This document shows, piece after piece, positions 1 to 50,732 of a stretch of DNA of 50,732 bases. Source of the stretch: Candidatus Benthicola marisminoris (GTDB lineage Bacteria > Gemmatimonadota > Gemmatimonadetes > Palauibacterales > Palauibacteraceae). The translations under genes and the position numbers were made by a program. Position 1 is the first letter of the stretch. The number at the start of each line of letters is the position of its first letter. The notes below the pieces were generated by a model. It was not told where the DNA came from, made no database searches, and saw only the letters and a list, made by a program, of their open reading frames with translations. The stretch is taken from the NCBI GenBank assembly GCA_023554335.1, contig JAMJQR010000205.1:1-50732 (forward strand). The letters are read 5' to 3'.

Positions 1-131
1 AGGAACACTGAACTTCAACCCCTGAGCGCGCCCATCGACGGATCCAGTGGCAGGCAGAGCGGTCTCGCTTTCCTGCCTCGTTTGCTTTGCAGATCCCCGG
101 GCGAATGCCAAACCCGAACGGTACACACCGA

Positions 132-2384
132 ATGAGCACGAAGGACGAGCAGGTCACCGCCAACGAGAACCCGGTCGAAGAGCTGGGCGACAACCTCCCG
201 ATCGAAGCCGACAGCGACACTGCGCCCGCTGAGGAACCCGAGGTACCCGCCGAAGTTGAGAGCGAAGAGCCGGCCGACGACGCGGGTGCATCCGAGAGTC
301 CCCCCGAGCCAGAAGCTTCGGATGAGGCAGAATCGCAGGCCGAAGTGGATAGCGCCGGGAGCGCCGATGAAGGAGAGGTCGACCCGGAGGAGGGCTGGAC
401 GACCGTAGCGTACGGAATGGCCGAGGGGATGTCGGTCGAGATGCTGGAGGGCGGTGAGTACTCGTCTGAAGAATATGACGAGATGATGGCCCTGTACGAG
501 GACACGCTCAGCGAGATCGCAGAGGGCGAAATCGTCAAGGCGAAGGTGCTGCGGAAGACGGACTCAGCGGTCATCCTCGACGTCGGGTTCAAGTCCGAAG
601 GACTGATTCCGCTCGAGGAGTTCAGGGATCCGGAGACGATCGAGCCGGGCGACGAAGTCGAGGTCTTCCTCGAGAGCCTCGAGGACAAAGAAGGCGTCGT
701 GGTCCTCTCGAAGAAGAAGGCCGACTTCCTTCGGGTCTGGGAGAAGATCAAGGAAGCCTACGACAACGATCAGACGGTCCCGGGCATCCTCAAGCGAAAG
801 ATCAAGGGCGGTGTCACGGTAGACTTGATGGGAGTCGACGCGTTCCTGCCCGGTTCACAGATCGCGCTTCGCCGGGTGCCGAACGTGGACGAGCTGATCG
901 GTCAGGAATACGACTTCAAGATCCTCAAGCTGAACAAGCGCCGCAGGAACATCGTCGTGAGTCGACGTGTGATCCTGGAGGAGGAGCGCGCCTCGAAGCG
1001 GGAGGAGCTCAAGACCGAGCTCGAGGTGGGCCAGGTCCGGAAGGGAGTCGTCAAGAACATCACCGATTTCGGTGCGTTCATCGACCTCGGGGGCATGGAT
1101 GGCCTGCTGCACATCACGGACATGTCCTGGGGCCGAATCGGTCATCCTTCCGAGCTGTGCCAAATCGGCGATGAGCTGGAGGTGAAGGTCCTGGACATCG
1201 ATTGGGACCGATCGCGAATTTCCCTGGGTCTGAAGCAGCTTCAGGCCTACCCGTGGGAGGATGTCGCGGCGAAGTACCCTGTAGGCAGCCGCGTCCGCGG
1301 AAGAGTCGTGTCCATCACCAACTACGGTGCGTTCATCGAGTTGGAGAAGGGTGTCGAAGGTCTCGTTCACATCTCCGAGATGAGCTGGACGCGGAACGTC
1401 AGGCATCCTTCGCAGCTGGCGTCCATCAACGACGAAGTCGAGTGCGTCGTTCTCCGGGTCGACGAGGAGGAGAAGAAGATCTCCCTCGGTATCAAGCAGA
1501 CCGAGGAGGATCCGTGGCTCGCGCTGCCGGCCAAGTACCCGCCGGGGTCGAAGATCCGCGGAGTGGTCCGCAACCTGACCTCCTTCGGCGCGTTCGTCGA
1601 AGTCGAGATGGGGATCGACGGGCTGGTCCACATCTCCGACATGAGTTGGACCAGGCGGGTGCAGCATCCGTCCGAGGTCGTGCGAAAGGGCGAGGAAGTC
1701 GAGGTCGTGATACTGAGTATCGACCCGGACCAGAAGCGGATCTCTCTTGGCCTGAAGCAGGTCGACGACGATCCGTGGTACGAGTTGGCGCAGCGGTTCG
1801 AGCCGGGGACGGAGACCGGAGGCCACGTGGTCCGGCTGCTGGACAAGGGGCTCGTGGTAGACCTCGGCGACGATGTGGAAGGGTTCGTGCCGATATCCCA
1901 GCTCGGAGCGGAGGAAGAGCTGGGTGACCCGTCGGAGCGTTTCGTGGAAGGCGACCGCCTCGAGCTCAAGGTGCTCGAGTCCGATCCGATCAACCGTCGC
2001 ATCGTTCTGTCGGTCACCGCGGCTCCTGGAGTCGAGGAAAGGGAGGCGGCGAGGGCGGCCGAACCCGAGACCGAAGCTGACGCCGAAACCGAAGCCGCCG
2101 ATGAGTCTGCCGAAACCGAAGCGGTCGATGAGTCTGCCGAAACCGAAGCGGTCGATGAGCCTGCCGAAACCGAGGCGGTCGATGAGCCTGCCGAAACCGA
2201 GGCGGTCGAAGCAGATGCGGAGCCGGCCGACGACGAGGCTGACGAGGAGGTAGAACAGCCGGTGGCCGAGTCTGGCTCCGACGTGGAGGCAGCCGCGGAC
2301 ACGGAAGACGCGGACGTCGACGACGGTGACGAGGAGCCGGAGAACGGGGACGAGGAGCCGGAGGACGAGGACAAGACGTCCTGA
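132..2384 (+). CDS. rpsA: 30S ribosomal protein S1 (six S1 domains, acidic N- and C-terminal extensions)
   Basis: Six consecutive S1-like segments (e.g. GVVKNITDFGAFIDLGGMDGLLHITDMSW, GRVVSITNYGAFIELEKGVEGLVHISEMSW). ORF opens at 87; ATG at 132 is the more likely start. Confidence 0.95.
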   Translation: MSTKDEQVTANENPVEELGDNLPIEADSDTAPAEEPEVPAEVESEEPADDAGASESPPEPEASDEAESQAEVDSAGSADEGEVDPEEGWTTVAYGMAEGMSVEMLEGGEYSSEEYDEMMALYEDTLSEIAEGEIVKAKVLRKTDSAVILDVGFKSEGLIPLEEFRDPETIEPGDEVEVFLESLEDKEGVVVLSKKKADFLRVWEKIKEAYDNDQTVPGILKRKIKGGVTVDLMGVDAFLPGSQIALRRVPNVDELIGQEYDFKILKLNKRRRNIVVSRRVILEEERASKREELKTELEVGQVRKGVVKNITDFGAFIDLGGMDGLLHITDMSWGRIGHPSELCQIGDELEVKVLDIDWDRSRISLGLKQLQAYPWEDVAAKYPVGSRVRGRVVSITNYGAFIELEKGVEGLVHISEMSWTRNVRHPSQLASINDEVECVVLRVDEEEKKISLGIKQTEEDPWLALPAKYPPGSKIRGVVRNLTSFGAFVEVEMGIDGLVHISDMSWTRRVQHPSEVVRKGEEVEVVILSIDPDQKRISLGLKQVDDDPWYELAQRFEPGTETGGHVVRLLDKGLVVDLGDDVEGFVPISQLGAEEELGDPSERFVEGDRLELKVLESDPINRRIVLSVTAAPGVEEREAARAAEPETEADAETEAADESAETEAVDESAETEAVDEPAETEAVDEPAETEAVEADAEPADDEADEEVEQPVAESGSDVEAAADTEDADVDDGDEEPENGDEEPEDEDKTS
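2082..2216 (+). repeat. 27-bp in-frame tandem repeat in the rpsA 3' end (AETEAVDES/P units)
   Basis: Near-identical copies of GCCGAAACCGAAGCGGTCGATGAGTCT, about 4 units plus a partial one. Confidence 0.9.
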
Positions 2385-2420
2385 TCCGGAGTCCTGATCC
2401 CGGGATCGCAAGTTGCCTCG

Positions 2421-2453
2421 CAGGGGGCCCGGCGAGTGCCGTCGGGCCCCCTG
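2421..2453 (+). terminator. strong GC hairpin downstream of rpsA (terminator or attenuator, no clear U-tract)
   Basis: CAGGGGGCCCGGC-GAGTGCC-GTCGGGCCCCCTG, 13-bp stem with one G.U pair. Confidence 0.6.
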
Positions 2454-2473
2454 TGTGGTTCATGGGAGGTTGG

Positions 2474-4207
2474 ATGTCTCGCTTGTCCATACTCTTGGTC
2501 GCAATCGTGACGGGGTGCGCCACTGCTTCGGCCCCCGTATCGGTTCCTGACTCGACTGACAGTTCAGAGCCGGAGGCCCTGCCCGAGCGGGTCCTGGATG
2601 CGGAGCCGCTGGAACTGGCTCGTGACCTCATCGACGACGGGATGACAGGCGCGGCCACCGCACTCGCGGACTCGCTCTGGCAGGCCTGGACGGGACTGTC
2701 TGAGCTGGATCCGGAGACGGTGGAGGATCTGTCCGAGCTGCTGGACACAGTGGGAGCGGAGGACCGTGCCGCTCATCTCATTCTCACCGCACCCTACGGT
2801 CTCCAGGGGGGTGAGAGGAAGCGGCTTCGCACCCTCGCCGAAGAATTGTCCATTCGCGAAATCGACCGCCTTCTTTCCCTCCCGAAAGGTCGCCCAGGGG
2901 CCCGGACCGTGCTGGAGGCGGAGCTGGCAGTCGCCCTCGCCATAGCCGACCACCCCGAGCGGGCGCGAGCCGCAGCCGAGCGCGTCCTCGACTCGACGCC
3001 GGAGGGAGACGAGCGAGATAAGGCGGAGCGCGTACTGCAAGGCAGAGTGGAGCCTCTGGAGGCTCCGATCCGAATGGGGATCGTGCTGCCTGCCTCCGGA
3101 CGATTCAAGGCGGTCGGGGAACAGATCCTGGAAGGCATTCGGCTGGCCATGAACCGGCACCGTGCCGTGCCTGAAAATCCAGAGGTCGAGCTGGTCGTGC
3201 TCGACGACAGCTCCCGTGTGGAGCTGGGGATCGAGCACGTGCGCACCCTCGAGGAAATGAACGTGGCCGCGATCCTGGGCCCGCTTCGTTCCGAGGCTCT
3301 GGAGTCCGCGGCCATTCGCAGAGATCAGGACGAGCTGACACTCCTCAGCCCGACCGCTTCGGGGGGGCAGGGGACGGAGCCGAACGCGTATACGCTGTGG
3401 GACCGGGACCAGCGCTCGGCGGATGTGGCGGCAGCGCTGGGTGAGTGGATGGCCGATAGTCTCGGTATCCGCTCGTTCGGGGTCCTTCGGCCTGCAGGTT
3501 CGGCTCAAAGCGCTCTGGAGGCTCTCCGCTCGGTGGTGGAAGAGCGCGGTGGGGAGGTCGCCGCAGCGCAGGCGTACCCACCCGACTCGACCACCTTCGA
3601 GGGGCCCATTACTGCGATCGCGCTCCAGGAGCCAGAGGCCGTCATAGTGTTCTCGGACCGGGCCCGGACCGTCCTCCAGATCGCGCCTCAGCTGGTCTAC
3701 TACGGCCTGCGTCGCTGGGTCACGGCAGGGGATGCCAACTGGTCCGACCCTGTGGTCGTCAGGCGCCTGGATCCCAGCTATGCGGACTACCGCCTCGTCG
3801 GCACGTATGTGGACCGTGTGACTCCCGGTACGGCATGGCAGCAGTTTAAAGCGGCATATGAGGCCGAGTATCGTAAGGCGCTACCCGAAAATATGTTTGC
3901 GGCACTTGGATATGACGGGATGCAACTCTTGCTTGCGGGGGTGCCGGAGGCGGAGTGGGAGCGGCGCGGTGCTGTCGGCCGCGAGATCCGGAGGGGCGTG
4001 CACAGCGGTGCCACGGGAGATCTCAAGGTCGACGCGCGGGACGGTGAGCTCGGCCGCGAGGTGTTCGTACGAGTCATTCGGGATGGGGAGCTTCGCGTTC
4101 CCGACGCTGCCGAGATGAGAACCTGGGCGGAGGAGCAGCTCGAGCTCGAAGAATTCCTCGATGCGCTGGAGGAGGAGAAGGAGAAGGCAAAGGAGGGATC
4201 GCCGTGA
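2474..4207 (+). CDS. periplasmic-binding-protein-fold protein (amino-acid ABC substrate-binding / LppC-LpoA-like) with N-terminal helical repeat region
   Basis: Lipoprotein-like signal ([13 protein letters not shown]); [29 protein letters not shown] and later PBP type-1 motifs ([11 protein letters not shown]). Confidence 0.75.
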
Positions 4208-5754
4208 GCGCCCGCGACAAGCTGCGTCAGATGGAGGAGCTCAGGCGCCGTACTCTCGAAGGTGGAGGACCCGAGCGCCTGGCGCGACAGCATGCCAGGG
4301 GGAAGCTGGGCGCCCGCGAGAGGTTGGACGTGCTGCTGGACGAGGGGTCATTCGTCGAGCTCGATCGCTTTGTCGAGCACCGGAGCGTGGATTTCGGACT
4401 GGCGGAGCAACGGATACCAGGCGACGGCGTGGTTACGGGCTACGGAAGGATCGACGGGCGCACCGTCTATGTCTTCAGTCAGGACTTCACCGTGTTCGGC
4501 GGATCTCTCTCTGAGGCACACGCCGAGAAGATCTGCAAAGTCGTAGACCTGGCCACGCGGAACGGATCACCGGTGGTCGGTCTAAACGATTCCGGTGGGG
4601 CCCGGATTCAGGAGGGTGTCGCTTCCCTGGGAGGGTACGCGGAGCTGTTCCTGCGCAACACGCTGGCCTCCGGTGTCGTGCCGCAGATCAGCGTGATCCT
4701 CGGTCCGTGTGCCGGTGGGGCCGTCTACTCGCCCGCCATCACGGACTTCGTGTTCATGGTACAGGGCATCAGCCACATGTTCGTGACGGGACCCAACGTG
4801 GTGAAGACCGTGACACACGAGGACGTCACGTTCGAGGAGCTGGGGGGGGCGGACGTTCACAGTACGCGATCGGGCGTCGCCCATTTCTCACATCCGACCG
4901 AGATCGAGAGCCTGCAGGCCGTGCGAAAGCTCCTCGGCTTCTTGCCCGCGAACAACGCTGAAGACCCGCCGTTCGTGCCCACCGATGACCCTGCGGGCCG
5001 GGCCGACGAAGAGCTTCTGGACGTAATCCCCGACCTGCCCACGCAGCCATACGACATGCACGAGGTCATCCGGCGGATCGTCGACGACTCGGACTTCCTG
5101 GAGATACACGCGGGATACGCCCCCAACGTGATCGTGGGCCTTGCGAGAATGGGCGGCCGGCCCGTGGGTATCCTGGCCAACCAGCCCGCCGTCCTGGCGG
5201 GGGTCCTCGATATCGACGCGAGCCGCAAGGGTGCGCGGTTCATCAGGTTCTGCGATGCCTTCAACCTTCCGATCATCACGCTCGAGGATGTTCCGGGATT
5301 CCTTCCCGGCGTCGCGCAGGAGCACGGCGGGATCATCCAGCACGGCGCCAAGCTCCTCTACGCTTATTGCGAGAGCACGGTGCCGAAGCTGACGGTGATC
5401 ACGAGGAAGGCCTACGGAGGGGCGTATGACGTGATGTCCTCCAAGCATATCCGCGGGGACCTGAACTTCGCGTGGCCCACTGCGGAGCTCGCCGTGATGG
5501 GACCGAAGGGCGCTGTCGAGATCCTCTACCGTAGGGAGTTGGAGGACGCGGATGACCGGGACGCGCGGATCGCTGAGCTCGAGAGGGAGTTCCGTGAGCG
5601 ATTCGCGCACCCCTACCTCGCCGCCAAGCGTGGCTTTCTCGATGACGTGATCGATCCTCGAGAAACGCGGGCGCGTCTCATATCCGGACTGGAAGTCCTG
5701 CAGAACAAGCGGCAGAGCAACCCGCCGCGGAAGCACGGCAACATCCCTCTGTGA
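4204..5754 (+). CDS. pccB: acyl-CoA (propionyl-CoA) carboxylase carboxyltransferase subunit
   Basis: Carboxyltransferase motifs: [68 protein letters not shown]. Confidence 0.93.
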
Positions 5755-7265
5755 GGCGCCACGTGTTCGACAAGGTCCTCGTCGCTAACCGCGGGGAAAT
5801 AGCTGTCCGGGTGATCCGCGCGTGCCAGGAGATCGGAGTGCGCACCGTCGCAGTGCACTCGGATGCGGATCGACTGTCACCGCATGTGCTGCTTGCGGGT
5901 GAGGCGGTGCGCATCGGACCGGCGCCCGCTTCCGAGAGCTACCTCGACATGGATGCCGTAATCGGTGCAGCCCGCGAGACGGACGCGGAGGCCATACACC
6001 CCGGCTATGGCTTCATGGCCGAGAGCCCGGAGTTTGCTCGCAGAGTGTCAGATGCCGGGCTCGTCTTCATCGGTCCGCCGGCCGAAGCCATCGCCGAGAT
6101 GGGAAACAAGACCGCGGCGCGAGCGCGCATGGTCGAAGCCGGGGTCCCGGTGGTCCCCGGCTCGGATGCGCTCGTCGACGCCGAGCAGGGCCGAATCGAG
6201 GGAGACCGGATCGGCTGGCCGGTGATGCTCAAAGCCGCCGCCGGAGGCGGAGGGAAGGGCATGCGGATCGTCGAGGGGCCGGACGATCTCCCTCGCGCCC
6301 TTGATGCTGCCGCGCGGGAAGCCGGCCAGGCGTTCGGCGACTCTCGTGTGTATCTCGAAAAGTACCTGCCGGATCCCCGGCACATAGAGATCCAGGTGCT
6401 CGCGGACAGCTTCGGTCGTGTGGTCCACCTAGGCGAGCGCGAGTGCTCGATTCAACGCCGCCATCAGAAGCTCATCGAGGAATCCCCATCCGTCGTGGTG
6501 GACGCCGACCTGCGGGAACAGATGGGCGGGGTGGCCGTCGCAGCCGCGGAGGCGGTGGGATACGTCGGCGCCGGGACCGTCGAGTTCCTGTACCAGGACG
6601 AGAACTTCTTCTTCCTGGAGATGAACACGAGAATCCAGGTCGAGCATCCTGTCACCGAGTTCGTGACCGGCGTGGACCTGGTTCAGGAACAGATTCGGGT
6701 CGCCGCCGGCCTGCCGCTTTCCGTAAAGGTGAGCGCCGACTGGCCACGCGGACATGCCATCGAGTGCCGGATCAGCGGGGAGGACCCGCTGGGAGGCTTC
6801 TTCCCGTCGAGCGGAACGATTCGCGCGCTGGAAGTGCCTTGCGGCCCGGGCGTCCGCTGGGACGGCGGAATCATGGAGCACTTCGAGGTGGGACTGCACT
6901 ATGATCCACTACTGGGGAAGCTCATCACTCATGCACCGACTCGGGACGAGGCGATCCTCCGGATGCGCCGGGCCCTCAGGGAGCTCCAGATCGAAGGCGT
7001 CCGGACCACGCAGCCGTTTCACCTGGCCGTGATGGATGAGCCTGACTTTCGATCGGGGAAGTTCTCGGTCCGATACATCGAGCGACATCCCGATCTCCTG
7101 GAGCCACGAGAGGACGACTGGCAGGCTCGTGCCGCGGTCGTTGCGGCGGCGCTGCTGGAGCATCGCTCACGCGCGGGAGGGTCGCCCCTGCAGGCGTCTA
7201 CGGCCGCATCCCGGCCCGGGCACGGGATCAGCGAGTGGCGTCGGCGGCTTGGATCTGGCGGATGA
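5751..7265 (+). CDS. accC: biotin carboxylase subunit of acyl-CoA carboxylase
   Basis: [23 protein letters not shown]-grasp [25 protein letters not shown]. No C-terminal BCCP domain. Confidence 0.93.
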
Positions 7266-8578
7266 AGCCTATAACCAAGGGTCTCGAGCCCTCCGGGCCC
7301 AAGCCGGAGCTGGAGGCTTCGAGTCTCGGCATCGACGGTATTGCCGCGGGCGGCGACGGAGTTGGACGCGAGGCATCGGGCCGAGTCGTATTCGTGCCGC
7401 GCACCGCCCCCGGAGACCGGGTCGACGTCGAGGTCACACGGTCGCGAGCCCGATGGGCCCGGGCGCGCGTGGTACGGCTTGCGAAGGAGGGACCGGACCG
7501 GCGGATCGCGCCATGTGGCGCGTACGATGGGTGCGGCGGGTGCCGCGTCCAGCATCTCAACCCCGAGGCTCAGCGAGAAGCCAAGCGGCGCCTGGTACGG
7601 GACGCGCTGGAACGGATTGGCGGCATCGAGACGTCCGTTCCTCGACTGATCGCGGCGGGAGGCGAATTCGGCTATCGCAACCGGGTGACGTTCTCGACGG
7701 CGAGATCGGGGGTAATGGGACTGCGCTCGCTGGACGACCCGGCTCGGGTGGTGGACGTGGCCGTCTGTCTGCTCGCCGAGCCGCCCGTCCAGGCGGCCTG
7801 GCAGGCGCTCCGGGGAGCAGTTGCTAGCGGGGACTGGAAGCCCCCCGCCGACGACAACGCACGTCTTACCCTGCGCGCCTCGTCGGACGGCAGCGTGGAT
7901 CTCACGATCCGGGGAGGGAGCACGATCGGCGCCGGGAATGCGCAGGATCTGCTAAGTCTCGTTCCCGGCCTCGTGGGTGTCCACGTCGCGGCCGATGAAG
8001 GGGGCCCTCAGCTCGCCGCTGGAGCCACCACGCTGGCGGATCGCTGGCAGGAGATCGACTTCGATCTACCTGCCGGGGTCTTCATGCAGGTGAACCGCGC
8101 GGTGTCAGCGGCGATGGATCGCTGGCTCGACGCGAAAGTGGGTGATGTGTCCGGCATGCGCGTCCTCGATCTGTACTCCGGTGTCGGAGCGAGGGCCATT
8201 CGCTGGGCCTCCAAAGGCGGCCTGGTGACGGCCTGTGAGGTGTCCGAACGGGCGGCAACGGCATGCCGTGAGGCTGCAGCGGGCGTTGGGGCGCAGGTCT
8301 GGGTTCGGACCGCCCGGGTGGAAGACTTCTTCGATGAGTCCATCACCGCGGACATGGTGGTGGTCAATCCACCGCGGGCGGGCATGTCCCGGTCGGTATG
8401 TGGAGCTCTGGTAGATCTTCCGGCGGAGCGGCTGGCCTATGTGAGCTGCGATCCGGCGACCCTGGCGCGGGACCTCGACCGAATCGGATCCTCCTGGAAG
8501 CTCACGGACCTGCAGCCGTTCGACGCGTTTCCGCAGACGGCTCACGTCGAGACGGTCGCCTGGCTGGAGCGACCTTGA
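7262..8578 (+). CDS. TrmA/RumA-family class I SAM-dependent RNA (m5U) methyltransferase
   Basis: TRAM-like N-terminus, CGAYDGCGGCRVQH Fe-S type cysteines, DLYSGVGARAI SAM motif, catalytic YVSCDPATLARD. ATGA overlap with the preceding CDS. Confidence 0.85.
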   Translation: MKPITKGLEPSGPKPELEASSLGIDGIAAGGDGVGREASGRVVFVPRTAPGDRVDVEVTRSRARWARARVVRLAKEGPDRRIAPCGAYDGCGGCRVQHLNPEAQREAKRRLVRDALERIGGIETSVPRLIAAGGEFGYRNRVTFSTARSGVMGLRSLDDPARVVDVAVCLLAEPPVQAAWQALRGAVASGDWKPPADDNARLTLRASSDGSVDLTIRGGSTIGAGNAQDLLSLVPGLVGVHVAADEGGPQLAAGATTLADRWQEIDFDLPAGVFMQVNRAVSAAMDRWLDAKVGDVSGMRVLDLYSGVGARAIRWASKGGLVTACEVSERAATACREAAAGVGAQVWVRTARVEDFFDESITADMVVVNPPRAGMSRSVCGALVDLPAERLAYVSCDPATLARDLDRIGSSWKLTDLQPFDAFPQTAHVETVAWLERP

Positions 8579-8594
8579 GGACCGGGAGGGAAGT

Positions 8595-9113
8595 GTGAGC
8601 ACGACGGACGGACAAACCTACTACGCGACCTGGTCGGGCCACACGCGAAACATCCTCGTGAAGAGTGAGGGCGTCGTTCTAGAAGGAGATGCGGTGGATG
8701 CCGAGATCACGACGCTCCCGGGATCGGACCGACAGCACCTTCGATTTGACGGCCGGTCGGTCTCCCTCTTCGCTCGTCGCGAAGGCTCGGAGTGGATCGT
8801 GGAGCTCGAGGGCAGGAGGTTCGAGGTACGCGTGGAAGACGAGCGCACCCGGCACATACGGGAGCTCGCGTCCCACGTTGCACCGGTTCAGACCAAGCGA
8901 GACCTCCGGGCCCCCATGCCGGGTCTCATCGTGAGGGTCGACGTCGAGGAGGGGCAGGACGTGGAGGCGGGGGATGGACTCATCGTCATGGAGGCCATGA
9001 AGATGGAGAATGAGCTCAAGGCAGAGGCCGCCGGAACCATCACGTCCATCGAAGTAGAGAAGGGTCAGGCAGTCGAGCGCAACGCACTCTTGCTTACCCT
9101 GGAAGCCAGGTGA
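8595..9113 (+). CDS. biotin carboxyl carrier protein of acyl-CoA carboxylase
   Basis: C-terminal biotinyl domain with EAMKMENEL. Confidence 0.9.
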   Translation: MSTTDGQTYYATWSGHTRNILVKSEGVVLEGDAVDAEITTLPGSDRQHLRFDGRSVSLFARREGSEWIVELEGRRFEVRVEDERTRHIRELASHVAPVQTKRDLRAPMPGLIVRVDVEEGQDVEAGDGLIVMEAMKMENELKAEAAGTITSIEVEKGQAVERNALLLTLEAR

Positions 9114-9116
9114 GAC

Positions 9117-10676
9117 ATGCCGGACGATAAGACTCCGCAGACCACTTCGGGAATCGGGATTCAGCGTCTGTACGGGCCGCCGACCGACGGGGAGGACCTC
9201 GGGGACTCGGGCGCATGGCCTTATGTGCGTGGAGTCTATCCGGACATGTACAGGGGGCGGCCGTGGACCATGCGGCAGTACGCCGGCTTCGGGACCGCCG
9301 AGGAGACGAACGAGCGATTCCGGTTCCTGCTCGACTCGGGTCAGACCGGGCTGTCGGTGGCCTTCGATCTCCCGACTCAGATGGGGCTCGACTCGGATGA
9401 TCCGCGGGCGGAGGGAGAGGTCGGCCGGGTGGGAGTGGCGATAGACACCCTGGACGACCTCGAGCGGCTGTTTGCCGACATTCCCCTGGATCGCGTGTCG
9501 ACGTCCATGACGATCAACGCCACCGCAGCGGTGTTGCTGGCCATGTACGTTGCCGCTGCGGATGCGCAGGGAGTAGACCGATCCACGCTGTCGGGCACGG
9601 TGCAGAACGACATTCTGAAGGAGTTCATCGCGCGTGGCACCTACATCTACCCGGTCGAGCCGAGCCTTCGGGTAGTGACGGATATCTTCGCGTTCTGCTC
9701 CGAGGAGCTGCCCCGCTGGAACAGCATCTCGATCAGCGGCTACCACATGCGTGAGGCCGGCGCAAGCGCGGCTCAGGAAATCGCTTTTACCCTGGCGAAC
9801 GGTCGGGAGTACGTGCGCCGGGCGCTCGCTCGAGGACTGGAGGTCGATCGCTTCGCCCCCCGTTTGAGCTTCTTCTTCGCCGCGCACAACCACCTGTTCG
9901 AGGAAGCCGCCAAGTTCAGGGCGGCCCGGCGCCTCTGGGCGCGCATGATGAGAGAGGAATTCGGTGCCGACGATCGGAGCTGCCGACTTCGCTTCCACAC
10001 GCAGACCGGAGGATCGACCCTCACGGCGCAGCAACCCATGAACAACGTGGTGCGCGTTGCCGTGCAGGCGCTCGCTGCCGTTCTCGGCGGGACCCAGTCG
10101 CTTCACACCAACAGCTACGATGAGGCGCTGGCTCTGCCGGGGGCCGAGGCCGCCCGCCTCGCGCTTCGGACGCAACAAGTGTTGGCTGAGGAGTCCGGCG
10201 TGCGTGACACCGTGGATCCTCTCGGCGGGTCCTACTACGTGGAGGCGCTGACCGACCGCCTCGAAGCTCTCGCGCGTGACTACCTCGAGCGTATCGAGGA
10301 GGAAGGGGGAGCGGCCGAGGCGGTTGCCTTCATGACCGACGAGATACACCGGTCGGCCTACGCATGGCAGCTCGAGGTCGAGGGCGGAGAGCGGGGCGTG
10401 GTGGGCGTCAACGTCTACGAGGACGATCGTCCGACCGTCGATATCGCAACTCCGGATTTCGCGGACCTGCAGGAGTCGCAGCGCCGCCGGCTGGACCGAG
10501 TGAGGTCGCTCAGGGACGAGTCACGGGTGGAAGCCGAGCTGGGCAGGCTGGAAGCCGCCGCTCGGGACGGCTCGAACCTCTTGCCGCCCATGATCGAAGC
10601 CGTCAAAGTCAGGGCCACGCTGGGGGAAATCAGTGGCCGCCTCGAGCGGCTCTGGGGCAGGTATCGGCCCTCGTGA
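9117..10676 (+). CDS. acyl-CoA mutase large subunit (methylmalonyl-CoA mutase-like, no B12-binding domain)
   Basis: [65 protein letters not shown]. Ends before a DxHxxG cobalamin domain. Confidence 0.9.
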
Positions 10677-10700
10677 TCCAGGTGAGTTAGAAGGGATTTC

Positions 10701-10970
10701 ATGCCCACGTACGAATACAAGTGCAGGGACTGCACTCACGCATTCGAGAGGTTTCAGGGTATCAGCGAGCCCGCGATCGAAGTTTGTCCGGAATGCGAAG
10801 GAAGGGTTCAGCGTCTGATCTCTTCCGGGGGCGGGCTCGTGTTCAAGGGGCCGGGTTTCTACGCGACCGACTATCGAAGCGGCGGAAGCGGAGCGAAGCC
10901 GGCGGCGCAGAAGGCGGACGGCGCGGGTAAGGCCGAGTCCGGGAAGAGTGGTGGAGATGCCTCCGACTGA
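10701..10970 (+). CDS. FmdB-family zinc ribbon protein
   Basis: MPTYEYKCRDCTHAFERFQ...CPECEGRVQRLIS. Confidence 0.9.
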   Translation: MPTYEYKCRDCTHAFERFQGISEPAIEVCPECEGRVQRLISSGGGLVFKGPGFYATDYRSGGSGAKPAAQKADGAGKAESGKSGGDASD

Positions 10971-12660
10971 TGGGCGGACCGGCCCGGCGCGAGCTCTGGC
11001 CGAGGCTCTGCGGGTCGCGGCGGTCGGTATCGGAGCACCACCCGAATTCGAGCCGCAAATCGAGCGCCCGAGCGATCCTTCGCACGGAGACTTCGCTTCC
11101 AACGCGGCTCTCGTTCTTGCGGGTAAGCTGGGTCGACCTCCGCGTGAGCTCGCATCGGTCCTTGCGGAGAGCCTCGACCGCGAGGCGCTGCGAGTGTCCG
11201 ACGTTTCGATAGCGGGCCCCGGCTTCCTGAACTTCCGGCTGTCGAACGAGGTGCTCCACGATGGCCTGCGGGAGGTTCTCCGGGAGGGAGCCGCTTGGGG
11301 GCGATCGACTGCGGGGGAGCCTCTTCGGTACAACGTGGAATTCGTCTCGGCCAATCCCACGGGGCCACTGCATGTGGCGCACGGACGAGGCGCCGCGATC
11401 GGCGATGCCACGGCCGCGCTACTCGAGTGGACGGGGCATGAGGTCACCCGCGAGTTCTACGTCAATGACGCAGGTCGGCAGATCGAGCTCCTGGGAGAAT
11501 CGGTGGAGGCTCGTCGACGTGAGGCCGAGGGCTCCGCCTTCCAGATGCCCGAGGGGGGCTATCAGGGCGAGTATGTCCGCGATGTTGCCCGCACACTGGC
11601 GGAGACCATCGGCTCGGCTGCGCTGGACGCCCTGCCCGTGGCGGAACGGGTGAAGCTGCTCAGCGAGCGGAGCGCCGAGTTGATGCGTGCCGAGCAGCAG
11701 AGAGACCTGACCGATTTCGGCGTGCACATGGATGCATGGTTCGACGAGTCGTCTCTCTTCGCGTCGGGCGACGTCGAAGTCCTTCTGAAGCGCCTCAAGG
11801 ACTCAGGGATCGCTTACGAGGAAGAGGGTGCCCTGTGGCTCCGAACCTCGGCCATGGGAGACGAGAAGGACCGGGTATTGGTCAAGAGCGACGGATCGCA
11901 CACGTACTTCGTGTCCGATATCGCATACCACATCGACAAGGCGGAGCGGGGCTTCGACCGTGCGATCGATGTCTGGGGTGCAGATCACCACGGTCACGTT
12001 CCGAGGATGCAGGCAGCCCTGACCTCGCTAGGCGTGCAGGAGGGCTTTCTGGAGGTGCTCCTGATTCAACTCGTTACCGTGATGAAGGGCGGTGAGGAAG
12101 TACGGATGTCCAAGCGGGCCGGACAGTTCGTGACTCTGCGTGAACTGTTCAATGAAACGGGCAAGGATGTAGCCCGCTACTTCTTCCTGATGCGCCGGGC
12201 CGAAGTGCCGATGACGTTCGACCTGGACCTGGCTCTCGACACTTCCGATGCCAACCCCGTGTACAAGGTGCAGTACGCCCACGCTCGCATGTGCAGCGTG
12301 TTTCGAAAGGGAGGGATCGACCCGAGCGCCGTTTCCAGCGATGGAGTCGACCTCGCTCGCCTGGACTCCGATGCGGAGCGACAGGTGGTGATGATGGTAC
12401 TGCAGTTTCCCGAGCGCGTCCGAACTGCGGCGCGGGGGCGGGCGCCCTATCAGATCTGTACCTACCTCGAAGATCTCGCGGGTGCGGTCAACGCGTGGTA
12501 CCACGAGGGGAATCTCGATCCCGCTCGGCGAGTCCTCGCCGAAGGAGAGAGCCGGGAAGCGAGGCTCGTCCTGGCCCGTTCCATCCAGATCACGCTGAGC
12601 GCGGGTCTGCGACTCCTAGGGCTATCCGCCCCCGAGAGGATGGAGAGGGATGCCTCGTGA
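10957..12660 (+). CDS. argS: arginyl-tRNA synthetase
   Basis: SANPTGPLHVAHGRGAAIGD (HIGH motif), EVRMSKRAGQFVTL, C-terminal DALR-like region. Confidence 0.93.
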   Translation: MPPTDGRTGPARALAEALRVAAVGIGAPPEFEPQIERPSDPSHGDFASNAALVLAGKLGRPPRELASVLAESLDREALRVSDVSIAGPGFLNFRLSNEVLHDGLREVLREGAAWGRSTAGEPLRYNVEFVSANPTGPLHVAHGRGAAIGDATAALLEWTGHEVTREFYVNDAGRQIELLGESVEARRREAEGSAFQMPEGGYQGEYVRDVARTLAETIGSAALDALPVAERVKLLSERSAELMRAEQQRDLTDFGVHMDAWFDESSLFASGDVEVLLKRLKDSGIAYEEEGALWLRTSAMGDEKDRVLVKSDGSHTYFVSDIAYHIDKAERGFDRAIDVWGADHHGHVPRMQAALTSLGVQEGFLEVLLIQLVTVMKGGEEVRMSKRAGQFVTLRELFNETGKDVARYFFLMRRAEVPMTFDLDLALDTSDANPVYKVQYAHARMCSVFRKGGIDPSAVSSDGVDLARLDSDAERQVVMMVLQFPERVRTAARGRAPYQICTYLEDLAGAVNAWYHEGNLDPARRVLAEGESREARLVLARSIQITLSAGLRLLGLSAPERMERDAS

Positions 12661-13694
12661 GCACCAACGACGATCGATTCAGCTACGCCGATGCGGGCGT
12701 CGACATCCGGGCCGCCGAGGGGCTGACCAGGAGACTCGCTTCCCTCGTGGACTCCACGCGATCGGACTCCGTCCGGGGGGATTTCGGCTCCTTTGGGGGA
12801 AGGTTCAAGCTGTCCGGTGACCCCGAGCTCGTGGCGAGTGCAGACGGTGTGGGGACGAAGGTGCTGGTCGCCCGAATGGCCGGCCGCCACGATACGGTGG
12901 GCGAGGATCTGGTGAACCACTGCGTCAACGACATTCTGGTGGAGGGCGCGGCTCCTCTCTTCTTCCTCGACTACTTCGCGTGCGGTCGGTTGGACGCCGA
13001 CGTCGCGTACGACGTGGTCGCCGGGATCGCGCGCGGCTGCCGCGCCAACGGCTGCGTGCTTCTCGGCGGAGAGACCGCGGAGATGCCGGGGATGTACGAG
13101 CCGGGCGACTATGATCTCGCCGGGTTCATCGTGGGGCGGGTCCAGCTCCCGATCGCGGGAGCCGGAGCCGTGCGTGCCGGAGACCGCCTGATCGCATTGC
13201 CGTCCAGCGGGTTGCACACGAACGGCTATAGCCTGGCACGTGGAATCCTCTTCGAGCGCCTCGGCCTCGGCGTGAATGACGGCTACCCCGGAACCGACCG
13301 ATCGGTGGGGGACGTGCTGCTCGAGGTGCACCGCTCGTACCTGGAGCCGCTGCGCGTCTCGTGCGAGAGCGGCCGCGTGCGGGCGTTGGCCCACATCACG
13401 GGCGGCGGTATCCCGGGCAACCTCGCCCGGGCTCTTCCGGACGATTGCGATGCCCTCGTCGACCTCTCGTCCTGGAGGCCGGGGCCGGTCTTCGACCTCC
13501 TGGCAGCCGAGAGCGGCCTCGCTGCGCCCGAGCTGTACGAGACTCTCAACATGGGCGTCGGCATGGTCGCCGTAGTCTCGCCAGCGGATTCCAAGAGCGT
13601 GCTGGATGACCTCTCGAGCCGGGGCGAGCGCGCTTTCGTGTGCGGGGAGATCGTGGACGGCTCTGGTCAGGTCGCCCTGGAAGCCGGCCGGTGA
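12657..13694 (+). CDS. purM: phosphoribosylformylglycinamidine cyclo-ligase
   Basis: SYADAGVDIRA, ADGVGTKVLVA, GGETAEMPGMY, SSGLHTNGYSLAR. GTGA overlap with argS. Confidence 0.95.
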   Translation: MSTNDDRFSYADAGVDIRAAEGLTRRLASLVDSTRSDSVRGDFGSFGGRFKLSGDPELVASADGVGTKVLVARMAGRHDTVGEDLVNHCVNDILVEGAAPLFFLDYFACGRLDADVAYDVVAGIARGCRANGCVLLGGETAEMPGMYEPGDYDLAGFIVGRVQLPIAGAGAVRAGDRLIALPSSGLHTNGYSLARGILFERLGLGVNDGYPGTDRSVGDVLLEVHRSYLEPLRVSCESGRVRALAHITGGGIPGNLARALPDDCDALVDLSSWRPGPVFDLLAAESGLAAPELYETLNMGVGMVAVVSPADSKSVLDDLSSRGERAFVCGEIVDGSGQVALEAGR

Positions 13695-14821
13695 GCGGGT
13701 TGAAGCTGAGCCCGGAGGACGAGCGGCACATGGACCGCGCGCTGTCACTCGCCGTGAAAGGGTGGGGTCGCGTCGCTCCGAACCCGTTGGTCGGCGCCGT
13801 GGTCGTCAAGGAAGGCCGGACCGTCGGGGAGGGCTACCACGCCGAGTTCGGCGGAGATCACGCGGAGGTCGCGGCCCTGGCCGAGGCCGGGCAAGGGGCG
13901 GAGGGGGCCACTCTCTACGTGGGTCTGGAACCCTGCGCACATGAGGGCAAGACGCCGGCGTGCACGAAGGCCATCCTCGGCGCCGGGATTCGTCGGGTGG
14001 TCTACGGCTGCCGCGATCCGGACCCCGTGGCCGGGGGCGGGAGTGAGCAGCTGCGTGCGGCGGGACTGGATGTTGAGGGGGGCGTTCTCGGCATGGCGGC
14101 GGCCCGCGTCAACGCCCCGTTCATCTGGGACCGCCTGGGCCGCGGCCCGTGGGTGTCGCTCAAGCTGGGTCTCTCGCTCGATGGGAGGATCGCGGCGAGG
14201 CCGGGAGACCGAACGGAAATTACGGGACCGGAGACGAAGCGATTCGTACATCGGCTGAGATCCGGTCATGATGCAGTCGTCGTCGGCGGGCGCACGGCCC
14301 TCATCGATGATCCGCTGCTCACGGTTCGAGAAGGCCCGACGCCGCGGGTACCGCCGACCCGGGTGATCCTCGATCCGGGACTGGATCTCCCGGTCACCAG
14401 CCAGTTGTGCAGAAGCGTCGAACAGGCGCCGCTCCTCGTGGTGTGTCGCGGTGCGGCGGATCCGGGAGCCAGGAGCAGGCTGGAGGACGCGGGAGCGGTT
14501 GTCGAGGAGGTCCCGGGCACGGAGACCGGACTCGATCTCCAAGCGACCGTTCGAGCGCTTGGAAGTCGGGGTCTCAAGAGTCTTCTGGTCGAAGGAGGCG
14601 GGAGACTCGCGGCAGGCCTGCTCGCGGATGGTCTCGTCAGGAGACAGTACCTTGTCTATGCGCCGGTCGTTCTGGGATCGGCTGGCGTCCCTGGCGTGGG
14701 ATCCGGGGTAGAAGCCGAGCCGGAGCACTGGAATGTCGTGCGTCGTTCAGCGCTCGGCGAAGACTCGCTTATCGAGCTGGAGGATCGTCGCGCGCGGGAA
14801 GCGCTCAAGGAGGCAGCCTGA
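13691..14821 (+). CDS. ribD: bifunctional diaminohydroxyphosphoribosylaminopyrimidine deaminase / reductase
   Basis: HAEVAAL, EPCAHEGKTPAC deaminase motifs and C-terminal reductase domain. Confidence 0.93.
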   Translation: MSGLKLSPEDERHMDRALSLAVKGWGRVAPNPLVGAVVVKEGRTVGEGYHAEFGGDHAEVAALAEAGQGAEGATLYVGLEPCAHEGKTPACTKAILGAGIRRVVYGCRDPDPVAGGGSEQLRAAGLDVEGGVLGMAAARVNAPFIWDRLGRGPWVSLKLGLSLDGRIAARPGDRTEITGPETKRFVHRLRSGHDAVVVGGRTALIDDPLLTVREGPTPRVPPTRVILDPGLDLPVTSQLCRSVEQAPLLVVCRGAADPGARSRLEDAGAVVEEVPGTETGLDLQATVRALGSRGLKSLLVEGGGRLAAGLLADGLVRRQYLVYAPVVLGSAGVPGVGSGVEAEPEHWNVVRRSALGEDSLIELEDRRAREALKEAA

Positions 14822-15435
14822 TGTTTACCGGATTGGTCGAGGCCGTGGGGCAGGTTCTCCACCGAGAGGAGTTCGAGAAGGGGATCCGCTTTCGCCTTTC
14901 TGCGTCAGACCTGGAAGGCTCCCTGCACGAGGGTGACAGCATCTCGATCGACGGCGTTTGCCACACGGTAACCGGCGTGGATGGACCGGACTTCGGGTTC
15001 GAGTCGGTCCGCACCACTTTGTCGAGGACGACCCTCGGAGAGTTCGTTCCCGGCAGGGAAGCCAATCTCGAGCGCGCGATCCGAGCTGGCGAGCCGATGG
15101 GTGGGCACCTGGTTCAGGGGCACGTCGACGGCGTCGGCGTCATGGAGGAGGTGGAGGAAGCCGGGGAGACCGTGTTCCTGCGCTTCCGGATGCCCGAGGA
15201 GGTGGCGAGGCTCACGGTGCTGTACGGGTCGATCGCGCTCGATGGAATCAGCCTTACCGTCAACCGAATCATTCAAGACGTCGCGGAAGTCGCAATCATT
15301 CCGTATACATGGGAGCATACCAACCTCGGTCGCCTCGTGAAGGGGTCAACAGTGAACCTCGAGGCTGACCTGGTAGGCAAGTACGTGGATCAACTCATGA
15401 GGCCGTACCTAGAAGGTGCGCGGTCCGAAGACTAA
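14821..15435 (+). CDS. ribE: riboflavin synthase alpha chain
   Basis: MFTGLVEAVGQV, DSISIDGVCHTVT, duplicated lumazine-binding repeats. Confidence 0.94.
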   Translation: MFTGLVEAVGQVLHREEFEKGIRFRLSASDLEGSLHEGDSISIDGVCHTVTGVDGPDFGFESVRTTLSRTTLGEFVPGREANLERAIRAGEPMGGHLVQGHVDGVGVMEEVEEAGETVFLRFRMPEEVARLTVLYGSIALDGISLTVNRIIQDVAEVAIIPYTWEHTNLGRLVKGSTVNLEADLVGKYVDQLMRPYLEGARSED

Positions 15436-15454
15436 CCCGGAGGGGGGGCGTTTC

Positions 15455-16672
15455 GTGTCGTCTTCTGAAGACAAGAAGGTTCATGACGCAATAGAGGTTA
15501 TCCGGTCCGGCGGCCTGGTGATCGTGGCCGATGACGAGGACCGCGAGAACGAAGGAGACCTGGTCTGCGCCGCCGAAATGGTAACTCCGGAGATCATCAA
15601 CTTCATGGCGACGCACGGGCGCGGGCTGGTTTGCCTCACCCTGTCCGCTGAAATCGCGGATCGACTGGACCTTCCGCTGATGTCCGATGGCCGCGGACAG
15701 GACCCGAACGGGACCGCCTTCACGGTCTCGATCGATGCCACGCCGGAGCTTGGCGTGAGCACCGGCATTTCCGCCGCCGATAGGGCCCGCACGATTCAGG
15801 TGGCGGTGTCCGAGGACGCGAAGCCTTCAGACTTGATCCGGCCGGGGCACATCTTCCCGCTCAGGGCGAAGCCGGGAGGCGTCCTTCAGAGGGTCGGCCA
15901 GACCGAGGCGTCCATGGACCTGGCCCGGCTGGCGGGACTCGCACCGGCGGGAGTGATCTGCGAGATCCTGAACGAGGACGGGACGATGGCGCGGCGTCCG
16001 GAGCTCGAGAAGTTCTCGGCGGACCACGACATGCCCTTCATTACGGTTGCGCAGATCATAGCCTACCGGCTGAAGAACGAGCGCCTGGTAAGTCGCGTGG
16101 CCGAGGCCACGCTGCCGACCGCGTATGGCGATTTCCGAGTGGTCGGATACTCGAATCTGGTCGATGACCGGGAGCACATTGCGCTCGTGCGAGGAGACGT
16201 CGCTGGCTTGGACGACATCCTGGTCCGTGTCCACTCGAAGTGCCTTACGGGCGACGTTTTCGGCTCGGCTCGCTGCGACTGCGGATCGCAGCTGCGGGCA
16301 GCGCTGCGACGCGTGGCGCAGGAGGGTTCCGGAGTCATCGTGTACCTAGACCAGGAAGGCCGCGGTATTGGACTCCTGAACAAGCTCAAAGCCTACGAGC
16401 TGCAGGACCGCGGCCATGACACCGTCGAGGCCAACGAGATGCTGGGCTTTCCTCCGGACCTGAGGAATTACGGCGTCGGGGCGCAAATCCTGCTCGACCT
16501 GGGTCTTCACCGGATTCGGGCGATGACGAACAACCCCAAGAAGCTCACGGGGCTCGAAGGATTCGGCTTGGAGATCACGGACCGGGTGCCTCTGGAGGTG
16601 GAGGCGACCGACTTGAATCATGACTACCTGGAGGCCAAGAGGGACAAGCTGGGCCACCTCCTGGGGTCCTGA
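15455..16672 (+). CDS. ribBA: bifunctional 3,4-dihydroxy-2-butanone-4-phosphate synthase / GTP cyclohydrolase II
   Basis: [16 protein letters not shown] and GCHII zinc motif [18 protein letters not shown] start at 15455 with upstream GGAGG is likely. Confidence 0.94.
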
Positions 16673-17136
16673 TGGAGGATGGATTGCGGCGGAACACAGC
16701 CGGCTCATGGCGATTCTGTCTCGTCGTGAGCCGGTTCAACGAACCCGTCACCCGAAGCCTCGAAGAGGGCGCGCGCCGTTGTCTTGCCGAGGCGGGGGTG
16801 GCGCCGGAGCATATCGATGTTCTCCACGTACCCGGGGCGTGGGAGCTCCCGCTTGCGGCGAGGTTGGCGCTCCAGCGCGGGACCTACGACGGCATCGTGG
16901 CCCTCGGCTGTGTCATTCGCGGAGAGACGCCACACTTCGACTACGTCTGCCTCGGAGCGACCACGGGACTCGAGGCCGTGGCCAGGGAGAGCGGCCTCCC
17001 GGTGGGCTTCGGGTTGCTTACCACGAACGACGGGGAGCAGGCGTACGCGAGAGCCGGAGGCGCGAAGGGAAACAAAGGGGAGGAGGCCGCGCGGGCGGTC
17101 CTGGAGATGTGTGAGATCGCGGCTCGCTTGAGATGA
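16672..17136 (+). CDS. ribH: 6,7-dimethyl-8-ribityllumazine synthase
   Basis: VPGAWELPLAA, GCVIRGETPHFDYV, FGLLTTNDGEQAYAR. Confidence 0.94.
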   Translation: MEDGLRRNTAGSWRFCLVVSRFNEPVTRSLEEGARRCLAEAGVAPEHIDVLHVPGAWELPLAARLALQRGTYDGIVALGCVIRGETPHFDYVCLGATTGLEAVARESGLPVGFGLLTTNDGEQAYARAGGAKGNKGEEAARAVLEMCEIAARLR

Positions 17137-17555
17137 AGGTTGCCAATCCGCGCTCCAGGGCACGCAGTTGGGTATTGCAGGTTCTGTACGGCTGGGACAT
17201 GACGGGCGAGGGTTCCGTCCGCGACTGGGCTCGCGAGGCGCTTCGTTCACGTGACGTCAGCGGCCGGTACAGGGCCTATATCGACCAGGTGCTTCAGGCG
17301 GCGGAGCAGCACCTGGAAGCCTGCGACGCGGTGATCGAGGCCAACATGCCCAACTGGCGTCTGGACCGTCTCTCGGCTATCGATAGGAACATCCTTCGGA
17401 TAGCAACCCTCGAGATGCTGTCGATACCAGACGTACCGCCGCGCGTGGCGATCCACGAAGCCATCCGTCTCGCGGAGAAGTACGGCAGCGATGAGAGCCC
17501 TGCGTTCGTAAACGGCGTCCTGGACGCCGTCGGGCGCGATCTGTCGAATTCCTGA
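17133..17555 (+). CDS. nusB: transcription antitermination factor NusB
   Basis: SRARSWVLQVLYGWD, RLSAIDRNILRIATLEML, AIRLAEKYGSDESPAFVNGVLDAV. Confidence 0.93.
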   Translation: MKVANPRSRARSWVLQVLYGWDMTGEGSVRDWAREALRSRDVSGRYRAYIDQVLQAAEQHLEACDAVIEANMPNWRLDRLSAIDRNILRIATLEMLSIPDVPPRVAIHEAIRLAEKYGSDESPAFVNGVLDAVGRDLSNS

Positions 17556-17570
17556 GCGACTCGCTTCAAC

Positions 17571-18683
17571 GTGCGAATCCTGGTCGTCAACTGGCAGGAC
17601 CGGTTGAATCCCGAGGCGGGCGGCGCGGAAGTCCATCTTCACGAGATCTTCGGACGACTCGCAGCTACCGGGCACGAGATCACGCTGCTCGTCTCCGGCT
17701 GGGAAGGCGCGACGGCGGAGGCGGTCGTCGATGGAATGAGGGTGATCAGGAGGGGCACCCGATACAGCTTTCCGCTGCACGTACGGCGTGGCTTCCGGGA
17801 CATTACCCGGGCCTCGCCGCCTTTCGATGTGCTGGTCGAAGATATCAACAAGCTGCCCCTGTTCGCTCCGTTCTGGGCGGGTCTTCCAGTCGTTGGCCTG
17901 GTTCCCCACCTGTTCGGGGCCACCGCGTTTCAGCAGGAGCGCTTTCCCGTCGCTGCCACGGTTTGGGCAGCGGAACGCCTGATGCCATCAGCGTACCGGT
18001 CCTGCGATTTCGCCGTCATCTCGGACAGCACCGCGTCGGACCTCGTCCGCCGGGGGTTTCGCGCGGAAAGAATCCACGTGAGCTACCCGGGAATCGATCA
18101 CGACTTCTTCAAGCCGGGACCGGACACGGGGCGGGCTCCTGACCCGTGCCTCGCGTACGTGGGGCGGCTGCGCAGGTACAAGGGTCTCGACCTCGTGCTG
18201 CGTGCGGTCGCCAAGCTCCGGGAGCAGGGCATTGAAATCCGCTTTCGGATCGTCGGGCAGGGAGAGGACCGGGAGCGACTGGCGCGGCTGGCGTCGGAGC
18301 TTCAGCTAGGGAGCAGCGTCACGTTCGAGGGCTTCGTGTCGGAAGGCCACAAGCTCGAGATCCTTCAAACCTCGTGGATCAACGTGTATCCATCCCCGAA
18401 GGAAGGCTGGGGGATCACGAACGTCGAGGCGGCGGCTTGTGGGACTCCGTCGGTGGCGAGCGATTCCCCGGGCTTGAGGGAGTCCGTTCTCGACGGCGTC
18501 ACGGGCTTCCTGGTGCCTCACGACAGCGTAAGTGCGTGGGCGACTGCCATCCGCCGATTGGTGGAGAACCCTGCGCTCAGAGCGGAGATGGGAGCGCAGG
18601 CCGTGGCCCACGCCGGGCGATTCACCTGGGAGCAGACGGCAGGGGAGTTGGAGGGTATGTTACAGAGGTCCGCTTCACTCTAG
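17571..18683 (+). CDS. glycosyltransferase family 4 (GT-B)
   Basis: GGAEVHLHEIFGRLAATGHEITLLVSGWEG; YVGRLRRYKGLDLVLRAV; SPKEGWGITNVEAAACGTPSVAS. Confidence 0.85.
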   Translation: MRILVVNWQDRLNPEAGGAEVHLHEIFGRLAATGHEITLLVSGWEGATAEAVVDGMRVIRRGTRYSFPLHVRRGFRDITRASPPFDVLVEDINKLPLFAPFWAGLPVVGLVPHLFGATAFQQERFPVAATVWAAERLMPSAYRSCDFAVISDSTASDLVRRGFRAERIHVSYPGIDHDFFKPGPDTGRAPDPCLAYVGRLRRYKGLDLVLRAVAKLREQGIEIRFRIVGQGEDRERLARLASELQLGSSVTFEGFVSEGHKLEILQTSWINVYPSPKEGWGITNVEAAACGTPSVASDSPGLRESVLDGVTGFLVPHDSVSAWATAIRRLVENPALRAEMGAQAVAHAGRFTWEQTAGELEGMLQRSASL

Positions 18684-18694
18684 AGGAGGGTGCG

Positions 18695-19033
18695 ATGCAG
18701 ATCATCATCTCTGCGAGGCACGTGGAACTCACGGACAGCCTGAAGGAGTACATCGAGGAGCGCTTCAGTCGGCTCTCGCGGTTCGACGAGCGGGTCTCCC
18801 GCATCGACGTGACCGTAACGGAGGAGAAGAAGCGTTGTCGAGTAGAAGCGAACGTGAGCCGCGGTAAGAGACCGCCCGCCCACGCCAGTGCCGAGACCCC
18901 GGACTTCAGGTCTTCCGTGGATCGTGTGCAGGAGAAGCTGACGCGGCAGCTGAAGAGCCGAAGAGAAAAGACGCGCGACCGCAAGGCAGCTCCAGAGTTC
19001 CCGGTTGCAGCCACGGAGATCGACGAGTTGTGA
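18695..19033 (+). CDS. hpf: ribosome hibernation promoting factor (HPF/RaiA family)
   Basis: MQIIISARHVELTDSLKEYIEERFSRLSRFDERVSRIDVTVTEEKKRCRVEANV. Confidence 0.9.
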   Translation: MQIIISARHVELTDSLKEYIEERFSRLSRFDERVSRIDVTVTEEKKRCRVEANVSRGKRPPAHASAETPDFRSSVDRVQEKLTRQLKSRREKTRDRKAAPEFPVAATEIDEL

Positions 19034-19989
19034 GCATCCTCAGCGTTTCGGATCTATTGGAACGTCGTCAGAAGAGCCTGGCGCTCACGCTCGTCGCGGG
19101 CGAGGAGGGATTGAGCCGGGAGATCACGAATTCGGACATATCGAGCCCAGGCCTGGTGTTGGCCGGTTTCACCGATCGGTATCCCAGGCGTCGTATGCAG
19201 GTGCTAGGTGAAACGGAGGTCATGTACCTCCGGTCTCTCGATGAGGAAAGCCGCCGCAGCGTACTCGAGAGCTTCATGGGCGGTGAGTTGCCGGTCGTCT
19301 TCGTCACGAAAGGACTCGACCTGCCGCCGGAGCTCCTGGCCCTGGCCGAGGAGCGGTCGATTCCCGTCATCATGTCGTCTCTCAAGACCGGAGAGTTCTA
19401 CCGCCGGATCAAGCCGTTTCTCGAGGAGGAGTTTGCCCCGTCTACCGCGATCCATGGATCCCTGGCCGACGTGTACGGCGTCGGTCTCCTGTTCGTGGGG
19501 TCCAGCGGGATCGGCAAGAGCGAGTGCGTCCTGGACCTGGTCGAGCGTGGACACCGACTGGTGGCGGACGACGTCGTGCTGGTCCGCCGCCGCGGATTCG
19601 ATGTCCTCATCGGCCAAGCGCACGAGCACCAGCAGCACCACATGGAGATCCGCGGAATCGGTATCATCGATGTGCGTGCCCTGTTCGGGGTGAGGGCGGT
19701 TCGCCAGCAGAAACGCATCGAGGTCGTGGTGCAGCTCGAGCACTGGAGCGACGCTGCGAACTACGACCGAACCGGGCTCCAGAGGGACACCACGGAGATC
19801 CTGGGAGTCGAGATTCCACGCATGGTAATCCCGCTGAATCCCGGCAAGAACATCACGGTCATCAGCGAGGTGGTGGCCATGGACCACCTGCTGCGCTACG
19901 CCGGCGTGGACAGCGCGCGTCTCTTCGAGCAGAACCTCCGCCTCCTCATGCGACCGGTCAAAGACTACCTAGAGGAGGACTATGAGTGA
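19030..19989 (+). CDS. hprK: HPr kinase/phosphorylase
   Basis: Walker A GSSGIGKSEC, LVADDVV, MEIRGIGIIDVRALFGV. Confidence 0.94.
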   Translation: MSILSVSDLLERRQKSLALTLVAGEEGLSREITNSDISSPGLVLAGFTDRYPRRRMQVLGETEVMYLRSLDEESRRSVLESFMGGELPVVFVTKGLDLPPELLALAEERSIPVIMSSLKTGEFYRRIKPFLEEEFAPSTAIHGSLADVYGVGLLFVGSSGIGKSECVLDLVERGHRLVADDVVLVRRRGFDVLIGQAHEHQQHHMEIRGIGIIDVRALFGVRAVRQQKRIEVVVQLEHWSDAANYDRTGLQRDTTEILGVEIPRMVIPLNPGKNITVISEVVAMDHLLRYAGVDSARLFEQNLRLLMRPVKDYLEEDYE

Positions 19990-20371
19990 GGTCCGGGGAG
20001 TCGTGGTGGCTCACGGCGACCTGGCTCACTGTCTCGTCGAGGCCACGCGCTCGATTTCCGGGGTGGAAGACGCTTTCCGGCCGGTCAGCAACGCCGGCTG
20101 CTCACCAGCGATGCTGGCTTCGCGTATCGCGGAGGCCATCGGCGACCACTCCGCGATTCTCTTCGTCGACCTGGCGAGCGGCAGCTGTGCGCACACGGCG
20201 CGCCTCGTATCCCGGGAACGGCCGGGAGTCGGCGTGGTCACGGGGGTCAACCTTCCGATGCTGCTGGACTTCGCATTTCACCGTGACATGGAGGTGGCGG
20301 AGCTCGCGGAGCGACTGGCAGACAAGGCCCGCGCCGGAATCTCCGCCCACCCGCCCGACGACGCGCCATGA
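19982..20371 (+). CDS. PTS system mannose-family EIIA component
   Basis: EIIA-Man fold; VVVAHGDLAHCLVE with active-site His; VDLASGSCAHTA; GVNLPMLLDFAF. Confidence 0.85.
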   Translation: MSEVRGVVVAHGDLAHCLVEATRSISGVEDAFRPVSNAGCSPAMLASRIAEAIGDHSAILFVDLASGSCAHTARLVSRERPGVGVVTGVNLPMLLDFAFHRDMEVAELAERLADKARAGISAHPPDDAP

Positions 20372-20856
20372 GTCTGTCCCTCTTCCGAATTGATGAGCGG
20401 CTTCTCCACGGCCAGGTGATCGTCGGGTGGGGCATGCGGCTGGGAATCGACTACTACGTGGTCGTCGACGATGCTCTGGCGGACAGCGAGTGGGAACAGG
20501 ACCTCTACAGTGCCGGGCTGCCCGGGGACACAGGCGCGGAGTTCGTCTCGGTGGAGCAGGCGGTCGCCCGCTTTTCCGAGCTGGACGGACGGGCGGGGCG
20601 AGGCGCACTTCTCACGCCCGGCACCGGGGAGATGCGCTCGCTGGCCGAGGCCGGCCTCCTGACCGATCGCCGGATCAATCTCGGCGGGCTTCATGCGGGC
20701 GAGAACCGGATACGCGTGCACACGTACATCCACCTCGCGCCTGGCGAAGCCGCTGACCTGAAGGTGATTGCTCAGGCATCGCGGGGCGTTACGGCTCGCG
20801 ACCTTCCGGCTGGCAAGGAGATTGCCTTGGAGAACCTGATCGATGACGTGGAGTGA
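20368..20856 (+). CDS. PTS system mannose/sorbose-family EIIB component
   Basis: LFRIDERLLHGQVIVGWG (phosphorylatable His) and INLGGLHAGENRIRVHTYIHL. Confidence 0.9.
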   Translation: MSLSLFRIDERLLHGQVIVGWGMRLGIDYYVVVDDALADSEWEQDLYSAGLPGDTGAEFVSVEQAVARFSELDGRAGRGALLTPGTGEMRSLAEAGLLTDRRINLGGLHAGENRIRVHTYIHLAPGEAADLKVIAQASRGVTARDLPAGKEIALENLIDDVE

Positions 20857-21547
20857 GCTGAGTCTCGGCCCCGGGACTTGGGTCCTGTCCGTGCTGGCGG
20901 GAGCCGTACTCGGAATGGACTCCGTTTCCTGGCCGCAGGCCATGATCTCGCGTCCGATCATCTCCGCGACGGTCGGAGGGCTCCTGATGGGGAATCCCGC
21001 AGCCGGGATGCTCGTGGGAGTCGTGCTGGAGCTGTACTCCATGCGTCATCCGCCCTTCGGCGCCGCCAGGTACCCGGACACGGGGCCGGCGGGCCTCGTG
21101 GCAGGAGCCTCGTTCGCCGCAACCGGGGGCCAGGCGGTCGGTGCGTTGCTCGTTGCGATCGTCATCGGCTGGGCCCTGGGCTGGCTGGGCAGCGTCACGA
21201 TCTACGTCAGGAGGAGACTCAACGAGACCATCGTCAGCCCGGCGGAGGAGCTGGCAGCGGATCCGGCGCTCCTGGAGCAGCGGCACCGGGTGGCGATCTG
21301 GCTCGATGCGTTGCGCGGCGGAGTCCTGGTCGCCGCCTTCCTGGTACCGTCCGTCCTCGTGGTGACGCTGGCCGTGGGCAGCGGCCCGTCGGAGCTGGGG
21401 AGGTTCGCGATCGCGGCGCTCGTGCTCGGACTCGCGGCGTCAGCCGGAGCCGCGGCAAGATCATCGGCATTCGGTGTGCGCGGCTGGCCCTTGCTGCTGG
21501 TGGGAGCGGGTGTGGCTCTGCTGTTGATCCTCGGAGGACTCGCGTGA
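20843..21547 (+). CDS. PTS system mannose-family EIIC component
   Basis: Multi-TM; GMDSVSWPQAMISRPIISATVGGLLMGNPAAGMLVGVVLELYSM. Confidence 0.82.
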   Translation: MTWSELSLGPGTWVLSVLAGAVLGMDSVSWPQAMISRPIISATVGGLLMGNPAAGMLVGVVLELYSMRHPPFGAARYPDTGPAGLVAGASFAATGGQAVGALLVAIVIGWALGWLGSVTIYVRRRLNETIVSPAEELAADPALLEQRHRVAIWLDALRGGVLVAAFLVPSVLVVTLAVGSGPSELGRFAIAALVLGLAASAGAAARSSAFGVRGWPLLLVGAGVALLLILGGLA

Positions 21548-22299
21548 AGCCCCTGCGCTCGGACCAGCTCGCGGCCTGGTCGCGTACGTTCGCGGTCCAG
21601 GGGTCGTGGAACTACCGGACGATGGTGGGGACGGGCATCGCCTACGCGATGCTACCTCTCCTGCGCCGTATCTACGCAGGCGATCCCGTTCAGCTCCGCA
21701 AGGCCGTGGAACGGAACATGGGACCGTTCAACGGCCACCCGTACTTGTGCGCGATGGCCGTGTCCGCTCTCGGTCGTCTTGAGATGGACGAAGTAGAACC
21801 GGCTACCATGGAGAAGTTCCGTACGGCCCTCCGGGGCCCACTTGGAACGGTGGGAGATCGGGCGGTCTGGGGCCAGTGGAGACCGATTTGCATCCACGTG
21901 GCGGTCCTCGCGTACTTTCTGGGACTCGGCCCGGTCTGGAGCGCCCTTCTATTCCTGGGGCTCTACAACGTGGGCCATCTCGGAGTGCGCACGTGGGCGT
22001 ACGTCGTGGGCTGGGAAGCCGGCCTGGGGGTCGGAAAGTTGCTAAAGCGCTCGTGGCTCGAAACGTGGTCCGGGCGACTGTGGCCGTTCAACATTGCGCT
22101 TCTCGGTGCGGTCGCGATGCTGCTGGCCCGGTCGCTGGTCGAAGGCGCGGGAGTATCCCTCAACGGTACGGCTCTGGTGGGAATGGGTGTAATCGCGGGC
22201 CTGATCGCCTTCCGCTTTCCCCGACAGGGCGGGCGGGTCGCGGGGCTGCTCCTGGCGGCGTCGCCCGTGCTGTGGCTGCTGGGGGCCCTGCTTGGTTGA
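21544..22299 (+). CDS. PTS system mannose-family EIID component
   Basis: SWNYRTMVGTGIAYAMLPLLRRIYAG, FNGHPYLCAMAVSALGRLE; GTG start overlapping the IIC stop. Confidence 0.82.
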   Translation: MKPLRSDQLAAWSRTFAVQGSWNYRTMVGTGIAYAMLPLLRRIYAGDPVQLRKAVERNMGPFNGHPYLCAMAVSALGRLEMDEVEPATMEKFRTALRGPLGTVGDRAVWGQWRPICIHVAVLAYFLGLGPVWSALLFLGLYNVGHLGVRTWAYVVGWEAGLGVGKLLKRSWLETWSGRLWPFNIALLGAVAMLLARSLVEGAGVSLNGTALVGMGVIAGLIAFRFPRQGGRVAGLLLAASPVLWLLGALLG

Positions 22300-22338
22300 T
22301 CGAAGTGTGGCGCGACTCGAACCGGAGGAGGCGGACGA

Positions 22339-22635
22339 GTGACGCAGGCCGAGCGTACCGTGAAGATCGAGAATCGATACGGCCTGCATGCACGCCCTGC
22401 GGCGGAGTTCGTGAAGTTGTCGTCCCGCTTCTCGGCCAAGGTCACCGTGGAAAAAGACGGACTGGAAGTGAACGGCAAGAGCATCATGGGAGTGATGATG
22501 CTGGCTGCGGAATGCGGTTCGAGTCTCACGATCACCGCGGTCGGGGAGGACGCGACCGACGCGGTCAACGCTCTGGCGAGCCTGGTTGAGAAGAGGTTCG
22601 GAGAATCCGAGACGGATTACGAGGTCGAGCACTGA
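22339..22635 (+). CDS. ptsH: phosphocarrier protein HPr
   Basis: NRYGLHARPAAEFV (His15) and GKSIMGVMMLAA (Ser46). Confidence 0.95.
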   Translation: MTQAERTVKIENRYGLHARPAAEFVKLSSRFSAKVTVEKDGLEVNGKSIMGVMMLAAECGSSLTITAVGEDATDAVNALASLVEKRFGESETDYEVEH

Positions 22636-22637
22636 AC

Positions 22638-24410
22638 ATGTCGCGAATTCTGGAGGGAATGGGAGCGTCAGCGGGTCGTGCACTCGGACCCGTGCGTCGG
22701 ATCGACTGGGACATTCCGCTGGTGCCGCATCGCACGATTCGGCCGGAGGAAGTTGACGGCGAGGTCGAGCGATTCGGGGAGGCACGCGCCCGGGCGCTCG
22801 AGTTCGTATCTCGGCTCCAGGAGGAAACGAGTCGCCGTATCGGTTCCTTCGAAGGCAAGGTGTTCGAGTCCCAGGCCATGATGATCGAGGATCCCGAGCT
22901 CATCGAGGGAACTCTCAGCTACGTCCGGGACAACTTCGTCTGTGCCGAGCGAGCTTTCGACTGGCAGGTCCTGGAAATGCGGATTCGGATCCAGGAATCG
23001 GCGCATGCCATGCTGGTGGACCGGCTCGCCGACCTTCACGACGTGCGGGTCCGGGTGCTCAGCCATCTGCTGGGACGGAGCGATCCGTCAGACCTGGTCA
23101 CCGAAGCCGAGGAACCTTCGATCCTGGTTGGCAGCGAGTTGCCTCCGAGCATAGCGGCTCGCCTGGATCCGCAGCGGGTGCTCGGCGTGGTTCTCTCGGG
23201 CGGTTCCCGCGGAGCCCACGGCGTGATCCTGGCCAGAGCCCTCGGGATTCCGGTGGTGGTGGCAGCCGGAGCGGCGATTCAGGCTATCGAAGAGTCGGAC
23301 CGGCTTCTGGTCGACGGCCGAACGGGAGAGATCCGTGTCAATCCCAGCTCCCAGGAGGTCGAGGGGTACCACCGCGCGGTGGCTCAGGCGTCGCACCGCA
23401 GGGAGCGCCTGCAGAGCCTCGCGGGTCGGCCCACGGAGACCAGCGACGGTGTGCATACGGTAGTGCAGGCCAACCTGGATTTGCCCCACGAGGCGGCGGA
23501 CGCAGTGCGCCTGGGGGCAGACGGGGTAGGCCTCTTCCGGTCAGAGTTCCTGGTGATCGGCCGGCGCGAGATTCCAGGGGAGGAAGATCAGCTCCAGGCA
23601 TACCGCGCCGTTCTCGAGGCCTTTCCGGAGCGCGAGGTCACCCTCCGTACGTTCGACATCGGGGGCGACAAGTTCCCGCTGTTTCTGTCGCTCCCGCCGG
23701 AGGACAATCCTTATCTCGGCTGGCGCGCGATCCGGATCTGTCTCGACATGCCTGAGCTATTCGACAACCAGCTCCGGGCGGCAGTGCGGGCCGTTGGTGA
23801 GAATGGCAACCTGCGCCTGCTGATCCCCTTCGTCTCCACGGTGGAGGAGATGCGGCGCACTCGGGAGTCGCTGGCCGCAGTGTACGGGTCGCTGGGACTG
23901 ACGGATTCTGGGATACGGATCCCCGTGGGAGTGATGGTCGAGACGCCGGCGGCCGTGGAGATCCTGGACCTCCTGGCTCCCTATGTGGACTTCGTGAGCC
24001 TGGGCACCAACGACCTCACGCAGTACGTGCTCGCGGCGGACCGGGGGAACGCGAAGCTCGGCAAGCTCTACGATCCGCTTCATCCGGCGCTGCTCCGCAT
24101 GTATAAGAGGGTGGTCAAGGAGAGTGCTCGTCATGAGCTGGACCTGAGCGTCTGCGGGGAATTGGCCGGCGATCCCGTTGGCGTAGCTGCGCTCCTCGGT
24201 CTCGGCTACCGGAAGTTCAGTGTTTCGATCGTCAGCCTGCCGGAGATCCGAGAGCTGATACGCAACGTCTCGGTCAAGGAGCTTCGCCGGGTAATGCGGA
24301 AGCTGGACAGAGCCGAGAGCGGAGACGAGGTCAGGCGGTCCGTTCATGCGCATCTATCGGATCGCGGAGTCCTCTCGGAGCCCGCGCCGGTCGGGTTGTC
24401 AAAGGATTAG
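22638..24410 (+). CDS. ptsI: phosphoenolpyruvate-protein phosphotransferase (enzyme I)
   Basis: [41 protein letters not shown]. Confidence 0.95.
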
Positions 24411-24424
24411 CCTGCGGGTAGCTT
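24396..24424 (+). promoter_or_regulatory. predicted sigma70-type promoter for metK (TTGTCA-17-TAGCTT) in the ptsI 3' end
   Basis: TTGTCA 24396-24401, 17-nt spacer, TAGCTT 24419-24424, about 42 nt upstream of the metK GTG. Confidence 0.55.
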
Positions 24425-24465
24425 CCCGCCTCCTTGCGCTTGCCTCAAAGAGAGATCGGAGGATC

Positions 24466-27014
<2,549 letters not shown>

Positions 27015-27016
27015 GT

Positions 27017-27580
27017 ATGGACCAGGGGAGGATGGGTGACGTGATCGAGCTGGAAGTGGCGAGCCTGGGACTGGACAAGGCATCGAACACTCCGGTCGTG
27101 ATTCTGCGGGAGGTGGAGGGCGAGCGGGTCCTTCCGATCTGGATCGGTCCCGGAGAGGCCAGCGCCATCGCGATGGAACTGGCGGGAATCAAGTTCTCCC
27201 GACCTCTCACGCACGATTTGCTCAATACGGTGGTGCGAGGCCTGGGGAGCGAGCTGGTGAGAGTGCTGATCACCAAAGTGGTCGACAACACGTACTACGC
27301 TTCACTGATCTTCAGGCGAAACGGAGAGGTCATCGCGGTCGACTCGCGGCCCAGCGACAGCGTCGCCCTGGCGCTGCGCGCTGCCGCCCCGATCTTCGCG
27401 GAGGTCGAGCTGCTGGACCGGACCGCCGTCGACGTGCAGGATGCGACGCTGGAGCCCGGGTTCGCCGAGTCCGGCCCGGGGTTCGAGACCGCCGGCCAGA
27501 TGGAAGAGGCGCCGAAGGAGAAGCTGCGCGACTACCTGAAACGCCTCAATCCAGAGGACTTCGGTAGGTTCGAGCCGTGA
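27017..27580 (+). CDS. bifunctional nuclease family protein (DUF151)
   Basis: LPIWIGPGEASAIAMELAGIKFSRPLTHDLL, VDSRPSDSVALALRAAAPIF. Confidence 0.88.
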   Translation: MDQGRMGDVIELEVASLGLDKASNTPVVILREVEGERVLPIWIGPGEASAIAMELAGIKFSRPLTHDLLNTVVRGLGSELVRVLITKVVDNTYYASLIFRRNGEVIAVDSRPSDSVALALRAAAPIFAEVELLDRTAVDVQDATLEPGFAESGPGFETAGQMEEAPKEKLRDYLKRLNPEDFGRFEP

Positions 27581-28545
27581 CGCGCACGCCCGGATGGGGC
27601 CCCGTCGCCGGGCGGACCGCATTTCTGGCGCTCGTCCTGCTCCTGGCAGTGCCAACGGGGGTGAGGGCTCAGGAGCTGGACGGCGTCGTGATGCGCAGAG
27701 ACTCGACCGTCGTTCCCGGCGTTATGGTGGAGCTCCACCGGGTGACGGAAACCAGCGGTGCACTCCACGACTCGACTCGGGCTGATGACGACGGACGATT
27801 CTCTTTCAGCCTTACCGACGCTGAAGGGGGCGCGCTCTTCGTGGCGGGTGCGCGGCACGAGGGAGTTCTTTACTGGGGACCGCCAGTGCACGCGACGGTC
27901 CAGCCGGAGCTGGAGGACTACCCCGTATTCGTGTTCGATACGGCCGCCGTGGATTCCCCCGTCTCGGACCTTCGATTGGCGATCAGGCATGTAGTGTTAA
28001 CTCCGACCGCGAGCGCCATCCAGGTCGAGGAGATCATCGATATCGGAGGACAGCCCGATCGGACGCTCGTACCCGCCTCTGACAGCGCGATCGTTTGGAG
28101 CGGTGCGCTAGCCACCGGCGCGCGCGGCGTCGTGGTTGTTTCGGGCGGAGTGCCGGAGGAGGACGTCCTGGTCTTCGAGAAAGCCGTCGGTTTTCGGGGT
28201 GCGCTGCCTCCTACCGGAATTCGGCTGGCTGTGCAGTATTTCGTTCCCTCGCTCGACTACGAGTTCACGGCCGAGCAGCCCACGGACCGACTGGAGGTCC
28301 TTGCCATGCCGGGGCCCGGGACCGTGTTTCGGGTGAGCGGCCTGACCGAGGCGCCTACGGGCGGCACCATGCCGGTGCCGGTGCGGCGCTTCACCGCGTC
28401 CGACCTGCAGGCGGGCGATGTCGTGACGGTCGGGGTTTCCTTTGAAGAGCCGAGCCGAGGCCGGGCCTGGATCTGGCTCCTGGTGGCTCTGGCCCTCGGC
28501 ACAGCGGCAATCGTCTCGGTGCGACTCAACGCCCGGGCTGCCTGA
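27577..28545 (+). CDS. predicted exported membrane-anchored protein with carboxypeptidase-regulatory-like N-terminal domain
   Basis: Signal peptide (FLALVLLLAVPTGVRAQ), Ig-like VMVELHRVTETSGALHDSTRADDDGRFSF, C-terminal TM helix. Confidence 0.6.
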   Translation: MTRTPGWGPVAGRTAFLALVLLLAVPTGVRAQELDGVVMRRDSTVVPGVMVELHRVTETSGALHDSTRADDDGRFSFSLTDAEGGALFVAGARHEGVLYWGPPVHATVQPELEDYPVFVFDTAAVDSPVSDLRLAIRHVVLTPTASAIQVEEIIDIGGQPDRTLVPASDSAIVWSGALATGARGVVVVSGGVPEEDVLVFEKAVGFRGALPPTGIRLAVQYFVPSLDYEFTAEQPTDRLEVLAMPGPGTVFRVSGLTEAPTGGTMPVPVRRFTASDLQAGDVVTVGVSFEEPSRGRAWIWLLVALALGTAAIVSVRLNARAA

Positions 28546-28549
28546 GCTC

Positions 28550-28579
28550 TTGCCGGTCGCCGTCCGGGTCTTCTATCAT
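28550..28579 (+). promoter_or_regulatory. predicted promoter for the B12 uptake operon (TTGCCG-18-TATCAT)
   Basis: TTGCCG 28550-28555, TATCAT 28574-28579, directly upstream of the riboswitch. Confidence 0.5.
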
Positions 28580-28587
28580 GATCTCAG

Positions 28588-28757
28588 TTTGTCAGGGACG
28601 GGTGCACGGAAGTCGGTGTGAATCCGACGCGGCCCCGCCACTGTGAGAGGTAGTCGCCCGGGGTCGCGATTCCGGAGCTGACTCTGCCGCATTCCGGTCA
28701 CTGGACGCCGTTCCGGGAAGGCCGCGGCAGGACCTCGAGCCAGGAGACGTGGCCTGT
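28588..28757 (+). ncRNA. cobalamin (B12) riboswitch
   Basis: Conserved core GGAAGTCGGTGTGAATCCGACGCGGCCCCGCCACTGTGA, then CACTGG...CCGGGAAGG and GAGCCAGGAGAC. Followed by B12 transport genes. Confidence 0.93.
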
Positions 28758-28820
28758 CCTTGCCCAATGTCGCTCTTCGCGGGAAGGGTGTGGGCGAGCC
28801 ACGCGTGTGGTGACTCGGTC

Positions 28821-29756
28821 ATGCCCGGCCTTTCTCTGAAAGGACGGGTTTCGTTGTTCAGGAAGCTGGTGTGGTTGGGGGTTCTAGCGTTGCTGCCTTC
28901 CGGCCTCAGGGCGGCCCCCCAGGCGGCACAGGTCCGGCTCGTGGACGATGCGGGACGGGAGGTTGTGCTTCCGACGCGACCTACGCGGATCGTGTCTCTC
29001 GTTCCCGTCGCTACCGAGATCATCTTCGAGCTGGGTGAGGGGCGCCGGGTGGTCGGGCGCTCTCGCTTCGACGACTACCCTGCGGAGGTCGTAGCCGTAC
29101 CCGACGTCGGTGATGCCATCCGCCCCTCGGTTGAAGCCGTGCTGATGAGGGATCCGGACCTCGTCATTCTGGTGGGAGGCTCGGACAATGCGCAGGCTGC
29201 CCGTGATTTCGAGCAGGTTGGCGTGCCGTTCGTCGTCTTGCTCTTCAACACGCTCGACCAGCTGCAGGTCAACATGTACCGCCTCGGGTATCTGGTCGGC
29301 CGTGACGAAGAGGCCGCCGGGATGTGGCAGGGGGTGCTGCTGGACCTGGAAGCGGTCGCCGAGTCCGTCCGCGGCCGGCACCGGCCTTCCGTGTACTACG
29401 ACCTCGGGTATCCCCCGGCATTCACGGTCGGCGCCGGCAGCTACCTGGACTCACTGATCAGTCTGGCCGGTGGTCGGAACGTGTTTCACGAACTCGCTCC
29501 GCCGTCTCCGCGGGTCAGCCTGGAGGCGATACTAGCGCGCGATCCCGACGTACTTGTAGAGCCGACCATCGGGACCGATGGCGTGGAGGCCCTCGATCCG
29601 GGCTCCCGGCCGGGATGGGAGAACCTGAGAGCGGTGCGTGAGGGCTCCATCGCCACAGTTCCCTCCGATCTATTGCACCGCCTCGGTCCGAGAATCGGGG
29701 AAGCGGCTCGAGCCCTGGCGTTGGCTCTCCATCCGGAACTGCGGGGGCCGGAGTGA
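28821..29756 (+). CDS. btuF: cobalamin ABC transporter substrate-binding protein (BtuF-like)
   Basis: VVLPTRPTRIVSLVPVATEIIFELGEGRRVVGRSRFDDYP; signal peptide after ATG 28821; immediately after the riboswitch. Confidence 0.85.
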   Translation: MPGLSLKGRVSLFRKLVWLGVLALLPSGLRAAPQAAQVRLVDDAGREVVLPTRPTRIVSLVPVATEIIFELGEGRRVVGRSRFDDYPAEVVAVPDVGDAIRPSVEAVLMRDPDLVILVGGSDNAQAARDFEQVGVPFVVLLFNTLDQLQVNMYRLGYLVGRDEEAAGMWQGVLLDLEAVAESVRGRHRPSVYYDLGYPPAFTVGAGSYLDSLISLAGGRNVFHELAPPSPRVSLEAILARDPDVLVEPTIGTDGVEALDPGSRPGWENLRAVREGSIATVPSDLLHRLGPRIGEAARALALALHPELRGPE

Positions 29757-30733
29757 GGAGCGCGACCTGGATCGGTGCCCTGATGGCCCTCGCCGCCAGC
29801 CTGGCCGTGGGGATGCTCCTCGGCCCCGCTGACCTGGGCCTTGGGGAGTGGGCGGCTGCCCTGCGAGGTGAAGCCGCGCCCGCGACGACGATCGCGTGGA
29901 GGGTACGACTTCCGCGTGTAGTCACGGGAGCGCTGACAGGCGGAATGTTGGCTGTCTCGGGTGTGGTCTTCCAGGCACTGCTGCGGAATCCTCTCGCGGA
30001 GCCGTACCTCCTGGGGGTTTCGTCCGGGGCCGCCCTCGGGGCTGTCTGTGCCCTCGCCCTGGGCCTGTCCGGGTCGGCGTACTTCGTTCTTCCCCTGGCG
30101 GCCCTCGCCGGGGCCGTCGTCGCCATCTCCGTGGTCTTCGCGGTGGCTCAGGTCGATCGGCGGATGGACACCCGGGTGCTGTTGCTGGCCGGCGTGGTCG
30201 TGAGTGCGTTCCTAAGTGCCTGCGTTCTCCTTGTGCTCACCTTCGTCCGAGCTGAGACCCTCCGGTCGATCTTCTTCTGGACGATGGGAAGCCTGTCAGG
30301 GGCCTCATGGGGGATGATCCGCGCGATGGCGCTGTACGGTCTTCCTGCCGTCGTTCTCCTATACGGGTTGAGTCGGCATCTCGACGCCCTTGCATTGGGA
30401 GAGGAGACGGCCGCCCACCTCGGGACCGAGACCGAGACCGTCAAGCGGCTCGCCTTCCTCCTGGCGTCGCTTCTGGCCGCCGCGGCGGTCTCGGTCGCCG
30501 GCGTGATCGGCTTCATCGGCCTCGTCGTGCCGCATGCCGTTCGGCTGGTGGGAGTGCGCGACCATCGAGCTCTCACGCCGATCTCCTTCCTGGTAGGCGG
30601 CAGCGCCCTTGTCCTTGCCGATGCCGCAGCGCGTACGGCCGCTGCCCCAATGGAAATCCCGGTTGGCGTCGTCACTGCGTTCCTCGGGGTCCCGCTCTTC
30701 CTCGTTCTGCTTCGCCGGACGGTTCGACCATGA
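29753..30733 (+). CDS. btuC: cobalamin ABC transporter permease (FecCD/BtuC family)
   Basis: WRVRLPRVVTGALTGGMLAVSGVVFQALLRNPLAEPYLLGVSSGAALG; GLVVPHAVRLVGVRDHRALTP. Confidence 0.9.
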   Translation: MRSATWIGALMALAASLAVGMLLGPADLGLGEWAAALRGEAAPATTIAWRVRLPRVVTGALTGGMLAVSGVVFQALLRNPLAEPYLLGVSSGAALGAVCALALGLSGSAYFVLPLAALAGAVVAISVVFAVAQVDRRMDTRVLLLAGVVVSAFLSACVLLVLTFVRAETLRSIFFWTMGSLSGASWGMIRAMALYGLPAVVLLYGLSRHLDALALGEETAAHLGTETETVKRLAFLLASLLAAAAVSVAGVIGFIGLVVPHAVRLVGVRDHRALTPISFLVGGSALVLADAAARTAAAPMEIPVGVVTAFLGVPLFLVLLRRTVRP

Positions 30734-31527
30734 TGTGCCGGCTGCAGGCCGTCTCCTTCCGCTATCCCGGCGGTGAGAACGACGCTCTCAGCGAGGTGTC
30801 CCTGGAGGTGGACCGCGGGACTCACCTGGCGCTCGTCGGACCCAACGGAGCCGGGAAGAGCACTCTGCTGAGGATTATCACGGGTGTCCTCACAGCCCAG
30901 CGCTGGATCGTCACGGTGCAAGGCCGGGAGGTCAGCCGTTGGAGGCGAAGGGATCTCGCACGCACCGTTGCGGTGGTATCCCAGTCCGGTGAAGTGGATT
31001 CGGACATCCGGGTGCAGGACCTGGTGGGAATGGGCCGCAATCCACATGTGAAGGCCTGGGCTCCGCTGGCGGCGAGGGACCGGAGGATCGTCGAGGAGTG
31101 TCTGGAGGCCGTCGACCTGGCGGCGCTGGTCGATCGTCGAGCCGGCGAGCTGTCCGGAGGCGAGCTCCAGAGGGCTCGTCTGGCACGTGCGCTGGCGCAG
31201 GAGCCGGCTCTCCTGCTCCTGGACGAGCCGACGGCGCACCTGGACCTGGGGCACGAGACGCGCTTCATGGAACTGGTGCGTCAACTGACACAAAAGAAAT
31301 CGCTTACGGTAGTCGGTATTACACATCACTTGAACACCGCGTCACGATACGCGGACCACATGCTCCTGCTCTCGCACGGGAGTGTGGTGGCCAGCGGTCG
31401 CCCGGAGGCAGTTCTCCAACCCGACACTCTCGACCGGGCGTTTGGCTGGCCCGTTCACGTTGCGGACCTTGGGCCGCTCGGTCATCAAGTGATTCCGGCT
31501 CGGCGCGTCGGGGAGGGTCAGCCCTGA
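30730..31527 (+). CDS. btuD: cobalamin ABC transporter ATP-binding protein
   Basis: LVGPNGAGKSTLLRIITG, LSGGELQRARLARALAQEPALLLLDEPTAHLD; ATG overlapping the btuC stop. Confidence 0.9.
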   Translation: MMCRLQAVSFRYPGGENDALSEVSLEVDRGTHLALVGPNGAGKSTLLRIITGVLTAQRWIVTVQGREVSRWRRRDLARTVAVVSQSGEVDSDIRVQDLVGMGRNPHVKAWAPLAARDRRIVEECLEAVDLAALVDRRAGELSGGELQRARLARALAQEPALLLLDEPTAHLDLGHETRFMELVRQLTQKKSLTVVGITHHLNTASRYADHMLLLSHGSVVASGRPEAVLQPDTLDRAFGWPVHVADLGPLGHQVIPARRVGEGQP

Positions 31528-31532
31528 GAGTC

Positions 31533-33671
31533 ATGGAGAGCCTTCCGGCGGTTGGCTTCGGCCGTTGCGGCCACGCTGTAGGAGCGGCGGTCATGATGGC
31601 CGCTGCTGGCCAGCTTTGCGCCGGTCGACTCGCTGCGCAGGAGGCGGTCCTCACCCTCGAGGTGCGCTCTCAGGCTGGCACCTCGCTGTCTGACATTGTC
31701 GTGGTCGCGGAGCCGCTTTCCGCAGATGGGCATCCAACTGGCGAGGGGTGGCAGGTTAGCGCAGAGGAGTCGGTAGCCCGGTTGAGCCTCGATGCCGGGG
31801 GGCGCTACCAGATCCAGACGCGGGCGGCGGGCCACCTGGAGGATGTCCGCGAGTACCTGGCTGCGGGGCCCGATTCCGTGCGAATCGTTCTTCGGGTGAG
31901 CCCGTATGATCTTCCTGCAATCGAGGCGAGGGTCGACCGCCCGGTCGGTCGTCCGATCGACCGAATTCGGTTCCAGGACGCATCGCTTACGTACGCCAAC
32001 GTCGCGGAGTGGTTGGGCGACCTTCCCGGCTTGCAGGTTCGGGGACGCGGGCCGGGCGGACGGCAGGTCCTGTCGGTTCGGGGGAGTCGTCCCCAGGACG
32101 TGCTCGTGCTGCTCGATGGGGTGCCTCTAAACGATCCATTGACCGGGCGCGCCGACCTGTCTGCGCTCCCCACGTCTACGCTGGAGTCTGGCAGTCTCGT
32201 CAGGGGAGCTTCATCGGCGCGATTCGGATCCGGGGCTTCTGCCGGAGTACTCGTTCTCGACTCACGTCGTGCCCGTCGCGGAGAGGTGGCGGGAGGCCTC
32301 AGGATGGGCTCTTTCGGGGTCGTGGGCATGGATCTGCATGCCGGTGCCGGGGGTGGGGAGCGACAGCTGGCTCTGTCGCTCTCGGCGGCGCGGGCGGACA
32401 ACGATTTCCTGTTCACACCCTACGGGGGGACCGGACAGGGGCCTGAGACCCGGCGGAACGCGGACACGAAGAGCTTCCACGGGGCGATTCGCGGAGCGCT
32501 TGGAGCCGTGTACGGCAGCCTCCGGCACGATCGGTCGGAGCGGGGGGTGCCGGGGCGGGCTGGAACGACCCTGTTTGACCGAGCGAGGGCCCTGGACCGT
32601 GCCTGGGTCGGTTCCTTGGGAGTCGAAGGAGGGTTCGGCACCGTCTCGGCGTCCACGTCGACACGGCAGCTCGGTTACCGGTCGGGCGAATCGGATCCGA
32701 TGGCATGGAACAACGTCCGGGACCTTCGAGTGGCTGCCGAGACAGGGATTCCCGACATACCGTTGATGCTCACCGGACGGCTGACCGGAGAAATCGTCGA
32801 CGGCGACGAGATCGACGGTACGCCGAGTCGATTTCAGGCTGGCGCCGCGGCTGCGGGTTTCGTCGAGATAGGAACTGTCCGCCTTGATCCGGCTCTCGGA
32901 ATCGATGTTGCGGATGGACGTCTTATCGCGAGCCCCGAGCTGGGCGCGACCTTGCGGATCGGGAGGGCGTCCAAGGCGTGGGGACGCGTAGGGAAGGGCT
33001 TCCGTCTGCCGACGTTCGGAGACCTCTACTTCGCGTCGCAATACAGTCTCCGCCCGAATCCAGATCTGGAAGCGGAGCGAGTCACGCTGGACGCCGAGAT
33101 CGGCTATGGCGGTCAGGTCTCGTGGGGGAACCTGAGAATCACCGGCTCCGCGACCGGCTGGTTGAGGCACAGCCGGGATCCGATCATCTGGCTGTCCAGC
33201 TCGACGGCCGTTTGGAGTCCCCAGAACCTGGGAGAACTCAGGGCGTCGGGCGCGGAAGGGGATCTGACGGTAGAAGCTCGCCCCGGCGCACACGGGGGAT
33301 GGCGAGCGCAGCTCGCGGGCTCAATTCAAAAGAGCCGGGTGGGATTCGGTGCGAACCGGAACTCGCTTCCGTACGAACCTGCTGTTGCGGGTCGGCTTAG
33401 CCTTCAGGGCTGGGTCGGAACGGTGGGGGGACGTCTCGACGTGCGCTATACCGGCGCGCGCACCACGAGCATCGCCGCAACCCGTAAGCTGCCTGGATTC
33501 CTGACCCTCGACGTTTCCGCGCGTCACCAACTCGAGGCCGGTCGTCTCGGTCTCGGCCTGCTGATCCGAATGGAGAACGTCACCGACCAGCGCTACCAGC
33601 TGGTCGAGCTATTCCCCGAACCGGGTCGTCGTTTCTCCGTACGGCTCGAACTGAGGAGTGCGAGCACATGA
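31533..33671 (+). CDS. btuB: TonB-dependent outer-membrane receptor (BtuB-like by context)
   Basis: Plug domain LPGLQVRGRGPGGRQVLSVRGSRPQDVLVLLDGVPLNDPLTG; C-terminal LGLLIRMENVTDQRYQLVELFPEPGRRFSVRLELR. Confidence 0.85.
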   Translation: MESLPAVGFGRCGHAVGAAVMMAAAGQLCAGRLAAQEAVLTLEVRSQAGTSLSDIVVVAEPLSADGHPTGEGWQVSAEESVARLSLDAGGRYQIQTRAAGHLEDVREYLAAGPDSVRIVLRVSPYDLPAIEARVDRPVGRPIDRIRFQDASLTYANVAEWLGDLPGLQVRGRGPGGRQVLSVRGSRPQDVLVLLDGVPLNDPLTGRADLSALPTSTLESGSLVRGASSARFGSGASAGVLVLDSRRARRGEVAGGLRMGSFGVVGMDLHAGAGGGERQLALSLSAARADNDFLFTPYGGTGQGPETRRNADTKSFHGAIRGALGAVYGSLRHDRSERGVPGRAGTTLFDRARALDRAWVGSLGVEGGFGTVSASTSTRQLGYRSGESDPMAWNNVRDLRVAAETGIPDIPLMLTGRLTGEIVDGDEIDGTPSRFQAGAAAAGFVEIGTVRLDPALGIDVADGRLIASPELGATLRIGRASKAWGRVGKGFRLPTFGDLYFASQYSLRPNPDLEAERVTLDAEIGYGGQVSWGNLRITGSATGWLRHSRDPIIWLSSSTAVWSPQNLGELRASGAEGDLTVEARPGAHGGWRAQLAGSIQKSRVGFGANRNSLPYEPAVAGRLSLQGWVGTVGGRLDVRYTGARTTSIAATRKLPGFLTLDVSARHQLEAGRLGLGLLIRMENVTDQRYQLVELFPEPGRRFSVRLELRSAST

Positions 33672-34807
33672 TCCCCCGCTTTCCCCGGCTGCCTGGAGCC
33701 GCCGCTCGTGCGTTCTACGCCGTTTCACGAGCTGCGGTCTTGGCAGTCCTGGCAGTTTGCGCGTGCGCCGACTCGGCTACCGAGCCCCCTCCACCGGCGG
33801 CCACCGACCTGTTGGTTCTGAACTCCACGGGTCAGACGCTGGCCGGATTCAGTGTCGGTGAGGGGCTCTCGGAATCGGGGGCCCCGGTGGATCTCGGGGC
33901 CGGATTCGACGGATCTGCGTTCGACGCCTCGAATGCCCATGTCGTGACCACGGTTTCCAGCTTCGGCGGAAGCCGGGTGGTCTTCGTAGACCTGGAGAGC
34001 CGGGACGTGCTGACCAGCTCCTTTCCGGAGCCGGAATCCGATCTCGCCAACCCGTCGGCTGCCTCCTTCGACGGGTCGGGTACCGCGTGGGTTGGGGGAC
34101 GGGGCAGTGACGCGATCTATCGCGTGCGACCGGGCGACCTGCAGGCGGAGAGGATCGCAGGCTCGGTGGGGAGCTTTATCGAGCGCGTAGTCCCGATCGG
34201 AGAGCGTCTGTATGCAGTCGACGCCAACATCGATGACGAGGGCGGAACGTACGCGCCGCTGGGACCGGGCCGGGTCGTAGTCCTCTCGAGGTCGGGGGAA
34301 GAGGAGCGTGTGATAGATCTTCCGCCCGCCGTCTTCAATCCGACCGACGCGGTGGCGGCCGGCGGGCGGCTGATCGTCCTCGCCGCCGGTTCGCTCGATC
34401 CCGAGACGTTCATGCCTGTTGGAGATGGAGCCCTCGTGGTCCTGGACAGCGAAACGGGCGCAACCATCTCGTCCCAGTCCCTCGCGGCGAACGGAGTGGA
34501 GCTGGAGCTGGGTCGTGACGGACTCGTGTACCTGACGACCACTGTCGATTTTTCCGCGCTGAGCGTGTTGGTGTTCGACCCGGCGGCAGGGGCATTCGTG
34601 CGCGGACCCGGTGACCCGGTTCTCGTCCGGGGAGCGGATGGAGCGAGGGTGGATTGCTGGGTGGCCACGGGGCTGGCCGACGGAAGGATCGTCTGTGCGA
34701 CTTTCAGCTTCGCCGAAGCGGGCCGTCTCGTGCTGTTCGGGTCCGACGGGCAGTTCATCGATGAGGTGCCCTCCGGATTCGGGAGTACGGATGTCGTGCT
34801 TCGCTGA
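33668..34807 (+). CDS. predicted beta-propeller lipoprotein, candidate BtuG-like cobalamin-binding partner of the TonB receptor
   Basis: Signal/lipobox-like AVLAVCAC|ADS; repeated propeller blades (VVFVDLESRDVLTS, IYRVRPGDLQAERI, VVVLSRSGEEERVIDL, LVVLDSETGATISS, VLVFDPAAGAFVRG, LVLFGSDGQFIDE); overlaps the receptor stop. Confidence 0.65.
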   Translation: MIPRFPRLPGAAARAFYAVSRAAVLAVLAVCACADSATEPPPPAATDLLVLNSTGQTLAGFSVGEGLSESGAPVDLGAGFDGSAFDASNAHVVTTVSSFGGSRVVFVDLESRDVLTSSFPEPESDLANPSAASFDGSGTAWVGGRGSDAIYRVRPGDLQAERIAGSVGSFIERVVPIGERLYAVDANIDDEGGTYAPLGPGRVVVLSRSGEEERVIDLPPAVFNPTDAVAAGGRLIVLAAGSLDPETFMPVGDGALVVLDSETGATISSQSLAANGVELELGRDGLVYLTTTVDFSALSVLVFDPAAGAFVRGPGDPVLVRGADGARVDCWVATGLADGRIVCATFSFAEAGRLVLFGSDGQFIDEVPSGFGSTDVVLR

Positions 34808-34833
34808 GCCGGCGCGCAGGCCTCGCAGGCAGT

Positions 34834-34862
34834 TTGCCGCGTCCCGGGCCCGCGGGTAGCTT
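34834..34862 (+). promoter_or_regulatory. predicted leaderless promoter of recO (TTGCCG-17-TAGCTT)
   Basis: TTGCCG 34834-34839, TAGCTT 34857-34862; expected +1 coincides within 1-2 nt with the GTG at 34868. Confidence 0.5.
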
Positions 34863-34867
34863 GCCGC

Positions 34868-35602
34868 GTGCCGATCGTGACCACACGCAGCGTGGTGCTG
34901 CAGACGCATCCCTACAGTGACACCAGCAAGATCCTCCGCTTGCTGACTCTGGATCACGGCCCCCAGTCGGTCATGGCAAAGGGCGCCATGCGGCCCAGGA
35001 GCCGGCTGTCGGGTGTGCTCGAACCGTTCGCTGATGGGTCGGCCACGTTCTATCTCAAACCGGACCGAGATCTGCACACACTCTCCGATTTCGAGCTCGG
35101 GACCGAGAGACAGGCTCTGGGCCGGGACCTCGGACGGTACGCAGCGGCCAGCGTACTCTGCGAGCTGGTGCTGCGCCTCGCCCCGGCCGAGAAGGACCCC
35201 GTGCTTTTCGACGTGCTCACTCAAGGTCTCGACGCCCTGCTGGCCGCGGACCTGGAACACGTGTCGGGCACTGCGATCGCGGCCATCTGGATGCTCGTGA
35301 ACGTGCTCGGATTCGCACCCGATCTCTCGGGCTGTACTCGCTGCGGGGATCCGATCGAGACCAGGGGAGGGCGTCTTGACGTGCGGGAAGGGGTGCTGGT
35401 CTGCGAGGATTGCTTGCCCGGCGGAACGTCGCTGCCGGCGTCGGAGATCCATGTTCTGCGGCGGCTGACGTCCGGGCACATCGTGGTCAACGACCTCTCG
35501 AGCCGGCAGCTCACCCTGCTCGTCGACTTTATCCGCCACCATGCGGCAGAGGGGAAGATGCTTCGTTCACTCGATTTCTTGCTCGGAGAGGAGCTCCGTT
35601 GA
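34868..35602 (+). CDS. recO: DNA repair protein RecO
   Basis: [41 protein letters not shown]; zinc finger CTRCGDP...CEDCL. Confidence 0.88.
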
Positions 35603-37485
35603 GGTCCGGGGTCGTCTTCGGTACCGCCGGCCATGTGGACCATGGCAAGACGGCGCTGGTCCGGGCGCTGACGGGGGTCGAGACGGATCGGTGGGCCGAG
35701 GAGCGCGAGCGTGGGCTGACGATCGACCTCGGATTCGCGCCGGTCGACACCGGTACGGATGTCGACACGGGAATCGTCGACGTGCCCGGGCATGAGGACT
35801 TTGTCAAGAACATGCTTGCCGGCTCCACCGGGATCGATGTGCTGCTCCTTGTGATCGCGGCGGACGAAGGCCCGATGCCTCAGACTCGGGAGCATCTTCT
35901 GGTCTCACGGCTGCTGGGTATCGACAGCGGATTGGTGATACTCAACAAGGTCGACCGGGTGGATGACGACTGGCTGGACCTCGTCCGGGAGGCGACTCGA
36001 GAGGAGATGGAGCGGACTTTGGGGCACGCAGACTGGCCGGTGTACGCCGTCTCCGCGACCAGCGGCGAAGGGATCCCGGAGCTGCGCCAGGGCCTGGAGG
36101 AAGCTGCCGCGGGGGTCCGAAACCGAGAGGCGAACGACCTGTTTCGGATGCCCGTAGACCGCGCATTCAGCGTCAGTGGGGCGGGCACGGTCGTGACGGG
36201 CACGACCTGGAGCGGCCGTGTGGCCGTCGGCGACCGGGTCGTCCTTCTCCCGGGTGGGCAGGGAACGCGTGTGCGAGGTCTGCAGGTACACGGGGCGCAC
36301 CGCCAGGAAGTAGGACCGGGGAGCCGCTGCGCCGTGGCTCTGGTTGGGGTGGATGCCGGGGACGCGGATCGGGGCAACGTACTGGTGGGTGGCGACGGCT
36401 GGCGGACTTCCTCCCGGCTCGGAGCGTGGGCCGAGATCCCGGGCACGGTCAGGCGCGAGCTGGAGCACGGACAGAGAGTCCGGTTGTTTCTCGGAACCGA
36501 GGAGGTCATGGCCAGAGTCAGGACCCTCGGGCGCGGTCCGCTGCTGCCAGGCCATTCGGGTTGGATCGCTCTGGATTGCGAGCGACCGGTCGTTGCGCGG
36601 GTGCGCGACCGATTCGTGCTCCGCTTTTATTCCCCGGTGACCACGATCGGAGGCGGGGCCGTTGCGGCCCTCGATCCGGCGAGGGGCTGGAGGGAGCAGG
36701 TTGCGAATTGGCATGAGGTGCTCCATGGCCCCGCGCCGGTGGCTCTGGCGGCTGCAGTTCGTGCGGCTGGAGGGATCGGTCTCGCGGACGAAGACCTGCC
36801 CCTCGCAACGGGGCTGCCTTCGGTGATCGTCGACGAGGCATCCCGTGCGGGGGGCGACATCATTCGAATCGGCGAGGTCTGCTATGCCGCGGAACAGCTG
36901 CGAGCGACCAGGTTGGCCGTGCTCTCGTACCTGACCGAAGCGCACGAGCGTCGGAGACGAGCGACGACGGAGCCGCTGGAATCCGTGCGCGCGGGCCTTT
37001 CGGTGCGGTTCTCACCGGCCCTGATTCAGGCGGCGATTCGCGAGCTGGAGGACGAGAGTGAGGTCGAGGTCGTGGGGCCCGGAATCCGTCGGTCGGATCA
37101 TTCCGCGGGGCTAACGGACGATGAGGAACGGGTAATCCGTGACATCGTTCGGACTCTTGCCGAGGCCGGTCTGGCCCCGCCCACACCAGCGGAATTGTCG
37201 AAGGCCGTCGGCGTCGGGCGGGAGGTCCTGAACGACCTCCTCCGGCTGCTGATCGAGCGGGGCGAGTTGCTGCAGATCACTCCGGAGATCTTCCTCACCG
37301 CAGGGGTGGAGGAAGAGGCGCGGCGTGTCATCCGCGAGGTCGCGGCGACCTCGCCGGCTTCTCCCGGGGACTTCCGGAAGCAGCTGAACCTCAGCCGGAA
37401 GTACCTGATTCCGCTTCTCGAGTATATGGATCGGACCGGAGTCACCCGGCGCACGCCGGAAGGACGCCTCGCGACCCGGCGCTGA
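35599..37485 (+). CDS. selB: selenocysteine-specific elongation factor SelB
   Basis: [58 protein letters not shown]-terminal winged-helix region ending [30 protein letters not shown] start at 35599. Confidence 0.93.
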
Positions 37486-37493
37486 AGCGGTAT

Positions 37494-37850
37494 TCAGTCC
37501 ACGTAGTAGAGAAACCGGCCGCAGTGAGCGCACACACCGATCGTGTCGTTCCGGCCGGCTTCCGATGACCACGCCGTCGGTGTGGCAACGAAACACCCGT
37601 AGCAGATGCCGCTCAGGACCGGGGCCACGGCTCTCCCCTGGGTCTCGGTCAGCTCGACGTACCGTCGCTGGATAGACCCCTCCAATCGGCCCACCAGTTC
37701 CGAGATCTTCTCGTCGAGAAGCGCCAGAGCTTCCACCGGTCGAAGCTCGAACACCGCCTCCTCCATGTCCCGCAGCGGCTCCTCCTGTAGCGCCCTTCGC
37801 TGGGCCTGCAGGTCCTGAAGCTCAAGGAGCAACTCGAGCTGCGGATGCAT
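37494..37850 (-). CDS. coiled-coil C4 zinc-ribbon protein
   Basis: GICYGCFVATP...CAHCGRFLYY; N-terminal coiled coil LELQDLQAQRRALQEE. Confidence 0.7.
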   Translation of the reverse strand: MHPQLELLLELQDLQAQRRALQEEPLRDMEEAVFELRPVEALALLDEKISELVGRLEGSIQRRYVELTETQGRAVAPVLSGICYGCFVATPTAWSSEAGRNDTIGVCAHCGRFLYYVD

Positions 37851-37852
37851 GG

Positions 37853-38305
37853 TCAGACTCCCTTTTCCTCCAGCAAGGCGATGAACTCCTCCGGCGTCTC
37901 GATCTTGGCGAGCCGCTCGGGTACGTCCGCCTCCTTGCCGAATTGGGCGATCCGCCCGAGAACGGGAAGATACTGATTCGACACCTCGAGCGGGGGGGCG
38001 ACGATGAGGAAGATGTGCTGGACCGGCTTCTTGTCTATGGCGTCGAAATCGATCCCGGAGATCTTCCGTCCGAAAGCCACCCGGAGTCGATTGACCACGA
38101 GCGAGCGGCAGTGGGGGATCGCGATTCGGCGCCCGATTCCGGTCGAGCCTAGATTCTCCCGCCGCTTGAGCATCTTGAACAGGATCCCTCGGGACTTTTC
38201 GTCCAACCCCAGCAGGCCGACGAGCTCGCGGAGGGCCTCGTCCTTTGTCTCGGATTCCAGGTCCAGATTGATGGCGTCCAGGGTGAAGAAGTCGCGCAGT
38301 TGCAT
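37853..38305 (-). CDS. ptsN: PTS EIIA-Ntr/fructose-type protein
   Basis: MQLRDFFTLDAINLDLESETKDEALRELVGLL; STGIGRRIAIPHCRS (His site). Confidence 0.9.
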   Translation of the reverse strand: MQLRDFFTLDAINLDLESETKDEALRELVGLLGLDEKSRGILFKMLKRRENLGSTGIGRRIAIPHCRSLVVNRLRVAFGRKISGIDFDAIDKKPVQHIFLIVAPPLEVSNQYLPVLGRIAQFGKEADVPERLAKIETPEEFIALLEEKGV

Positions 38306-38371
38306 ATGTATCGTCTCCTGGTCGGCCAAACCGCCACCGACCCGGTTGTTCAAGGCACTTCGGAACCGTGG

Positions 38372-38401
38372 AGTATATTCCGTTCCTCGAAAGGCTGTCA
38401 A
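38372..38401 (-). promoter_or_regulatory. near-consensus sigma70 promoter for ptsN (TTGACA-18-TATACT on the minus strand)
   Basis: + strand agtata 38372-38377 and tgtcaa 38396-38401. Confidence 0.7.
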
Positions 38402-38428
38402 AGGCTTTGCCTCGGACCCGGCACCGGA

Positions 38429-38457
38429 TTGACGGAACCCGTGGGGCGGATTAGTGT
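38429..38457 (+). promoter_or_regulatory. predicted promoter for ssrA (TTGACG-17-TAGTGT)
   Basis: TTGACG 38429-38434, TAGTGT 38452-38457, upstream of the tmRNA 5' end. Confidence 0.6.
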
Positions 38458-38522
38458 CAAAGATCGGTGAGGGCTGCCATGGCGGCCCTCTCGTGCGCTC
38501 AGGCGCAGCTGATTGAAAACTC

Positions 38523-38882
38523 GGGGGTGAACCAGATTCGACGCGTTTTCGGATCCGGAGGTAGCGTGCCGAGGTTTCCCGGAACCTCGTGAAACACCGG
38601 GAAAACACACAACTGCCAACGACAACTTGGCTTTGGCCGCGTAACTAACGTGGCCCGTTCACTGGATTACCCGCCCGAGGTGGTCCTTTGAGCGCCGATA
38701 ATTCGGGCTGGTCCCTGCAGAACGCCGCGGGCTGCAGGGGCGAGATGGCGCAAGCCGGACGTGGCTGGCTGACAGCGGGCCGTCGAGGAGCCCAGCGGTT
38801 GGCGAGACGAGATCCTCGAATACGCACGTAGAAACCAATGGGGAAGGCTTCGCGGACCCGGGTGCGATTCCCGGCACCTCCA
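38523..38882 (+). ncRNA. ssrA: transfer-messenger RNA (tmRNA); tag ORF 38615-38644 encodes ANDNLALAA*
   Basis: 5' GGGGGTG pairs with 3' CACCTCC; AGATTCGACG; PK1 38570-38602; GCC AAC GAC AAC TTG GCT TTG GCC GCG TAA; T-arm GGGTGCGATTCCC. CCA not encoded. Confidence 0.96.
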
Positions 38883-38889
38883 TTTCAAT

Positions 38890-38931
38890 CCGCGCTCGGC
38901 CATGTGCCGGGTCGCGGAGTTTTTCTTTTTT
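38890..38931 (+). terminator. intrinsic terminator of ssrA
   Basis: CCGCGCTCGGC-CATGT-GCCGGGtCGCGG stem followed by AGTTTTTCTTTTTT. Confidence 0.85.
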
Positions 38932-39006
38932 GGGCCGCCGGGGCTCGATCCGCTGCAAGGGTCGTTGCCCGTCGGCCCGCGGACTCGAGCTGTGAGGAAT
39001 AGCAAA

Positions 39007-39492
39007 GTGCTGGATGAACTACTTGACCGGCTGAACGGCGAGGCCGAAGCGCTGCTTCACGAGCTGAATGTCACGCTTCCTCGAGAGATCGAGAAGGCCG
39101 TGGCCCAGGGTGACCTCAGCGAGAACTCGGAGTACACGGCGGCCCTGGAGCGTCAGCAGTTCGTGCGCGCGCGCCTGGACCACATCTCCCGGCGGATGGG
39201 CGAGGTCAGCGATATCGATCTGGAAGCCGTTCCGGAGGATCGGATCGGCTTCGGTTCTCGCGTGGAGGTACTCGATCTCGACGATGATACGGTCGAGAAG
39301 TATACCCTGGCATTTGGCGACTACCTGGACATCGAGAAGGCCGAGATCTCGATGGCGTCACCCATCGGAAAGGCGCTGCTGGGCAAGGGGGATGGAGACG
39401 AGGTCGATGTGCCCCTGCCGAACGGCAGGATCCGCTACCGGGTGATCGCCTTCGAGACCCTGCACGACATGGGTGGAGGCAGCCGGGACTGA
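39007..39492 (+). CDS. greA: transcription elongation factor GreA
   Basis: QGDLSENSEYTAALERQQFVRARL; SPIGKALLGKGDGDEVDVPLPNG. GTG start at 39007 (ORF extends into the terminator). Confidence 0.92.
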   Translation: MLDELLDRLNGEAEALLHELNVTLPREIEKAVAQGDLSENSEYTAALERQQFVRARLDHISRRMGEVSDIDLEAVPEDRIGFGSRVEVLDLDDDTVEKYTLAFGDYLDIEKAEISMASPIGKALLGKGDGDEVDVPLPNGRIRYRVIAFETLHDMGGGSRD

Positions 39493-39517
39493 ACGGCAGC
39501 GCCGGCCGCGCACCCGG

Positions 39518-40498
39518 CTAGAAGACCGATATTTCCGGGACGTATCGAGAGGGGTCGCGGCGCACGTCTTCGAGCATCCCGTTCAACTCCACCAGCGTGC
39601 GCAGCAGCTCCTCGGATAACTCCTCGTCCGTGAACATCCTTCCGGCTGAGCCCTGACCGGACAGGAGTCCGCTCAGAAGGGAGTCGGCCCGTACCACCGT
39701 ACCCGTGAGCTCCAGATACAGGCTGTCCGACCTCACAAGCTGCCCGAGGGTGCCTTCGCCCTCGACGACGGCTCGAGTGAGCGTGTCAAACGATGCCACG
39801 GTCGACCGCATCGCCGTGTAGAGAGTGTCGTCGGTGAGGATCCGCATCAGAGCGCCGTCGGGGGCGGCGGCCGAGGCCGCAAGGGTGTCCAGGCTACCCG
39901 CGAGACCGACCAGCCGATCGTAGAGCGCTTCATCCACGACGAGCTGCCCCAGGGTCCCCTGACCCTCGAGCAGGCCGCGCGTCAGGGACGACAGATTGCG
40001 GGCGACATCAGTCAGGTCACCCACCGCTTCGGCTCCTTCGGCCAGGAGCGCATCGTAGTCGAGTGCGGCGGCAGACATGACGGTATCGCCCGGTTGAAGC
40101 ACGGGAGAATCGGAGGAGCCTGGCCGGATGTCGATGAGACGATCCCCCAGCAGGCCCTGAGTCCGCACCTGCGCACGGGAATCGGCTCGGATCTGGTCCT
40201 GAACGTTCACGTTGATAGCCAGCCAGATTGCCACCGCTTCCCGTCGCTCGGAGCGCTCTGAGGGAGGAATGAACCTGATGTCGTCGACCTGGCCCACGGT
40301 CTGACCCGCGAGCTGCACCGCGGCTCCCGGCACCAGACCGGACGCAGAGCGCACGAGCGTGACCAGTCGGTATCGCTGGCCGAACACGTTTCCCGTGTCT
40401 CCAACCAGGAACACGGCGACGGACAGGACCACGAGGGCGACGAGGATCAACAGGCCGACCCTCACCTGCTCCCATGTGACGGCAGCGCCTCTTCTCAC
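39518..40498 (-). CDS. mlaD: MlaD-family (MCE domain) protein
   Basis: VRVGLLILVALVVLSVAVFLVGDTGNVFGQRYRLVTLVRSASGLVPGAAVQLAGQTVGQVDDI. Confidence 0.88.
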   Translation of the reverse strand: MRRGAAVTWEQVRVGLLILVALVVLSVAVFLVGDTGNVFGQRYRLVTLVRSASGLVPGAAVQLAGQTVGQVDDIRFIPPSERSERREAVAIWLAINVNVQDQIRADSRAQVRTQGLLGDRLIDIRPGSSDSPVLQPGDTVMSAAALDYDALLAEGAEAVGDLTDVARNLSSLTRGLLEGQGTLGQLVVDEALYDRLVGLAGSLDTLAASAAAPDGALMRILTDDTLYTAMRSTVASFDTLTRAVVEGEGTLGQLVRSDSLYLELTGTVVRADSLLSGLLSGQGSAGRMFTDEELSEELLRTLVELNGMLEDVRRDPSRYVPEISVF

Positions 40499-40540
40499 GG
40501 CTTCTCCTCATGCCCGATCGGTAGGATCGGACCTGATTGG

Positions 40541-41383
40541 TCAGCGAAGGAACTCGCGCACATAAGCATCTTCTGAGGCAACCATGTCCTCGGGCCCTCC
40601 CATGAAAGCGAGAAGGCCCTCGAACAATAGAGCAACGCGGTTGCTGATGCGGAAGGCCGAGCGGATGTCGTGTGTCACGACGATCGAACTCACATCGAGC
40701 TCCGCCTGCAGCTTCATGATCAGGTCATTGATCGTGCGAGTCGTGATCGGGTCCAGTCCGCTGGTGGGCTCGTCGTATAGCAGCAGGCGGGGACGATGCA
40801 CCACGGCACGGGCGATGCCGACCCTCTTCTTCATCCCCCCGCTCAGTTCCGCGGGCAGGAGGTCCAGAACCTGGTCCGGCTCCAGGTCCACGAGGTCGAG
40901 CGACTCGACTACGCGGCGCCGGATCTCGCTCTCGGGCAGCTGCGTGTGCTCGTGCAGGTAGAAGGCGACGTTGTCGTACACTGTGAGCGAGTCGAACAGG
41001 GCGGCCTCCTGGAACACCATTCCCATGTTCCGTCTCAACGCGAGGACCTGCCGCAACGGCACGTTCGCGATATCCTGGCCCTCCAGCCGGACCTGTCCGG
41101 AGTCGGGAAGCGTGAGGCCCAGTATCAGTCGCAGGATCGTAGACTTGCCCGCCCCCGATCCGCCGAGTACCGACAGGGTCTCTCCCCGGTCCAGCTCGAG
41201 CGAGACTCCCTTGAGCACCGTGTGGTCACCGAACGAGAGATACAGGTCCTTAAGCTCGACCACCGGTCCCTCGCCGGCGGGAAGACTCGACTCCTCGCCA
41301 AGATCCCCGAGGGCCTTACGGACCTCCTCCCGGATCTCCTTCCGCATCTGCGAGTCCCACAGGTCGAGCGAGTCGTGGGTCAT
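40541..41383 (-). CDS. mlaF: lipid-transport ABC ATP-binding protein (MlaF-like)
   Basis: LSVLGGSGAGKSTILRLILG, LSGGMKKRVGIARAVVHRPRLLLYDEPTSGLDPITTR. ATG at 41383 overlaps the mlaE stop. Confidence 0.92.
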   Translation of the reverse strand: MTHDSLDLWDSQMRKEIREEVRKALGDLGEESSLPAGEGPVVELKDLYLSFGDHTVLKGVSLELDRGETLSVLGGSGAGKSTILRLILGLTLPDSGQVRLEGQDIANVPLRQVLALRRNMGMVFQEAALFDSLTVYDNVAFYLHEHTQLPESEIRRRVVESLDLVDLEPDQVLDLLPAELSGGMKKRVGIARAVVHRPRLLLYDEPTSGLDPITTRTINDLIMKLQAELDVSSIVVTHDIRSAFRISNRVALLFEGLLAFMGGPEDMVASEDAYVREFLR

Positions 41384-42249
41384 TCGATCAGCAGCGCAAT
41401 CAGGACCTGGGTCAGGAAATAGTCCGTTGCCAGGATGAAGATGGACGTGGTGACGACCGCACGCGTTGCGGCGCGCCCGACCCCCTCGGTGCCACCGCTC
41501 GTCTTGAGCCCGAAGTAGCAGCCCGTGATCGCGATGATGGCACCAAAGAAAACGGGCTTCAGCAATCCGGCGAACAGGTCGACCGGTATGTACCTGAACA
41601 TGAAGCCCGTCTCTGCAAGCGTGAGGTAGACGGAGCGCATGTAGAGGTCCACCGTCAGGTCGAGCTTCACGACTGCGATGAGCATACCGCCGAGGATCGC
41701 CACCACATCGGTGATCACCGTCAGAAGGGGGAGGCAGAGGATGGCCGCGACGAATCGGGGGACCACGAGCTTCCGCACCGGGTCCACGCTCATCGTATAG
41801 AGCGCATCCACCTGCTCGGTGACCTTCATGGCTCCGATCTCGGCGGCCATCCCGGAGCCTGCTCGCCCCGTAACCATCAGCGCCGTGAGGACCGGCCCCA
41901 GCTCCCGGACCGTGCTCGCTCCCACCAGGCGACCGATATAGATGGTCGCCCCGAACTGCTTCATCTCGACGGCGGACTGAAGCGCGAGGACCATGCCCGT
42001 GAAGAGTCCGGTCAGCAACACGATTCCGATGGAACCGACGCCGATGACGTCCATCTGGACCACGAGGTCGCCCCGGTAGAACGGGCGCGAGATCGCTCCG
42101 TGAAGGGCTCGGCCAAGAAGCCGGAAGTACTCCTGGGTGTGGAGTGCCCAGCCCTTGAGAGTGGAGTTGAGGTAGTGCAGGGGGGTGCGGACCGTCTGGC
42201 GCAAGCTCATGGCAGGCTGACCATCCCCCCGAAGCTTTGACTCCCCCAC
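41380..42249 (-). CDS. mlaE: lipid-transport ABC permease (MlaE-like)
   Basis: GMVLALQSAVEMKQFGA, GRAGSGMAAEIGAMKVTEQVDAL. An ATG at 42210 is an alternative start. Confidence 0.9.
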   Translation of the reverse strand: MGESKLRGDGQPAMSLRQTVRTPLHYLNSTLKGWALHTQEYFRLLGRALHGAISRPFYRGDLVVQMDVIGVGSIGIVLLTGLFTGMVLALQSAVEMKQFGATIYIGRLVGASTVRELGPVLTALMVTGRAGSGMAAEIGAMKVTEQVDALYTMSVDPVRKLVVPRFVAAILCLPLLTVITDVVAILGGMLIAVVKLDLTVDLYMRSVYLTLAETGFMFRYIPVDLFAGLLKPVFFGAIIAITGCYFGLKTSGGTEGVGRAATRAVVTTSIFILATDYFLTQVLIALLIE

Positions 42250-42265
42250 GCCCCGCGACTAGTTT
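42237..42265 (+). promoter_or_regulatory. predicted promoter for the hldE-like kinase (TTGACT-17-TAGTTT)
   Basis: TTGACT 42237-42242, TAGTTT 42260-42265. Confidence 0.6.
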
Positions 42266-42305
42266 CGCGCGACGCTCTTCCTGCCCGAGCACGACGTGTC
42301 GAAAA

Positions 42306-42351
42306 GACTGCGGGACCGTTGCTCAGCGCCGCTTTCCTGCGGCGGGCAGTC
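42306..42351 (+). promoter_or_regulatory. structured 5' leader element of unknown class upstream of the hldE-like kinase
   Basis: Nested helices GACTGC...GCAGTC and CGCCGC-TTTCCT-GCGGCG between the predicted +1 and ATG 42383. Confidence 0.45.
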
Positions 42352-42382
42352 CTCGCGGCAGGTTACCCGTGATCCACATCGG

Positions 42383-43399
42383 ATGCAAGACGACAAGGTG
42401 CCCCCAGAAGATCCTTTCGTGACCCCGGAAGAGGCCACGAGCTTCCTCGAGAAGGCGCGCGGCGGGCGAGTTCTCGTCGTGGGTGACGCCATGCTCGACG
42501 TGTACCTGGCTGGCTCGGTGGATCGTGTGTCGCCCGAGGCACCCGTGCCCGTCGTGCACGTCGAGAGCGAGAGGCACGCCCCCGGTGGAGCGGCCAACGT
42601 GGCCATGGGGGTGGCCGCCCTGGGAGGTACGTGCCGACTGGTCGCGAGCGTGGGGGAGGACGATGCCGCCGGGATTCTCGCAGCTGGACTGCGGGAGGCG
42701 GGAGTGGGCTCCGAGGATCTGGTGTCGGTCCCGGGAAGGCCCACCACCCGGAAGACTCGGATCCTCGCGCGTCACCAGCAGATGCTCAGGGTAGACCGCG
42801 AAGATCCCACCCCGATGTCGAAGGAGGACCAGGAGCGACTGGCGGAGAGGGCCCTGAGTTGCCTGGACTGGGCCGACGCTCTGGTCATCGAGGACTACGA
42901 CAAGGGCGTCATCAGTGGAGCTCTGGCTGGGGATCTGCTTGCCGGGGCGAGAGCGCGGGGCATTCCCTCCGTGGTCGATCCGAAGCTCCGTCATTTCTTC
43001 GACTTCGCCGGTGTGACCGTCTTCAAGCCCAATGCCCGCGAACTCGCTGCGGCGCTGGGGTTGGAAGAGGCGCCGCGAGACGAAACGGACCTGCACCCGC
43101 TCCTCGAGCGACTGGGGTGTGAATGCCTGCTTCTTACCCTCGGCGAGGAAGGAATGCTGCTGGTCGAAGCATCGTCCGAGACGCGGCTTCTACCTCCTGA
43201 GACCCGTGAGGTCTTTGATGTGACAGGGGCCGGCGATACCGTAACTTCGGTCCTCGCGATGTGCCTCCTGGCGGGAGCCTCGCTGGGCCAGGCGGCGTAC
43301 ATTGCCAACTTCGCGGCCGGGATCGAGGTGGCGCGACTCGGAGCGGTACCGGTGAGCGCCGCAGACCTGTTGGCGGAGCTGCAGAGAAGAGACCGGTAG
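42383..43399 (+). CDS. PfkB-family carbohydrate kinase, HldE/RfaE1 kinase-domain-like
   Basis: VVGDAMLDVYLAGSVDRVSPEAPVPVVHVE, GGAANVAMGVAALGG, DVTGAGDTVTSVLAM. Confidence 0.88.
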   Translation: MQDDKVPPEDPFVTPEEATSFLEKARGGRVLVVGDAMLDVYLAGSVDRVSPEAPVPVVHVESERHAPGGAANVAMGVAALGGTCRLVASVGEDDAAGILAAGLREAGVGSEDLVSVPGRPTTRKTRILARHQQMLRVDREDPTPMSKEDQERLAERALSCLDWADALVIEDYDKGVISGALAGDLLAGARARGIPSVVDPKLRHFFDFAGVTVFKPNARELAAALGLEEAPRDETDLHPLLERLGCECLLLTLGEEGMLLVEASSETRLLPPETREVFDVTGAGDTVTSVLAMCLLAGASLGQAAYIANFAAGIEVARLGAVPVSAADLLAELQRRDR

Positions 43400-43440
43400 G
43401 ACAGACCTCGACGCACTCAAGCTCAAGAGGGAGCAGAGAC

Positions 43441-45078
43441 ATGCCAACCGATATCGATATCGCCCAGAACGCCACCTTGCGGCCCATACTGGACGTCGCG
43501 GCCGAGATCGGCCTCGGAGCGGAAGACCTGCGTCCGTACGGTCACACGATCGCCAAGATCACGCCGGAGGCGCTGGAGGATCGGCCGGAGAAGGGCAAGG
43601 TCGTTCTCGTGACCGGGATGACGCCGACCCCTGCCGGAGAGGGGAAGTCCACGGTTGCGGTGGGGCTGGCCCAGGCGCTGCGGAAGCTCGAGAAGAGCAC
43701 GATGCTGTGTCTGCGGGAACCCTCGCTGGGCCCCGTGTTCGGCATCAAGGGAGGCGCCGCGGGAGGTGGCTACTCACAGGTCTTGCCGATGGAGGAGATC
43801 AACCTGCACTTCACTGGCGACTTCCACGCCATCACATCCGCCCACTCCCTCCTTTCCGCCGTGTTCGACAATAACCTCCAGAGAGGCAACTCGATCGGGG
43901 TCGACACCCGCAAGATCAATTGGAAGCGGGCGGTGGACATGAACGACCGCGCGCTGCGCAACATCGTCGTTGGCCTCGGTGGCCCCATGCAGGGATTGCC
44001 GCGGGAAGACGGTTTCACGATCACGGCCGCGTCGGAGATCATGGCCATCTTCTGCCTTTCCTCCGACCTGGCCGACTTCGAGGAGCGCGTTTCCCGGATC
44101 GTCCTGGGGACCCGTCCGGACGGCTCGTTCGCCCGCGCGGGGGAGCTGAACATCGGTGGCGCGATGGCGCTGCTCATGAAGGACGCTCTGGCTCCGAATC
44201 TGGTTCAGACCATCGAGGGCGGGCCGGCCCTGATCCACGGGGGTCCGTTCGCGAACATCGCGCACGGCTGCAATTCGCTCATCGCAACGAAGGCCGGGAC
44301 CCAACTTGGAGACATCGTCGTCACGGAGGCCGGTTTCGGGTCGGATCTGGGGGCGGAGAAGTTCTTCGACATCAAGTGCCGCATGGGCGGCCTGCAGCCG
44401 CAAGCAGCGGTCGTGGTCGCTACCCTGAGAGCGATGAAGCACCACGTGGAGGTGACCGGAGACCTCGCAGCGGGATTCGACAACCTGATGGCGCACGTCG
44501 AGAACGTCAGGCAGTACGGCGTTCCGGTGGTCGTGGCCATCAACCGGTTCGCCGATGATACCGACGAGGAGGTCGCGGCGGTTGCGTCGATGTGCAAGGC
44601 GGCCGGCGTAAGCTACGCCGACTGCGACATCTGGGCGCGCGGCGGAGAAGGGGGGATCGAGCTCGCCGAGGAAGTGCTCGGGGCGCTCGATTCCGGAGAG
44701 GCGGAATTCGAACCGCTGTACGCTACGGATCTCAGCCTGCGTGAGAAGTTGGAGGAGATCGCCGCCAAGGTCTACGGCGCGGATGGTGTGAACATGACGG
44801 GCCCTGCAGCCAAGCAGGCGCAGCAGATCGTCGAGAACGGACTGGGCGATCTGCCGGTCTGTGTCGCCAAGACGCAGTACTCTCTCAGCGACGATCCGAC
44901 GCTTCTCGGTCGGCCGAGCGGGTTCGAGATCACGGTGCGGGAGTTCCGCATTTCGGCGGGGGCCGGCTTCATCGTGGCCCTGACAGGTGACGTGATGACC
45001 ATGCCAGGGCTGGCAGCGCGCCCCGCCGCTGAGGGAATGGGCATCCACGAGGATGGCCGAATCGAAGGCCTATTCTGA
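43441..45078 (+). CDS. fhs: formate-tetrahydrofolate ligase
   Basis: VTGMTPTPAGEGKSTVAVGLAQALRKL, REPSLGPVFGIKGGAAGGGYSQVLPMEEINLHFTGDFHAI. Confidence 0.96.
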   Translation: MPTDIDIAQNATLRPILDVAAEIGLGAEDLRPYGHTIAKITPEALEDRPEKGKVVLVTGMTPTPAGEGKSTVAVGLAQALRKLEKSTMLCLREPSLGPVFGIKGGAAGGGYSQVLPMEEINLHFTGDFHAITSAHSLLSAVFDNNLQRGNSIGVDTRKINWKRAVDMNDRALRNIVVGLGGPMQGLPREDGFTITAASEIMAIFCLSSDLADFEERVSRIVLGTRPDGSFARAGELNIGGAMALLMKDALAPNLVQTIEGGPALIHGGPFANIAHGCNSLIATKAGTQLGDIVVTEAGFGSDLGAEKFFDIKCRMGGLQPQAAVVVATLRAMKHHVEVTGDLAAGFDNLMAHVENVRQYGVPVVVAINRFADDTDEEVAAVASMCKAAGVSYADCDIWARGGEGGIELAEEVLGALDSGEAEFEPLYATDLSLREKLEEIAAKVYGADGVNMTGPAAKQAQQIVENGLGDLPVCVAKTQYSLSDDPTLLGRPSGFEITVREFRISAGAGFIVALTGDVMTMPGLAARPAAEGMGIHEDGRIEGLF

Positions 45079-45098
45079 AGCCAAAGAACGGGGGTGCC

Positions 45099-45485
45099 AT
45101 GCGGGCGCTACATACGACCCGGGCCCCGGCAGCGATCGGGCCCTATTCGCAGGCCGCTGAGGCGGGAGGCTTCCTGTTCTCCGCAGGCCAGATCGGCCTC
45201 GATCCTGCTACAGGGGAGTTCGCAGGCCACGATGTCGAGACGCAGGCTGAGCAGGTGTGCGAGAACATCCGCGCAATTCTCGAGAAGGCGGGACTGTCCT
45301 TCAGCGACGTGGTGAAGACGACGGTTTATCTTGCGGATATGGATGAGTTCCCGCTTGTCAACACCATATACGCCAAGCATTTCACCGAGCCGTATCCGGC
45401 CCGCTCGACGGTTGCCGCGGCGGGACTTCCGAAGGGGGCTCGGGTCGAGATCGATGTGATCGCCTGCCGGTCAACGGATCGATAG
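45099..45485 (+). CDS. ridA: RidA/YjgF-family enamine/imine deaminase
   Basis: APAAIGPYSQAAEAGGFLFSAGQIGLDPATGEF; ARSTVAAAGLPKGARVEIDVIA. Confidence 0.93.
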   Translation: MRALHTTRAPAAIGPYSQAAEAGGFLFSAGQIGLDPATGEFAGHDVETQAEQVCENIRAILEKAGLSFSDVVKTTVYLADMDEFPLVNTIYAKHFTEPYPARSTVAAAGLPKGARVEIDVIACRSTDR

Positions 45486-45512
45486 GCATTCGCGCCGGCA
45501 GCAACCGACAGG

Positions 45513-45609
45513 GGGGGCGGATGGCGGCCGGTGTCGCCTGCGGTCTTCAAAACCGTTGCGAGGCGCGAGTAGCGTCTTGGGTGGGTTCGACTCCCACACG
45601 CTCCCGCCA
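45513..45609 (+). tRNA. selC: tRNA-Sec(UCA), CCA encoded
   Basis: 6-bp D stem GGCGGC-CGGT-GTCGCC, anticodon loop CTTCAAA, long variable arm CGAGGCGC-GAGTA-GCGTCTTG, T-arm GTGGG-TTCGACT-CCCAC, acceptor GGGGGCG/CGCTCCC, GCCA end. Confidence 0.95.
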
Positions 45610-46147
45610 TTTCCGTCCGGCGGTCTGCGCCCTCCTGGCGCACCTCATCGTCGTCGGGTCGCTGAGCGCCCAGGATCCGGCCGCCGACTCCGCCGCCGCG
45701 GCTATGGTCGGGCCCGACTCCGTGGCGATCTCCGAGAGTGTATCCCCGATCGCGGCGCAGGCCGCGGTCGAGTCGGCCGGCCCGCCGGTCACGCCCATGG
45801 GAGCCTTCTTTCGCAGTCTCATCCTGCCTGGATGGGGACAGGCCACAGTAGGCCGGCCGGTTCGAGGGGCCTTCTACTTCACCATGGAAGCGGCGTCCCT
45901 TTGGATGCTGTTCAAGACGCAGTCGAAGCTGTCCGCGGCGGAGCGGGCCGGAGATGAGGAGCTGGCCGCTGCGAGGCAGGACCAGAAGGAGGACTGGATC
46001 GTAATGGCAGTGTTCTGGGCCCTGTTCGCGGGTGTGGATGCCTGGGTGTCGACCCACCTCTGGGATTTCGAGGGGGCGGTCGTTCCACCGCCGGATGGGT
46101 CGCCTGGAGTCGCGCTCCAGTACTCCGTTCCGGTGGGAGGCCCCTAG
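45581..46147 (+). CDS. DUF5683-like predicted exported/membrane protein (start overlapping selC)
   Basis: FFRSLILPGWGQATVGRPVRGAFYFTMEAASLW; GTG 45581 gives a plausible signal peptide VGSTPTRSRHFRPAVCALLAHLIVVGSLSAQ. Start uncertain. Confidence 0.6.
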   Translation: MGSTPTRSRHFRPAVCALLAHLIVVGSLSAQDPAADSAAAAMVGPDSVAISESVSPIAAQAAVESAGPPVTPMGAFFRSLILPGWGQATVGRPVRGAFYFTMEAASLWMLFKTQSKLSAAERAGDEELAAARQDQKEDWIVMAVFWALFAGVDAWVSTHLWDFEGAVVPPPDGSPGVALQYSVPVGGP

Positions 46148-46969
46148 GTGGGCACGCAGCAGGCAGCGGCGCCGATCGGGGTTTTCGACTCCGGACTGGG
46201 CGGATTGACCGTCCTCCGGGCGATTCGGGAACGGCTGCCGGGAGAGTCGACCGTTTACCTCGGCGATACGGCCCGGGTGCCGTATGGTCCGAAGGCAGCC
46301 GAGACGATTCAGCGATACGCGCTGGAAGCGACCGACTTCCTGGTGGGCAAGGGCGTGAAAGCGGTAGTCATCGCCTGCAACACCGCCACGGCACGGGCAC
46401 TGCCCGACGTAATCGCGCGTGCCGGCGTCCCGGTCCTGGGCGTCGTCGAGCCCGGCGGTCGTGCGGCAGCGGAAGCATCTCGAGACGGCCGGATCGGCGT
46501 GATCGGAACTCGGGGGACGATCTCGAGCCGCGCCTACAACGCGGTCATTCATGAACAGAGACCGGACGCCGTCGTTCTGGAGCAAGCCTGCCCCCTGTTC
46601 GTCCCGCTCGTGGAAGAGGGGTGGACGGAGGACCAGGTGTCTCGACTGACGGCGGAGAGGTATCTGCGCCCACTGCTCGACGAGGGCATCGATACCCTGG
46701 TCCTGGCCTGCACTCATTATCCGCTGTTGAAGCCGCTCCTGGCACAGGTGGTGGGGCCCGAGGTGGTGCTCATCGATTCCGCCGAATCGACCGCGGAGGC
46801 TCTGGAGGTCCTGTTGGCCGAGGCCGCGCTGGGGAACCTCACCGGGCAGGAGCCGGACGCGCGCTACTACGTTACGGACGAAGCCGCCCGCTTCGATTCA
46901 CTAGCGCGCCGACTGCTGGGTGAGGAGGTGGATCACCTGGAAACGGTCAGCGTGGATTCCACTGGTTGA
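46148..46969 (+). CDS. murI: glutamate racemase
   Basis: GVFDSGLGGLTVLRAI, YLGDTARVPYGPK, VIACNTATA, LVLACTHYPLLKP. Confidence 0.95.
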   Translation: MGTQQAAAPIGVFDSGLGGLTVLRAIRERLPGESTVYLGDTARVPYGPKAAETIQRYALEATDFLVGKGVKAVVIACNTATARALPDVIARAGVPVLGVVEPGGRAAAEASRDGRIGVIGTRGTISSRAYNAVIHEQRPDAVVLEQACPLFVPLVEEGWTEDQVSRLTAERYLRPLLDEGIDTLVLACTHYPLLKPLLAQVVGPEVVLIDSAESTAEALEVLLAEAALGNLTGQEPDARYYVTDEAARFDSLARRLLGEEVDHLETVSVDSTG

Positions 46970-47684
46970 GCTGAATGTCCGTGGGCGTCACGAGGGCCCA
47001 CGTACAGTGGTGAAGCCAGTCGCCGGCATTCAGGTAAAAGCGACCCGGCGCAGGCTCACTGAGCTCGGGCTGGTGGCAGTGACCGAAGATCACCAGGTCG
47101 AGGTCTGGGTCCGTGGCAATGAGCTCGCGGGCATGAGCTCCCAGGTGCTCGGCTCGCGCGTGGCTGCCCGGATCGTCAGGCCGGTCGTGGCGGCTTTCAG
47201 TGCGGCTCACCAGACGAATCAGCCGTGCCGACCAGTCGGGGTGAATCTGCCCAAATACAGCCCGGGCGGGGCGGCCGCGAATGACGGCTTTGAGGGCCCG
47301 ATATCCCCAGTCTCCTCCGCCGAGGCCGTCCCCGTGGGCCACGTAGGCACGGCGTCCACCCACCTCGGTGCGCACCGGTCCCTGGAGAAGCTCGATGCCG
47401 ATTTCATCCTCCAGGAAACGCCCGCCCCAGGAGTCATGGTTGCCCCCGAGCATGCGAATTCGCACTCCCGATTCGACGATCTCGCTGAGGGCACGCAGTA
47501 CTTTGAAGTAGCGACTGATGACGACGGTCCCGTACTCGAACCAGAAGTCGAACAGGTCCCCATTGATCAGGAGATCTCGGCAGCGATCCGGCACGGTCGA
47601 CAGGAAGTCGAGCAGCGCCGCTTCGTTCGCCGGCGGAGCAGCGCCCAGGTGGGCGTCGGAGATGACCACGGTGGACCTTTCCAT
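46947..47684 (-). CDS. UDP-2,3-diacylglucosamine diphosphatase-like metallophosphoesterase
   Basis: VISDAHLGA, NGDLFDFWFEYG, GGNHDSWGG, FGHCHQPEL. Confidence 0.8.
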   Translation of the reverse strand: MERSTVVISDAHLGAAPPANEAALLDFLSTVPDRCRDLLINGDLFDFWFEYGTVVISRYFKVLRALSEIVESGVRIRMLGGNHDSWGGRFLEDEIGIELLQGPVRTEVGGRRAYVAHGDGLGGGDWGYRALKAVIRGRPARAVFGQIHPDWSARLIRLVSRTESRHDRPDDPGSHARAEHLGAHARELIATDPDLDLVIFGHCHQPELSEPAPGRFYLNAGDWLHHCTWALVTPTDIQLNQWNPR

Positions 47685-47761
47685 GGGGCCAAGTATAGAC
47701 TGCCGCTGACGAACGTGAAACGGGCCCGGACGATATTCCGGGCCGCCGAGGGGGAACCGTA

Positions 47762-48208
47762 ATGAGCCCAGATGGGGGCACGGTGGACCGCACGCGAATC
47801 CGTGTGCGGTATGCGGAGACGGATCAGATGGGTCGGGCGCACCACATGCAATACCTGGCGTGGTTCGAGCTCGGCCGCACCGAGCTGATGCGGGCCGCAG
47901 GAGTGGCCTACTCCGCGCTCGAACGGGAGGGCATACGCCTCCCCGTGTCCAACGTTCAGATCGAGTACTCGGGAGCGGCGGCGTACGACGATCTCGTCGA
48001 GATTCGCACCTGGGTCAGCGACGTGCGGAGCCGAACCGTGACCTTTTCCTACAGCGCCACTCGAGTCGAGGATGGCGACGAAATCGCGACGGGAAGCACT
48101 CGCCTCGTGTGCGCGAACGAGGATGGGCGCGCCCGGCGTCTCCCGCCGCACCTGGTGACCGTGCTCCAGGAGCTGCTGGAAGGAACCGAACGGGACGTGA
48201 CGCCGTGA
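47762..48208 (+). CDS. acyl-CoA thioesterase (YbgC / 4HBT family)
   Basis: IRVRYAETDQMGRAHHMQYLAWFELGRTELMR. Confidence 0.88.
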   Translation: MSPDGGTVDRTRIRVRYAETDQMGRAHHMQYLAWFELGRTELMRAAGVAYSALEREGIRLPVSNVQIEYSGAAAYDDLVEIRTWVSDVRSRTVTFSYSATRVEDGDEIATGSTRLVCANEDGRARRLPPHLVTVLQELLEGTERDVTP

Positions 48209-48981
48209 GTCCTCCCCGCGAGCCGGAGATCCGACGTTTCTTGCTCACGTATCTCGGGCTCCGTAGCTTCCGCGCCACCCGGAAACCGCCGTCTCGTCAC
48301 GGTCCGACGAAGCTCGGGCCGCTGGCTGCCATCGTCGCGACGGCGGCCGTGGGCGGTTGCATGGCGTCGATCGAGAGCGGTCCGCCGATCGCAAACCCGG
48401 CCGACGTAGCTGGACGCCTGGTCGAAGACGTGGGCTCGTCCGCACCCGTGACCCTTGGCTTCGATTGGCGGTACGCGGATACCCGGGGGGACATCGGCGG
48501 TGAGGGCGTCGGGCGCTACAATCCGCCGGACAGCCTGCGCGTGGATCTCTTCACGTCGGGCGACGTGGCCATGGCGATCGCCGTGGCCGACGGGGAGCTT
48601 CGCAGCCTCGGTGAGATCGAGGATGTGGAGATCCCGGATCTCGAGTTGATGTATGCGATGGCTGGCCTCTTCCGCCCCGGAGAGGGGGTGGCTGAGGGGT
48701 ACGTCGCCGGCGCGGATTCCGTTCTCGTCTACGGCGGCGAGGCAAGTCGCAGAACGTACTTCTTTGTTCAGGACGGCCGTCTCAGGCGGGTAGAGGAGCG
48801 CGTTCGGGGCCGTACGACACAGCGGGTCAACCTCGAGTGGCCGGATTCCGGGAGCTGGCCCGCCGAAGCCGAGTACCGGAACCTGGTCGAGAGAAGCCGG
48901 GTTCGCTGGATCGTCACGGGCATCACGAGTCACGAGGAGAGCCACCCTGCGGATGCGTATGACCTTCCCATCGTTCCGTAA
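48205..48981 (+). CDS. predicted lipoprotein of unknown function
   Basis: IVATAAVGGCMASIES lipobox; GTG start overlapping the previous stop. Confidence 0.55.
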   Translation: MSPPREPEIRRFLLTYLGLRSFRATRKPPSRHGPTKLGPLAAIVATAAVGGCMASIESGPPIANPADVAGRLVEDVGSSAPVTLGFDWRYADTRGDIGGEGVGRYNPPDSLRVDLFTSGDVAMAIAVADGELRSLGEIEDVEIPDLELMYAMAGLFRPGEGVAEGYVAGADSVLVYGGEASRRTYFFVQDGRLRRVEERVRGRTTQRVNLEWPDSGSWPAEAEYRNLVERSRVRWIVTGITSHEESHPADAYDLPIVP

Positions 48982-49492
48982 CCGCCTGATCCGCACAGGC
49001 CCCATCTGCGTGGCCCTGGCGGTCTGTCTCGGTGCCTGCAACTACACGTTCGCAGGAGGCGGCGGACTCCCTTCGCACATCGAGACGGTCTACATTCCGC
49101 CGATCGAGAACCGGACCACGCAGTTCGCGCTTACACAGGAATTCACCGACAGGTTGCTCGAAGCGGTGAGGCGTAACCTGGGCGTTCAGCTCGCGGCGGA
49201 GGCCGAGGCCGACGCTACGATCGTCGCAACCCTTTCGCGATACAGCGATACCGCGATGAACTTCCAGGGAGTGGAGGACGTCGGCGCGGCAGTGTTCCAG
49301 CGGAGGGTGTCGATCGTGGCAGAGGTCCAGATCATCGACAGGACCCGAAACGAGGTCATCTGGAACGGGGCGGGCGTGAACGGGCAGGGCGAGTACAGCC
49401 CGGAGGATCCGGCGGGTGAGGCCACGGGTCAGGAGGTGGCTCTGGAGAACCTGGTGCAGAAAATCGTCGACGGAGCGCAGTCTCAATGGTAA
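48953..49492 (+). CDS. lptE: LPS assembly lipoprotein LptE-like
   Basis: LAVCLGACNYTFAGGGGLPSHIETVYIPPIENRTTQFALTQEFTDRLLEAV; LENLVQKIVDGAQSQW. Confidence 0.75.
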   Translation: MRMTFPSFRNRLIRTGPICVALAVCLGACNYTFAGGGGLPSHIETVYIPPIENRTTQFALTQEFTDRLLEAVRRNLGVQLAAEAEADATIVATLSRYSDTAMNFQGVEDVGAAVFQRRVSIVAEVQIIDRTRNEVIWNGAGVNGQGEYSPEDPAGEATGQEVALENLVQKIVDGAQSQW

Positions 49493-50732
49493 GACGCGGT
49501 CGGACGGGGCAGGGACGTTTCATTCGCCGGCTCCTTTTGCTCGGGGCCGGGTTCTGGTTCTTACTTGCGGGTCCTGGAGGCAGCCTCGTCGGGGGCGGCG
49601 AGACCGAAGTCGCCGGGCCGTCCGGAGCCAGCGTCGCCTTTGGCTCTGTCGGCTCCTGGGAGACTCCCTCCCCGCCGCAGGAGGCAGAGGCCGGTCACGA
49701 AGCCGAGGGGGAGGCCGCGGGAGAGGTTCACGCGGCCGATGACGAAGGCGGACACGGAGTCCGCATACGGGACGTCTTCTTCGTACTGATCGTCATTCTC
49801 CTGTCCGGTAAGCTGCTGGGTGAGATGGTGGAGCGGAGGGGCCAGCCCGCCGTGCTCGGCGAGCTCGTGGCCGGAGTGATCCTCGGCGGCAGCGTGCTCG
49901 GTGTCATCCCGGACCCCGGCACCGAGATGTACGAGATCATCCACGTCTTCGCGGAGATCGGCGTCTCCATCCTGCTGTTCGAGATCGGGTTGGAGACGGA
50001 TCTCAAGGAGATGTTCAGCGTTGGGCGGACGGCGTCCGCGGTGGCCCTGATCGGAGTCGTTCTCCCGTTCGGCCTTGGCTTTCTCTACTGGTATACGGCT
50101 CAGCCCTCCATCGGTGCGACCCCGGAGGGAATCAGCTTCGCGATGGTCTGCATCTTCGTCGGGGCGACGCTGACCGCAACGTCAGTCGGAATCACGGCTC
50201 GCGTTCTGTCTGACCTGGAGCGGATGCACACTCCGGAAGCGCGGATCATCATCGGCGCGGCAGTAATCGACGATGTTCTTGGTATCGTGATCCTTGCCGT
50301 CGTGGCCGGGCTTGCCTCGGGTGCGGCCGTGGGGGTGTTCGCGATCAGCAAGATCTTCGTGTTCGCCGTCGGATTCCTCGTTCTTGCAGTGCTCATCGGC
50401 AACCGGTTCGCGCCGGTGCTGTTCGACGCGGTAGACAAGATGCGGGTCCGGGGCGTTCTTCTCGTGACGGCATTCTGTTTCGCGCTCGGGATTGCGGCCC
50501 TCGCGGACTGGGCGGGATCGGCCATGATCATCGGCGCCTTCGCCGCCGGCCTGGTCCTCTCGTCCACCAATCAGTTCGATTCCGTCGTCGAGAAGATCGA
50601 GCCCGTGGCGGACGTCTTCACGCCGATCTTCTTCGTGGCCGTGGGCGCGCCCGTCAACGTGCGTCTCTTCATCCCGGGCTCGGAGGATTTCGACCTCGGA
50701 GTTCTCATCGTGGGCTTGATTCTGACCGCGGT
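49486..50732 (+). CDS. CPA2-family cation:proton antiporter, 3'-truncated by the window end
   Basis: Manual translation from ATG 49486: MVRRGRTGQGRFIRRLLLLG...GKLLGEMVERRGQPAVLGELVAGVILGGSVLG...GAAVIDDVLGIVILAVV. Open at 50732, so absent from the ORF track. Confidence 0.88.
   Translation, partial: MVRRGRTGQGRFIRRLLLLGAGFWFLLAGPGGSLVGGGETEVAGPSGASVAFGSVGSWETPSPPQEAEAGHEAEGEAAGEVHAADDEGGHGVRIRDVFFVLIVILLSGKLLGEMVERRGQPAVLGELVAGVILGGSVLGVIPDPGTEMYEIIHVFAEIGVSILLFEIGLETDLKEMFSVGRTASAVALIGVVLPFGLGFLYWYTAQPSIGATPEGISFAMVCIFVGATLTATSVGITARVLSDLERMHTPEARIIIGAAVIDDVLGIVILAVVAGLASGAAVGVFAISKIFVFAVGFLVLAVLIGNRFAPVLFDAVDKMRVRGVLLVTAFCFALGIAALADWAGSAMIIGAFAAGLVLSSTNQFDSVVEKIEPVADVFTPIFFVAVGAPVNVRLFIPGSEDFDLGVLIVGLILTA

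Follow-up and report, generated by a model that had tools for sequence, protein, structure and literature searches.

The window, by which we mean the whole 50,732-nucleotide stretch of DNA analysed here, comes from a member of the Gemmatimonadota with relatives in the Palauibacterales, among them Candidatus Palauibacter, and it carries an operon for cobalamin import in which a riboswitch is followed on the same strand by btuF, btuC, btuD, btuB and, as the last gene, one for a beta-propeller lipoprotein (Table 1). This gene order had been proposed in a first-pass annotation made from the sequence alone, and it is borne out by Rfam (RF00174) and Pfam domain matches; the 4-nt overlap described there between the receptor and propeller genes is likewise confirmed by the coordinates, the propeller ORF overlapping the btuB stop codon (33668-33671 shared). 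Indeed, that description proved right on every point that could be checked. The btuF product matches the NCBIfam BtuF model at E 2e-23, under the equivalog cut-off. Downstream of the propeller gene lie recO and selB.

Table 1. Features of the riboswitch-led cobalamin import operon in the window.
Feature	Position	Strand	Evidence
Cobalamin riboswitch aptamer RF00174, operon leader	28583..28771	+	Rfam cmscan 72.2 bits, cut-off 31.5, E 6e-16
btuF, periplasmic cobalamin-binding protein (start codon approximate)	28821..29756	+	PF01497 (Peripla_BP_2) E 3e-24
btuC, permease	29753..30733	+	PF01032 FecCD E 1e-87; NCBIfam BtuC E 6e-73
btuD, ATPase	30733..31527	+	PF00005 (ABC_tran); top NCBIfam match corrinoid ABC transporter ATPase E 3e-69
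btuB, TonB-dependent cobalamin receptor	31533..33671	+	Plug E 2e-18, barrel E 6e-18
Predicted BtuG-like seven-bladed beta-propeller lipoprotein, 379 aa, ATG start	33668..34807	+	AF2, Foldseek, BtuG profile match, lipobox

The AF2 model of the propeller (pLDDT 90.2, pTM 0.84, from an alignment of 22 Gemmatimonadota sequences) contains 28 strands, which we assigned from the DSSP string to seven four-stranded blades, the C-terminal strand serving as the inner strand of blade 1 and closing it; the earlier count of about 6-7 blades agrees with this predicted seven. When the model was compared with the PDB by Foldseek, as the first-pass annotation had suggested, BtuG proved to be the closest solved relative: among 1,472 matches, ranks 1-15 are all occupied by BtuG1, BtuG2, BtuG3 or 3DSM, 8PTF among them (E 8e-13, TM 0.68/0.74), at sequence identities to BtuG of 11-18% in the Foldseek alignments. 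The first match of another kind is Lp49 (3BWS, E 4e-10), and the YVTN protein 1L0Q also comes after the BtuGs, as does the siderophore lid XusB, which appears at about rank 45, well after every BtuG. With the XusA/XusB siderophore transporter of Bacteroides, the window pair shares the architecture of a propeller lipoprotein and a TonB receptor, whereas the context of the window propeller is cobalamin, not iron.

What does sequence add to this structural likeness? No Pfam or NCBIfam family covers the propeller, and a single-sequence phmmer search turned up nothing but designed Pizza propellers and a single weak match to a G-protein beta subunit, which we set aside as a repeat artefact. A profile of the window propeller's own family (A1), run against 177,635 PDB sequences, matched BtuG1 (8BLW_B, from the BtuB1G1 complex) and 8PTF/8PTD (titled BtuG2 and BtuG1, respectively, in the PDB) as its only natural proteins; the one further match, at E 0.13, was to a fragment of a designed Pizza propeller. 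A phylum-wide profile (A3) matched all BtuG entries at E 7e-16 to 1e-7, with BtuG2, BtuG3 and 3DSM at 1e-8 to 1e-7, and matched the archaeal YVTN propeller 1L0Q at E 8e-18, slightly better than BtuG1; apart from these, every propeller stood at E>=2e-5. Since the Foldseek ranking and the two profiles agree, the kinship with BtuG, as judged from sequence and predicted fold, is distant yet specific, inside the wider YVTN/YncE superfamily. The first-pass annotation had offered an independent or a diverged BtuG-like system, and it is the second that we favour, because the family profile detects BtuG1, BtuG2 and BtuG3 by sequence; the first ranks lower. It would mean that a YVTN/YncE propeller had been recruited separately beside btuB, so that the likeness to BtuG is convergent, with B12 capture still possible, and the match of A3 to 1L0Q, a surface-layer protein, as good as that to BtuG1, is what such an origin would lead one to notice. 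We nevertheless consider separate recruitment unlikely, given that A1 finds BtuG1 but no other kind of natural propeller, that all BtuGs rank first in Foldseek, and that the paired receptor, too, has its nearest matches among BtuB proteins from BtuBG complexes. The superfamily fold and blade motif are shared with 1L0Q and Lp49 as well; we know of no tie of either protein to btuB or to cobalamin riboswitches.

The receptor itself has ten best PDB sequence matches that are all BtuB, in the order Bacteroides thetaiotaomicron BtuB2 (8BMX, E 2e-18) and BtuB3, then Escherichia coli BtuB, then BtuB1, and among NCBIfam models it is nearest to TonB-B12/BtuB, yet far under the equivalog cut-off. Its AF2 model is of moderate quality (pLDDT 69) and was used for ranking Foldseek matches alone; the top three are BtuB3 and BtuB1 from BtuBG complexes. 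Thus the BtuB proteins of BtuBG complexes (BtuB2, 8BMX; BtuB3, 8P97/8P98) provide its best matches in both sequence and fold, with about 19% of residues identical when the folds are aligned, and unlike them the window receptor is predicted to carry an extra N-terminal beta domain (residues 37-120). At locus L065, the gene immediately after the propeller encodes a further TonB receptor, with a Plug domain (L065:1078-3207, minus strand), and L125 shows a comparable layout.

The system had been placed outside the Bacteroidetes, and the genome is indeed one of the Gemmatimonadota, in which the propeller is widespread. Within the window's own family, the propeller or a fragment of it is found in 32 of 35 genomes (it is missing from G001, G007 and G011). 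Across 395 genomes of the phylum, A1 has matches in 82 and A3 in 180 at E<=1e-8, the weakest of which may be other propellers. These searches used the protein profile alone and were blind to gene context, and it is the context that then recurs: btuB lies directly upstream of the propeller in 36 of the 41 distant loci inspected, and a same-strand riboswitch lies upstream in 32 of the 41 within the stretch examined. Of 75 further propeller matches, 56 have RF00174 on their own strand at a distance of 2.2-6.5 kb upstream, where about 0.1 would be expected by chance from 1-3 riboswitches per roughly 4-Mb genome; combined, 88 of 116 propellers have a same-strand upstream cobalamin riboswitch against a chance expectation of about 0.2, and many of those without one lie at contig ends. 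Because the arrangement of riboswitch, btuB and propeller is repeated in dozens of genera, chance is excluded, and the pairing with riboswitch and BtuB, whose conservation in relatives had been proposed as a check, is a feature of the phylum. The gene order varies (btuF-C-D-B-G, btuB-G-F-C-D, or btuB-G alone), and therefore the unit that is kept is the btuB-propeller pair, not the operon. A plasmid search found nothing.

There are exceptions to this pairing. At eight loci the propeller follows btuFCD without an adjoining btuB (L045-L048, L050, L149, L150, L152), and several Palauibacter-type genomes have, between recO and a BFN-domain gene, a solo propeller with neither a riboswitch nor btu genes beside it (for example, L043:9820-10986 and L044:9075-10217). 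We had taken the Palauibacter-type genomes whose btu genes lie elsewhere to have propellers without btuB and dropped this idea for them when the broader profile found, in three of them (L051-L053), a second propeller beside a btuB that has been relocated under a riboswitch. The solo copies would fit a propeller that does not bind B12 at all but covers BtuB in a structural or protective role, for example as a barrier to phage or bacteriocins, or is a surface protein of unrelated function that happens to lie in the operon; we regard this as very improbable in view of the strong linkage to riboswitch and btuB across deep divergence, the conservation of a single face of the propeller (see below), and the fact that the closest structures are all corrinoid binders. 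In G007, one of the genomes without a BtuG-like gene, an FG-GAP repeat propeller lipoprotein is encoded downstream of a riboswitch-linked TonB receptor (L059:4427-5557, minus strand), possibly another kind of lid.

How is the propeller anchored, and on which side of the membrane? The N-terminus bears out its first-pass description as lipobox-like: a signal peptide of about residues 1-32, ending in LAVLAVCA, precedes the lipid-anchor Cys33 and the residues ADS. All 43 homologs aligned from across the phylum (20-66% identical to the window protein) have this cysteine, and the only other invariant column of the alignment is the start Met; the flanking residues vary, and nearly all homologs with a placeable start have a lipobox-like motif. 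The segment after the anchor Cys is often rich in D/S in the homologs, and no known Bacteroidetes lipoprotein surface-export signal was recognised in these segments. The window's own genome also encodes a SusC-SusD pair together with a lipoprotein amylase-like gene (L183:64-6016, minus strand; SusD assigned by PF07980, SusC and the amylase by eye). The residues that follow the anchor Cys are alike in the lipoproteins of that locus (CDITTEP, CGGDSGTGP) and in the propeller (CADSATEP), and these shared residues are a possible surface-export signal of the Gemmatimonadota.

The propeller could instead be a lipoprotein of the outer membrane that faces the periplasm, where it would bind cobalamin and pass it from BtuB to BtuF and not cap BtuB from outside. 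Such a placement would suit a protein whose lipidation is certain as a motif only and for which no export signal was identified, as well as the several loci in which the propeller follows btuFCD without an adjoining btuB. We judge it distinctly improbable: the usual partner is btuB, the nearest structures are BtuGs of the cell surface, and the SusC-SusD pair makes lidded TonB receptors plausible in this organism, SusD homologs in Bacteroides being surface lids. Exposure of the window propeller on the outer surface appears probable, by analogy with these systems.

Cobalamin binding by BtuG is reported to be very tight, in the femtomolar to picomolar range. Would the Gemmatimonadota propeller bind the vitamin as well? 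Its loops B-C and D-A, which lie on one face, are more conserved within the family than the loops of the other face (permutation p 0.00015), and the contrast is weak when homologs from the whole phylum are aligned (p 0.08); conservation of this kind is what a face for a ligand or a partner would show. BtuG2 holds the corrin ring in its central cavity by hydrogen bonds from blades 1-4, with Trp194, Trp272 and Tyr316 among the residues involved (PMC10404256); at 11-18% identity, these pocket residues have no reliable mapping onto the window propeller. The organism, for its part, is most likely a B12-dependent non-producer that scavenges the vitamin, because its genome has three B12-binding domains, the corrin-ring synthesis enzyme CbiL/CobI was below the cut-off in all 35 genomes searched, and a published survey of the Palauibacterales found no B12 synthesis pathway, but did find btuF and btuB (PMC10469786).

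We hypothesize, with a probability of roughly 0.8, that the gene encodes a diverged BtuG, i.e. a lipid-anchored capture protein for cobalamin that docks on BtuB. Like BtuG1, BtuG2 and BtuG3 of B. thetaiotaomicron (8PTD, 8PTF, 8BLW, 8OKV, 8BMX) and 3DSM of B. uniformis, the protein is a predicted seven-bladed propeller lipoprotein that directly adjoins btuB and is under cobalamin-riboswitch control, and it shows detectable sequence kinship with them; unlike them, it is only 11-18% identical, belongs to another phylum, shares one operon with btuFCD and is without a recognised Bacteroidetes export signal. By analogy, the outer-membrane propeller would sit as a lid on the neighbouring BtuB in a 'pedal-bin' arrangement, bind cobalamin (or corrinoids) and pass the captured vitamin to BtuB for TonB-driven import and onward transfer to BtuF and BtuCD, with the riboswitch rendering the entire import chain B12-repressed.

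BtuG has been described as found in Bacteroidetes only (PMC6143338), and lipoprotein-capped TonB transporters, by Abellon-Ruiz et al., as seemingly exclusive to that phylum (PMC10404256). The Gemmatimonadota family was missed because the search of Wexler et al. used BlastP and human gut genomes only (PMC6143338), and in our own search of non-subscription literature no paper linked BtuG with Gemmatimonadota. If membership in the BtuG family stands, a phylum-wide family contradicts the first of these statements, and confirmation of the lid geometry would contradict the second. More broadly, lidded BtuB-BtuG import of B12 may operate throughout the Gemmatimonadota, having either existed already in the common FCB ancestor or passed between FCB phyla, a proposal to which we give even odds. 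If it is true, lipoprotein-capped TonB vitamin transport has long been a trait of free-living bacteria in soil and sea and is not a speciality of gut Bacteroidetes, and the lidded system of the Gemmatimonadota would have its own surface-export signal. With this family, the question of how lidded vitamin transporters arose becomes open to testing, and the family is also a putative source of diverged corrinoid-binding scaffolds from bacteria of soil and sea, where competition for B12 shapes communities.

Elsewhere in the window lie a tmRNA gene (38523-38885) and a selenocysteine tRNA gene (45513-45605), and selB occupies about 35560-37485; selenocysteine thus appears to be in use in this organism.
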